DNA of 50,019 bases from Ignavibacteriales bacterium. Lineage in GTDB: Bacteria; Bacteroidota; Ignavibacteria; Ignavibacteriales; SURF-24. Below the pieces are notes generated by a model. The model was given only the letters and a program-made list of their open reading frames with translations. It ran no database searches and was not told the origin of the DNA. Numbering within the stretch: position 1 is the stretch's first letter; each line of letters begins with the position of its first letter. Below, piece after piece: positions 1 to 50,019 of this stretch. A program made the translations under genes and the position numbers. The DNA is taken from NCBI GenBank assembly GCA_026390815.1, contig JAPLFH010000053.1, forward strand, positions 1 to 50,019. The letters run 5' to 3'.

Positions 1-2411
1 TCACCTCCATTGATATATAATTCTCCGTTGCTAATAAGAGAAGATCCATTTAGAAAAAGAAAATAAGAAGGTGGATCTATTGTTAAATCATTTCCGGCAA
101 CAATTAAATTTTCTTCAACTAAATAATGACCTTGTAAATAAGTGCTGGTAATACTTCCTCCTATTACCTCCATATTTTCAAAGAAACAATTAGTATAAAG
201 AAAATTGCCTTGGTAGGGTGAACAATCTTTACAAATTATTCCACAATACGCATTCTTGAAATGAGCAGCATAAACATAAAAGAATGAACCGGGATATAGC
301 CTTATTCCATTTATTTTTTGTTCAGAAATAAATGGTGACTGAAAATCAAAAATGACCTTGTTTGGGTTCCATGTTGTTGTTGATGTTAACTGTCCGTAAA
401 CATTCAGGACAGAATTATTCAGTAAATTCAACTTTGCAATGGGATTTGTTGTATTGGTAATTATTGTAAGTGTTACTCCGCTTGGAATATTAATATCATT
501 GTAAGCAATAATATTTCCGCAAATGCTTGTACTTGTCGTTATATTCGCAGAGAGATAATTTATAAAACTATAATCTGATTGAATCGATTCTTTGTTTGTA
601 TTATCTACAGCAGTTATTTTATAAAATACTTTATAAGCCTGATCCCCAATAAACGTTGTATCTGTATAGGTTGTTGTAGTCCCAGCAACGGTTGCCAAAT
701 ATTGATATGTACTGGGAACACCCCCGGTCGTTTTTGCCCTGTAGATTTTATAACTAGCTAAATCTGTTTCTGTATTGCCAGCCCAAGTTAATACTGTTTG
801 GTTTGAGGAATTATATGATGCAAAAAAATCTTGTGGTTTTGATGGTGGTAATGCTAGTGCAGAAGCATCTGTAGAGTACACCTTTACATTATACATACCT
901 GCATTATTACTTATAAGTTCCAGGGAAATGTTTGAAGTACCACCAGCATAGGAACTTGGATTACTCCATGGGGTAAATAGTTGATTATAAGCTAAATTAA
1001 AAGCATCTGTACCATCTCCAAAGACATCTCTATTTAGAATATAGTTACTTGTTGGTGGGCTAGATATATTCGGATTAATATTCTCATGCCATTTATCCCA
1101 CCACTGACCGTTCCAATAAATATTTAGCACATTTCTATCACTTTTCCCTGTGTTTCTATTTACCGCAGTTCTTTTGGCTAACGGCATAGTAGCTGGCCAG
1201 CCAGAAGGCATACTAATAGTTCCATCTAAAGCCCAATCCCAAGAACCATCTGCAGTTTTTATATCGACGGATGGGACCCAGTTATTGCCGTTTGTAATAA
1301 GCCAGATATAAATTCCGCTGCCAACAGTAGTAAAATTATAATTACCTTCGAATTCGCCACCTTTATTTATTTGGTCATACTTACTTAATCTTTGATGATT
1401 TTCTATAACAAAGAAAGTTGATGAAGTAGGGTTATTAAATGGAATAGGTATTTTTATTACATCACCGGTTTCAACAAAATCGCCTATAGTTATTTCTTGA
1501 CCATCTGTTGTTGGAACAATATAATTAGTATATCTTAACCATTCTCTTTCCCAACCACTCATCATATAGGTACTCCCATAATAACTTGGCATTTCGTTAG
1601 ATTGCGTTCCTGCCATTAAACCCCCCTGAATGGTATGATTTACTCCAAAGAGATAGTGCCCAAATTCGTGAGCAATATGAGTTATATAATCAAACTTTGG
1701 TGAAAATTTATTAACTGATGTTATTCCTCCTCTTTCTTTTGATGGATAATAACCACCTTTAATTACTTTTCCATCATGCGTTGTAAAATCACTTGCTAAA
1801 TTTAGTGTTGATATCCCACCCGAAAGCCCGAGAGTCGAATGTTTACGCCTATATATAATTATAAGCATGTCTAAATAACCGTCTCCACTCCCTTCAGAAA
1901 ATATATAGCTGCTTCCTGTTAAATCCCAGTTATCATATCTTGAAAAATCTGTTATATTTATATTTAATTCGGTAATAACATCCAGATTTGCCTCCCCATA
2001 ACTCTTATCACTGGTTATATGAACTAGGTTTGGATATATATCTCCAATGAAATCAAAACTTCCGTGAGATGCCTCATCGAAAAAATCTGATAGGGTCTCG
2101 TCACTATATGTAGAAAGAACAGTATTATCTATAAAACTATTTGCCCATGTTGGTAATTGGTTTAAAGGCCAAACGGGATTTGGTTCAACATCAGAATCAA
2201 ACTGCGCAAATGCAATCAAAACTCTAAAATATTCACCCGCACTGTTTTTTGCAGGTTTATATGCCCCGCTGCTTCCTGCTAAAGCCATAGTTCTTGATAA
2301 TGTTGATTCATTATTATCAATCATATCACAGCTAGGAGTTTGATAATTTTGACTAAAAATATTTTGAAAATTAATAAGAAGTGCTACAATTAGTAAACAT
2401 ATGAATTTCAT
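1..2411 (-). CDS. Secreted M6-like zinc metalloprotease with Fn3 domain, C-terminus cut by window edge
   Basis: The frame is open from an ATG at 2411 to the window edge (about 803 codons, no stop), so the C-terminus lies outside. It begins with a signal peptide (MKFICLLIVALLINF...). The zinc site HEFGH is at residues 248-252 (bases 1656-1670), followed by FGVNH and then LMAG and YMMSGWEREWL. That arrangement resembles immune-inhibitor-A-like M6 peptidases, although the spacing to the last His is one residue longer than in classical metzincins. A fibronectin type III-like domain lies around residues 520-620 (LTWAGNTETDLASYKIYRA). After it comes a repetitive beta-rich stretch that could be a beta-helix. 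I infer an exported protease, probably T9SS-sorted like its neighbours, but the sorting domain would be beyond the edge. AGGGAAAA just upstream of the ATG is a possible ribosome site. Confidence 0.75.
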   Translation of the reverse strand, partial: MKFICLLIVALLINFQNIFSQNYQTPSCDMIDNNESTLSRTMALAGSSGAYKPAKNSAGEYFRVLIAFAQFDSDVEPNPVWPLNQLPTWANSFIDNTVLSTYSDETLSDFFDEASHGSFDFIGDIYPNLVHITSDKSYGEANLDVITELNINITDFSRYDNWDLTGSSYIFSEGSGDGYLDMLIIIYRRKHSTLGLSGGISTLNLASDFTTHDGKVIKGGYYPSKERGGITSVNKFSPKFDYITHIAHEFGHYLFGVNHTIQGGLMAGTQSNEMPSYYGSTYMMSGWEREWLRYTNYIVPTTDGQEITIGDFVETGDVIKIPIPFNNPTSSTFFVIENHQRLSKYDQINKGGEFEGNYNFTTVGSGIYIWLITNGNNWVPSVDIKTADGSWDWALDGTISMPSGWPATMPLAKRTAVNRNTGKSDRNVLNIYWNGQWWDKWHENINPNISSPPTSNYILNRDVFGDGTDAFNLAYNQLFTPWSNPSSYAGGTSNISLELISNNAGMYNVKVYSTDASALALPPSKPQDFFASYNSSNQTVLTWAGNTETDLASYKIYRAKTTGGVPSTYQYLATVAGTTTTYTDTTFIGDQAYKVFYKITAVDNTNKESIQSDYSFINYLSANITTSTSICGNIIAYNDINIPSGVTLTIITNTTNPIAKLNLLNNSVLNVYGQLTSTTTWNPNKVIFDFQSPFISEQKINGIRLYPGSFFYVYAAHFKNAYCGIICKDCSPYQGNFLYTNCFFENMEVIGGSITSTYLQGHYLVEENLIVAGNDLTIDPPSYFLFLNGSSLISNGELYINGG

Positions 2412-2467
2412 TTTTCCCTCCGAAAAATAGTTTTTGTGTATTTATTTTATATTAGCACCTATGACGC

Positions 2468-3388
2468 TTATTTTATTAGGATCATTTTTCTTGTAATTCT
2501 GTTTTTATCCGTAATAAGTGTATAAAAATATAACCCTGAAGATAGTTTGCCTGCATCAAATACTACTTTATGTTTCCCGTTAACTTGATTTTCATTTACA
2601 ATCTCACTCACTTTTTCGCCTATCGAATTATATATTATAAGTTTTACAAAAGAATAATCTGGTAAGTAATATTCTATATTTGTAACCGGGTTGAATGGAT
2701 TGGGGTAGTTTTGTAATAAATATATTTCAGCAGGAAGATTGTTTTTATTTTCAACTGATGTAAATGTAGTATCACCATAAACAACACCATCAATAACACA
2801 ACCCCATAAGTAATCCATAAATTCTTCAAAAGATCCTCGAATCATACCGAATTCTTTTGTCCATAACTCCGAACTCTGTATAAAGTTATTAGTATCTTTT
2901 TTACCTATATGGAATACAATTACATTTGTACCAAAAACATTAGCAGTGAATGTATCTATAACAGTGCTTATATAATAGACATCACCATTTATTATTTGCC
3001 CCCAGGAATCACCATACTTAATATTTGTTTTAAAATATCTAAAAAGTGAATCAGGATATTCATAAGAATTTGGATAATAGTATGCGTAAAAACTATCCTT
3101 AGTAACGGTATAAAGCTGTCCTGTTTCGTCCAATATAGATTGATTGGTTATTTTATAAGGAAGAGGTTTGTAATTCAATTCAACTCGAAAATATTTTTTA
3201 CCATTTATTTCAGTTAAACTATCGATTACAGTATAGCGAACGGACTCATCTGGATCTGGCGATCCAAAACTTGCACCTCTATAGGTCCAGGAGTTCCCTA
3301 CTTTTAATGGCGCAACATGAGTTACTAACTGAGCAACTAATGCTATGGGAAATAAAAATATTAAACTAGTAAGAAATATTATTTTCAT
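2468..3388 (-). CDS. Secreted protein with T9SS type A sorting domain
   Basis: A signal peptide (MKIIFLTSLIFLFPIALVAQ) is followed by about 200 residues of unrecognised beta-rich sequence (LKVGNSWTYRG, YTVIDSLTEINGKKYFRVE). A complete T9SS type A sorting domain closes the protein, from YLLQNYPNPFNPVTNIEYYL to the terminal RKMILIK. The start is uncertain: the frame is open to an ATG at 3412, but AAAGAG is well spaced (8 nt) before the ATG at 3388, which also gives the cleanest signal peptide. The family should be exported across the outer membrane and anchored or released by the type IX system. Its last 70 codons are almost identical in DNA to those of the next gene upstream (3444-4373). The function of the N-terminal domain is unknown. 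Confidence 0.75.
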   Translation of the reverse strand: MKIIFLTSLIFLFPIALVAQLVTHVAPLKVGNSWTYRGASFGSPDPDESVRYTVIDSLTEINGKKYFRVELNYKPLPYKITNQSILDETGQLYTVTKDSFYAYYYPNSYEYPDSLFRYFKTNIKYGDSWGQIINGDVYYISTVIDTFTANVFGTNVIVFHIGKKDTNNFIQSSELWTKEFGMIRGSFEEFMDYLWGCVIDGVVYGDTTFTSVENKNNLPAEIYLLQNYPNPFNPVTNIEYYLPDYSFVKLIIYNSIGEKVSEIVNENQVNGKHKVVFDAGKLSSGLYFYTLITDKNRITRKMILIK

Positions 3389-3443
3389 TTTCATTGCTCT
3401 TTTATTAAGCATTCATAATGTGCTATTTAATTAAATTCATTTT

Positions 3444-4373
3444 TTATGTAATTCTGTTTTTATCCGTAATTAGTGCATAAAAATATAACCCTGAAGATAG
3501 TTCGCTGGCATCAAATACTACTTTATGTTTCCCGTTAAATTGATTTTCATTTACAATCTCACTCACTTTTTCACCTATGGAATTATATATTACAAGTTTT
3601 ACAAAAGAATAATCTGGTAAGTAACATTCTATATTTGTAACCGGGTTGAATGGATTAGGGTATGCTAATATTTCATGGTCATTATAACTATTTTGTTTAT
3701 GATTATCTTTAATAGCTGTAATAATATCATATCTATTATTGTTTATTATGGCTCCTGCAAGGTACCAGTTCGGCGCTAATTCTGCTAATTCTTCAAGCAA
3801 TCCCACACCTCTTGCAATCCAGATAGAACCCCAACCTGTTATTGTATTCCATTGTGTGTCAATAATGCCCTCATTCCAAAAATCGCCAATTACTACATTT
3901 GTAAATAATTTTGTCTGAATTGGAATAGAAAATAGAGGATAATATTGGTATAAAGTTTCTTGGACACCTGAAAAATAGTTTTCATTTTGACTGTCAAATA
4001 AACAATATAAATCCCAAAACGAAGAATCCTTAGCGCCAAAATCATAGAATAGTTCTTCATAATCATTAGTATCGCAATACCAGATGTATTGATAAACATA
4101 TCGATTATTTTCCACACGTTGAAATATGGTATCTCTATCCCAAATATATCTCTTATGCGATCTGACAACAGCAAAATAGTTTTTATTATTAGCCATTGTA
4201 GTATCATAAACTACCCATCTATACTTTGTTTCTAACGCATTAGTATAAAAATCATATCCTTGGTATTCCCAAAAATCACCTACTTGCAAAGGATAACATA
4301 TTGCGGTATCCAATTGGCTAAAAATTGAATTAAAGTTTGCTGTGAAAATAAAAAGGATCAAATATTTTTTCAA
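3444..4373 (-). CDS. Secreted protein with truncated T9SS sorting domain (paralogue of 2468-3388)
   Basis: The start is a TTG at 4373 with AGAGG about 7 bases upstream; it yields a signal peptide (MKKYLILFIFTANFNSIFSQ). The mature part has a PLQVGDFWEYQGYDF opening similar to the neighbour's LKVGNSWTYRG. It ends in a T9SS domain (ILAYPNPFNPVTNIECYL). The domain stops early at KNRIT: a TAA at 3444-3446 sits where the paralogue has the AGA (Arg) of RKMILIK. Reading past it gives KMNLIK and then TAG at 3423-3425, so the lost tail is still visible. Export or anchoring may be impaired. It was probably made by duplication or by gene conversion of the sorting-domain segment. The function of the N-terminal part is unknown. 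Confidence 0.7.
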   Translation of the reverse strand: MKKYLILFIFTANFNSIFSQLDTAICYPLQVGDFWEYQGYDFYTNALETKYRWVVYDTTMANNKNYFAVVRSHKRYIWDRDTIFQRVENNRYVYQYIWYCDTNDYEELFYDFGAKDSSFWDLYCLFDSQNENYFSGVQETLYQYYPLFSIPIQTKLFTNVVIGDFWNEGIIDTQWNTITGWGSIWIARGVGLLEELAELAPNWYLAGAIINNNRYDIITAIKDNHKQNSYNDHEILAYPNPFNPVTNIECYLPDYSFVKLVIYNSIGEKVSEIVNENQFNGKHKVVFDASELSSGLYFYALITDKNRIT

Positions 4374-4729
4374 TGTTTACCTCTCAATACTTGTGTCACT
4401 ACAGTCGGTTATTAATAGTTTTTTTTATATAAAATTTAAAATACTGATTTCATTCGCAATATTTTACAAACGAGATAAAATCTACTATTAATACTGATAC
4501 CCGGAATTACAATGTTATAGGAAAAATTTCTGAAAATATTTTTTTCTAACTCTGTTATTGAACTTCAAAAATTTGCAGTTTATTTTACTACCATTTTACT
4601 TAAGAATTTTAAAACGTAGAGTATTGCTTTTCGTATATTATCAACAGATAATTACTAAAATAAAATGTTGTTGCAGGATATAATATATTACTCACGGTTT
4701 AATTAATCCGTTAGTTTATGAGCAAATAA
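4374..4729. other. Intergenic, 356 bases, no gene seen
   Basis: Very AT-rich. I found no ORF with a plausible start signal, no tRNA-like fold and no strong hairpin. It separates the TTG start of the 3444-4373 gene from the stop of the 4730-5344 gene, both on the minus strand, so it probably carries the promoter for the former. Confidence 0.5.
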
Positions 4730-5344
4730 TTACGGTGCAACAATTTTTAACATATCCGACTGCTGCCCGACCTGCTGATCATCGCAAAGATAGTATGCAT
4801 AATACTGCCTTTCTTCAGGTAATGCAGCATTTAGTTTTGCCCTATTGTCTTCATACGGTGATGAAGTATCAACCGCAAGAAAAGTAAAATCAGGTTCGCT
4901 TCCTCTTTTTGAATAGATCTTTACTCCATTCATTTTTTGTTTATCAAAACTAATTACAATATTACCGCCTACAATTTTACCTTTAAGTGTTGGTTTAATT
5001 GTTTCTAAATCGTCCGGCGCTTCTTCGGTTCCTATAATACCTAACTCAAGTCCCATTGCTTCTGTGTAGCCGTTAGAGGATTTTATTTTCTGTGCAATCC
5101 GCCTTATTTCTGCAACGGCAAGGGCTTTTTTTGCAGCGTTATTTTCAACTGTAGCTTTGCTTTCTGCTTTCTTTAAGTTCATATCAGCATAAGCAGTTCT
5201 GTGGCTGGCTATAATGGCTAAAGTATTATTTGTTTCTTCTGCTGTTATACCCAGTAATGTAGTTATGCCCGGTAGCTTTGTAACGAATGTTAGTTCGTGT
5301 GCATCAAGACTGCCGTCTTTTGTTGGAATGTAATCCATTTTCAT
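4730..5344 (-). CDS. Unrecognised 204-residue protein, Fn3-like C-terminus
   Basis: I do not recognise the family. GAGGAG lies just upstream of the ATG at 5344, and a second ATG two codons in (5338) is also well spaced. There is no signal peptide or membrane segment. Residues about 50-100 are Ala/Lys/Glu-rich and probably helical (LKKAESKATVENNAAKKALA). The C-terminal half, from about residue 125, looks like a small beta-sandwich of the fibronectin type III kind: IVISFDKQKMNGVKIYSKRG, then a Tyr-rich strand YYAYYLCDDQQVG. The gene stands alone between two noncoding gaps of more than 300 bases, so context does not suggest a role. Confidence 0.65.
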   Translation of the reverse strand: MKMDYIPTKDGSLDAHELTFVTKLPGITTLLGITAEETNNTLAIIASHRTAYADMNLKKAESKATVENNAAKKALAVAEIRRIAQKIKSSNGYTEAMGLELGIIGTEEAPDDLETIKPTLKGKIVGGNIVISFDKQKMNGVKIYSKRGSEPDFTFLAVDTSSPYEDNRAKLNAALPEERQYYAYYLCDDQQVGQQSDMLKIVAP

Positions 5345-5660
5345 TTACTCCTCAATTGTTAAAAATATTTATTAATTATTTTTTAATAAGGAAAAGAAGA
5401 CGTAAGGAATTGGAATAATACAGAGGTTATTCCCCAGTTAGAAAATCTATTTATATAATCTTTCATATATATCCCACGTTTATATAATAAAGACAATGTA
5501 ATTTGTACAGAACAATTTTCTGGAAACAAGTTAGATTTAAAAAATAAAACATGCAAGGGTGAAATAAAATTTTACCGACAATAAAATACTCTCAACCTTT
5601 GCAGTAAGAGTAAGAGCAAGATTAAGACTGAACTTTAACTTTTGCGTAAGAATAAGTTAT
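5345..5660. other. Intergenic, 316 bases, no gene seen
   Basis: AT-rich spacer between two minus-strand genes. Its right end (about 5600-5655) is a purine-biased, loosely repetitive stretch (AAGAGTAAGAGCAAGATTAAG) resembling simple degenerate repeats. No hairpin terminator or convincing small ORF was found. Confidence 0.45.
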
Positions 5661-6308
5661 TCAAATATTTAAGATTACAAATTCTTTCAACTCTTCAACT
5701 GTTGTAAAAATAAAATCGCTGTCTCCTTCAAGCACTTCATCTTTTGCGTAACTATCCCAAACAACAGAAGCTATTTTTATTCCTGCAGAATGAGCAGCTT
5801 TAATATCTGCAGGTGCATCACCTATTAATAAAATTCTTTCCTTTTCAAGATGAAATTCATCAACAAATTTTAAGATACCTTCAGGATCAGGTTTATGGTT
5901 TACAACATCATCACCTGTAATTATTAAATCAAAATAATCATAAATGTGCAGCAGCTTTAGCGTAATTGTAGCAGCTTCCCTTCCCTTTCCTGTAAATACA
6001 CCTAATGGGATGTTCGAAGTTTTAATCATTTTAAGAATTTCTTTAATTCCTGGATAAAGACCGGCAAGTTTTATATGATGGCTGTTATAATAATCGAAGT
6101 AATCCTTGCGTGCATTTTCATAATTTTCACCAGTTAGTTCTTTTAAAATTACTTCTTCAGTCGGACCAAAGAATTCGACTAGCTCCTCTGGTGAAAAGAT
6201 CCTGTTGATATATTTTTCAGTTACATAGTTGAACGAATTAAATATCAACTCATTTGTTGATGTAAGCGTTCCATCAATGTCGAACAAGATTCCATCAAAG
6301 TTTCGCAT
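5661..6308 (-). CDS. HAD-superfamily phosphatase, phosphoglycolate phosphatase-like
   Basis: The four HAD motifs are present. Motif I is DIDGT with nucleophile Asp10 and general acid/base Asp12. Motif II is the Thr of VFTGKGREA, motif III the Lys of NHKPDPEG, and motif IV is LLIGDAPADIKAA. The cap between motifs I and II is helical, as in subfamily IA (beta-phosphoglucomutase/Gph-like). At 215 residues it has the length of Gph/PpaX enzymes. A cytosolic small-molecule phosphatase is likely; the substrate cannot be read from sequence. Its start lies 10 bases after the stop of the metallophosphoesterase gene, so the two are probably cotranscribed with this one second. Confidence 0.85.
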   Translation of the reverse strand: MRNFDGILFDIDGTLTSTNELIFNSFNYVTEKYINRIFSPEELVEFFGPTEEVILKELTGENYENARKDYFDYYNSHHIKLAGLYPGIKEILKMIKTSNIPLGVFTGKGREAATITLKLLHIYDYFDLIITGDDVVNHKPDPEGILKFVDEFHLEKERILLIGDAPADIKAAHSAGIKIASVVWDSYAKDEVLEGDSDFIFTTVEELKEFVILNI

Positions 6309-6318
6309 AAATCTCTTT

Positions 6319-8163
6319 CTAATTATTTAATTTAAACACCGATATGTTACCATCCATATTCAAGGCGGCAAAAACATTTTCTTTTATTTGCAGAACTGAA
6401 AGTATCCTTGCTGTCCCCAAAAATAATACTTGTTTGTAACTGTAATCTTTGTTGATAGAATAAACAATTCCTTTTTCTGATCCGAAAACAATCTGTCCAT
6501 CGGCATCATAAAGAGTAGAAGGCATTGTATCTTCACCAAACTTCAAGTCAATTTCTTTAATAATCTTTCCATCTTTTGCAGAAACTATAAAAAATTTATC
6601 CTTGAAACTTTTGATTAACAGATTAGATTTGTCTTTAGTTATCCCAATTGCCTCCCAACTATTTAAATTGCTTTTTCTCCATACAGTTCTACCCAAAAGA
6701 AGATCAACAGCCGATACATATTTGTCCGGACCTGTAACGTAAACATTCTTTCCATCGCTAACTGGAATACAAGCTGCGGGAGAGTAATAGAAATTTTTGT
6801 TATCAGTCCATTTCCAATTCATCACACCGGAGTTCGCATCGATGCAGTAGAGATAATTATCCCAGCTTCCAAAAACAATTTTATTATTAACATAGAGCGG
6901 TTGAGTTTCACTCATACCGGTACAATTTTTATTTTCCCAGATCGGCTCTAATGAATTAAGATCATAGCAAAGTAATTTCCCAGAAGAAGTTCCAATTACA
7001 ATTACAGTTTTCGGTTTCTGTCCGGTCATCAACAATTTTTTTCCCAGGTAATTGAATGTAATTAACTGAGATGTAATCGGTTCACCAAGACCAATAGTTT
7101 GTATTTGCTCACCCGTTGCTGCATCAAGTGTAATTAAATCTCCTCTTACATTTCCAACTGCAAGAACACCATCATCAATTACAGGGCGACTGAAAACCGG
7201 TGCGTAAGTATCGTACTCCCAAATCAATTTTCCATTCAGATTAAAACAAGAGACTATTCCGCTTCTGGATGCAATATATATTTTGTCATTCCAGATCAAA
7301 GGAGAAGCAACATAAGTTCTTTTCAATTCCTTGCGCCACAAAAGCTCTGAGTTGTAATTTTGAAATTGAATAGAATCGATCTCAGGAATTATTTTCTTAT
7401 TTATTTTGCTAACACTTCCCCAAAGTTTTGGTATGCTGTCTTTATTGATTTCGGAAAAAGCAATTGTATCTATTCTGTTTTCAACCTGAGTGTATCCCCA
7501 GCTTCCACCGCGATTTAGTGCAGAACGTCCCATGGCTCCAGCAATTCCATTAAAGTTATAAAGTTTGTTAGCGTGTCCGTGTCCGACTAATATTGCAGCT
7601 ACATTTTTGTTTCTTAATCGGTTAGTAACTTCAAACCAGTTATCAGTTTCAGAATCAAGTTGATGATGAAGAACTAAAATAATTTCCTGTTGTGCATTTG
7701 TCTTTGATAAAACCTGATCCAGCCATAGCAAATCTTCAGCAGAAATATGTCCGCCTCCACCGCGCCATGGAATACCGCTGCAAAGACCGATGAACTTTAT
7801 ATTTTCAAAATCAAATTCAAATTTATCTTCTTTCCACAGATCGGTAAATTTTGTACATGCCGATTCGCTCCATTTGGTATCGTGGTTGCCGGGAACGATA
7901 TAATATTTTACTTTGAGACTATCGAGAATCTTTTTAGCTAATTCAAGTTCTTCATTTCTACCTTTCTCGCTAATATCGCCGGTGGCAATAACAAATTTCA
8001 GATCTGTTCTCTTGTTGATGTCGCGAACGATTGTAATCAAATCAAAATCAGCTTTAGGATAGCCGATGTGAAGATCAGTAATCCAGCCAAACTTGAAAGA
8101 CTGGGCAAATAACTGGATGCTAAGAAGGAATAGAATGTAAAATGTTGAGATAATTTTTTTCAT
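6319..8163 (-). CDS. Exported calcineurin-like metallophosphoesterase fused to PQQ-type beta-propeller
   Basis: A signal peptide (MKKIISTFYILFLLSIQLFA) precedes a metallophosphoesterase domain at about residues 22-235. All of its metal-binding motifs are present: ITDLHIG (DxH), ATGDISEKGR (GD), VPGNHD, the His pair of VLHHQ, and VGHGHAN. Residues about 270-614 form PQQ-like propeller repeats of alternating Trp/Gly strands (GKLIWEYDTYAPVFSRPVID, GEQIQTIGLGEPI, GVMNWKWTDNK). The metallophosphoesterase would hydrolyse a phospho(di)ester in the periplasm or at the surface; the propeller may bind a substrate or partner. It is first in a probable two-gene operon with the HAD phosphatase. No strong ribosome site precedes the ATG. 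Confidence 0.85.
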   Translation of the reverse strand: MKKIISTFYILFLLSIQLFAQSFKFGWITDLHIGYPKADFDLITIVRDINKRTDLKFVIATGDISEKGRNEELELAKKILDSLKVKYYIVPGNHDTKWSESACTKFTDLWKEDKFEFDFENIKFIGLCSGIPWRGGGGHISAEDLLWLDQVLSKTNAQQEIILVLHHQLDSETDNWFEVTNRLRNKNVAAILVGHGHANKLYNFNGIAGAMGRSALNRGGSWGYTQVENRIDTIAFSEINKDSIPKLWGSVSKINKKIIPEIDSIQFQNYNSELLWRKELKRTYVASPLIWNDKIYIASRSGIVSCFNLNGKLIWEYDTYAPVFSRPVIDDGVLAVGNVRGDLITLDAATGEQIQTIGLGEPITSQLITFNYLGKKLLMTGQKPKTVIVIGTSSGKLLCYDLNSLEPIWENKNCTGMSETQPLYVNNKIVFGSWDNYLYCIDANSGVMNWKWTDNKNFYYSPAACIPVSDGKNVYVTGPDKYVSAVDLLLGRTVWRKSNLNSWEAIGITKDKSNLLIKSFKDKFFIVSAKDGKIIKEIDLKFGEDTMPSTLYDADGQIVFGSEKGIVYSINKDYSYKQVLFLGTARILSVLQIKENVFAALNMDGNISVFKLNN

Positions 8164-8329
8164 GTTTTCTTAAATGCTTTTTACAAATTTAAGAAAAATG
8201 ATACTGTAATTCTTATTAGAACTTTTTATCCTTCCAATTGTTAAATAACAAAAGTTTTATATTCTCATTCTTCATTGAAATTAGAAGCACCTATCGGTAT
8301 ATTTTGATTGGTTAAAATAACAGGAATTG

Positions 8330-10123
8330 ATGGATCACTTACGGAATTTTTGCATTATTGCACATATAGATCACGGTAAATCTACTATAGCCGATTGCCT
8401 TCTTGCCAGAACCGGTACAATTTCGGAAAGAGAGTTAGTTTCCCAGGTGCTTGATGACCTTGATTTGGAACGTGAGCGGGGTATTACTATTAAATCGCAC
8501 GCAATCCAGATGAAATACAAAGCAAACGATGGGAGAGAATATACTTTGAACCTGATTGACACACCGGGACACGTTGATTTTTCTTACGAAGTTTCGCGCT
8601 CGCTCGCAGCTTGCGAAGGAGCTCTGTTAGTCGTAGATGCGGCGCAGGGAGTTGAAGCACAAACAATCAGCAACCTTTATCTTGCCATTGAAGCCGGATT
8701 AGAAATAATCCCGGTCATCAACAAAATTGATTTACCAAGTGCAATGGTGGATACAGTTAAAGGACAAATTATTGATCTTATCGGATGCGAAGATAGTAGC
8801 ATTTTGCTTGCGAGCGCAAAAACACGCATTGGGATTGAAGAAATTCTTGAAGCTATTGTAAAAAGAATCCCGCATCCAAAAGGTGAAATTGAAGAGCCGC
8901 TGCAGGCGTTGGTATTTGATTCTATCTTTGATGCCTATCGTGGCGCAGTTGCTTATGTAAGAATTTTCCACGGGATTCTAAAAGAAAAAGATCAAATAAG
9001 ATTTTTTGTAAATGATAAAACTGTTCTTGCCGAGGAGATTGGTATCCTTGGAATGAAAAGAATCAAAACGAAGGAATTGGTTGCCGGAGATGTTGGTTAT
9101 GTAATTGCCGGCATCAAAGACGTTCACGAAACTAAAGTTGGTGATACAATTACACTTGCCCGGAATGGTGCTGAACATCCGCTGCCTGGCTACAAAGAAG
9201 TTAAGCCGATGGTTTACAGCGGTCTTTATCCAACTGATGCCGATGATTACGAAGATTTACGAGATGCACTTGATAAATTCAGATTAAACGATTCTGCTTT
9301 AGTTTATTCGCCGGAAACTTCTGCTGCATTGGGATTTGGTTTCCGCTGTGGTTTCCTTGGTATGCTTCATATGGAAATTGTTCAGGAAAGACTTGAGCGG
9401 GAATATGATCAATCAATTATAAACACTCTTCCAAACGTTGAGTACCGGGTTTATTTGAAGAATGGCGATTTAAAGATTGTTGATAATCCTGCGGAAATGC
9501 CGGAGGTTGGGCAGATTGAACGAATAGAAGAACCGTATGTTAAAGCGCAGATTGTTTGTCCCAGCGAGTATGTTGGCAATTTGATGAAGCTTTCTATGGA
9601 TAAGCGCGGCATTTATAAAAACACGACATACATTGATCCGACCCGCGCGGATTTAACTTATGAGTTTCCCTTAGCAGAAATAATTTTTGATTTCTATGAT
9701 AAATTAAAATCGATGAGCCGCGGTTATGCTTCGTTCGATTATGAGTTTCTTGGATATCGCGAATCTGATTTAGTGAAGCTGGATATTCTGCTGAACGCTG
9801 AATCTGTTGACGCACTTTCCTTCATCGTCCATCGTATCAAATCTTATGAGTGGGGATTAAAAGTCTGTTCGAAACTTAAAGATTTGATACCGCGTCAAAT
9901 GTTTGAAGTTGCAATTCAAGCAGCGATTGGTTCTAAAGTAATTTCGCGCGCTAATGTAAAAGCATTAAGAAAAAATGTTTTGGCTAAATGCTACGGCGGC
10001 GATATTACTCGAAAGAGAAAACTGCTTGAGAAACAGAAGGAAGGTAAGAAACGAATGAAGCAGGTTGGCAATGTGGAAATTCCACAGGAAGCGTTTTTAG
10101 CTGTTTTACAAATTGAAGATTGA
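8330..10123 (+). CDS. lepA: Elongation factor 4 (LepA), ribosome back-translocase GTPase
   Basis: It is a full-length LepA of 597 residues, the usual family length. The P-loop AHIDHGKST is at residues 11-19, followed by the switch region [23 protein letters not shown] and [12 protein letters not shown]. The LepA-specific C-terminal tail is intact ([30 protein letters not shown]). The start is set at the ATG at 8330, which gives the canonical MDHLRNF opening. A TTG one codon earlier is in frame but unnecessary; AGGA lies just upstream. LepA acts on stalled or mistranslocated ribosomes. Here it heads a plus-strand cluster with two signal peptidase genes, a lepA-lepB order known from many bacteria. 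Confidence 0.97.
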
Positions 10124-10154
10124 TTAAACTTAGCGTGCTTTACGCCTACTCTGC

Positions 10155-10169
10155 TCCCGCTTAGCGGGA
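10155..10169. repeat. Small perfect hairpin between lepA and the first lepB
   Basis: TCCCGC and GCGGGA form a perfect 6-base stem around TTA, followed by CTTTGCGG. It lacks a T-tract, so it is more likely part of a dispersed palindrome or an mRNA-processing structure than a full terminator. Confidence 0.45.
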
Positions 10170-10198
10170 CTTTGCGGTTAGATTTTCAACTACAGAAG

Positions 10199-11170
10199 AT
10201 GCAAAAGAAAAAAATAATGGAGGATTTTTTGGACTGGAAAAAAGCATTAAGAAAATTTTTCGGAATTAGAACTGAAGAAGAATTAAAACAGAAGGAAGTT
10301 AAAACACCAAAGCAAAAAGCTAAACACTTTGTTGAAACGTTGTTGTTTGCTTTTATCGGTGCAATGCTAATAAAAACTTTCCTGCTGGAATCATCACGGA
10401 TTCCTACTGGTTCAATGGAAACTACAATTCTTGTAGGTGATTTTGTTTTAGTAAACAAAGTTATTTATGGTTCATCTTCTCCAAGAACAATTCCATTTAC
10501 TGATGTTAGGTTACCATATTTCACAACACCTTCTTTCCGCGAACCAAGGCATAAAGATGTTATTGTCTTTGAGTACCCCGGTGACAGAGAACAGTATAAA
10601 CCGGATGTTGTTCTCAGCTATGTAAAAAGATGTGTTGGATTACCTGGTGATACAATTCAGGTTAAAGATAAAGTTCTGTTTGTTAATGGCAAAGAATTCT
10701 GGCGACCGCCACACATTCAATATCTAACACCTCAGCCAATGCCGGTTGGATATGTTAACCCAAGAATTTTTCCAAAAGATGCGCCATGGAATGAGGACAA
10801 CTATGGTCCGCTTTACATTCCAAAGAAAGGTGATGTAATTAAATTAACCATTGATAATGTTGATCAATGGAAAACAATTATAGATCGTGAATTGGAAAAA
10901 GAGGATGCTGTAACAGTTGAAGGCAACCAAATCCAAATTGATGGCAAACCGGTTACATCCTATACCTTGCAGGATAATTATTATTTTATGATGGGAGATA
11001 ATCGGGATAACAGTTTGGATAGCAGATTCTGGGGTTTTGTTCCAAGAAGTAAAATAGTTGGAGAAGCTTTAATGCTTTATTGGTCGTGGGATCCATCAAT
11101 TCCATGGTCGCAATTTTTCGATCTTCTCGGTTCTGTTAGATTGAATAGAATAGCCAAACTAATACACTAA
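10199..11170 (+). CDS. lepB: Signal peptidase I (first of two tandem copies)
   Basis: Signal peptidase I cleaves Sec signal peptides at the outer face of the inner membrane. One transmembrane helix (ETLLFAFIGAMLIKTFLL) precedes the serine motif RIPTGSMETTILVGD, with nucleophile Ser72. The general-base lysine is Lys143 in YVKRCVGLPGD. The C-terminal box YYFMMGDNRDNSLDSRFWG is complete. The region between the catalytic residues is long, as in Bacteroidota-type enzymes. The frame is open from a TTG at 10172, but the ATGs at 10199 or 10217 give a more normal N-terminus, and 10199 is chosen. The copy at 11332 shares its whole architecture, so this is a tandem duplication. Confidence 0.93.
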   Translation: MQKKKIMEDFLDWKKALRKFFGIRTEEELKQKEVKTPKQKAKHFVETLLFAFIGAMLIKTFLLESSRIPTGSMETTILVGDFVLVNKVIYGSSSPRTIPFTDVRLPYFTTPSFREPRHKDVIVFEYPGDREQYKPDVVLSYVKRCVGLPGDTIQVKDKVLFVNGKEFWRPPHIQYLTPQPMPVGYVNPRIFPKDAPWNEDNYGPLYIPKKGDVIKLTIDNVDQWKTIIDRELEKEDAVTVEGNQIQIDGKPVTSYTLQDNYYFMMGDNRDNSLDSRFWGFVPRSKIVGEALMLYWSWDPSIPWSQFFDLLGSVRLNRIAKLIH

Positions 11171-11220
11171 TGAATTGATACCGGTTAATCGATAAAACCT
11201 GTTATTTGAATCGGATATTA

Positions 11221-11255
11221 AACCGTTGAACTCGTCAACCTCTGGTTGAACGGTT
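11221..11255. repeat. Imperfect palindrome between the two lepB genes
   Basis: AACCGTTGAAC and GTTGAACGGTT are inverted copies (10 of 11 positions pair) around an inner CAACC-TCT-GGTTG stem. There is no T-run. It resembles a dispersed REP-like palindrome rather than a terminator. Confidence 0.45.
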
Positions 11256-11331
11256 ATATTTGTTGGGTGATTTTAATAAATAAAATTTTTAATTCAAACA
11301 CGCATTGATAAATTAAATTTCTAAGACAGAA

Positions 11332-12216
11332 TTGACAGAAGAAACTAAACACGAAAAAAGTCCGACGGAAAAAATCAAAAGTTTTATCAGAGGACTTTTC
11401 TTCGCCATTCTGATCGCTTTCATTTTAAAGACTTTTTTTATTGAGGCTGTTAGAATTCCTACTGGCTCAATGGAAAATACGCTGCTTGTCGGTGATTTTC
11501 TTCTGGTAAATAAATTTATCTATGGACCAACCTCACCACGATATATTCCACTTACAGACATAGAACTTCCCTATTTTACATTACCTGCGATCAAAGATCC
11601 GCACCGTACTGATGTGATTGTTTTTGAATACCCGGGCGATAGAGATCGATTATTTCCGGAAGAAAAAGTGAATTATATAAAAAGATGTGTGGCTTGTCCC
11701 GGTGATACAATCAAAATCGTAAATAAAATTATTTATGTAAACGGCAAAGAATTTTTTAAACCTGAAAAACTCCAATTCACCGATTCCAGAATTCAACCAC
11801 CAACTTTTAACGATGCAAGAATATTTCCAAAAGGTTCTGGGTGGAATGCTGATAATTATGGACCGTTAGTTGTTCCTAAAAGTGGTGATGTTATTTATCT
11901 TACCAAAGACAACATTGAACAATGGAGAACTTTGATTAATAGAGAATATGGAAAAGCTGCAGTTCAGGTTGAAGGAAATTTTATTAAGATTGATGGAATA
12001 GCTGTAAAATCATACACCATTCAACAGGATTATTATTTTGCAATGGGAGATAACCGCGACAACAGTGCCGACAGCCGGTTCTGGGGATTTGTACCCAGGG
12101 ATAAAATTATTGGAAAAGCTGCAATCATTTACTGGTCGTGGGATCCAGCATTAACAAATATTTTTGATCTTCTCAAATCGGTTAGATTAAATAGAATAGC
12201 AAAATTAATAGAGTAG
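11332..12216 (+). CDS. lepB: Signal peptidase I (second tandem copy)
   Basis: The start is a TTG at 11332: the frame is closed by a TAA at 11314 and the next Met is inside the catalytic serine motif, so no ATG start is possible. The membrane helix is GLFFAILIAFILKTFFI. Catalytic Ser46 is in RIPTGSMENTLLVGD and Lys117 in YIKRCVACPGD. The box YYFAMGDNRDNSADSRFWG is intact. Both this copy and the upstream one look active, with an identical last stretch VRLNRIAKLI. Two peptidases may serve the heavy load of exported proteins in this organism, or they may differ in specificity; the sequence does not say which. Confidence 0.93.
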   Translation: MTEETKHEKSPTEKIKSFIRGLFFAILIAFILKTFFIEAVRIPTGSMENTLLVGDFLLVNKFIYGPTSPRYIPLTDIELPYFTLPAIKDPHRTDVIVFEYPGDRDRLFPEEKVNYIKRCVACPGDTIKIVNKIIYVNGKEFFKPEKLQFTDSRIQPPTFNDARIFPKGSGWNADNYGPLVVPKSGDVIYLTKDNIEQWRTLINREYGKAAVQVEGNFIKIDGIAVKSYTIQQDYYFAMGDNRDNSADSRFWGFVPRDKIIGKAAIIYWSWDPALTNIFDLLKSVRLNRIAKLIE

Positions 12217-12226
12217 TTAATTGGAA

Positions 12227-12259
12227 AAACCTTCGAGGTTCTCAAAACCTCGAAGGTTT
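12227..12259. terminator. Perfect 14-base hairpin after lepB; terminator or REP-like palindrome
   Basis: AAACCTTCGAGGTT (12227-12240) and AACCTCGAAGGTTT (12246-12259) pair perfectly around CTCAA. It starts 10 bases after the lepB stop, so it can end lepB transcription. The T-run is short, and being a long perfect palindrome it could equally be a dispersed repeat. Confidence 0.55.
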
Positions 12260-12396
12260 AAACGGGTTTTACCAGGTTACTGCTCAATACGGGACAAGAT
12301 TATTATTGAATATTACTTGCATCTTTCTAAAAGTTTTGAAATATTGCAACTGGATTTATTAAAAAGGTAAGTGTTAATTTAAAAAAGGGAAAAGTT

Positions 12397-12588
12397 TTGG
12401 AAGGTTTGCAATATTTAATTGATGAAAACGGTAAGAAAAAAGCGGTGTTATTGGATTTAGATGTTTACGCCGATAAATGGGAAGACATCTATGATATTCT
12501 TGTTTCTTATTCACGAAAAAATGAAAAGAAAGTCAGGTGGGAAGACTTAAAGCATGAAGTATTCGGGGCAAAGCAAAAAGCGAATTAA
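12397..12588 (+). CDS. Probable antitoxin of a type II toxin-antitoxin pair
   Basis: This small 63-residue protein starts at a TTG (12397); no in-frame ATG is available. It opens with LQYLIDENGKKKAVLLDLDVYADKWEDIYDIL, here split into an LQYLIDENGKKKAVLLDLD strand-turn-strand and an acidic helix. That pattern is typical of short antitoxins paired with RelE/ParE-type toxins (consensus-like Y-I-x-DE-x-G-x-x-x-AV). Its last 35 bases overlap the start of the toxin gene, so the two are translationally coupled. Antitoxins of this type bind the toxin and usually repress their own promoter; I could not identify an operator. The call leans on context and size. Confidence 0.65.
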   Translation: MEGLQYLIDENGKKKAVLLDLDVYADKWEDIYDILVSYSRKNEKKVRWEDLKHEVFGAKQKAN

Positions 12589-12838
12589 ATTTGATGTAGA
12601 ATTTTTAAGTTCAGCCGCTAAAGAATTCAGAAATTTACAGCATCAGGTACAACTATCTGCAAAAGAACACATTGATAATCTAATCACTAACCCATATTCA
12701 TATAAATCAAAGAAGTTAAAAAATTCTAATCTTTACAGAATAAGGATTGGAAAATATAGAATCATTTTTTTTATCGAAGAGAAGCGAAGCAAAATTATTA
12801 TTACAAAAATAGGTCATAGGAAGGAAGTATATAGGTAA
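12554..12838 (+). CDS. RelE/ParE-family toxin
   Basis: A 94-residue basic protein of RelE/ParE length. After a short lysine-rich start it has KFDVEFLSSAAKEFRNL (strand and helix 1), VQLSAKEHIDNL (helix 2) and NPYSYKSKKLKNSNLYRIRI. The signature strand pair GKYRIIFFIEEK and KIIITKIGHRKEVY closes it. The YRIRIGKYR and GHRKEVYR segments match the beta-sheet and catalytic-loop region of ribosome-dependent RelE mRNA interferases, whereas ParE poisons gyrase; which one applies cannot be decided here. The gene overlaps the antitoxin by 35 bases in another frame. A plausible terminator follows at about 12916. Confidence 0.8.
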   Translation: MKYSGQSKKRIKFDVEFLSSAAKEFRNLQHQVQLSAKEHIDNLITNPYSYKSKKLKNSNLYRIRIGKYRIIFFIEEKRSKIIITKIGHRKEVYR

Positions 12839-12915
12839 TAAAATATAGAATACATAAAAAATTAACGTAGTCTTTGGCTATGTTCTTATCCGAAAACTGG
12901 TAAATTTCAGGTATA

Positions 12916-12947
12916 AAGGAACAAATAAAAAGGTTGTTTCTTTTTTT
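12916..12947 (+). terminator. Weak intrinsic terminator after the toxin gene
   Basis: AAGGAACAA and TTGTTTCTT form a 9-base stem with one G-T pair around ATAAAAAGG, followed directly by TTTTTG. It lies about 80 bases downstream of the toxin stop. AT-rich and moderate in strength. Confidence 0.45.
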
Positions 12948-12980
12948 GTTTTAAAAAAATCATTAAAGTTCTTTTTGGGG

Positions 12981-13004
12981 CTGGCAAGGTCAACACCTTG
13001 CCAG
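12981..13004. repeat. Perfect 10-base palindrome
   Basis: CTGGCAAGGT and ACCTTGCCAG pair perfectly around CAAC. It is GC-richer than its surroundings and has no T-tract, so it looks like a dispersed intergenic palindrome. Confidence 0.5.
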
Positions 13005-13157
13005 AGTTTAGTTTTGGCAAACTTTCGCTGTCAATAAAATTTCTTAACTTCAACTTGATTTTAATATATGTAAAACACCATAAAAACAAAAAGTTAAGAA
13101 AGTTATAGTTTGTTTCATCCGAATATCAATTCATATTTACGTTTTATTGCCATTAAA

Positions 13158-15557
13158 TTATTTGCCAAACCGGAAATAAAGCAAATTGCTTTCAGCTTGC
13201 TGCCAGTCTATTGTAGTTGCCTCACTTGTTTTCCACTGCTGTGTTGCCTTATCAAATTGCCTTATAGTTGATTTAACTCTTTTTACGTATGGAGAAGATG
13301 CAGCATAGTACGATTGATGCAAGAACTTTTCCATATCAAGACTCATCTTTTCAATGGGAAGATTTTGCAGTTCCAGTTCATCCTTAACTTCGTAATCCGG
13401 GGGCGACCAATAAGTTTGCGTTGCTATCAGGTTTTCAACTTCAGTTACATCAGAAGAAACCTTTCCAGAAATTGATCCAGTGTAAAAAGATGAATCCTGC
13501 CCATAGACTAACACAAAATTATAATTATATGTAAATGATGTACCGGACCATTTTAACTGCATTGAAGGAATTGTATCAGCCTGATTCAGAAAAACCATAT
13601 CACCACCGCAGGAAACACACTTTTCAGGCAGCCAATTAAAATGACACCTGAGATGAATGTACATTTTTGTACAGCTAAGCAGTTCAGAAAGATCACCAAT
13701 AATAATATCCGCATATGAAAAAGCAAGTGAAACCAATTGCCCGGTTGTGTTATCATACAAATTACATTGAATAGAAAAATAACCTTCTCGTGTATATGTA
13801 TGGGTAACAGTGCTATCATTTATTTTAATTACATCCGGAGTGTCGTCTCCAAAAGTCCAAACATACTTTGCATTATTCGGAGCGCTGCCATTAGTACGCG
13901 CATAAAAAGTTAAAGGTTCATCCGGTTCAGCATTTATTTTAGGCGGATCAATATAAAATACTTTACTGGTTATTGTAAGCCATTTGAAATCGAGATAACC
14001 TGGTTTATTACCATTATATCCAACAATATAAAAACCAAGTTTATTCGTTCCAGGTTTTAACTTTAAGATGGCATGACCATCATTCCCACATTTTGCAATT
14101 GTATCTCCAAGTTCATTATAAACTTCAAAGTACTGTAAATGATTAGTAAAATTGATATAGCCTGTACATCCTTCGGAATAACAATCGATAGTTAAAGTAT
14201 CTTTATCAATGATCATTCCCTCATAGAGTGGCATTCCATCCGCAGATCGCCTTAGTATGTAATCAGGAAAAGTGTAGGGCGGGATTGTTCCAATAGTGCC
14301 ATCTTTAAATTCTTTAAATCTCGAACCTATTTGTGACCAGTTTATATAAGCAGTTTTAGCAAAATATCCAATCTCATCAAAATTGATTGATGATGTAGAA
14401 GCATTTAACGAAGAAGGATATGGAATAAATTTTCCATTTGAGTACTCAATTTTTCTTATTGATTTATCACCTGTTTTTGGTATTCTGTTATTTGGAAAAT
14501 TAGGATCTGCAATATAAAGTGCACCATCATTCATATTAACTTCATAACAAATTACAGCATGTGCTGCATTATTTGGTTGGCTTTGTCTTATTAGAACAAA
14601 CTGCGGCTCATTTGTTAAAAGCATTGATAAAGCGAAAGCCTTAAGAGTTAAATCAGGGTGATTAAACTGGTAAATCAGCATTTTAATCCAGTCATCCCAA
14701 TTAAAATCTCTTTGAATAACCGAAGCAAATTTATAACCCTTAGGATTATCTTGCCAAAGCAAATTTGGTTTTGTATTATCATTTACCAGATCAAATTTAT
14801 GAAACAGAGAAGGCTCACCTTTTAATTTTTGTTCAATATAGTACCACATCGCGGTCATACTTTGCCCGGCACATTGTCCTCCAGTTGCAATGTAACTTCC
14901 ATAATTTATAAACTCCCAATCGTCATACCCTGGTTGAAAACCACAAGTAATGGCGCCTAAAGATTTTAATTGTGCCTCATCAATAGAGCTAATTATGATG
15001 TTGGCTAAACTCATTTCACTTGCGGCTTTTTTCAATCCTGCTGCTGAAGTGCTATTAGAATTAAAATGTCTTGTAGAGATTTTTATTGAATTGCTGTCAA
15101 GTTCCTCAATTGGTAAACCTTCCAGCTTTCCTGTTTTTTCATCATAGAAAAATCCCATTGCAAAATGACCTTTAGGCAATTTGATTGGGATTTTTACCAT
15201 TATTCCGTAATTGGCATATCCACCTTCATATTTTATTTTAATCATTGGAGAAATCGGATTAAAATATTGTCCGAGCTGGTGAGTTTTTATTTCTGCATAA
15301 GAAACGCTGAAAGTTTTACTTTCATTAAATGAATTCGGTGGAACTGTTATTTCCATTTCATCTAACGGATCACCGGTTCTGCTAATCTTAATAGTTCCAC
15401 CACCTGTATTAACCACTTGGTTTATTAGATCGACGGAAGTACCTAATTCAATTTTGTTGCTATTTCCATCACCAGGTTCGGTTGGATTATCAGATTTTTT
15501 ACAGCTTGAAAAGAAAAGAAAAAATGCCGCAAGAATTAGAAAAAAATAATTTTTCAT
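13158..15557 (-). CDS. Large lipoprotein with Cys/His/Asp domain and PKD domain (paralogue A)
   Basis: The N-terminus is a lipoprotein signal (ILAAFFLFFSSCKKS, lipidation Cys19) followed by a short Pro/Gly/Asn linker. Residues about 40-165 form a ZU5-like beta domain (GGGTIKISRTGDPLDEMEI, VPPNSF, GHFAMGFFYDEKTGKLEG). Residues about 205-365 carry GGQCAGQSMTAMWYY with Cys229, His333 in AAHAVICYEV and Asp351 in IADPNFP. Their order and spacing suggest a papain/C39-like cysteine peptidase fold (inference). A PKD domain follows (YVWTFGDDTPDV). The remaining 200 residues are unrecognised. AGGG lies upstream of the ATG. An outer-membrane-anchored protein is likely. The next gene is a diverged paralogue with the same layout. 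Confidence 0.75.
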   Translation of the reverse strand: MKNYFFLILAAFFLFFSSCKKSDNPTEPGDGNSNKIELGTSVDLINQVVNTGGGTIKISRTGDPLDEMEITVPPNSFNESKTFSVSYAEIKTHQLGQYFNPISPMIKIKYEGGYANYGIMVKIPIKLPKGHFAMGFFYDEKTGKLEGLPIEELDSNSIKISTRHFNSNSTSAAGLKKAASEMSLANIIISSIDEAQLKSLGAITCGFQPGYDDWEFINYGSYIATGGQCAGQSMTAMWYYIEQKLKGEPSLFHKFDLVNDNTKPNLLWQDNPKGYKFASVIQRDFNWDDWIKMLIYQFNHPDLTLKAFALSMLLTNEPQFVLIRQSQPNNAAHAVICYEVNMNDGALYIADPNFPNNRIPKTGDKSIRKIEYSNGKFIPYPSSLNASTSSINFDEIGYFAKTAYINWSQIGSRFKEFKDGTIGTIPPYTFPDYILRRSADGMPLYEGMIIDKDTLTIDCYSEGCTGYINFTNHLQYFEVYNELGDTIAKCGNDGHAILKLKPGTNKLGFYIVGYNGNKPGYLDFKWLTITSKVFYIDPPKINAEPDEPLTFYARTNGSAPNNAKYVWTFGDDTPDVIKINDSTVTHTYTREGYFSIQCNLYDNTTGQLVSLAFSYADIIIGDLSELLSCTKMYIHLRCHFNWLPEKCVSCGGDMVFLNQADTIPSMQLKWSGTSFTYNYNFVLVYGQDSSFYTGSISGKVSSDVTEVENLIATQTYWSPPDYEVKDELELQNLPIEKMSLDMEKFLHQSYYAASSPYVKRVKSTIRQFDKATQQWKTSEATTIDWQQAESNLLYFRFGK

Positions 15558-15685
15558 GGCTTACCCTGCTATTTTATCTGCTGAAAAATAATTTAGATTT
15601 CTACTAAAAGTCAATAGCGCAATTGCATCATTTCAATTTTAACTTGCAAAGAAGTTTGATTGTGTTTTATTACTCTTATAAAAAA

Positions 15686-15704
15686 AGGCTGCAATTAGCA
15701 GCCT
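15686..15704 (-). terminator. Intrinsic terminator of paralogue B
   Basis: On the minus strand AGGCTGC-TAATT-GCAGCCT is a perfect 7-base stem followed by TTTTTTTATAAG (T-run about 15679-15685). It starts 40 bases after the stop at 15745, a textbook Rho-independent terminator. Confidence 0.85.
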
Positions 15705-15744
15705 CCAAAATTTTAATGAGAACTAATTATAAAAATCATTTTAG

Positions 15745-18165
15745 CTACCAGTAATCTGAAAAAGATACTTCAATGGAAGGTTCATATTCAGTACTATTCC
15801 ACAAAGTGGAACCATATGAACTCTCCCCGGTAATTTTTCCATCTTTGTCTTTAGAAATTTTTGTCCCGGAAATTACGGTCATATGCGATTGAACTCCACT
15901 CCCCTTTAATTTATAAATAACACTATTAAGAACAAATGGAGGGTCTTGTGTAAATGAATCGAGTTGTATATTGGTTCCGGCAAGTTGTTCTGTCTCTGTA
16001 TATGTAGTTAGGTCATAAAAAGCATAGCTTGCTGATACAGAAGCAGAAAAGCTTAACATTGTTCTTCCATCATTTGATACTGTTCCTGTAAATTGTAATG
16101 TTCTGCTGCCCGATTTTGCTCCCTGATAAATTGCATCCAGAAAGGTACCATTTGCGGTAAAGGTATTCCCGTTCCAAACAACAGGGATTTCCGTAGAAAG
16201 ATTTGCATTACTTGCCATATACATCATCATACCAAAAGAAGCCCCGGTGGATGATAAATGATCTCCGTATAAAGTAACATCAGCAGCGGTGCATTTATGT
16301 AAGATGTCTATTATGTTAACGTTATTAATTTTAGCTGTGGTAGTTGCAGAGCCAACAAGTTTATTATTGGAATTATCATACAATTTTACTTCAACAGAGA
16401 ATTCACCTTCTTTAGTAAATTTATGAACTACAACACTATCATTATTCTTTGTAACCTCACTGGTTTCATCACCGAAAGTCCATACATACTTGGCGTTTTG
16501 AGGTGCAGTGCCATTGGTTCTTGCAGTGATTGTAACATCTTCATTGGGTTTACCTGCAATTGGATTTGGATCAATTCTAAGAGACGAATAATAAATGTTG
16601 AACCATTTGAAATCCAGAAAACGCCATTTATCATTGCCAATACGCCCTTGTATATATAGTCCTAATTTATTTAAACCAGCTTTTAATGGTATTACAGGTA
16701 TTCCCTTGAATTCATCTGCCTGTACGGAAATTTTATTCCCCTTATCGTTAAAAACCTGGACCCACAGATAAGACGTTCCGCCAATACATGCTGAAGCAGG
16801 ACCATTACCATAAACTTTCAATGTATCCTTTTCTGTATTCATTTGGTCAGTTAGTTCTTTATCATTGTCATTTTTTATTTTCAATTGATATGCAGGAAAT
16901 AAGTCATTCCCAATGGTTTTATTCTCTACTTCAGTCCAGCGTTGTCCAATTTTTTCGAACGAGAATAAAGAGGACTTTGCTACATAGTTTATTTCCGGGT
17001 ATATCGTGGGGGGATCATTAGCGTTTGCCTTTGACTCATAAGGAATAAACTTTCCATCGGAGCCCAACGAAATAAGACGTGAATAACTGGAGGGAAAATT
17101 AGGATCAGCAATTGACAAGACACGAAAGTTCGTCTTGTAGACAATCATCGCATGTCCACCAGTAGCATTCCAAATCTCTGTTAGCTGAGGTTGCTTTGTT
17201 AGATGAATTGCATAAGCAAAAGCAAGATAATGCAAACTATCGCGGGAAAATCTTTTAGTACCAATATTATTAAAGTTTACAAGCCAAGCTTGCCGGGTTG
17301 CTGGGTTCTGGTCTTTCCACACAACTGATGCAAATCTAAAACCTCCAGGATTATCCTGCCAAAGGTCCCCCGGAATTGTTTCGAAGCGCCCATATAGTGA
17401 TGGTTCATTCATACCCAATTTATGAACATTATAATACCACATTGCCGTCATGCTTTGTCCTGTACAATGACCGCCTGGCGCAATATACGATCCGTAGTTC
17501 GCAAACTCCCAATCATCTATACCAGGCCGGAATCCAGATTCCTGTAGTTCGAAGAGCTTTGATGTTTGCATTGAAGCGGCGATGATATCAACATACGTCT
17601 TTGGAGCCATAATTCCATTACTGCTTAATTGTTTTCCTAAGGATTTACCATTGCTTAAATGATTACCAGAAAAGTGCCGGGTTGCCAACACAATTTCATT
17701 GTCGTTAATTGCAATAACTGGTATGCCTTCCAGCTCACCTGATTCTTCGTTGTAATAGAAACCCATTGCAAATTGTCCCGGAGGAACTGTAGCAGGCAGC
17801 TTCAAAGTCATAACAGAATCAGCATAACCGCCACCATAGTCTATTCGAATCATTGGTGTTATTGGATTAAAGTCCGGACCAAATTTATGCTCCTTTATTT
17901 CTGCATAACTAATTTTGAAATTTTTTGTTTGTGTAAATGCACTTGTTGGAACAATGATTTCCATTCCATTTAATTTATCTCCAGGTTTATCTACTTTAAT
18001 TGTTCCACCTGTAGAACCAATAGATTGAGTTTTTAAATCGATTGATTCCCCAACAGTAACTTTGCCTGAATTCTCTTCCGGTCCGGTTGGATTATCGCTA
18101 CTCTTTTTGCAGCTTGAAAAGGATATTAGAATTGCTCCAACAATTAGTAAAATATTTTTTTTCAT
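15745..18165 (-). CDS. Large lipoprotein with Cys/His/Asp domain and PKD domain (paralogue B)
   Basis: The chosen start is the ATG at 18165, with AGGGAAG upstream and a lipoprotein signal immediately after (ILLIVGAILISFSSCKKS). The frame continues to 18231, but that extension would bury the signal. The architecture matches paralogue A: a ZU5-like domain (GGTIKVDKPGDKLNGMEII), then GGHCTGQSMTAMWYY (Cys234), GGHAMIVYK (His338) and IADPNFP (Asp354). Next comes a PKD domain (YVWTFGDETSEV), then a different C-terminal domain. The conserved Cys, His and Asp in otherwise diverged paralogues argue for a catalytic role, probably a cysteine peptidase or transferase on the cell surface. It is transcribed separately from A, with its own terminator. 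Confidence 0.75.
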   Translation of the reverse strand: MKKNILLIVGAILISFSSCKKSSDNPTGPEENSGKVTVGESIDLKTQSIGSTGGTIKVDKPGDKLNGMEIIVPTSAFTQTKNFKISYAEIKEHKFGPDFNPITPMIRIDYGGGYADSVMTLKLPATVPPGQFAMGFYYNEESGELEGIPVIAINDNEIVLATRHFSGNHLSNGKSLGKQLSSNGIMAPKTYVDIIAASMQTSKLFELQESGFRPGIDDWEFANYGSYIAPGGHCTGQSMTAMWYYNVHKLGMNEPSLYGRFETIPGDLWQDNPGGFRFASVVWKDQNPATRQAWLVNFNNIGTKRFSRDSLHYLAFAYAIHLTKQPQLTEIWNATGGHAMIVYKTNFRVLSIADPNFPSSYSRLISLGSDGKFIPYESKANANDPPTIYPEINYVAKSSLFSFEKIGQRWTEVENKTIGNDLFPAYQLKIKNDNDKELTDQMNTEKDTLKVYGNGPASACIGGTSYLWVQVFNDKGNKISVQADEFKGIPVIPLKAGLNKLGLYIQGRIGNDKWRFLDFKWFNIYYSSLRIDPNPIAGKPNEDVTITARTNGTAPQNAKYVWTFGDETSEVTKNNDSVVVHKFTKEGEFSVEVKLYDNSNNKLVGSATTTAKINNVNIIDILHKCTAADVTLYGDHLSSTGASFGMMMYMASNANLSTEIPVVWNGNTFTANGTFLDAIYQGAKSGSRTLQFTGTVSNDGRTMLSFSASVSASYAFYDLTTYTETEQLAGTNIQLDSFTQDPPFVLNSVIYKLKGSGVQSHMTVISGTKISKDKDGKITGESSYGSTLWNSTEYEPSIEVSFSDYW

Positions 18166-18309
18166 GACTTCCCTGCTTTTAATAATTAACGCTTCAAAAT
18201 AAGCTTTAATCTTCAGAAAAAACAATGACACATTTGTGTCATAATTTCAATTATAAATATTTGGCAACATCAATTTTTATTGGTTGGAAGTAAAAAACAG
18301 AAATTTGTG

Positions 18310-18936
18310 TTAATCAAATTCAGTTTGCCAGTCGTCGGTTTCATTCTCAGCAAAAAATCTTTTTAATTGATTGAGGGTTATTCTTCCTGTTGATAAAGTA
18401 AGGTCTTGAATTTCATTTAAGTTATAGAAATCGACTCCGTTTGTTTCATTGCTTACAGTTTCTATTCCACCCACAATTTCGCAATAGAAAAATGCCTTAA
18501 AAACATGGAATGGATAAGGTGGCAAGTGCCCTTGTTTGTCGCGATCATATAATGCCAGCAGTTTGTTAGCTTTTACTCTAAATCCAGATTCTTCAAAAAC
18601 TTCTCTTTCAACTGATTGGGATGGTGTTTCATTAGGATCTGCCCAACCACCCGGAAGTGTCCAACCTCCATCAAGGATTTCTTTAACCAGAAGGATTTTA
18701 TTATCCCTGAATACTACTCCGCGAACATCAATTTTTGGCGTGGCATAACCTTTCTCCTGGCTGAATAAATGTTCGATGATTTCAGAATCGACACTTGTGT
18801 GTGCAGACATTATCTCTGCTGCAATCTTTCGGATGGAATTATATCTTTCTTCATCAAATTGATTTTGACAAAAAGTTAAACCGTTCTGTGCTATTGCCTG
18901 TAACTCGCGCGCCCATATAAGCCATTTGGGGATCAT
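18310..18936 (-). CDS. Nudix hydrolase with N-terminal helical Nudix-associated domain
   Basis: Residues 1-60 form a helical domain (WLIWARELQAIAQNGLTFC, DEERYNSIRKIAAEIM) as found in YjhB-type Nudix proteins. Residues about 68-200 are the Nudix fold, with a complete Nudix box from GGWADPNETPSQSVEREVFE into ESGF. The preceding LVKEILDGGWTLPGG is also typical. These enzymes hydrolyse nucleoside diphosphates linked to another group; ADP-ribose or CDP-alcohols are reported for relatives of this subfamily, but specificity is not readable here. AGGAAAA lies 7 bases before the ATG. It is transcribed alone on the minus strand. Confidence 0.9.
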   Translation of the reverse strand: MIPKWLIWARELQAIAQNGLTFCQNQFDEERYNSIRKIAAEIMSAHTSVDSEIIEHLFSQEKGYATPKIDVRGVVFRDNKILLVKEILDGGWTLPGGWADPNETPSQSVEREVFEESGFRVKANKLLALYDRDKQGHLPPYPFHVFKAFFYCEIVGGIETVSNETNGVDFYNLNEIQDLTLSTGRITLNQLKRFFAENETDDWQTEFD

Positions 18937-19169
18937 ATAATTTTCCTGATAATTTTAGTTGTAAAGAAAATAATTTATTAGGAGACTTCAAAATAAGAAA
19001 CGGCGAAAATACGAATCGGAGAAACGGGGAATTAGGGAATCGGAGACTTGGAGGAGATGAGTTAGCTAAGAATAATTGGTTAGCAGAAGCTTAGTAAGTT
19101 AACTCCAAATTCCAGATGCTGGTGGTTTACCATATAACCAATCCAGCATCAGGAATCTATAATAAAGAT

Positions 19170-22100
19170 TTACCTCATTAAAACCATTTTACGTGTTTGT
19201 GTAAAACTACCGGAATTTATTGAATAAAAATAAACTCCACTGGAAACAGAATTACCAAAACGATTCTTTCCATCCCAGGCAATCTCATAGGTACCAGCAG
19301 ATTGCTTAGAATTAACTAACTCAGAAACTTCTTTACCATTTATATCGTACACAATAATTTTAACATGCTGCTCTTGTGGAATGCTGTATTTTATAATTGT
19401 TGTAGGATTAAATGGATTTGGAAAATTTTGTTTTAAGAAAAATTCCTTTGGAGCGTCAGCAACATCATCAACTCCAACTGCATTAGCATTAACAAGAATA
19501 CTAACAGGAAGAGTTATATTTCCACCATTACTATTAATTATAACCTGTCCCTGATAATTACCTTCGGGTACTCCATTAGCATCGTAAATGATATTGATGC
19601 GCATAGAACCACCTGGTGCAATTGAACCACTTGAAGGAATTGCCGTTAGTTTGCTGTTACCTCCACCGGTTACTGTAATTTGTGCCTGGGTTTGTCCTGT
19701 CCCTCCTTTGTCATCAGTTACAGTTAAAGTAAATGTGTAAACATTCGGTTGATTATAGGAATGAGTTTCCATTTTTTGACTGCTTGTAGTCTGATCACCA
19801 AAATTCCAGGAATACTGCACGATTTGTCCATCATTATCAAAAGACTGTGAAGCATCAAAATTAATCGATTCGCCAACCTGTGCTGTAGTTTTAGAAACAG
19901 ATGCAATTGCAGTAGGATTTTGATTTCCACCTCCACCAGCCAATGTTCCAACTGCTCTTATTAGAAAAGCACCATTCTGAAATCCATTTGTTCCACTAAG
20001 ATCTACAAGAGCGGTACCTGCTTCATTTACATAGAAACTCTTTCCTGTTACAAGTCCATTCTTATCTACACCAGCCGGAAAAGCAATAAAACTGAAATCT
20101 GTTTCTACTAAAATGTAAAACTTTTTACCTGCCGTAAAATTTAGTGCGGGATTAAGATTAACTGTAAGCCATTCACCCTGAGAAGATAAATTAAAGGTTA
20201 TAGTTCCTTCAGCAATTTTTACTAATGCGTCATCCATAACTGCCACATACACATCGTTTGTTAAAGCTGTTTCTGTGCGCATATAAAACTCAAAGCTGTC
20301 CATAGTTAATCCTTTTGTACCCAGATCAAATTCATTAACCCAGGCAAAATTACTTCCGGTACCCCAACCAAAAAAATCATCGGATGTTTGATTACCATCA
20401 TCAAGAACAAGAATATCAGTCCCTAAACCAGATGTAGGTGAGGATTTTTTCAATTCGAATTTTCTGCTGTCATTATTAACATAACCTGGCTTATTACCAG
20501 AGCTATTATTTGAAAAACTAAATCCCGAAGGTACTGGTTTGGCAAGCACATTAATCATTGCAGTATTTGGTTTGAATGAAGAAGCCAATCTACCATTTGC
20601 TGTAATATTAAAGTTCAAATCCGCGGTGCCTGTGTTGGATAAAATAAAATTAGTGGAGCCTTTTTGTCCTGGCTTTGCTTCTACATTTAATTGCTGTGAG
20701 TTAACAGATGCAACTGCATTTCCCGTACTGCTGCCCGAATTTGTAACAAACATACCTCTGCCATGTGTTGCGGCAACTATCTTTCCATCAGACTTTCTGG
20801 AAGCGATATAATTAACTACTACATTTCCAATTTCATTTGCTCCTTCCTGCACCCAGTTAGTGTTTGCACCGTTCAATTGGGAAGTTGAAAAAACACCAAT
20901 ACTGGTTGCCACCAAATAAAGGTTACCATTGTTAGTTGGTAAAATTGATGCCGCTCTGATTGACGGTCCCGGGTTTTGTTGTGTGCCTTCCAGGTTACCT
21001 TCAATGGGTTCGTAAGTTTGCCCACCGTTAGAGGAATGATAAAGTCCAACAACATTATAATTTGAATACACAACAATAATTTCATTTGCATCATCCGGAT
21101 TTACTGCAATATGATGAACATACGCTCCTTGTGCAGAATTTGGAACTGATATTTCCTGTCCAGGTCCATTTGCTGTATTTGAATTTTCGAGACGATAAAT
21201 TTTAGGTGGATCTTGCCGGCTGCTTAATCCATAATATAAAACGTGTCCAGGATTTTTGGAAGCCATTAATGTTGAAATTAAATATCCTTCGGGAACACTA
21301 ACTGTCATTTGAGACCAGCCAACTGTTGTTCCTGATTGTTCAAAATTGGGAATGCTGCCAAGCTGATTATTTCTCCATAATACATTTGAAGCCGGATAAT
21401 ACATTACATTTTCATCAACAGGATCGACAACAAAAGGTGTAATAAAAAGTTGGTTAGTGGCATTTTTAGGTAATATAGAAGACCAGCCTAAATTAAAATC
21501 AGGCTTACCCAGATTGTCATAAGTAACTCTAACAACGTTACCTTTTTGAGATGAAGTATAAGCAAAGTCCTGCCCAAAATAAGCATAAGAACCATCACCT
21601 GAACTTACATCAGTAGAGGCACTTGTTGTTGTACCATCAAAAGTAAAGAACGGACTGCCATTATCCTGTGCACCACCCATTAAGCGATTATCATTTGGTT
21701 TATCCGGTATTGCAACCATATAAAATTGTGTTACATTGTAACCATTATTTTTCTTTTCCCAGGGAAAATAATCGGCAAAGGAATTATTTCTTACATCTGT
21801 TGTGTAAGTTAAACCACCATCATTACCCCACCACATTTTATTAGGATTGGTTGGATCGAAAGCAAATGAATGAATATCTGGATGAAAGTTAGGATAACCA
21901 AAAGTTACAGTATTATATCCTCCAATCCAGGTGTTTTTCATATCAGTTGGTTTTGTAGCAAATCCATCTGTAGTTCTGAATAAACATGTACCGGCAATCA
22001 AAATAAAATTTTCATCATCAGGCTTAACTGCAAGTACCATATCATAATTACCCTGTGTAGTTAAAAAACCATTTTTTTCTGCAACCCCACCTTGGGCTGA

Positions 22101-23234
22101 AAAGTCAGGAAGATTGCTAGTTCTATCTTCTGCTGCGCCTGTACCAAAATTTAATTTATAAAACCGCACATCTTCGCGACCTTTTGCATCAACATTGCCA
22201 GTGTTGGTAAAAGAATAAAACACATTTGTATTTGAAGGAGCAAACGCTAATACGCTGCGATAATGACTCTGAGGAAAATTATTTGGTGTAATGTTTGTCC
22301 AATTGTCCCCATCATTAACTGATTTGTAAATACCCGGATTATCTTTAGCTGTAACTCCTTGGAATGGAACTGAAATAATTGCCGCTAATTTGCCATCGGA
22401 AGATACCGCAACATCACTAAATATATGCTCATTAGTTCCACCAAGAACATTTGTAAACGTATTACCACCATCTTTTGATCTAAAAATTCCAGCACCGTTT
22501 TCTGCCACATACACATTTCCAGAAACTGGATGCACAACAACTTTTATAGCATAATCAAAGTCACCATCCCATGCTGTTGGATTTGGACTTGTTGTACTTT
22601 GTAAAACATTCCAGCTTTCACCATTATCTGTAGATTTAAATACTCCGTTGCCAAAGAAAAATGCAGTAAAGCCCTGGTCAGTAGCTGAATTGGAAGAGAA
22701 TTCACCAGTTGTATAATACCAGGTATCTGTATGTCCAGCTCGTGGATCCTGGGCAAGAGATGTAACACTTAACAACTGGCTGGTAGTGCTTTTAATTTTC
22801 CAGGTTTGTCCGTTGTCTGTTGATTTCCATATTCCTCCGGAAATACCGCCGGCAATAATTGTATTTGAATTAGTAATATCCACTGCAAGAGCGCGTGTCC
22901 TCCCGCCAACATCGTAGGGACCTGCTTCCTTCCAATTTAGTGATTGCGTTGAAAAAACTTTGTTCAATTTGTTTTTTTCTGACATAAGTTTTGCAAATTG
23001 CAATTCGCGTTTTCTTATGCTTGGAGGTATTTTTCCAGTTGCTGGATCTCTAAGCAGCATCTGGAAATATTCGTCCCTTTCCTTTGCTTCATTCAACTCT
23101 TCCGGTGCGGATGCTTTAACCATCTCTTTAAATGATGGTATATTTGCTTTCATAGAAAAGGAATACCAAATAATAACTGAAGCAGCAGTTAAAGAAACAA
23201 ATAGAATTGTTTTTAGGTTGTATATTTTTTTCAT
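19170..23234 (-). CDS. Giant T9SS-exported protein: sialidase/sortilin-like propeller, PKD domain, sorting domain
   Basis: A 1354-residue exported protein with an N-terminal hydrophobic segment (ILFVSLTAASVIIWYSF). From about residue 100 to 840 it carries BNR/sortilin-type propeller repeats with Asp-box-like strands: GGIWKSTDNGQTW, GVFKSTDNGESW, GIFRSKDGGNTF, GIYKSVNDGDNW, LYHSSNGGQTY. Residues about 1110-1200 contain a PKD domain (FDASQSFDNDGQIVQYSWNF). The last 90 residues are a complete T9SS type A sorting domain (FFLKQNFPNPFNPTTIIKYS ... TRKMVLMR). Such proteins bind surface polymers or act as adhesins; no catalytic residues are evident. AAAGGA precedes the ATG. It follows the small lipoprotein gene by 14 bases, so the two are probably one operon. 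Confidence 0.85.
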   Translation of the reverse strand: MKKIYNLKTILFVSLTAASVIIWYSFSMKANIPSFKEMVKASAPEELNEAKERDEYFQMLLRDPATGKIPPSIRKRELQFAKLMSEKNKLNKVFSTQSLNWKEAGPYDVGGRTRALAVDITNSNTIIAGGISGGIWKSTDNGQTWKIKSTTSQLLSVTSLAQDPRAGHTDTWYYTTGEFSSNSATDQGFTAFFFGNGVFKSTDNGESWNVLQSTTSPNPTAWDGDFDYAIKVVVHPVSGNVYVAENGAGIFRSKDGGNTFTNVLGGTNEHIFSDVAVSSDGKLAAIISVPFQGVTAKDNPGIYKSVNDGDNWTNITPNNFPQSHYRSVLAFAPSNTNVFYSFTNTGNVDAKGREDVRFYKLNFGTGAAEDRTSNLPDFSAQGGVAEKNGFLTTQGNYDMVLAVKPDDENFILIAGTCLFRTTDGFATKPTDMKNTWIGGYNTVTFGYPNFHPDIHSFAFDPTNPNKMWWGNDGGLTYTTDVRNNSFADYFPWEKKNNGYNVTQFYMVAIPDKPNDNRLMGGAQDNGSPFFTFDGTTTSASTDVSSGDGSYAYFGQDFAYTSSQKGNVVRVTYDNLGKPDFNLGWSSILPKNATNQLFITPFVVDPVDENVMYYPASNVLWRNNQLGSIPNFEQSGTTVGWSQMTVSVPEGYLISTLMASKNPGHVLYYGLSSRQDPPKIYRLENSNTANGPGQEISVPNSAQGAYVHHIAVNPDDANEIIVVYSNYNVVGLYHSSNGGQTYEPIEGNLEGTQQNPGPSIRAASILPTNNGNLYLVATSIGVFSTSQLNGANTNWVQEGANEIGNVVVNYIASRKSDGKIVAATHGRGMFVTNSGSSTGNAVASVNSQQLNVEAKPGQKGSTNFILSNTGTADLNFNITANGRLASSFKPNTAMINVLAKPVPSGFSFSNNSSGNKPGYVNNDSRKFELKKSSPTSGLGTDILVLDDGNQTSDDFFGWGTGSNFAWVNEFDLGTKGLTMDSFEFYMRTETALTNDVYVAVMDDALVKIAEGTITFNLSSQGEWLTVNLNPALNFTAGKKFYILVETDFSFIAFPAGVDKNGLVTGKSFYVNEAGTALVDLSGTNGFQNGAFLIRAVGTLAGGGGNQNPTAIASVSKTTAQVGESINFDASQSFDNDGQIVQYSWNFGDQTTSSQKMETHSYNQPNVYTFTLTVTDDKGGTGQTQAQITVTGGGNSKLTAIPSSGSIAPGGSMRINIIYDANGVPEGNYQGQVIINSNGGNITLPVSILVNANAVGVDDVADAPKEFFLKQNFPNPFNPTTIIKYSIPQEQHVKIIVYDINGKEVSELVNSKQSAGTYEIAWDGKNRFGNSVSSGVYFYSINSGSFTQTRKMVLMR

Positions 23235-23248
23235 ATTTCTATCCTTTG

Positions 23249-23737
23249 TTATTTATTTACTTTAATTACATTCCAATAAGAATTGTTAGTTTCATTCATC
23301 CTGGAATAATTTTGAATCAATAAATTGTATTCACCATTAATTTTAATTTCTAATTCAGTTTTTGCTTTTATTGTTTTTATCAAATCATTTGAAAAATGAA
23401 TCTCAATGGTAGAACCGACTGGCAAAGGTTGTGTTGCTGCACCGTAACTTATTATTTCAAATATTTCTAAAATGCCGTTCAGTCCATCAACTTCTTCATT
23501 TAATTCTTTAATTTTTCCTGAAACAAATGCCTGAGATGGGGCAATATTTTTGTATGAATTTTCTTTTAGTAGGTTCTGCTCAAATGAATTTGTTTTATTT
23601 GTACCTTCTTGTTTGGAGGATGACGAGCTGCAACAGGAAGAAATATTGAACAGAATTATGCTTGGCAATAACAACTTTTTTAAAGCAAAATTTAGAGTTT
23701 GACTAAGATGCATTTCCATTGAATTTTTTATTTTCAT
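23249..23737 (-). CDS. Small lipoprotein upstream of the giant T9SS protein
   Basis: A hydrophobic stretch (LLLPSIILFNISSCC) with a Cys followed by a Ser-rich segment (CSSSSSKQEG) indicates a lipoprotein signal. The start is ambiguous: in-frame Met codons occur at residues 1, 7 and 9 and none has a clear ribosome site. The mature part is about 115 residues with alternating strands (GSTIEIHFSNDLIKTIKAKT, ELEIKINGEYNLLI) and no recognised domain. It lies 14 bases before the 1354-residue secreted protein and probably shares its promoter, which would sit in the 240-base divergent gap 23738-23977. A role together with that protein is inference only. Confidence 0.65.
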   Translation of the reverse strand: MKIKNSMEMHLSQTLNFALKKLLLPSIILFNISSCCSSSSSKQEGTNKTNSFEQNLLKENSYKNIAPSQAFVSGKIKELNEEVDGLNGILEIFEIISYGAATQPLPVGSTIEIHFSNDLIKTIKAKTELEIKINGEYNLLIQNYSRMNETNNSYWNVIKVNK

Positions 23738-23977
23738 AATAAAACAAATCTATTTTATTTTAATGCAGCGTAAATAATCAGATAAGAAGAAAACCGCTTA
23801 ACTACTTTTTTATATATTTTCAGGAATTGATTCTAATAGTGCCCTTTATTATAAGATACGTTTATTTTATATTAAGTCAAGTTTATTTTGTAAAAGTTTT
23901 CTCCAATAATAACCGGTACTTAAATATTTCATTTTCATTATATTTCACAAGAGTTATTTAACAATACGAGGTTTAAG

Positions 23978-25171
23978 ATGGCAGAATTTGATCTTAAGAA
24001 AATCCAGAGCATTCTTACCAAAATGAATTTTGATGCGTGGCTGTTTTATGATTTCCGAGGTTCTAACGATTTAGCTCATCAGATATTAAACATTTCACCA
24101 GATGCTCATCTTACAAGAAGATTGTTTTACTTTGTTCCTAAGAACGGTACACCAATAAAAATATTAAATGGTATTGAAGCTTTTCATTTGGATCACCTGC
24201 CTGGTGATAAACTTACTTACTCATCGCATGCATCATTACATCAATCTCTTACAAAAATTCTTTCAAATGTAAAAGTTGTAGCGATGGAATATTCTCCGAT
24301 GAATGCAATTCCATACGTTTCTAAAGTGGATGCGGGAACAATAGAATACCTTCGAACATTTGGAATCGAAATTAAAAGCAGTTGCGATTTGATTTCAATG
24401 TTTGGCGCACAATGGACTGAGGAACAATTCGTGGAAAACAAAGTAGCAGCAAAAGCCTTGTATGATATTGTTAATTTGTCTTTCAACTTTATTAAATCTG
24501 AAATTCTTGCAGGAAAAACATTAAACGAATACACGGTTCAACAATTTATTCTTGCTGAATTTAAAAAGAGAAATATGATAACAGATTCTGATCCGATAGT
24601 TGCAGTAAATGAAAATAGCGCAAACCCACATTACGCCCCGGATAAAGAAACACATAAGAATATTAATCACGATGATTTTGTTCTGATCGATCTTTGGGCT
24701 AAGAAGAACACTCCAAAAGCAACAATGGCAGATATAACATGGACTGGTTTTCTTGGTAATTCTGTTCCAGATCGGTATAAACATATTTTTGATATTGTTT
24801 CAACGGCAAGGGATGCGGCTTTTAATTTGGTTAAGGAAAGATTTGCTGAAGGAAAAGAAGTTCGTGGGTTTGAAGTGGATGACGCAGCAAGAAAAGTAAT
24901 TGAAGATGCTGGCTATGGCGAATTTTACATCCACAGAACCGGACACTCAATTACAACGGAAACACACGGCAGTGGAGCTCATATGGATAACTTCGAAACT
25001 AAAGATGAAAGACTGATTTTACCATCAACTTCCTTTTCCATTGAACCTGGTATTTATTTATTGGAGGATTTTGGTGTGAGAAGCGAAATTGATGTTTTTA
25101 TTACTTCGGATGGTAGAGTAATTTGTACTGGAGGTGAAAGGCAAAAGGAAGTTGTGGCTATTTTAAAGTAA
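23978..25171 (+). CDS. M24-family metallopeptidase, Xaa-Pro aminopeptidase-like
   Basis: An N-terminal creatinase-like domain (residues about 1-150) is followed by the pita-bread catalytic domain. The dimetal ligands can be seen in order: Asp in VLIDLWAKK, Asp in MADITWTGF, His in GHSITTETHGSGAHMD (with RTGH just before), Glu in SIEPGIYL and Glu in VRSEIDVFI. The length of 397 residues is normal for Xaa-Pro dipeptidases/aminopeptidases. There is no signal peptide, so it should act in the cytoplasm on peptides with proline in the second position. GAGG lies 7 bases before the ATG. It lies 66 bases before the hydroxyacid dehydrogenase, possibly with a weak hairpin at 25179-25209 in between. Confidence 0.88.
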   Translation: MAEFDLKKIQSILTKMNFDAWLFYDFRGSNDLAHQILNISPDAHLTRRLFYFVPKNGTPIKILNGIEAFHLDHLPGDKLTYSSHASLHQSLTKILSNVKVVAMEYSPMNAIPYVSKVDAGTIEYLRTFGIEIKSSCDLISMFGAQWTEEQFVENKVAAKALYDIVNLSFNFIKSEILAGKTLNEYTVQQFILAEFKKRNMITDSDPIVAVNENSANPHYAPDKETHKNINHDDFVLIDLWAKKNTPKATMADITWTGFLGNSVPDRYKHIFDIVSTARDAAFNLVKERFAEGKEVRGFEVDDAARKVIEDAGYGEFYIHRTGHSITTETHGSGAHMDNFETKDERLILPSTSFSIEPGIYLLEDFGVRSEIDVFITSDGRVICTGGERQKEVVAILK

Positions 25172-25178
25172 ATTTTTC

Positions 25179-25209
25179 GAGATGATATTGCTTTTAGAAA
25201 TGTTATCTC
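25179..25209 (+). terminator. Possible weak terminator or hairpin after the M24 peptidase gene
   Basis: GAGATGATAT and ATGTTATCTC form a 10-base stem with two G-T pairs around an 11-base loop, followed by TTCTTAGTTG. Weak; it may only attenuate readthrough into the next gene. Confidence 0.35.
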
Positions 25210-25237
25210 TTCTTAGTTGTAATTTAATGAGGTGTAA

Positions 25238-28096
25238 ATGCTTACCGGAAATTATCTTGATCTGTTCAACCAACTAAAGAAAAAAAATCCACAAAAAAGA
25301 TTAATCCATAATGAACTGCTCACTTTAGCTTATGGAACGGATGCAAGTTTCTATCGATTAATCCCAAAACTTGTCGTTCAGGTTGAAAATGATGATGAAG
25401 TAATTTACGTTTTAAAAAAATGCACCGACTTAAAACTACCTGTTACTTTCCGCGCAGCTGGTACAAGTCTATCCGGCCAATCGATTTCGGATTCCGTACT
25501 TGTTATGCTTGGTACAAGCTGGAATAAATTCAAAATAAATGAAGATGCTTCTCAAATTTCACTTCAGCCAGGAATTATCGGTGCGCACGCAAATTTATTT
25601 TTAGCTGCTTATAATAAAAAGATCGGTCCCGATCCGGCTTCTATAAACTCTGCTATGATTGGAGGAATAGCCGCTAACAATGCCAGCGGTATGTGCTGCG
25701 GTACAGCGCAGAACAGTTACAAAACTTTATCTGGAATGAAAATAATTTTTCACGATGGTAGCACTCTTGATACTAATGATGAAAAAAGCAAAAGGGATTT
25801 TCTAAATTCTCACGGAGAAATTATAAGTAGAATCACTTCCCTATCCGAACAAATAAAATCTAATCCAGAACTTGCCGACCGGATAAGCAGAAAATTCAAA
25901 ATGAAAAATACAACCGGCTTTAGTTTGAATGCGTTTGTGGACTTTGCGGATCCAATTGAAATAATCCAGCACCTAATGATTGGAAGCGAAGGAACACTTG
26001 GTTTTATTTCGGAAATAACTTACAACACATTGCCAGAATTGGCAGATAAAGCAACTTCCTTAATGATTTTTCCGGATTTGATTTGCACAAGTAAAGCAGT
26101 TGCCATTTTAAAGAAACAAAAAGTTGAAGCTGTTGAACTAATGGATAGAGCTGCACTTCACTCTATTGAAAATAAAGAAGGGATGCCCGTTTATTTAAAA
26201 GAATTGGATGAGTGTGTTGCTTCTCTTTTAGTCGAAACCCGTTCAGTAAATAGTGCGCTGCTTCAGGTTCAGGTTGATGAAATAATAAATTCTTTAAATG
26301 ATATTCCAAAAGTATTTCCAATTTCTTTTACAACAGATAAATATGAGTTTAATAAATTGTGGGATATTAGAAAAGGACTTTTCCCTTCAGTTGGTGCAAT
26401 GCGAAAAACCGGAACAACAGTTATAATTGAAGATGTTTGTTTTGCAGTGGAACAGCTTGCTGAAGCTGTTGCCGATCTGCAATCGCTTTTCAAAAAACAT
26501 CATTATGATGACGCAATAATTTTTGGGCATGCTCTGGAAGGAAACATTCACTTTGTTTTCAAACAGGATTTTAATGTTGATTCTGAAATTACCCGTTATA
26601 AAAATTTTATTGATGACGTAACAAAACTTGTTGTTAAAAAATACGATGGTTCGTTAAAAGCCGAACATGGCACCGGAAGAAATATGGCTCCTTTTGTTGA
26701 ACTGGAATGGGGATCGGAGGCTTACCAGTTGATGAAGGAAATAAAAAGTATTTTTGATCCGAAAGGAATTCTTAATCCTGGTGTTATTTTAAATAGCGAT
26801 AGTACAGCTCACATAAAAAACCTTAAACCGCTCCCATCTGCAAATTCAATTATTGATAAATGTATTGAGTGCGGCTTCTGCGAAATAAATTGCCCATCAA
26901 AGGATTTGACTCTTTCACCAAGACAACGAATAGTTGCCTGGAGAGAAATATCCCGGTTGCAGACAACGCGGGAAGATCCAATCCTCTTAGAAACTTTAGT
27001 TGATGAATTTGATTATTATGGAAATCAAACCTGCGCTACCGATGGTTTGTGTGCTACAAGCTGTCCAGTAGAAATTAATACCGGCAACCTGATAAAAGAA
27101 TTACGAGTTGAAAAAACATCCAGCACTGCAAATACTATTGCCGATATCCTTGCCAATAATATGAAAGGTATAACCGCAAGCATGAGAGGAATGCTAAACC
27201 TTGTTGGAATTGTTCATACAATAATTGGCACCACCGCAATGGAATTCATTTCGAAATTTCTACGAAGAATTTCCGGAAGCAAAATTCCTTTGTGGAATAA
27301 ATATATGCCTCACGGAGCAGATAGAATAAAGACAACTTCTCTTAACCAAAAAACAGAACTGAAAGTTGTTTACTTTCCAAGTTGCATAAATAGAAGTATG
27401 GGTTTATCTAAACACAGTGATGAAAAAAAATCTTTAACAACAACAACTTATTTATTATTAAGAAAAGCCGGATATGAAGTTATCTATCCCAATAATCTTT
27501 CGAACCTTTGCTGCGGAATGGCTTTTGCAAGCAAAGGATTTAAAAAGCAAGGAGATGCAAAGGCAAAAGAATTGATTGAAGAATTACAGAAAATTTCTGA
27601 TAATGGAAAACTTCCTATTCTTTTTGATATGAGTCCCTGTTTATACAGAACAAAAGAATATTTATCAAATCATCAGCCCAACAAATTTTCAGATCAATTT
27701 AAAATTTATGAACCTGTTGAGTTCATCTCCAATTTTTTAATGGATAAATTAATTTTCAAAAAGTTATCGGAAACTATTGTTATACATTCTACTTGCAGTA
27801 ATACAAAACTTGGCTTAACGGAACAACTTATAAAAATTTCCGAGGCTTGTGCAGAAAAAGTAATCAATCCTTACAATGTTGGGTGCTGCGGCTGGGCTGG
27901 GGATCGAGGTTTCACTTATCCAGAGCTAAATGAATCTGCATTAATGAATTTAAAAAGTTCTATCTCTGACGATTGCAAACATGGTTATTCTACAAGTAAA
28001 ACCTGCGAGATTGGTCTATCACTTCATAGTGGGATTAATTACGAATCAATAATTAACTTGGTGGATAAGTGTACTGATCCGAAGGTAATCAGTTAA
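25238..28096 (+). CDS. FAD/iron-sulfur D-2-hydroxyacid dehydrogenase (D-lactate or D-2-hydroxyglutarate type)
   Basis: A three-part fusion of 952 residues. Residues about 40-270 are an FAD_binding_4 domain (FRAAGTSLSGQSISD, IGGIAANNASGMCCG). Residues about 280-520 are the FAD-oxidase C-domain ending in GILNPGVIL. From about 545 a ferredoxin-type module carries CIECGFCEINCP and CATDGLCATSCP. Residues about 700-950 have two CCG-type motifs (LCCGMAFASKGF and GCCGWAGDRGF) as in GlpC/LldE heterodisulfide-reductase-like domains. Such membrane-associated enzymes oxidise D-lactate or D-2-hydroxyglutarate and pass electrons to quinone or cytochrome; the substrate is not readable. GAGGTG precedes the ATG. 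Its stop codon overlaps that of the convergent cobalamin protein. Confidence 0.9.
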   Translation: MLTGNYLDLFNQLKKKNPQKRLIHNELLTLAYGTDASFYRLIPKLVVQVENDDEVIYVLKKCTDLKLPVTFRAAGTSLSGQSISDSVLVMLGTSWNKFKINEDASQISLQPGIIGAHANLFLAAYNKKIGPDPASINSAMIGGIAANNASGMCCGTAQNSYKTLSGMKIIFHDGSTLDTNDEKSKRDFLNSHGEIISRITSLSEQIKSNPELADRISRKFKMKNTTGFSLNAFVDFADPIEIIQHLMIGSEGTLGFISEITYNTLPELADKATSLMIFPDLICTSKAVAILKKQKVEAVELMDRAALHSIENKEGMPVYLKELDECVASLLVETRSVNSALLQVQVDEIINSLNDIPKVFPISFTTDKYEFNKLWDIRKGLFPSVGAMRKTGTTVIIEDVCFAVEQLAEAVADLQSLFKKHHYDDAIIFGHALEGNIHFVFKQDFNVDSEITRYKNFIDDVTKLVVKKYDGSLKAEHGTGRNMAPFVELEWGSEAYQLMKEIKSIFDPKGILNPGVILNSDSTAHIKNLKPLPSANSIIDKCIECGFCEINCPSKDLTLSPRQRIVAWREISRLQTTREDPILLETLVDEFDYYGNQTCATDGLCATSCPVEINTGNLIKELRVEKTSSTANTIADILANNMKGITASMRGMLNLVGIVHTIIGTTAMEFISKFLRRISGSKIPLWNKYMPHGADRIKTTSLNQKTELKVVYFPSCINRSMGLSKHSDEKKSLTTTTYLLLRKAGYEVIYPNNLSNLCCGMAFASKGFKKQGDAKAKELIEELQKISDNGKLPILFDMSPCLYRTKEYLSNHQPNKFSDQFKIYEPVEFISNFLMDKLIFKKLSETIVIHSTCSNTKLGLTEQLIKISEACAEKVINPYNVGCCGWAGDRGFTYPELNESALMNLKSSISDDCKHGYSTSKTCEIGLSLHSGINYESIINLVDKCTDPKVIS

Positions 28097-28767
28097 TTCA
28101 CTTTTACTTTCGATTTTACTATTTGGGTTTTATAGGTGTTTTTTAAAAATAATTCCAGCTCTGCAAGGGATGGAATGTAGAAAACATTTTTAAATTTATT
28201 AAGAACCTCATCCTTTCCATTAGCAAGAGCTTGCCCACCTACAATTATTTTTAATCTGGGGAATTCTTTCTTTACTTTCTCAATTAAATCAAGCAGCCTT
28301 AGAACATTAATATAAAAAGTTAGTGAGATTGCCAGAAGGTGCGGCTGCTTTGTTCTTATTAATCTAAACAGTTCTGATACCGGAGCATTTGCACCAACCA
28401 AAAAAGTTTCCCATCCATTCCATTCAAATAAATCAGCCACTATTTTGGCGCCAATCTGGTGGAACTCTTTGGGAACGCAGGCAACTATTACTTTTTTATT
28501 TCTTTTTTCTTTTGAATGCAAAGCTGCATAAGTTAAATCAATCATGCATTCAGTAATTGATGTTGCAACGTGTTCTGTTGCAACACAGATTTTGTCACTT
28601 TCCCAAAGTTTACCTATCTGGTATAAAGATCTTTGGAAAAGACCTTTATATAAATTTATGGGATCAACTTTATGTTCAAGTAAATGGACAACTATGGCAG
28701 CACATTTTGCTTTATCCCCTTCAATCAAAGATGACATATATTCCAAATAGAGAACTTCATTGATCAT
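28093..28767 (-). CDS. Stand-alone CarH-like cobalamin-binding protein without DNA-binding domain
   Basis: Residues about 1-90 form the helical cobalamin cap (B12-binding_2 type) and 90-210 the Rossmann-like B12-binding domain (KKVIVACVPKEFHQIGAKIV, LLAISLTFYINVL, KIIVGGQALA). Two motifs match those of AdoCbl photoreceptors of the CarH/LitR group. One is W-x9-EH, exactly Trp55 and Glu65-His66; the other is E-x-H-x-x-G, Glu101-His103-Gly106, in place of the D-x-H-x-x-G of methionine synthase and mutases. CarH itself has an N-terminal MerR-type helix-turn-helix, which is absent here: the protein begins directly with the cap. It may be a light-responsive antirepressor analogous to AerR/PpaA, or a corrinoid carrier. 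It is monocistronic and convergent with the dehydrogenase gene. Confidence 0.82.
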   Translation of the reverse strand: MINEVLYLEYMSSLIEGDKAKCAAIVVHLLEHKVDPINLYKGLFQRSLYQIGKLWESDKICVATEHVATSITECMIDLTYAALHSKEKRNKKVIVACVPKEFHQIGAKIVADLFEWNGWETFLVGANAPVSELFRLIRTKQPHLLAISLTFYINVLRLLDLIEKVKKEFPRLKIIVGGQALANGKDEVLNKFKNVFYIPSLAELELFLKNTYKTQIVKSKVKVN

Positions 28768-28850
28768 TTTTTTAAATTTGATTCTGTAGTTAAATATAAA
28801 AACAGAATTGGAAGAGATTTAATTCCCGACTTCTGAAAATACATTTGGAA

Positions 28851-29402
28851 TCAATCTTCACCATAAATTTTTCCATAAAGTTCGTTGTACAGCTTCCGGC
28901 TTTCATTTATAATTTTGTATGCATCTTCTTTACCAAGGAATCTTTCTACTACAACATTTTTGTGTTCCAGTTTTTTATAATCTTCAAAAAACCTTTTAAG
29001 CTCAACAATAAAATGAGGGGGTAGTTCAGATAAGTCGTTTGCATAATTTACAGACATATCATTTTTAGCAACCGCAACAATTTTATCATCTTTCTCATTG
29101 TCATCTACCATGTGCATAACCCCCAAAACTTTTGCTTCGATGATGCACAACGGATCAACATCTATTGAGCAAATCACTAAAATATCCAGAGGATCTTTAT
29201 CATCACAATAGGTTTTTGGAATGAAGCCATAATTTGCCGGATAATGAACCGAAGAAAATAAAACTCTGTCAAGTTTTAATAAACCGCTTTCTTTATCAAG
29301 CTCGTATTTTGCTTTAGATCCTTTGGGGATTTCTATTATTGCATTTACAAATTCTGGAACAAATTTTCCAGTAGTTACACCGTGCCATGGATTACTTACC
29401 AT
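28851..29402 (-). CDS. ppa: Inorganic pyrophosphatase, family I
   Basis: A cytosolic enzyme that hydrolyses pyrophosphate from biosynthetic reactions. The family I core is clear: [18 protein letters not shown], then [24 protein letters not shown] with the metal-binding Asp series, followed by [13 protein letters not shown]. The length of 183 residues is normal. GAGG lies 5 bases before the ATG at 29402. The upstream side is the long noncoding gap to the TonB-receptor operon. The downstream gap of about 80 bases to the cobalamin protein start contains no obvious terminator, so limited cotranscription of the two is possible. Confidence 0.95.
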
Positions 29403-29708
29403 AATTCCTCGTTGGTTGATTAAATATTTTGGTTTAATTTATTCAATACTCCAATAGAATGCAAGAACCGAAATTTCAGTTAGGAAATTTATCGGGAACT
29501 CCACAATCAATAATTTTTGTTAGAATTATTTTGAAATTTTCATAGAATAAGAATAGAACTTACTTAAAAAGCAATCTATTAGAAGTGAAGATTCTATATA
29601 AAAATAAATTGAGTTATTACCAGTATTGAATTGATTAAATATTTTAAAATTATCAACCCATCAAATTGGAGGGTATTGTTTAAAAGATGAGTTTGTTAGA
29701 ACAAAAGA

Positions 29709-29726
29709 ACCATCCATTTGGGTGGT
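29709..29726 (+). promoter_or_regulatory. Leader hairpin overlapping a 13-codon mini-ORF
   Basis: ACCATCC and GGGTGGT form a 7-base stem (one G-T pair) with loop ATTT. The hairpin coincides with the end of the mini-ORF 29687-29728 (peptide MSLLEQKNHPFGW). It is followed by AGCTTTTC, so it could act as a weak terminator or attenuator. Confidence 0.35.
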
Positions 29727-29794
29727 AGCTTTTCAGTTTACGATATGTTAATCATGTATCCTGAATTCATTTAATTAGAAAATAAGGAGTGATT

Positions 29795-29851
29795 ATGGTG
29801 AAAGTTTTATTTAATCCGGAAGTTTCTCACAAACGAAGGAGAAATGATTAA
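29795..29851 (+). CDS. Possible 18-residue leader peptide
   Basis: ATG at 29795 has AAGGAG at 29784-29789, five bases upstream, one of the best ribosome sites in the window. The predicted peptide is MVKVLFNPEVSHKRRRND, ending in a basic run. Six bases before its stop another ATG (29844) opens a 6-codon frame with its own AAGGAG. It may be a regulatory leader peptide for the downstream surface operon, or a chance ORF. Confidence 0.35.
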   Translation: MVKVLFNPEVSHKRRRND

Positions 29852-30120
29852 TAACTACAAATAGAAAAGGAGGTTAGAATTTTTTAAACAAAGAGTTACT
29901 TTACTTAATTATTGGTTTGAGAAGTAATTGTAACTTGGAAAAACAGCTTAACTTTTTCATAATCTTTAATAATGTTAGAAAAAGAAATGCAAATAGCTGG
30001 AGCGTTTATCAAAACTATCCTCGTCAAATTCAATTTTTTTTACAATATAAATATGAACAGAACTAATAATTCTTGTATACGTTTTACAAATATTTTTTTT
30101 CATTTAATAGGAGAAAAGAA

Positions 30121-33100
30121 ATGATTAGAAGGTTACTTTTTCTTCTTCTTCTTTCCCTCACTATGTCCCAGGCTGTATTTGGTTCGGGAAAAATTAAGGG
30201 AAAGATAACTGATTCACAATCAGGTGAAGCACTTGTTGGTGCAAACGTAATTGTAGTAGGTACCTCATTTGGTGCAGCTTCAGATATTGATGGAAATTTT
30301 CAGATTCTTAATCTATCTGCAGGCACATACAATCTACAGGCATCATTCATTGGTTATCAATCAATTACTTTGAGCAATATCAGAGTAAATGACGAATTAA
30401 CTTCAGAAGCTGATTTTCAACTTCCTCCTGAAGGTGTGACAGTTCAAACAGTTACTGTAACAGCATTAAGACCACTCGTTAATAGGAGTAGTACAAATGC
30501 AAATCGTATTACAACTACTGAAGATATTCAAGCATTACCTGTAAGAGGTCTTAATAATATCCTGGCATTAACACCAGGCGTTAACTTGCAGGATAATACA
30601 ATCTTTGTACGAGGTGGCAGGCAGGATGAGGTTGGTTTTTACCTGGAAGGAGCAAATATAACCAATCCGGTTGTTGGAGGTAGGAAAGTAAGTATTATCC
30701 AGGATGCAGTTGAAGAAGTTCAGGTACAGGCTGGCGGTTATACTGCTGAGTTCGGTGGTGCGAATGCTGGTATTATTTACTCACAATTCAAATCCGGCAC
30801 ATCTAATTACAAAGCAAGTATAGAGTATACAACTGATAATGTTACTTTTAAAGGAAAGGACAAACGTTTCGATGGTGAAAAACGTCTTGGTTCTTACTGG
30901 TATGGTTATACTGAATTTACCGGAACTTTGAGTGGACCCGTTATAGACAACAGGTTTAAACTTTTCGGTTTGGTAAATTATCAATACCAGAATGATGCTA
31001 ATCCACAGCGATTTCCGGGAATGAATCTCGGATGGATTGTAGACCCCACAACTCAAGATTCTGTAAACTTTAGTTATCCAGCCGGTTCTCTTTATAAGAA
31101 TTCACTAAATAAAATTACTGGAACTGGAACACTAACTTTAGATTTTAATCCACTAATTTTCCGCCTTGTTGGCACTTATTCAGCTCAAACAACATATAAT
31201 ACCTGGAGTGCAGCGCGCGTTGCCGGGAATGTTGCTAATATGCTAAACGCGGATAGAATTGAACCTATTGATAGAAAAGACGGTGCATTTAGTTTAAAAG
31301 CTACACACATATTATCTCCAGAAACATTTTATGAGCTGAGCGCGGGTTACTCATTTAGTTCAACCCATATTTACGATCCATATTTAAAAGATAATATTGA
31401 AAGCTATGGCGATAGTGTTGCCAATGCCCAGGTTGGATTTATTTGGACAAGACGCAATGTAAATACCACTCGGTACACACGTCAACCACAGTACACTATT
31501 TATGATTGGTCAATCAATTCACCTGGTGATGTTGTTGCTGACTATACTAAAAATAGAAACGGTAATTTTAATGTAAGCGCTGCATTTTCTTCTGTTCTTA
31601 AAAAGACGCATACAATAAAAATTGGTGGTGAATTGCAGCTTTATACAATTAGAAATTATCAATTTGGTAATGAAGGTATCTTTACGTTATCCGGATTGCT
31701 TGCAAACATGGGTCCTACAGACACAAAGAGATTAATTTATATTGGAAGAGGTGTAAATAATTACGGATATGATTTGTATGGTAATGAATATAATGGTGAA
31801 GATAATACAATTACCGGAGCAAATGCCCCTCATAAACCAGTATTTGGTGCTGCATATATTCAGGATAAAATTGAATATAATGACCTTATAATCAATGTAG
31901 GTTTCCGGTTTGATTATATTAATGTGGATAATAAGGCGCTGAAAAATCCAGCAAGACCTGAAGAAACTTTTAATAAAGATACCAAAGAACTGCTTGGAGA
32001 TGCAAATGGAAATCCTATCGGTTTGGTAGATGTACCAACATTTAATGCAATAAGTCCCCGTTTAGGTTTTTCATTCCCTGTTACTGATAATACAGTATTC
32101 CATGCTCAATATGGAAAATTTGTTCAGCAGTCAAGATTAAGGGATATGTATCAGGGTTATTATACAACATCAAATAACTTAAGCGGTGGATTCTTCATCC
32201 CAGCCCCTATTGGTTTTTCAGTTAGACCAACAAGAACAACACAGTATGAGATTGGTTTTACCCAGCAAATAGGAGAAATAGCTTCCTTCGATATTACGGG
32301 TTATTATAAGGACATTGCTGACCAGGTTGTTTATGATCAAGCATATACTACCAATTCAAGATATGGTGCTTATGCTGTTTTAATAAATGGAGATTTTGCA
32401 ACAACAAAAGGGTTGGAAATTTCCTTTAATATGCGCAGACAGCAAAGATTTCAGGTTAATGGGTCAATTTCTTTTCAGGATGCACAAGGAACTGGATCTT
32501 TTCCAAATTCCAATAGAGGTATAGTCGGTGCTCCACTTGATGGCGTTACCCGATTTAAACCTCAATATATTTCTCCTCTTGAATTCAATAATGGAGTAAG
32601 AGGCACATTGAACATTGACTATCGTTTTGGAAAAGATGATGGTCCTTCGATTTTACAAGAATTCGGAATAAACGCACTGTTAACATTCAATAGTGGACAC
32701 CCATATACAACCGGTACTGGTGGTGCAAGCCTTGAAGCTGATGCGCGTGATAGGCAACCTATTGAACCTTTAGGCTCTTCTACTACTCCATGGAATTACC
32801 AGGTTGATTTACGTATTGATAAGTCGGTAAGCTTTTTTGATAAAGTAAAATTGAATATCTACGTTTACGTAATAAACCTATTAGATACCAGAAATATTCA
32901 AAATGTATTTATGAGAACCGGCTCAGCCGAGGATGATGGATACTTAACAACCCCAGGAATAGGATTGGAAAGAGGTTTGGCAAATCCTGAATATGCGAAT
33001 TTGTACCGCGCTGTAGAACTGGGTTATTATGAACAATGGTCTGCTGCAACAACAGGCGCGGCATATACCACAGCACCTAATATTTTTGGACCACCTAGAC

Positions 33101-33132
33101 AGATTAGATTAGGTATCAGGCTTGAGTATTAA
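30121..33132 (+). CDS. TonB-dependent outer-membrane receptor with carboxypeptidase-like regulatory domain
   Basis: The start is ATG 30121 with AGGAGA six bases upstream and a clean signal peptide (MIRRLLFLLLLSLTMSQAVFG). The frame is also open upstream to a TTG at 30073, which is rejected. Residues about 23-105 are a CarboxypepD_reg-like beta-sandwich (GKITDSQSGEALVGANVIVV). Residues about 125-225 are the plug (IQALPVRGLNNILALTPGV, IFVRGGRQDEVGFYLEG). The remainder is a 22-strand-type barrel ending in a typical outer-membrane C-terminus (RQIRLGIRLEY). In this group such receptors import large or chelated substrates or act with secretion and surface systems. It heads an operon with a giant secreted protein and a PorV-like protein. 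Confidence 0.92.
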   Translation: MIRRLLFLLLLSLTMSQAVFGSGKIKGKITDSQSGEALVGANVIVVGTSFGAASDIDGNFQILNLSAGTYNLQASFIGYQSITLSNIRVNDELTSEADFQLPPEGVTVQTVTVTALRPLVNRSSTNANRITTTEDIQALPVRGLNNILALTPGVNLQDNTIFVRGGRQDEVGFYLEGANITNPVVGGRKVSIIQDAVEEVQVQAGGYTAEFGGANAGIIYSQFKSGTSNYKASIEYTTDNVTFKGKDKRFDGEKRLGSYWYGYTEFTGTLSGPVIDNRFKLFGLVNYQYQNDANPQRFPGMNLGWIVDPTTQDSVNFSYPAGSLYKNSLNKITGTGTLTLDFNPLIFRLVGTYSAQTTYNTWSAARVAGNVANMLNADRIEPIDRKDGAFSLKATHILSPETFYELSAGYSFSSTHIYDPYLKDNIESYGDSVANAQVGFIWTRRNVNTTRYTRQPQYTIYDWSINSPGDVVADYTKNRNGNFNVSAAFSSVLKKTHTIKIGGELQLYTIRNYQFGNEGIFTLSGLLANMGPTDTKRLIYIGRGVNNYGYDLYGNEYNGEDNTITGANAPHKPVFGAAYIQDKIEYNDLIINVGFRFDYINVDNKALKNPARPEETFNKDTKELLGDANGNPIGLVDVPTFNAISPRLGFSFPVTDNTVFHAQYGKFVQQSRLRDMYQGYYTTSNNLSGGFFIPAPIGFSVRPTRTTQYEIGFTQQIGEIASFDITGYYKDIADQVVYDQAYTTNSRYGAYAVLINGDFATTKGLEISFNMRRQQRFQVNGSISFQDAQGTGSFPNSNRGIVGAPLDGVTRFKPQYISPLEFNNGVRGTLNIDYRFGKDDGPSILQEFGINALLTFNSGHPYTTGTGGASLEADARDRQPIEPLGSSTTPWNYQVDLRIDKSVSFFDKVKLNIYVYVINLLDTRNIQNVFMRTGSAEDDGYLTTPGIGLERGLANPEYANLYRAVELGYYEQWSAATTGAAYTTAPNIFGPPRQIRLGIRLEY

Positions 33133-33175
33133 TGGTTCTTAATCTAAAAAATAAATACAAGGAGATTAAATAAAT

Positions 33176-36100
33176 ATGAATACTAAAACAATTAGTTTCC
33201 TGCTTCTCTTGGTGCTTGGATTTACTCTTAGCATTAATGCAGAAGGGGATAAAAAAGATTGGAAAAAATTAACCAAAGTACAGGTTGAAGCCTCCCCAAT
33301 CAGAACATTTTTAAATATTAATAATGTATTTACTGTTATTAAAAATGATGGAATTACAGATATTGATAGAGACGAACAGAATTCTGGATTAATTTTTCCA
33401 AAGGGAAGTGGAAAAACTGCATGCTTCCAGACTGGTTTACTATGGGGTGGAAGAGCCCCCGGTGATCCTCAAGTAAGAGTCGGTGGTACTTTTTATTCTA
33501 CCGGACTTCAGGGTGGAAAAATAACGGATAGCGGTTTACCTTATGATCAATTACACTCAACTACAAACGAAGATCCTTTATATAGAATATATAGGGTGCG
33601 GAGAGACGTTTATCCAGGTGGACCCACAGTGGATTTATCATCTGAAATTAATAGTAATGAAGGTTCTGCTGCTCAAATCAGAGCACAATATGAATTAGAC
33701 TGGGATCAATGGCCAGCCACTGGTGGAGCACCGTTTGAAGATAAAAATGGAAACGGTACTTATGAACCGGCAACAGATATACCTGGTTTCCCTGGTTCAG
33801 ATCAAACAATTTGGTGCGTAGCTAACGATCTGAATTCCGGAAATACCCGTGACCTTTATGGAACACAACCGATGGGAATGGAATTGCAGATGACTTACTG
33901 GGCTTATAACCGGGCTGGTGCATTAGGAAATATGTTTTTTAGGAAATATATTCTTATTAACAAAAGCAATGTAACTTATGATAGCGTGTATGTTACTCTT
34001 ATATCTGATGTTGACCTTGGAAATGCCACAGATGATTATGTAGGATGTGATACAACTTTAAGTTTAGGCTTCTGCTATAATGCTAATGCAGTTGATGCTA
34101 CTTATAATCCTCTTCCACCACCTTCAATAGGATTCGACTTTTTCCAGGGTCCTCTTATAAAAGGTATAGCCGGGCAAGATAAAAATAAAAATGGTATTGA
34201 TGATGCTTTAGACTATGGTCTCCGTAGCGGCAAACGTATTGGTCCAGGATGGATAAATATACCTATGACTTCCTTCTTTTATTTTGCAAGAGGTGATGCA
34301 AACGTAACAGACCCAACTCGAAGTGCTGTTGCTGGTGCAACTGAAATGTATAATTTCTTCCAGGGGCGCATTGGCAAAACAGGACAATTTTTTGTAGACC
34401 CAAATACTGGTAGACCTACTACTTACGTAATGCCCGGAGATCCATTAACAGGCCAGGGTTGGCTTGATGGACAAATATTATCTGCTGGCGACCGGAGACA
34501 GGGGCAAGCATCTGGTCCATTCACTATGGCGCCTGGTGATACACAAGAAGTTGTTGTTGCAGAATTATTAGCAGGTGCAATCCCAGGTGTGGATCGCATT
34601 TCTGCAGTTGGTCTTCTAAAATTTTATGATAAAACTGCACAAGATGCTTTTGATAATAATTTTGATTTACCTACAGCTCCTCCCACACCTGAAGTTAATA
34701 TACCAGGCAGTTATGATCCGGTTGCAAAGGTAAATTATGCACTTGATAAAAAAATTATTCTTGATTGGGGAGAAAATACAAATGCAGTAAAAGCAACTGA
34801 GGATTTTGAGGCTAAGGGATATAAATTTGAAGGATATAATGTTTATCAATTACCAAACATTTCTGCCTCAATAAGTGAAGGTGTTAGAATTGCAACTTAC
34901 GATGCTATAGATAATATTTTAAAAATAGAAGGTCAATTCTTTGATATTTCTACTGGCGCAGTTGCAGTAAAAGTACAGCAATTTGGTAATGACACTGGAT
35001 TAAAGCGCTACATAGAAATAACAACTGATGCTTTGAAAAGCGGTATTCCGCTAATTAATGGAATCAAATATTATTTTGCAGTTACTTCTTATGCCTTTAA
35101 TCCAAATGCAACTATTACAAATTTGGAAAACCCTCTAACAATTTATACAATCATTCCAACTAGTGTTGCTCCAGGAGAAATTGTACAAGATTACGGTAAC
35201 ACTTCAGCAGCAAATATCAAGCATACTGGCACTGCTGATGCCAGAGTTAACGTATTAGTTGTGGATCCGACAAAATTAACTGGTCATGAATATCAAGTAT
35301 TTTTTGATCAGCAAAGTTATTACCTGGATTCAGATGGAATTTGGAAAACCACCAACTTTCCTGATTCAATTGGTAAGAAGTTGGGGAAAGATGTTTCTCC
35401 TTCTACATTAGATTTAAGAGCTATATATGCAACCAGACCCGGAACAATAGATTTAAATTTTACTTTAAATCTTGTTTCTCCAACAGAAGCATATGCCGAC
35501 GGAATAACACTTACTTTACCGCAAGGCATGGTTATTAATAGTGCAGCTACAATAACTGCTGGCGGAGGAGATGTTACTCCTATTGTTGAAGGCAATGTAA
35601 TTAAATATGGTTTAGTACAAGGTGATACTACCCAAAATGGTTTGTTTCATGGAGGAGAAGTATTAAGAATAAATGTTAATTCATTTACTTTACCATTAAG
35701 CGTTAACTACATCATTCACGATGATGGTTATGGATCTGGAGGCAACCCGATAAATGCAACAGGAACAGCAACGGTTACCAAGATAGGAAATCATTTTGTA
35801 ACGCAGAACCAATGGAATGTAAAGGATATAACAACAGATAAAGTGGTTTTAGAAGACCAGACCATATTTTCTGGTTTAGATATTTATGCGGGCGAACTAG
35901 GTCCTGGTGGTTCTACAAAAAGTTCTGTAAAAAATGTTGGAGTTGAAGCTAATATTATTCTAGATGGTTTACAATTCCAGGTAATAGGTAGTTTTCTTGC
36001 CCCAACTGTTTATGATCATTTAACTTTAAATGGCAGACCTCTTCCGCTGGGAGATGGTACTGGAGATCCTTGGGATTTAACTGACTATAGAGCCTTTGGT

Positions 36101-36988
36101 AATGCTACCGGCACTGCAAACGAAGCTGTTGGATATGGAACTTTAACCATTAATGATTTGCAGCAGGACTATGAATTTAGATGGACAGGTGAATTGGGTG
36201 ATACAGTTATTAATGGGCAGACTATTCAAATTACAAAATCTGGTGGATCATATGCCACAATGTATGGTGCCAGGCAGTATAGCATAGCTAATCATCCTCT
36301 TAATCCTAATCCAGGCACAGACGCCAGATTTTTGGTCCGTGTTCCATTTGAGGTTTGGAATTTGGATAAAAACATTCAGGTAAATTACCAAATTTATGAT
36401 CGTGGACAAGCTAATCCAGCGGCAAATGGCTTTAAGGTTTGGAATACTGATGCCAGGATGTATTGTGAGATTATAAATACTCCTTATAAAATGGAAGTAG
36501 TACCCGATCAAAGCCCTAATGCTACCTGGACTAATGTCTGGTACAAATCAAGATTTACAAAGGGAGATGTAATTGGTATGTATTTCGCAAATCCAATCCA
36601 ACCAGGATTAGATTTTTATGCATTTACTTCTCTGGCTCCAAATTATTCTGTTACAAAAGCAAAAACTGATATAAACAAAATAAATGTATTCCCTAACCCA
36701 TATTATGGAGTAAACTCCGAAGAGTTAAATAAATATAATCGCTTTGTAACCTTTACTCATTTACCGGATAAAGCAACAATCAGATTATTTAATCTTGCAG
36801 GTATTTTAGTAAAAATAATTAATAAGGATAATAACTCAACCTATCAAAGATGGGATTTGGCAAATGACAACGGTTTACCAGTAGCAAGCGGATTATATAT
36901 CGCATATATCGATATGCCCGAACTTGGTAAAACTAAAATCCTAAAGGTTGCTATCATTCAAGAGCAACAAATCTTAGATAGGTTTTAA
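33176..36988 (+). CDS. Giant T9SS-type secreted surface protein in a TonB-receptor operon
   Basis: A 1270-residue protein beginning with a signal peptide (ISFLLLLVLGFTLSINAEG). AAGGAG is well placed before the ATG. The body is rich in Gly/Asn/Asp and contains dockerin-like calcium loops (DKNGNGTYEPATD and DKNKNGIDDALDYG). The last 100 residues are a T9SS type A-like sorting domain (INVFPNPYYGVNSEELNKYN, ATIRLFNLAGILVKI, LPVASGLYIAYIDM). No catalytic motif was recognised. The gene lies 43 bases after the TonB-dependent receptor and 32 bases before the PorV-like gene, so it is probably cotranscribed with both. A surface binding partner of the receptor is plausible but inferred. Confidence 0.82.
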   Translation: MNTKTISFLLLLVLGFTLSINAEGDKKDWKKLTKVQVEASPIRTFLNINNVFTVIKNDGITDIDRDEQNSGLIFPKGSGKTACFQTGLLWGGRAPGDPQVRVGGTFYSTGLQGGKITDSGLPYDQLHSTTNEDPLYRIYRVRRDVYPGGPTVDLSSEINSNEGSAAQIRAQYELDWDQWPATGGAPFEDKNGNGTYEPATDIPGFPGSDQTIWCVANDLNSGNTRDLYGTQPMGMELQMTYWAYNRAGALGNMFFRKYILINKSNVTYDSVYVTLISDVDLGNATDDYVGCDTTLSLGFCYNANAVDATYNPLPPPSIGFDFFQGPLIKGIAGQDKNKNGIDDALDYGLRSGKRIGPGWINIPMTSFFYFARGDANVTDPTRSAVAGATEMYNFFQGRIGKTGQFFVDPNTGRPTTYVMPGDPLTGQGWLDGQILSAGDRRQGQASGPFTMAPGDTQEVVVAELLAGAIPGVDRISAVGLLKFYDKTAQDAFDNNFDLPTAPPTPEVNIPGSYDPVAKVNYALDKKIILDWGENTNAVKATEDFEAKGYKFEGYNVYQLPNISASISEGVRIATYDAIDNILKIEGQFFDISTGAVAVKVQQFGNDTGLKRYIEITTDALKSGIPLINGIKYYFAVTSYAFNPNATITNLENPLTIYTIIPTSVAPGEIVQDYGNTSAANIKHTGTADARVNVLVVDPTKLTGHEYQVFFDQQSYYLDSDGIWKTTNFPDSIGKKLGKDVSPSTLDLRAIYATRPGTIDLNFTLNLVSPTEAYADGITLTLPQGMVINSAATITAGGGDVTPIVEGNVIKYGLVQGDTTQNGLFHGGEVLRINVNSFTLPLSVNYIIHDDGYGSGGNPINATGTATVTKIGNHFVTQNQWNVKDITTDKVVLEDQTIFSGLDIYAGELGPGGSTKSSVKNVGVEANIILDGLQFQVIGSFLAPTVYDHLTLNGRPLPLGDGTGDPWDLTDYRAFGNATGTANEAVGYGTLTINDLQQDYEFRWTGELGDTVINGQTIQITKSGGSYATMYGARQYSIANHPLNPNPGTDARFLVRVPFEVWNLDKNIQVNYQIYDRGQANPAANGFKVWNTDARMYCEIINTPYKMEVVPDQSPNATWTNVWYKSRFTKGDVIGMYFANPIQPGLDFYAFTSLAPNYSVTKAKTDINKINVFPNPYYGVNSEELNKYNRFVTFTHLPDKATIRLFNLAGILVKIINKDNNSTYQRWDLANDNGLPVASGLYIAYIDMPELGKTKILKVAIIQEQQILDRF

Positions 36989-37020
36989 TAACTAACAAAG
37001 TTTAATTTAAGGAGTTTATA

Positions 37021-38052
37021 ATGAAAACAATGAATATTTTTATGGTATTATTCCTTGTTCTCATACTGGGATTGAATACAGCATATGCGGGTGCAGGTAA
37101 CCGAACTGGTACCGGCGGCGCTTCGCAGTTGCTAATCCCTGTCGGAGTTCGAGGTATTTCAATGGGTGAACAGGGTGTGGCTACTTCCAAGGGAATTGAA
37201 GCACTTTTTTGGAATCCTGCTGGAATTTCGAAAATGCGAAATTCTACCGAAGTAATATTTTCTCATATGAATTATATTGCTGATATCGGTCTTGAATATG
37301 GTGCTGTTGCCTCTAATGTTACTGGCTTTGGTACGGTTGCCCTTAGTGTTAAGTCACTTTCAGTTGGAGATATTCCAGTAACTACTACTCGTGATCCTGA
37401 TGGAAACGGAACAATGTTTTCACCTCAATATATAACAGCCGGTTTATCTTTTTCCAGATTATTGTCTGACAAGATTTCTGTTGGTCTTACTGCAAATTTT
37501 GTTACAGAATCACTTGGCAATGCAAGTGCGAGTGGTCTTGCATTTGATATAGGTGTTATGTATGATAATTTAGCTGATCTATCAGGATTAAGCTTTGGCA
37601 TTGTTCTAAAAAATCTGGGTCCTCAGATGAAATATGATGGCTCTGCTTTGTATGTTCAGGCTGATGTTACAGATTTTGGTAGACCACCACAGTACTACAA
37701 AATAACTACTGCTGGATTTGAGTTACCAACTGTATTCCAACTCGGTTTTGGTTACAGACCTCAAATTGATGAAGTAAATAATTTACTGGCTTCAGTATCA
37801 TTTCAAAATAATAACTTCTCCGATGATGAATACCGGTTAGGTTTAGAATATGGATATAAAAGTACATTTTTTATACGAGGTGGTTATTCATTAGCACCAC
37901 AGGCATTAAAGGACAATTATATTTATGGTCTTACTGCCGGTTTAGGAGTAAATTACGAGTTTGAAGGTATTGATTTAAAAGTAGATTATGCGTACAGAGA
38001 TGTAAAGTATTTCGATGCAAATCATATTTTCTCAATTGGAGTTGGATTCTAA
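37021..38052 (+). CDS. PorV/PorQ-family outer-membrane protein
   Basis: A signal peptide (IFMVLFLVLILGLNTAYAG) is followed by the family opening GGASQLLIPVGVRGISMGEQ, then ATSKGIEALFWNPAG. The rest is a series of amphipathic beta strands ending with FSIGVGF, an outer-membrane barrel C-terminus. At 343 residues it matches PorV/PorQ proteins. PorV (LptO) is the T9SS factor that shuttles cargo from the translocon to the attachment machinery. A copy encoded beside a T9SS cargo and a TonB receptor suggests a dedicated export partner. AAGGAG lies upstream of the ATG, and a strong terminator follows at 38075. Confidence 0.87.
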   Translation: MKTMNIFMVLFLVLILGLNTAYAGAGNRTGTGGASQLLIPVGVRGISMGEQGVATSKGIEALFWNPAGISKMRNSTEVIFSHMNYIADIGLEYGAVASNVTGFGTVALSVKSLSVGDIPVTTTRDPDGNGTMFSPQYITAGLSFSRLLSDKISVGLTANFVTESLGNASASGLAFDIGVMYDNLADLSGLSFGIVLKNLGPQMKYDGSALYVQADVTDFGRPPQYYKITTAGFELPTVFQLGFGYRPQIDEVNNLLASVSFQNNNFSDDEYRLGLEYGYKSTFFIRGGYSLAPQALKDNYIYGLTAGLGVNYEFEGIDLKVDYAYRDVKYFDANHIFSIGVGF

Positions 38053-38074
38053 AATTCAACAATTCCTTTTATTC

Positions 38075-38105
38075 AAACCCCGTCAGAAATGCCGGGGTTT
38101 TTTAT
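38075..38105 (+). terminator. Intrinsic terminator of the TonB-receptor / PorV operon
   Basis: AAACCCCG and CGGGGTTT form an 8-base stem around a 10-base loop (TCAGAAATGC), followed by TTTTTATT. It begins 23 bases after the PorV stop. Confidence 0.88.
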
Positions 38106-38124
38106 TATCAGCAACTAATAATTA

Positions 38125-38155
38125 TTTGAAGAAATATCTTTCATCTTTATATTTG
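38125..38155 (+). promoter_or_regulatory. Bacteroidota-type sigma promoter before the TrpF-like gene
   Basis: TTTG at 38125-38128 and TATATTTG at 38148-38155 are separated by 19 bases, an exact match to the TTTG / TAnnTTTG form known from Bacteroides. It lies just after the preceding terminator and about 20 bases before the ATG of the next gene. Whether this lineage uses that consensus is an assumption. Confidence 0.5.
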
Positions 38156-38175
38156 GCTATAATGCAGGAATTATA

Positions 38176-38847
38176 ATGAAAGGGTTGATCCAGGTAGCGG
38201 GAATAGTAGACATGGCAGAAGCCCAAATGGTAATGGAAATTGGTGTACACTATCTCGGTTTTCCGTTAAGACTAACTGTAAATAAAGAAGATACCACCGA
38301 AGAGGAGGCTGTAGAAATAATCAAATCCATTAAATACCCGCACAAAAGTGTATTGATAACCTACCTGAATAAAGCGGAAGAAATTATTGAGTTCTGCAAT
38401 AAGTTAAATGTAGGGGTTGTGCAGCTTCATGGAAAGATTAAAAAAGAGGAATTAGAAAAAGTTAAAGCTATTAAACCTGAAATAGAAATTATTAAAAGTT
38501 TGGTTGTTCGTAAAAATAATTATTCAGAGCTGGTAAAAACTATTGAAACACTTTTACCATGGACAGATGCTTTTATAACCGATACTTTTGATCCATCAAC
38601 CGGAGCTGAGGGTGCAACGGGTAAAACACACAATTGGAAAATCAGTAGAAAACTTGTTGAGCTATCTCCTAAACCGGTTATTCTTGCGGGTGGACTTAAT
38701 CCGAACAATGTTAGACAAGCAATTCTTGAAACCAATCCTGCCGGGGTTGATGTTCATACCGGTGTGGAAACAAAGGACGGAAGAAAGAGTTACGATCTTG
38801 TAAAAAGATTTGTTGAGGAAGCTAAAATTGCTTTTTCCTTATCATAA
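38176..38847 (+). CDS. TrpF-like TIM-barrel protein lacking the catalytic cysteine
   Basis: It resembles phosphoribosylanthranilate isomerase in most motifs: VGVVQLHGKI, FITDTFDPSTGAEGATGKTH (Asp136 matching the general acid), VILAGGLNPNNVRQAI and GVDVHTGVETKDGRKS. At its N-terminus the K-x-C-G motif of true TrpF, whose Cys is the general base, reads QVAGI with Ala8. Classical isomerase activity therefore looks unlikely or altered. No other trp gene lies nearby. It starts a plus-strand group after its own promoter, with CAGGAATTATA before the ATG. Alternatives are a sugar-phosphate isomerase/epimerase-like enzyme on the same fold, or a moonlighting paralogue. The family call is firm, the function is not. 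Confidence 0.8.
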   Translation: MKGLIQVAGIVDMAEAQMVMEIGVHYLGFPLRLTVNKEDTTEEEAVEIIKSIKYPHKSVLITYLNKAEEIIEFCNKLNVGVVQLHGKIKKEELEKVKAIKPEIEIIKSLVVRKNNYSELVKTIETLLPWTDAFITDTFDPSTGAEGATGKTHNWKISRKLVELSPKPVILAGGLNPNNVRQAILETNPAGVDVHTGVETKDGRKSYDLVKRFVEEAKIAFSLS

Positions 38848-38920
38848 AAATTTTGTGTTTGTTCATTCAAATAAAACAGTTTCAAATTGAACTCAATATA
38901 TATTTTTAGGAGGAATAAAA

Positions 38921-39184
38921 ATGGGAATCTTTGGTAAAGGTAAAAGGATATTTGATGCAATCGGCAAGATTAAGGGTCCACATTCTTTTATGATTCAAGG
39001 AAAGAAAATAACTTGCCAACATTGTGGTGGTGAAAAGTTTGAAAAAGGTTCTGCCTTATTAAATACAGCAGGTTTAACTTTTTTAGATCTGGATTGGGCT
39101 AATAGATCTGCAACTATTCTTATCTGCACATCTTGTACTAAAATACAATGGTTCCTTAAAGAACCGGATGTTACAGATTTATAA
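38921..39184 (+). CDS. Small zinc-ribbon protein
   Basis: An 87-residue protein with a strong ribosome site (AGGAGG). Two Cys pairs (CQHCGG near residue 28 and CTSC near residue 71) form a zinc ribbon. The intervening segment GSALLNTAGLTFLDLDWANR contains a strand and turn typical of the many small DNA-binding-like or nucleic-acid-processing zinc ribbons. The N-terminal GIFGKGKRIFDAIGKIKG is basic and glycine-rich. No function is assignable. It lies 20 bases before the exported SRPBCC gene, so cotranscription is likely. Confidence 0.7.
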   Translation: MGIFGKGKRIFDAIGKIKGPHSFMIQGKKITCQHCGGEKFEKGSALLNTAGLTFLDLDWANRSATILICTSCTKIQWFLKEPDVTDL

Positions 39185-39204
39185 ATAATTTATTTAGGAT
39201 AGTT

Positions 39205-39732
39205 ATGAAACTAAAAATTTTATTGCCCATAATTTTAGCAATTATTATTTTTTCATTTTGTATTGCTCAAGAAAAATATGATGTCTTTTCATTCGAGCAG
39301 GAATTAACTCTACCCGGTACACCAGAAATAATTTATGATGCAATTACTGGCGACATAAGCGGATGGTGGGATCATTCATTTTCAGAAAAGCCATATAAAC
39401 TTTATATCGACGCTAAACCTGGTGGTGGCTTTTATGAAATATATAACGAGTCTGGTGATGGGGTTCTACATGCCACTGTTATTGTTGCCGATCGTGGTAA
39501 GATGTTAAGGTTTGATGGTCCGCTTGGACTTTCTGGCAAAGCAGTTCAATTAGTTACAACTTACTTTTTTGAACCGGTGGGAAAGGATTCAACAAAACTT
39601 AAATTGGAAGTTCATGCTTCCGGAGAAGTTGAAGAAGGAACTTCAGCGATAGTAGAAAAGGTCTGGCACCACTTTTTATTCGAGAGGTTTAAACCATACA
39701 TAATTGAAAAGAAATATTTAATTAAAAAATGA
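39205..39732 (+). CDS. Exported SRPBCC (START-like) domain protein
   Basis: A signal peptide (ILLPIILAIIIFSFCIAQ) precedes a roughly 150-residue SRPBCC fold. Recognisable elements are FEQELTLPGTPEIIYDAITG, DISGWWDHSFSEKPY, GGGFYEIYNESGDGVLHATV and the closing long helix (AIVEKVWHHFLFERFKPYII). The fold binds hydrophobic ligands in a deep pocket; the AHA1/activator branch is the nearest match by eye. Periplasmic export is less common for this family. It lies 20 bases downstream of the zinc-ribbon gene. Confidence 0.75.
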   Translation: MKLKILLPIILAIIIFSFCIAQEKYDVFSFEQELTLPGTPEIIYDAITGDISGWWDHSFSEKPYKLYIDAKPGGGFYEIYNESGDGVLHATVIVADRGKMLRFDGPLGLSGKAVQLVTTYFFEPVGKDSTKLKLEVHASGEVEEGTSAIVEKVWHHFLFERFKPYIIEKKYLIKK

Positions 39733-39765
39733 GAATGTGATGAAGTAATATTTTACCAGGAACGT

Positions 39766-39803
39766 GAAGATAAAGTTGCTAAAGTTATTTCTTCATTTTT
39801 TTT
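39766..39803 (+). terminator. Possible intrinsic terminator after the SRPBCC gene
   Basis: GAAGATAA and TTATTTCTTC pair with a two-base bulge around an 11-base loop, followed by ATTTTTTTT. It lies about 34 bases after the stop and before the convergent symporter gene. AT-rich and weak. Confidence 0.35.
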
Positions 39804-39869
39804 CTCTGGAATATAATATTTATTCTTTTTGAAGAACCGGCTATGTTATCATAAATGTGATCCAATTAT

Positions 39870-41192
39870 TTAAGTTGGCTGTTGTTCAATATGGGCAGCA
39901 GGATTTCCTTCCGATTTATCTACCCAGGCTGCAAGCACAATATCACCGGTAACATTAACAACAGTTCTACTCATATCAAGAACTCTGTCCACTCCAAGAA
40001 TAATTCCTATTCCTTCAGCCGGAATGCCAACTGTTTGTAAAACCATAACAACCATCGGTAAAGAGCCGCCGGGAACACCTGCTGTACCAACTCCCGCAAG
40101 AATTGAAAGTGCTACAACTAAAAGCTGTTGACCAATATTTAAATCAATGCCATAAAATTGAGCTAAGAACAAAACGGTTATTCCTTCATACAAAGCGGTA
40201 CCATTTTGATTTGCAGTTGAACCAACAGTTAAAACGAAGTTGGAGATGTCCTTATTCAATTTTAATTTTTCTGTGGCAACTCTTATTGATGTTGGAAGAG
40301 TTGCATTAGAAGAACTTGTAGAAAATGCTGTAATAATAACTTCAGTAATATTTCTAAAAAATTCTTTCGGACTTTTTCTGGCAGCAAACTTTATTATTGC
40401 TCCATAAGTAATTACAAAATGAAGTGTCAATGCAAACATCACAACAAAAATATATTGGGCAAGTGTTGAAATAATTTGAAATCCAAGTTGCGAAGCAGTA
40501 GAAAAAATTAATGCTGCAACGCCAAATGGAGCTAACCTCATTGCAAAATCAATTATCTTCATAACTACATCGTACAATCCCTGAAGCACTTTAGTTAATC
40601 CTTCAGTTCTTTCCGACTTACTAACTGCCATCGCTATTCCAAAAATTAACGCGAAGAACATGATTGAAAGCAATCCGCCACCACGGTAGTTTGGATCGAA
40701 CGCGCTAACAATATCTACAAATGGATTACGAGGAATTATTTCTACAAGGATTTGAATTAAATTTTTTGATTCCTTTGCAGTACTAACAATATTTGAAACA
40801 GCCTGGTTGTTAGAAAGAGTTTGCATCAATGCCTGCCGGTTTGCGGCGGAAATGCCAACACCGGGTTGAACAAGGTTTACAAGAATAATTCCAATCAAAA
40901 CTGAAACAGCGGTAATAACAATAGTAAATGCCAACGATTTAAATCCAACTCTTCCAATCTTCCGGATATCACTGAAGTCTGCAACACCAAGAACAATTGC
41001 GGTAAAGATGAGTGGGACAATAATCATAAAAATCATTCGCAGGAAAATCTGCCCTGCTGGGTAAGCAATGTTACTTACAATCCACTGAACCTGCGGATTA
41101 CCATTTAGAAATATATTGCAAAGCAATCCGGCAATAAGCCCAACTGCCAAACCGATAAAAATCCTGGTGTGTAATGGAAGTTTTTTCTTCAT
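39870..41192 (-). CDS. Dicarboxylate/amino-acid:cation symporter (DAACS family)
   Basis: A 440-residue integral membrane transporter of the GltP/GltT/DctA family. Several hydrophobic helices lead to the serine-rich hairpin AFSTSSSNATLPTSI. The cation/substrate segment follows: VGSTANQNGTALYEGITVLF, where NQNGT replaces the more common NMDGT. The C-terminal half ends in GVPGGSLPMVVMVLQTVGIP and LGVDRVLDMSRTVVNVTGD. The family takes up glutamate, aspartate or C4-dicarboxylates with protons or sodium; the substrate is not predictable here. Transcribed alone on the minus strand. Confidence 0.92.
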   Translation of the reverse strand: MKKKLPLHTRIFIGLAVGLIAGLLCNIFLNGNPQVQWIVSNIAYPAGQIFLRMIFMIIVPLIFTAIVLGVADFSDIRKIGRVGFKSLAFTIVITAVSVLIGIILVNLVQPGVGISAANRQALMQTLSNNQAVSNIVSTAKESKNLIQILVEIIPRNPFVDIVSAFDPNYRGGGLLSIMFFALIFGIAMAVSKSERTEGLTKVLQGLYDVVMKIIDFAMRLAPFGVAALIFSTASQLGFQIISTLAQYIFVVMFALTLHFVITYGAIIKFAARKSPKEFFRNITEVIITAFSTSSSNATLPTSIRVATEKLKLNKDISNFVLTVGSTANQNGTALYEGITVLFLAQFYGIDLNIGQQLLVVALSILAGVGTAGVPGGSLPMVVMVLQTVGIPAEGIGIILGVDRVLDMSRTVVNVTGDIVLAAWVDKSEGNPAAHIEQQPT

Positions 41193-41283
41193 AAAAGTAA
41201 TTCAACTTTTGCTTTTGCAAAGTTAGGAAAATATTTTTTGGCGGGAAAGGAGAATCTGAAAAGTAAGTTCAAATTAAACAAAC

Positions 41284-41310
41284 AAGGCTCCCGATCGATT
41301 CGGAAGCCTT
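41284..41310 (-). terminator. Intrinsic terminator of the GH30 gene
   Basis: On the minus strand AAGGCTTCCGA and TCGGGAGCCTT form an 11-base stem with one T-G pair around ATCGA, followed by GTTTGTTTAATTT. It starts 15 bases after the stop at 41325. Confidence 0.65.
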
Positions 41311-41324
41311 GAAACTATTTTAAT

Positions 41325-42806
41325 CTATTCTAATACCAGAGTCATAATAGAGTGCGCCGTGCAATCGGTTTTAACTATGCTGTTATCGAGCCAGGTATCA
41401 AAATTAATATTATTTTCTGTTTGGTTCATAACTACTACAGCTATTTTACCATCAGGATTAATAAAGGCAGTTGCTAAAAGATCATCGGAATTGGAAGAGC
41501 ATATTATTCTCTTTGCACCGGGGCGTATGAATTTTGAAAAATGTCCGAGATAATAAAATGAATTCATGTATGTAAGTTCACCAGTTTTGGTATTACAGAT
41601 AATTGGAGCCATACAAAAATTCCCAACGTGATTTGGTCCACCTTGCTCATCAAGAATAACATTCCAGGCAGTCCAACCCGCAGCCCAGTTGTTTAAATCA
41701 TTAATCATCGATCTTCCAAAAACTTCTCCCCATTTCCATTGATTAAGGCTGTCAGGATAGAAAGTAGCTTCAGTGCCTTCTGTAAAAACCAATTCTTTTT
41801 CCGGATAAGCATCGTGTAATAATTTTACATTGTTAAAATGATCTCCAACATACCAATGAAATCCTGTTCCCCAAACATATTTTGAAGCCTCTGGATCATC
41901 GTATAAAACTTTTGCACGCTGGTACATTAAGCCACGGTTATGATCCCAAATCATGAGTTTAAGATTTGATAATCCGGCACTTTTTAATGTTGGTCCCAAA
42001 TAATTTTTAACAAAATCTCTTTCTTCTTCAGCAGTAAAAATACAAGATTCCCATGTTTGAACAGCCATTGGTTCATTCTGAACTGTTAATCCCCACATCG
42101 GTATTCCTAACTTTTCATATTCTTTTACAAAGCGTATAAAATAGTTTGCCCAGGTTTGATTGTATTCGGAAAGTAATTTACCTCCTTTCAGCATATCGTT
42201 GTTTGTTTTCATCCAGCCAGGAGGGCTCCATGGAGAAGCAAATAATTTCATTTCATTGCCAGCTTTATTAAAAGCTGCTTTTATAAAAGGAATTTTAAAT
42301 TTAAGATCATGTTCAATTGTAAAGTGTTCCAAATTTTTGTCACCAGGCACTTCAGCATAAGTATAACTGGAACTTGAAAAGTCGCTGCTGTGAATTGAAG
42401 TACGGCAAAGTGAAAAACCAATTCCTTTTTCTTTATCGAAAAATGCCGTTAAAATTTCCTGCTGTTTATCTACTGGCAATTTATAAAATGTTTCAGCGGA
42501 TGCATCTGTCAATGCGCCACCAATCCCAACCAAAGTTTGAAAAGTTTTATCTTTATCAAGTACAATAGTCGGTCTTCGTTCATCTGGTTGTACAAGAGTT
42601 TCAAAACTTAAAGATTCTTTTAGGGCAATTCTGTTGTTTGTGTTTTGGGCGGTTAAATAAACATTTACTTTCTTATAATGATTTTTAGGTGAAGCTTTAC
42701 CGCTGATTGCCGGATTTTCTGCTGAAGTACTAATTCCAGATAGACAAGCAATTAGTATAACAGTTATGAACACACCGGGCAGCATTTTTTTAATGATTAA
42801 CTGCAT
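41325..42806 (-). CDS. Exported glycoside hydrolase family 30
   Basis: A signal peptide (MLPGVFITVILIACLSGIS) is followed by a (beta/alpha)8 barrel. The general acid/base is Glu245 in LTVQNEPMAVQ and the nucleophile Glu343 in VFTEGTEAT. FQTLVGIGGALTDASAETFY near residue 90 and FASPWSPPGWMKTN are GH30 signatures. The C-terminal beta-sandwich ends the protein. GH30 enzymes cleave glucosylceramide, beta-1,6-glucans or xylans; the sequence resembles the glucosylceramidase-type subfamily, but the substrate is inferred. AGGAGA precedes the ATG at 42806. Secreted carbohydrate degradation fits the other exported proteins in the window. Confidence 0.9.
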   Translation of the reverse strand: MQLIIKKMLPGVFITVILIACLSGISTSAENPAISGKASPKNHYKKVNVYLTAQNTNNRIALKESLSFETLVQPDERRPTIVLDKDKTFQTLVGIGGALTDASAETFYKLPVDKQQEILTAFFDKEKGIGFSLCRTSIHSSDFSSSSYTYAEVPGDKNLEHFTIEHDLKFKIPFIKAAFNKAGNEMKLFASPWSPPGWMKTNNDMLKGGKLLSEYNQTWANYFIRFVKEYEKLGIPMWGLTVQNEPMAVQTWESCIFTAEEERDFVKNYLGPTLKSAGLSNLKLMIWDHNRGLMYQRAKVLYDDPEASKYVWGTGFHWYVGDHFNNVKLLHDAYPEKELVFTEGTEATFYPDSLNQWKWGEVFGRSMINDLNNWAAGWTAWNVILDEQGGPNHVGNFCMAPIICNTKTGELTYMNSFYYLGHFSKFIRPGAKRIICSSNSDDLLATAFINPDGKIAVVVMNQTENNINFDTWLDNSIVKTDCTAHSIMTLVLE

Positions 42807-42963
42807 TAATTTTCTCCTGAAAAAAAATTCTATTTTAAAATACTTTCTAAAGATAAATAATTATGAATAAAATATTATATCAATTATTTGAAATTAATGA
42901 CACCAATTGTTTAAAGATGCTTCTGTTTTCTCTTTAAAATGAATCGGAACAGTTCTTAATTAA

Positions 42964-43332
42964 CTATTCCTTAACGGCTGTACCAAACAATGGAAAATAT
43001 TTATTCCCATTATTAGCAAGCTTTTCTAACCACAACTCCTCGAGTGTTGAAATATCTTTAGTGTAATTATAAGTTGCATCTTCCTTGGGTTCAAGCTGGT
43101 CTAAAATTTCAAATACAACACCACTTTCACCATACTTATTCCAGGATTCCTGAAGGACTTTTATTTTATGCGATCCAAACTTCAACTCAAATTTATGTCT
43201 GTTGAAGATACCATTTAGATTTTGACTGCTGCCAATGTAAATACTGTCATCAAGTAAATTTTTAATCTGATAAACTCCCATAGGCGGGTGAGTTAATTTA
43301 TAATTTCTTTTTATTTCTGAACGGCTTTCCAT
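42964..43332 (-). CDS. GIY-YIG nuclease-domain protein
   Basis: A 122-residue protein with the GIY-YIG fold: GVYQIKNLLDDSIYIGSSQN at the front, Arg/His in FNRHKFELKFGSH, NKYGESGVVFEIL, and a C-terminal LEELWLEKLA that supplies the usual Glu. AGGAAA before the ATG at 43332 supports this start; a TTG at 43362 extends the frame. Such small stand-alone proteins occur in many Bacteroidota and are related to homing endonucleases and UvrC nuclease domains; the role is unknown. It lies 48 bases after the stop of the TerC-like gene. Confidence 0.8.
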   Translation of the reverse strand: MESRSEIKRNYKLTHPPMGVYQIKNLLDDSIYIGSSQNLNGIFNRHKFELKFGSHKIKVLQESWNKYGESGVVFEILDQLEPKEDATYNYTKDISTLEELWLEKLANNGNKYFPLFGTAVKE

Positions 43333-43380
43333 TTTGCTTTTTCCTGTATGTAAGGATTTCAATTTGCTGAGTTTAACTAT

Positions 43381-44310
43381 TTATTCTGCTTCCGATTTCT
43401 TTATAAAAACTGAAGCCAGAACACTTACAACCAAACATAAAATAATTACCCCAAGTGATATCTCAACCGAAATATGAACATATCCGGAAATGAGCATCTT
43501 TATTCCCACCAAAAATAAAATAACTGAAATACCATATTTCAGGAATCTGAATAAATTTAGAATACCAGTAAGTGCAAAGAACAAGGAGCGTAATCCCAGG
43601 ATGGCAAAAAGATTTGAAGTGATAGCAATAAAGGAATCCCTGGTGATTGCAAGTACCGCGGGAATGGAATCTACCGCAAATATAACATCGGTGGATTCAA
43701 TAAGAATCAATGTAATAAAAGCTATGGTTCCATATGTTTTTTTATTCTCTTTTACAAAAAAATGATCCGAATTATAATTCATCTTGATTTTTAAAAATCT
43801 GGATGCAAGTTTTACAAAAATATTTTTTTCAGGTTCAATCTTTTCATCTTTTGCCGTTAGCATTTTATAAGCAGTATAAATAAGAATTGCGCCAAATACA
43901 TAAATCATAAACTCAAATTTTTCAATTAAGCTTACACCAGCAATAATGAAAAGTATCCTTAAAACTACAGCACCCAATATTCCCCATTTTAAAATTCTTG
44001 GTTGGTTTTTATCCTGGATTCCCATAACAGAAAAAATCATTATAAAAACGAAAAGATTATCAACTGAAAGAGAATACTCTACCAGGTAGCCAGCAACAAA
44101 TTCAAAGGCTTTCTCACCACCGTTAGGGAAATAGAAGTAAATAGCGCAGGCAAAAACCAGAGCAGTTACAATCCAAATGAGGGACCAGATGAGAGCAATT
44201 TTAACTCTTATCTTTCCTTTCCGATGATCTGTAACAATCATATCTATGGTAAAAACAGATATAAATATCAAAATGAAGATTAGCCAAAACGCAAAATGAA
44301 TTTCCATCAT
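43381..44310 (-). CDS. TerC/Alx-family integral membrane protein (copy 1)
   Basis: A 309-residue protein with seven or more hydrophobic helices and the TerC signatures YSLSVDNLFVFIMIFSVMG and ESTDVIFAVDSIPAVL, carrying conserved acidic residues inside the membrane. The family is linked to tellurite resistance, pH response (Alx) and manganese or calcium export. The sibling at 44423-45388 has the same layout (YSLSIDNLFVFIMIF, GTTDIVFAMDSIPAIL), so this is a tandem duplication. It is separated from its sibling by 112 bases on the same strand. Confidence 0.88.
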   Translation of the reverse strand: MMEIHFAFWLIFILIFISVFTIDMIVTDHRKGKIRVKIALIWSLIWIVTALVFACAIYFYFPNGGEKAFEFVAGYLVEYSLSVDNLFVFIMIFSVMGIQDKNQPRILKWGILGAVVLRILFIIAGVSLIEKFEFMIYVFGAILIYTAYKMLTAKDEKIEPEKNIFVKLASRFLKIKMNYNSDHFFVKENKKTYGTIAFITLILIESTDVIFAVDSIPAVLAITRDSFIAITSNLFAILGLRSLFFALTGILNLFRFLKYGISVILFLVGIKMLISGYVHISVEISLGVIILCLVVSVLASVFIKKSEAE

Positions 44311-44422
44311 CTTTAAATTACAATTGATTTGTTGCTTTGAAAATAAAGCAACATTAGCGAAAAAGCAATTTTAAAAATGGAAAGAAGTAAGAACTTAAGT
44401 AAGATAAATTTAGTAAGATGGG

Positions 44423-45388
44423 TTAACTATTAAATCTTGATTCTTCATTCTTAACTCTTATTGGTTCTGGCTTTGATTCTTTAATAATAATAGAAACAAG
44501 AACTGAAATTAATAGTGTTAGAATAATAAATCCCAGCGAAGTAATAATTGGAATCTGATACCATTTGGAAATCAACATTTTTATCCCAACAAATAGAAGT
44601 ATAAAAGCTACACCGCTTTTAAGAAATCTGAACATATGCATTATCCCTTCAAGCGCGAAAAAAAGAGAAATTAAACCGAGTACAGCAAAAACATTTGAGG
44701 TAATAACAATAAAGGAATCTTGCGTAATACCTAAAATTGCCGGAATAGAATCCATAGCAAATACAATGTCTGTTGTTCCAATCAAAATAAAAATAAGAAA
44801 CAGAGTTGTTGCATAAATATTCCCACCCTTTTTTAGGAAGAAGCGAAAACCATCCTGCTTGGTTTCGATTTTAAAATATTTTGAAGTAGCACGATAAAAC
44901 ATATTCTTTTCAGGCTCAATTTCATTATCATCCATAAAAGCCATTTTATAAGCGGTATAGATTAACACAACTCCAAAGATATAAATAAAGAAATGGAAGC
45001 GATGAATCAGCTCAACTCCAAAAAGTATAAAGACTATGCGAAGAAAGATTGATAGTAAAATTCCAATTTTTAACATTTTGGGTTGATTATTTTCAGTTAT
45101 ACCCATAACTGAAAATATCATAATGAAAACAAAAAGATTATCAATCGATAGAGAATACTCTGTTAAATAACCGGCAATAAATTCAAATGCTTTTAACTTT
45201 CCTTCCGGAAAAAAGAAATAAATACTAACACCATAAAAGAGAGCTACAGAAATCCAAATGCCGGTCCACATTAATGCAGTTTTAATTTTTATCCTACCAT
45301 CACGATGATTGGTAACAAACATGTCTATAGAAAAGACAATAATAAAAATGGAAATGAATGCGATCCAGAAGAAAAAGTGTGTGTTCAT
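44423..45388 (-). CDS. TerC/Alx-family integral membrane protein (copy 2)
   Basis: The ATG at 45388 (MNTHFFFW) is preferred over a TTG at 45400. It has the TerC core YSLSIDNLFVFIMIFSVMGI and TDIVFAMDSIPAILGI, with a hydrophilic loop in the middle (MDDNEIEPEKNMFYRATSKY). It starts 16 bases after the stop of the sodium-pump beta subunit, so it is probably part of the same transcript. A metal-ion or pH-homeostasis function is known for the family; its link to sodium pumping here is inference. Confidence 0.88.
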   Translation of the reverse strand: MNTHFFFWIAFISIFIIVFSIDMFVTNHRDGRIKIKTALMWTGIWISVALFYGVSIYFFFPEGKLKAFEFIAGYLTEYSLSIDNLFVFIMIFSVMGITENNQPKMLKIGILLSIFLRIVFILFGVELIHRFHFFIYIFGVVLIYTAYKMAFMDDNEIEPEKNMFYRATSKYFKIETKQDGFRFFLKKGGNIYATTLFLIFILIGTTDIVFAMDSIPAILGITQDSFIVITSNVFAVLGLISLFFALEGIMHMFRFLKSGVAFILLFVGIKMLISKWYQIPIITSLGFIILTLLISVLVSIIIKESKPEPIRVKNEESRFNS

Positions 45389-45404
45389 GATTTTTAACAA
45401 AAGT

Positions 45405-46628
45405 TTATTTTAGAAATATTGGAATTAGCGTAATATATATTCCAGCAATTATTGCAGTAGTAATTACTCCACTAATGTTTGCACCAATTGCTTCTGCCAG
45501 AATTAAAGAATCTGGGTTTACCTCGTGAACTGATTTTTGTGCAACTTTAGCAGTTGTTGGTACACAGCTTACACCAGCAATTCCAATAACAGGATTAAAT
45601 TTTCCTTTTGTTATAAAATACATTATATATCCACCAATGATTCCACCAATACCTGAAAGCAAGAGAGAAACAATTCCAAGTACAAGCAGAATTAATATTT
45701 TTGGATTTAAAATTAAATGAGCCTCACACAATACACCAAGCAGCAATCCTAGAAAGAATGTTGAACCATATAGTAATGGGCCACCGATAAAATCAATTAA
45801 ATGCTGAAGTCCAGATTCGCGAATAGCGACACCAACAAATAAAGATAAAAACAGTGGTGCCGCAACTGGAAACATTAAACACAAAACTGTACAAGTAACA
45901 ACAGCAAAAGTCATCTTCTCCGAAGAAGTAATCGGTCTCACTCTCTTCTTAGGTGGTTCCATTTTAATCGCTCTAAGTTTTTTAGGAACCAATAATTTAA
46001 TTAAATAAGGATAACCTCCATACGTTAATCCTAAATAGAGATATGCCACTACGGTAATTGGAACAAACAATTCTTTAGACAGAACTAAGGAAGTGAAGAG
46101 TACCATTGGTCCATCTGCTCCACCAACCATTGCAATTGATGCAGAGTCTCTTAAATTCAAACCAAGTGCATAAGCTATTGGAACTGTTGCAAACGTACCA
46201 AGCTCTGCACAGATTGCCAGAAACATACTTAAAAACGGGCGGGCAAGTAAAAAACCTACATCAAGCAAAACACCAATACCCATAAAAACAAAGCAAGCGA
46301 TTAAACCATTACTGAATGTAAATGTATAAATTGGCTGGAGGAAGTTGATTTGCAAAGCATCAAGAAGTAGTTTAGGATCTGTAATTAAAGGATCAACAAA
46401 AAGATTTCCCTGGGAGCCATTAGGCATAAAAAGAATTCCGCCATTTATTGCAGCCATACCCAATCCCATAGGAATCATAAGCAGCGGTTCAAGTACTCCT
46501 TTTTTTCCAAGGTATACCAACAGCATGCCTAAAAGCATTAGTCCAATTCGAGCAATTAAAATTATTGGTTCTGAATTAACAAGTGTTGCTATTCCTTGAA
46601 ACAGATTTAATATGTCGTTCGGATTCAT
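45405..46628 (-). CDS. oadB: Sodium-translocating decarboxylase beta subunit
   Basis: A 407-residue membrane protein. The family landmarks are MIPMGLGMAAINGG, then ASIAMVGGADGPMVLFTS with the conserved Asp of the pore, and GVSCVPTTAKVAQ near the C-terminus. The beta subunit of oxaloacetate, glutaconyl-CoA or methylmalonyl-CoA decarboxylases removes CO2 from carboxybiotin and uses the energy to pump sodium outward. With the upstream carboxyltransferase, biotin carrier and epimerase, methylmalonyl-CoA is the likely substrate. AAAGGA is five bases before the ATG. Confidence 0.93.
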   Translation of the reverse strand: MNPNDILNLFQGIATLVNSEPIILIARIGLMLLGMLLVYLGKKGVLEPLLMIPMGLGMAAINGGILFMPNGSQGNLFVDPLITDPKLLLDALQINFLQPIYTFTFSNGLIACFVFMGIGVLLDVGFLLARPFLSMFLAICAELGTFATVPIAYALGLNLRDSASIAMVGGADGPMVLFTSLVLSKELFVPITVVAYLYLGLTYGGYPYLIKLLVPKKLRAIKMEPPKKRVRPITSSEKMTFAVVTCTVLCLMFPVAAPLFLSLFVGVAIRESGLQHLIDFIGGPLLYGSTFFLGLLLGVLCEAHLILNPKILILLVLGIVSLLLSGIGGIIGGYIMYFITKGKFNPVIGIAGVSCVPTTAKVAQKSVHEVNPDSLILAEAIGANISGVITTAIIAGIYITLIPIFLK

Positions 46629-46656
46629 CAGTGTCCTTTACATTAATTTCATCACA

Positions 46657-46785
46657 TCACAATTGTTCGTCGTCTTTGGATAACCGTATAAACCAAAAAA
46701 TTACTTTTATTAAAAATGCAACGAAGAACGAAATCACTATTGCGATTCCATACATAAGCAAAGTTTGTAGGATTATTTTGAACAA
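46657..46785 (-). CDS. Tiny one-helix OadG-like gamma subunit
   Basis: This 42-residue ORF starts at a TTG (46785) with GGAAG six bases upstream; it is closed upstream by a TAA and contains no earlier ATG. The peptide has one long hydrophobic helix (MYGIAIVISFFVAFLIKVIF) with a short charged C-terminal tail (RLSKDDEQL). It lies 28 bases before oadB, where the gamma subunit of sodium-pumping decarboxylases is expected. Normal OadG has a helix plus a cytoplasmic domain; here only the helix is present, and the soluble 85-residue protein at 47337 may supply the rest. Found by reading the minus strand. Confidence 0.6.
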   Translation of the reverse strand: MFKIILQTLLMYGIAIVISFFVAFLIKVIFWFIRLSKDDEQL

Positions 46786-46877
46786 ATTAGTCTTCCATTA
46801 ATAAAAATATTCTTTGAATGAACATGGATACATAAAATTATAAATCATTCACACTTAATTTGATTTTAGTGTTCTGA

Positions 46878-47321
46878 TCAATTACCAATCTCAATAAGTA
46901 TATCACCTTCCAGTACCGGATCACGGGGATTTACTTTTATTGCAGAAACAATTCCTTCTTTATCGGATTTAATATTATTCTCCATCTTCATTGCTTCTAA
47001 TGTTAGCAAATGATCACCAATTTTAACAACATCCCCAACTTTAACATTAATATTCAATATTGTGCCTGGTAATGGAGATCTTATAAATCCAACACCTTTA
47101 GGAGCTGAGGGTTCGGCAGTGCGTTTAATTGATTTTGAAATATCTGTAGATGGTTCAGCTTTAGAGCGTATTAGCGTAGGTGTTTTTGTCTGCTGAATTT
47201 TTTTATCTACTTCAACGCTGTACTTTGTTCCGTTCACAACTACTTCAGCAACATTGTCTTCAATATTTACAATATCAACATCGTACTGGTTCTGATTAAT
47301 CTTAAATTTAAATTTCTTCAT
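46878..47321 (-). CDS. Biotin carboxyl carrier protein of the decarboxylase
   Basis: A 147-residue protein with an N-terminal beta segment (FKINQNQYDVDIVNIEDNVA), a Pro/Lys/Ser-rich linker (residues about 45-70) and a C-terminal biotinyl domain (IRSPLPGTILNINVKVGDVV). The biotin-accepting lysine is Lys112 in LEAMKMEN. It shuttles the carboxyl group between the carboxyltransferase and the beta subunit. It begins 15 bases after the 85-residue protein and precedes the OadG-like and oadB genes. Confidence 0.92.
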   Translation of the reverse strand: MKKFKFKINQNQYDVDIVNIEDNVAEVVVNGTKYSVEVDKKIQQTKTPTLIRSKAEPSTDISKSIKRTAEPSAPKGVGFIRSPLPGTILNINVKVGDVVKIGDHLLTLEAMKMENNIKSDKEGIVSAIKVNPRDPVLEGDILIEIGN

Positions 47322-47336
47322 TTTATTTCTCTTTGA

Positions 47337-47594
47337 TTATCTTCTTGGATTTTGTCTTAAGCTGTAAATCTTAGAACTCCATGGAGAATATGGACGAATA
47401 ACTCTTTGCATTGTTAACATCATCGATTCGTAATCATGTACATCTTTTAAATAAAGATGAATTGCTAAACCAATCGCTGCGTAAACTTCACCTTCTTTTC
47501 CTAAACTGCTGGCTTCTCTTTGTACTTCTTCCATTTCCTTAAAGGAACTTCCGAATTCAATCCGCTTGCTTTCCTTCTTCTTAAAAAATTTCAT
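47337..47594 (-). CDS. Small soluble subunit of the decarboxylase, OadG-like
   Basis: An 85-residue protein in the fixed position between carboxyltransferase and biotin carrier. It is basic at the start (KFFKKKESKRIEF), has a helix with a conserved EVYAAIGLAIHLYLKD pattern, and ends in YSPWSSKIYSLRQN. The aromatic C-terminal motif resembles the W-containing tail of gamma/epsilon-type subunits, which bind the carboxyltransferase. It has no membrane helix, unlike full-length OadG. AGAGGG precedes the ATG; it starts 14 bases after the carboxyltransferase stop. The function is inferred from position and resemblance. Confidence 0.6.
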   Translation of the reverse strand: MKFFKKKESKRIEFGSSFKEMEEVQREASSLGKEGEVYAAIGLAIHLYLKDVHDYESMMLTMQRVIRPYSPWSSKIYSLRQNPRR

Positions 47595-47608
47595 TTCTAT
47601 TCCCTCTT

Positions 47609-49168
47609 TTATAACGGAAGATTATCATGTTTCTTCGGAGGCATCGAATCTTTCTTTGTTGCTAAAGATTGTAAAGCTCTAATAATTCTGAAGCGCGTAT
47701 TTATTGGCTCGATAACATCATCGATGAAACCATACTTAGCGGCAACATAAGGAGAGGCAAATTTATTCCTGTATTCATCTTCTTTCTTCGCCAGGAATTC
47801 AACTCTTTCTTTTTCATCTGTAATTTCAGAAAGTTCTTTGTTGTGAAGAATTTCTATTGCCCCGCGTGGACCCATAACTGCTATTTCGGCTGTTGGCCAT
47901 GCGTAATTGATATCTCCGCGTAAATGTTTTGAGCCCATTACATCATAAGCACCACCATATGCTTTACGAAGTATTACAGTTATTTTGGGAACTGTTGCTT
48001 CGCCATAAGCATAAAGTAATTTTGCTCCGTGAATAATTATTCCACCATATTCTTGAGCAGTGCCAGGTAAAAAGCCAGGTACATCCACTAATGTTACAAT
48101 TGGAATATTGAATGCATCGCAGAAGCGAACAAACCGTGCTGCTTTTCGCGAGGCATTTATATCAAGTACACCAGCTAAGTAGCTTGGTTGATTTGCCACA
48201 ATTCCAACTGGTTGCCCATTAAAGCGGGCAAAGCCAATGATTATATTTGGTGCATAATGTCTTTGTATTTCAACAAATTCATTGTAATCTGTAATAAGAT
48301 GAATAACATCTTTCATATCATAAGGTTTGGAAGAATCCTCAGGGATAATATGGTTTAAAGTATCTTCTAATCTTTCAATCGGATCGTCACAAGGAATGAC
48401 TGGCGGATCTTCCAGATTATTTTGCGGCAAATAGCTCATTAGTTTCCGAATCAATAATATTCCTTCCTGCTCATCATCAGCAACAAAATGTGCTACTCCT
48501 GATTTTGAACCGTGAACCATAGCACCGCCAAGTTGTTCATCAGTTACTGTTTCACCAGTTACTGTTTTTACAACTTTGGGACCAGTTACAAACATATAGC
48601 TTGTATCTTTCACCATTATTGTAAAATCAGTTAATGCTGGGGAATAAACGGCACCACCGGCACAAGGACCAAAGATAGCAGAGATTTGCGGAACAACTCC
48701 AGAAGCCATAATGTTGCGTTGGAAAATTTCGGCATAGCCGCCTAAACTTTTTACACCTTCCTGAATACGTGCACCGCCAGAGTCGTTTATTCCAATTACA
48801 GGTGCACCAACCTTCATAGCTTTGTCTAAAACTTTACAAATTTTCATAGCATACATCTCAGAAAGCGAGCCGCCAAAAACTGTAAAGTCCTGAGAAAAAA
48901 CATAAACTAATTTCCCATCAATTGTTCCATATCCAGTAACTACTCCATCCGATAAAAAATCCTGTCCCTTCAATCCAAAGTCAATACATCGGTGCGAAAC
49001 AAACATATCGAATTCTTCAAAACTTCCTTCATCCAAAAGCATATCAATTCTTTCGCGGGCAGTAAATTTTCCTTTCTTATGCTGCGATGCAATTCTTTTT
49101 TCGCCACCGCCTAAACGTGCTTTATCGCGCATCTCCATCAATTCTTGAATTTTGTCTTCAATAGCCAT
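47609..49168 (-). CDS. mmdA: Methylmalonyl-CoA decarboxylase/acyl-CoA carboxylase carboxyltransferase subunit
   Basis: A 519-residue carboxyltransferase of the PccB/MmdA family. Recognisable motifs are [57 protein letters not shown] and [17 protein letters not shown], the two crotonase-fold halves that bind acyl-CoA and carboxybiotin. The length is normal. In this context, with epimerase upstream and OadB downstream, it most likely transfers the carboxyl group from methylmalonyl-CoA to biotin; propionyl-CoA carboxylation in reverse cannot be excluded. AGGAGA lies five bases before the ATG. Confidence 0.93.
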
Positions 49169-49242
49169 CGCTTCTCCTGATAAAGTTTATTTCATTAATA
49201 ATTCGTTTATAAGTAAAACTAATATGAAATTCCAAATTCCAA

Positions 49243-49257
49243 TCCCGCAGTGCGGGA
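49243..49257. repeat. Short palindrome between the epimerase and carboxyltransferase genes
   Basis: TCCCGCA and TGCGGGA are perfect inverted copies around a single G. It shares TCCCGC/GCGGGA with the hairpin after lepA at 10155. It sits in the 196-base gap of the operon and could slow or end transcripts. Confidence 0.4.
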
Positions 49258-49364
49258 CTAAATCCCAAACAAATACTAATATCTAATTTCCAATAAAACA
49301 GATTAATTTTTAGTCATTTGAATTTAGTTGTCTATCAGTATTTGAAATTTAGTATATCATATTT

Positions 49365-49769
49365 TTATTTATGTTCACACAACTCAGTTAAAACGCCGCC
49401 TGTTGATTTTGGATGAAGGAAAGCAATGTTTAGTCCTTCTGCACCTTTGCGTGGAGTTTTATCAATAAGTTGTATTCCTTTTGCTTCAACTTCTTTTAAC
49501 ACATTCGCCAAATCATTAACAGCAAAAGCTATGTGATGAATTCCTTCACCTTTTTTTTCAATAAACTTGGCAACTGATCCATCTTCAGAAGTAGATTGTA
49601 ATAATTCAATTTTAGTTTGTCCAACCATAAAAAAAGCAGTCTTTACTTTTTGATCAATCACTTCCTCAACAGCATAGCATTTCAATCCAAGTATATTTTC
49701 ATAATACTTAATTGATTCATCCAAATTCTTAACTGCAATTCCAATATGTTCAATATGTGTAGGATTCAT
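49365..49769 (-). CDS. mce: Methylmalonyl-CoA epimerase
   Basis: A 134-residue vicinal-oxygen-chelate protein with the epimerase pattern. His8 is in IEHIGIAVKNLDESIKYYE, followed by KTAFFMVGQTKIELLQ, GEGIHHIAFAVNDL and the final Glu in LTELCEHK, the metal ligands of the family. It interconverts the R and S forms of methylmalonyl-CoA in propionate metabolism or the succinate-to-propionate route. GGAG precedes the ATG. Methylmalonyl-CoA mutase genes would be expected next to it, but they are not in the window; they may lie beyond the right edge. Confidence 0.93.
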   Translation of the reverse strand: MNPTHIEHIGIAVKNLDESIKYYENILGLKCYAVEEVIDQKVKTAFFMVGQTKIELLQSTSEDGSVAKFIEKKGEGIHHIAFAVNDLANVLKEVEAKGIQLIDKTPRKGAEGLNIAFLHPKSTGGVLTELCEHK

Positions 49770-49790
49770 TCCAACTCCATTTTTTAGTTT

Positions 49791-49869
49791 AGAGTGAAGA
49801 ACGTAGAGTGAAGAATTAAAAAAGTAGAATATTCTTCATTCCTCGTTCTTCACTCTTAGTTCTACGTTC
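49791..49869. repeat. Nested inverted repeats near the right edge
   Basis: AGAGTGAAGAACG (49791-49803) pairs with CGTTCTTCACTCT (49844-49856). Overlapping it, GAACGTAGA (49798-49806) pairs with TCTACGTTC (49861-49869). These are two alternative long stems of a repetitive purine/pyrimidine-biased sequence, of a kind often found as intergenic spacer repeats. Confidence 0.5.
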
Positions 49870-49925
49870 TTAGTTCTATGTCAAGTCCTAAAATTAATTT
49901 ACACTTTTAGCTTCTAACTTCTATT

Positions 49926-49980
49926 AGAGCATGAGCTAACGGAAGGAGGGCGTAGCCCGACTGGAGTTAGCTCATGCTCT
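49926..49980. repeat. 55-base REP-like palindrome
   Basis: AGAGCATGAGCTAAC and GTTAGCTCATGCTCT form a perfect 15-base stem. The 25-base interior contains a smaller GGGC-GTA-GCCC hairpin. The long GC-richer structure is typical of dispersed REP/BIME-like elements mobilised by Y1-family (RAYT) enzymes; no such enzyme is in the window. Confidence 0.55.
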
Positions 49981-50019
49981 CTAAAAATTTTCTTTAACCT
50001 CTCACGCTGATACTTTTCA

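Follow-up and report, generated by a model that had tools for sequence, protein, structure and literature searches.

The window, a stretch of 50,019 nucleotides of contig JAPLFH010000053.1 from an Ignavibacteriales bacterium, carries on its minus strand a complete gene, with its ATG at 28767, for a stand-alone cobalamin-binding protein (CBD) of 224 residues (Table 1). The strand was missing from the earlier note on this DNA. Pfam places the domains B12-binding_2 and B12-binding in the protein, both well above cut-off, and nothing else, with no match to a MerR-type DNA-binding domain; the AlphaFold2 model has helices at residues 4-83. A hidden HTH 5′ of the gene is excluded, since the reading frame is closed by a stop 17 codons upstream of the ATG, the pyrophosphatase gene ends 83 nt from the CBD start and most orthologues (210-235 aa) share the same CBD start and have no HTH. 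The description of the protein in the earlier note as a CarH-type cobalamin module lacking a DNA-binding domain is therefore borne out by Pfam, the motifs and the upstream stop, and a corrected gene model adding a fused DNA-binding domain, which that note had raised, was examined and ruled out on the 17 codons available. The convergent oxidoreductase gene is probably functionally unrelated. A search of the window for a cobalamin riboswitch gave zero Rfam matches, and a promoter and terminator scan returned counts at or below shuffle expectation.

Table 1. Features of the cobalamin-binding protein gene and its immediate neighbours, in positions of the window.
Feature	Position	Strand	Basis or remark
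Cobalamin-binding protein, stand-alone, complete gene	28093..28767	-	ORF; too few codons upstream for a DNA-binding domain
Four-helix-bundle cap, B12-binding_2, residues 12-72	28552..28734	-	Pfam; AlphaFold2 helices 4-83
Rossmann-type B12-binding domain, residues 92-190	28198..28494	-	Pfam
Trp55 of GxxW / W-x9-EH, predicted adenosyl cap; next residue Glu56, where TtCarH has His132	28603..28605	-	Sequence; PMC10442372
Glu65-His66 of W-x9-EH	28570..28575	-	Sequence
E101-F-H103-Q-I-G106, His103 predicted lower axial ligand; Lys100 for the Gly of GxxH	28450..28467	-	Sequence; PMC11796333
G125-A-N-A-P129, GxxxP element of the published light-response signature	28381..28395	-	Sequence; PMC11796333
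Inorganic pyrophosphatase gene, directly upstream of the CBD, 83 nt gap	28851..29402	-	Same order in 4/4 family f1 genomes holding the CBD
Convergent FAD-linked / Fe-S oxidoreductase, GlcD- and YdiJ-like	25238..28096	+	Stop overlaps CBD stop by 4 nt; conserved f1 neighbour

The pocket residues Trp55, Glu65-His66, Glu101, His103 and Gly106 all stand where the earlier note had placed them, and the full CarH-type motif ExHx2G-x41-SxT-x26-GG fits the protein (E101 to G106, S148, T150, G177-G178). W-x9-EH and ExHxxG occurred jointly in 13 of 200,000 shuffles of the window protein, and GxxW-x9-EH and [ED]xHxxG are kept in 31/31 stand-alone homologues read. Published work ties W-x9-EH to light-responsive domains (PMC8156234, PMC11796333), and none of the other confirmed cobalamin domains in the same genome has it. 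Among the four elements of the SignatureFinder light signature, which has been put to experimental test, GxxW (G52-W55), EH (E65-H66) and GxxxP (G125-P129, its Pro lost in relatives L032 and L034) are present and GxxH is absent, the window protein having K100-E-F-H103 at this place. The Gly position of GxxH is K, N or Q in all stand-alone homologues read and mostly G in the fused relatives, of which L057 and Ilyobacter have N. The residue after the Trp, Glu56 in the window protein, is E or D in 31/31 homologues, so the His132 of the Thermus CarH bis-His light state is absent; His is not universal here, CtMerR, SasPcob and AbDPcob having R, Q and Y, respectively (PMC11796333). Because the TtCarH H132A variant, which is without the same ligand, mostly fails light disassembly (PMC10442372), the window protein may lack a CarH-like oligomer switch.

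The best match among solved structures, in both sequence and fold, is the photocobilin SasPcob (Z 20.6 over 203 residues), and the domains of CtMerR and CarH stand well up the fold-match list. Methionine synthase matches in fold almost as well as the photoreceptors do, so that fold comparison cannot separate the two. With the CarH/LitR proteins of Thermus and Myxococcus and with CtMerR (8JBS) the protein shares a cap plus Rossmann B12 domain, W-x9-EH and ExHx2Gx41SxTx26GG, at Z 15-19; it differs in having no MerR/HTH part, Glu for His132 and Lys for the GxxH Gly, at about 20% identity, and it scores 41 bits on the full-length CarH model NCBIfam NF052513, for which the cut-off is 400. The photocobilins SasPcob and AbDPcob join a CBD to a biliverdin globin, whereas the window protein consists of B12 domains only. 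Judged by its HTH-less, bilin-globin-less architecture and by Glu56 and Lys100, the protein is thus neither a strict CarH nor a photocobilin.

Gene neighbourhoods of the CBD differ by family (pyrophosphatase; PAP2 phosphatase plus GH13; MCE transporter; BtuR), and the position of the CBD gene is conserved within each family. Five relatives from distant lineages hold a stand-alone CBD in an operon with a soluble histidine kinase, four of them with an added globin-like gene: the order is CBD-kinase in L033, CBD-globin-like-kinase in L050, L064 and L103 (the L050 kinase being assigned by similarity to the other partner kinases) and CBD-kinase-globin-like in L104. The operons are spread over the order, one other family of the class, one other of the phylum and a MAG labelled Desulfocapsa, and the CBDs of L033, L103 and L104 share 42-45% identity with the window protein. 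In fused globin-CBD paralogues of about 355 aa, a kinase gene follows at a spacing of -4 to +14 nt at every such locus read; among fused relatives outside the phylum, a GGDEF gene is next in Ilyobacter and a kinase is nearby in Azospirillum. Profile comparison links the separate and fused globin-like types weakly (hhalign E 0.034, probability 1.5%), and for this reason we call the separate gene globin-like from its place in the Ilyobacter fusion. Split clusters of a B12-binding protein and a BBAG-2 globin have been described as separate genes, as we propose for L050, L064, L103 and L104; the described clusters contain a bilin reductase and often a heme oxygenase (PMC10151467), in place of which the relatives' clusters have a histidine kinase. 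The window locus differs from both, with neither bilin reductase or heme oxygenase nor, among the annotated window genes, a histidine kinase beside the CBD.

The suggestion that the protein acts on a separate partner thus gains a direction from the relatives, namely a kinase with or without a globin-like protein, and it found no counterpart in the source genome. There, neither the fused-type (A1) nor the separate-type (A4) globin profile had matches, the sensor part of A3 was absent from the kinases at the loci tested, and the N-termini of the partner kinases of L033, L050, L064, L104 and L054 had no credible match in 20 kinase-holding stretches. The MerR-like partner put forward before is unsupported: the genome's MerR proteins are two small ones of 132 and 148 aa, neither with a B12 domain nor sharing a locus with the CBD, and a linked or paralogous MerR-CBD partner is accordingly rejected. 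A CarH-like HTH-CBD protein does occur at L106, in another family of the class. A carotenoid link is likewise unsupported by the genome's two SQS_PSY proteins, an adjacent pair of which one is HpnC (squalene) by NCBIfam. A cobalamin link has support: the source genome has the capacity to make AdoCbl, with a PduO-type adenosyltransferase and a methylmalonyl-CoA-mutase-type B12 subunit; a BtuR adenosyltransferase was not found in it.

The sensor-kinase operons of distant relatives make a light- or B12-sensing subunit, touching a separate partner, the probable role of the protein. The reading that we favor, and hold to be somewhat probable, is that it is an AdoCbl-binding sensor of the CarH/photocobilin type, made as a separate subunit, whose change in light is read by a separate contacting protein, ancestrally a kinase. 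From its pocket residues the protein is predicted to bind AdoCbl rather than MeCbl. In the dark, the helix bundle and the Rossmann domain would hold AdoCbl between them, His103 lying below the cobalt and Trp55 and Glu65 covering the adenosyl group. Light, green or blue, would break the Co-C bond, the adenosyl group would leave and the bundle would shift against the Rossmann domain. Aquo/hydroxocobalamin, and not a bis-His form, is the probable light state, because Glu56 replaces the His132 of TtCarH. The conformational or oligomeric change may then be sensed by direct contact, the putative ancestral reader being a soluble histidine kinase encoded beside the CBD, in many cases together with a third, globin-like subunit. 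Action in trans has a precedent in a stand-alone photocobilin that alters a diguanylate cyclase (PMC10979010). In the window lineage the CBD would have become detached from the ancestral kinase operon, and its present partner is probably unlinked, because the gene lies outside a kinase operon, after the pyrophosphatase gene.

The same pocket could serve a sensor of AdoCbl level or corrinoid redox state that reports coenzyme B12 status to a partner, with light sensitivity incidental, partly as in short AerR. The motifs themselves show AdoCbl recognition only, the GxxH Gly and the CarH His132 are both replaced, the CBD gene directly follows a BtuR/CobA adenosyltransferase gene in relatives L049 and L053, and SAerR binds several cobalamins regardless of light (PMC9144470). 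We nevertheless consider this unlikely, though a serious contender, given the tie of W-x9-EH to light-responsive domains, an operon logic that the relatives have in common with photocobilin-type globin fusions, and the expectation that AdoCbl so bound would be photolabile anyway. An anti-repressor of the AerR/PpaA kind, binding a transcription factor directly and altering its DNA binding, is less probable still. AerR/PpaA and the AppA SCHIC domain share a B12-type fold without a DNA-binding part and act via a partner protein, as we propose for the window protein; AerR agrees with it in size and stand-alone architecture, is among its matches in fold (7te2, Z 18.3) and sequence (E 0.003), and retains the Trp (PMC9144470). 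The AerR-like protein read for comparison, however, is without W-x9-EH, no transcription-factor gene is a conserved neighbour of the CBD save DtxR/FeoA-like genes in two relatives, and the recurrent neighbour is a kinase.

A corrinoid methyl carrier of the MtaC/MtbC/MetH-module type, serving an unlinked methyltransferase, would account for weak hits to methyltransferase corrinoid proteins, for the similar fold and for the two-domain architecture and length shared with MtaC, MtbC and MttC, but we judge it improbable to a marked degree: the best methyl-carrier model, the methyltransferase corrinoid model TIGR02370, gives 54 bits against a cut-off of 215, with all such models far below cut-off, MetH carries Phe in place of the Trp (PMC9144470) and the source genome's own carriers are without W-x9-EH. 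No methyltransferase gene occurs among the annotated window genes or beside stand-alone homologues with identified neighbours, whereas the genome's methyl-carrier candidate on C34 has, from reading its sequence, a trimethylamine-methyltransferase-like neighbour (L099). Finally, the protein might be the decaying remnant of a photocobilin that has lost globin and kinase and has no present function, a notion consistent with the want of a linked or detected partner in the source genome and with the absence of a stand-alone CBD from about 60% of the order, including G008, a member of the window family that has kept the pyrophosphatase gene. We give it very little credence, because about 59 of the order's 146 genomes have close stand-alone homologues, the motifs are intact in 31/31, as are all pocket residues of the window protein, and dN/dS is 0.05-0.09 between close pairs of CBD genes, a mark of purifying selection; the conserved gene position within each family likewise stands against it.

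Most of the known B12 photoreceptors are fused proteins, either CarH-type repressors or globin-containing photocobilins. Our full-text literature search found no paper on one in Ignavibacteria. If the favored reading is true, a conserved clade would hold the light-sensing domain as a gene of its own, kinase-linked in several lineages, and B12 light sensing would act via protein contacts and feed two-component signalling, through a small (~25 kDa) green-light module. A broader proposal, which we advance tentatively and regard as possible but doubtful, is that of a large clade of soluble single-domain B12 photoreceptor subunits, without DNA-binding domain, globin or bis-His ligand, forming split two-component systems in which the AdoCbl light sensor is diffusible and works with a soluble kinase, in some cases also with a separate globin-like protein; the window protein and others like it would have moved into operons of metabolism or of the cell envelope, as light inputs open to free exchange. 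The family of the window protein, with its replacements at both positions, offers a test case for the need for the GxxH Gly and His132 in the light response.

Pfam matches only two cobalamin domains in the window protein, both well over the cut-off (see table), and the W-x9-EH and E-x-H-x-x-G motifs lie at the residues where the earlier note placed them. The full CarH-type B12 motif, ExHx2G-x41-SxT-x26-GG, is also matched, and the two short motifs occur jointly in 13 of 200,000 shuffles of the protein. The claimed absence of a DNA-binding domain holds as well: an overlooked upstream HTH is ruled out, because a stop codon closes the frame 17 codons before the ATG, the preceding pyrophosphatase gene ends 83 nt away, and orthologues from many genomes contain no HTH and start their cobalamin-binding domain (CBD) where the window protein does.

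Location of the CBD gene and its domains, and gene order in kinase operons of relatives
Feature	Location	Strand	Source or gene order
Stand-alone CBD gene, 224 aa	28767-28093	minus	
Helical cap	residues 12-72 of window protein		Pfam
Rossmann part	residues 92-190 of window protein		Pfam
Kinase operon	L033		CBD-kinase
Kinase operon	L050, L064, L103		CBD, ~150-aa protein, kinase
Kinase operon	L104		CBD, kinase, ~150-aa protein

The nearest named relative (locus L032, 63% identity) places the window genome in the Ignavibacteria. Of 146 genomes from the order, 67 contain a match to the window protein with E no higher than 1e-12. By our count, a close stand-alone homologue (E no higher than about 1e-48) is present in about 59 of the 146, and additional genomes carry a ~355-aa paralogue, a fused globin-CBD protein. 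A supported split divides stand-alone from fused proteins in a tree whose distant references have long branches and unsure placement. GxxW-x9-EH and [ED]xHxxG are present in all 31 stand-alone proteins read, and W-x9-EH is missing from the other confirmed cobalamin domains of the window genome.

Among solved structures compared by sequence, the photocobilins 8j2w/8j2x rank best, followed by 8j2y and 8jbs (CtMerR), with CarH lower. An AlphaFold2 model (three-sequence alignment, pLDDT 75, pTM 0.70) is nearest to SasPcob (Z 20.6 and rmsd 2.9 over 203 residues). CtMerR and CarH score Z 15-19; since Thermus methionine synthase reaches Z 19.9, fold alone is not decisive, and discrimination comes from the pocket residues. 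Three of the four elements of the published and experimentally tested light signature (GxxW, EH, GxxH, GxxxP; PMC11796333) are present. The defining feature that fails is GxxH (K100-E-F-H103), its Gly position being K, N or Q in all stand-alone relatives read and mostly G in fused relatives, so that the stand-alone clade may escape a filter built on it. Because this glycine contacts the corrin through its main chain (PMC11796333), substitution need not abolish binding. A decaying photocobilin remnant is among the less likely readings of the protein; dN/dS is 0.05-0.09 in two close pairs (NG86 and YN00). Where Thermus CarH has His132, directly after the Trp, all 31 stand-alone proteins read carry Glu or Asp. 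Given that photoreceptors with other residues here retain a green-light response (PMC11796333) and that TtCarH H132A mostly remains tetrameric (PMC10442372), CarH-like photolysis is plausible and a CarH-like bis-His state is not expected. As defining features of both were tested and found lacking, we do not call the protein a CarH or a photocobilin; we propose that it works like their sensor domain.

Five stand-alone relatives lie in kinase operons (the L050 kinase was called by similarity). Besides the order of the window genome, they represent one other family of its class, one other family of its phylum and a Desulfocapsa-labelled MAG that is possibly misbinned. The window protein is matched along most of its length, at 42-45% identity, by the CBDs of L033, L103 and L104. 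Among the sensor parts of the partner kinases, those of L050, L064 and L103 are related to one another, as are those of L033 and L104. In Ilyobacter the ~150-aa, putatively globin-like protein is fused N-terminal to the CBD, and the fusion gene precedes a GGDEF gene. The N-terminal domain of the ~355-aa paralogues resembles phycobiliproteins weakly but consistently, and a kinase gene follows at every locus read. Together, these operons and loci link the family's input side with soluble kinases across several lineages, a link of gene neighbours that does not itself prove interaction. At L056 (5839-6902; genome G016) the globin-CBD paralogue upstream of the kinase is divided into two ORFs of 173 and 169 aa, by a frameshift or a true split. 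A KatG-like catalase-peroxidase gene diverges from the globin-CBD and kinase pair at L054 (2834-5062), a possible link to oxidative stress, and is not seen at L060. A likely CarH-type regulator from another family of the class is encoded at L106 (4783-5685), where an HTH_17/MerR-like protein of 300 aa includes a fused B12 domain bearing W-x9-EH.

Most likely, the window protein is an AdoCbl sensor subunit in which light would remove the adenosyl group and change its shape, the change being relayed to a partner protein through physical contact. Such action in trans would resemble that of a stand-alone photocobilin on a diguanylate cyclase in vitro (PMC10979010). The main rival is a sensor of AdoCbl status itself. 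Cobalamin genes, which the earlier note had proposed to seek, are present as a PduO adenosyltransferase and a methylmalonyl-CoA-mutase-type B12 subunit (named from its sequence); the window genome makes or can make AdoCbl, and BtuR was not found there. An AerR-like anti-repressor is less likely, and the suggested MerR-like partner did not emerge, the MerR proteins of the genome being two small, unrelated ones. The SQS_PSY matches do not support a carotenoid link: they lie next to each other, and NCBIfam identifies one as HpnC, which favours squalene over carotenoids. Within the window genome, profile searches found no globin of either type (fused A1, separate A4). Among the kinase loci tested there, none showed the sensor part of A3, and the N-termini of five partner kinases had no credible match in 20 kinase-bearing stretches. 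The earlier observation stands, its interpretation only in part.

A corrinoid methyl carrier is also less likely. The variety of neighbours across families speaks against one constant metabolic enzyme as partner. In the window's family (f1) the CBD gene lies downstream of the pyrophosphatase on the same strand in all four genomes holding it (gaps 65-322 nt), and an FAD/Fe-S oxidoreductase gene converges on it from the other side; a fifth member, G008, has the pyrophosphatase and no CBD match. In f2 it sits, with short gaps, between genes for a PAP2-type membrane phosphatase (15 loci) and a GH13 glycosidase (both at 14), a conserved cluster (L036-L044, L046, L047, L052, L063, L066, L069) from which GH13 is absent at L046. 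In f3 it precedes genes for the permease, ATPase and MCE protein of an MCE/Mla-type lipid transporter at five loci (L045, L048, L051, L062, L067), and at two (L049, L053) it follows a BtuR/CobA adenosyltransferase, with DtxR/FeoA-like and FeoB-like iron genes on its other flank.

Elsewhere in the window, two tandem TerC-family genes adjoin genes for a Na+-transporting decarboxylase beta-subunit and a carboxyltransferase (43381-49168) that resemble methylmalonyl-CoA or oxaloacetate decarboxylase, and two Por-secretion sorting-domain proteins and a PorV-like gene (2468-4373 and 37021-38052) indicate type IX secretion.
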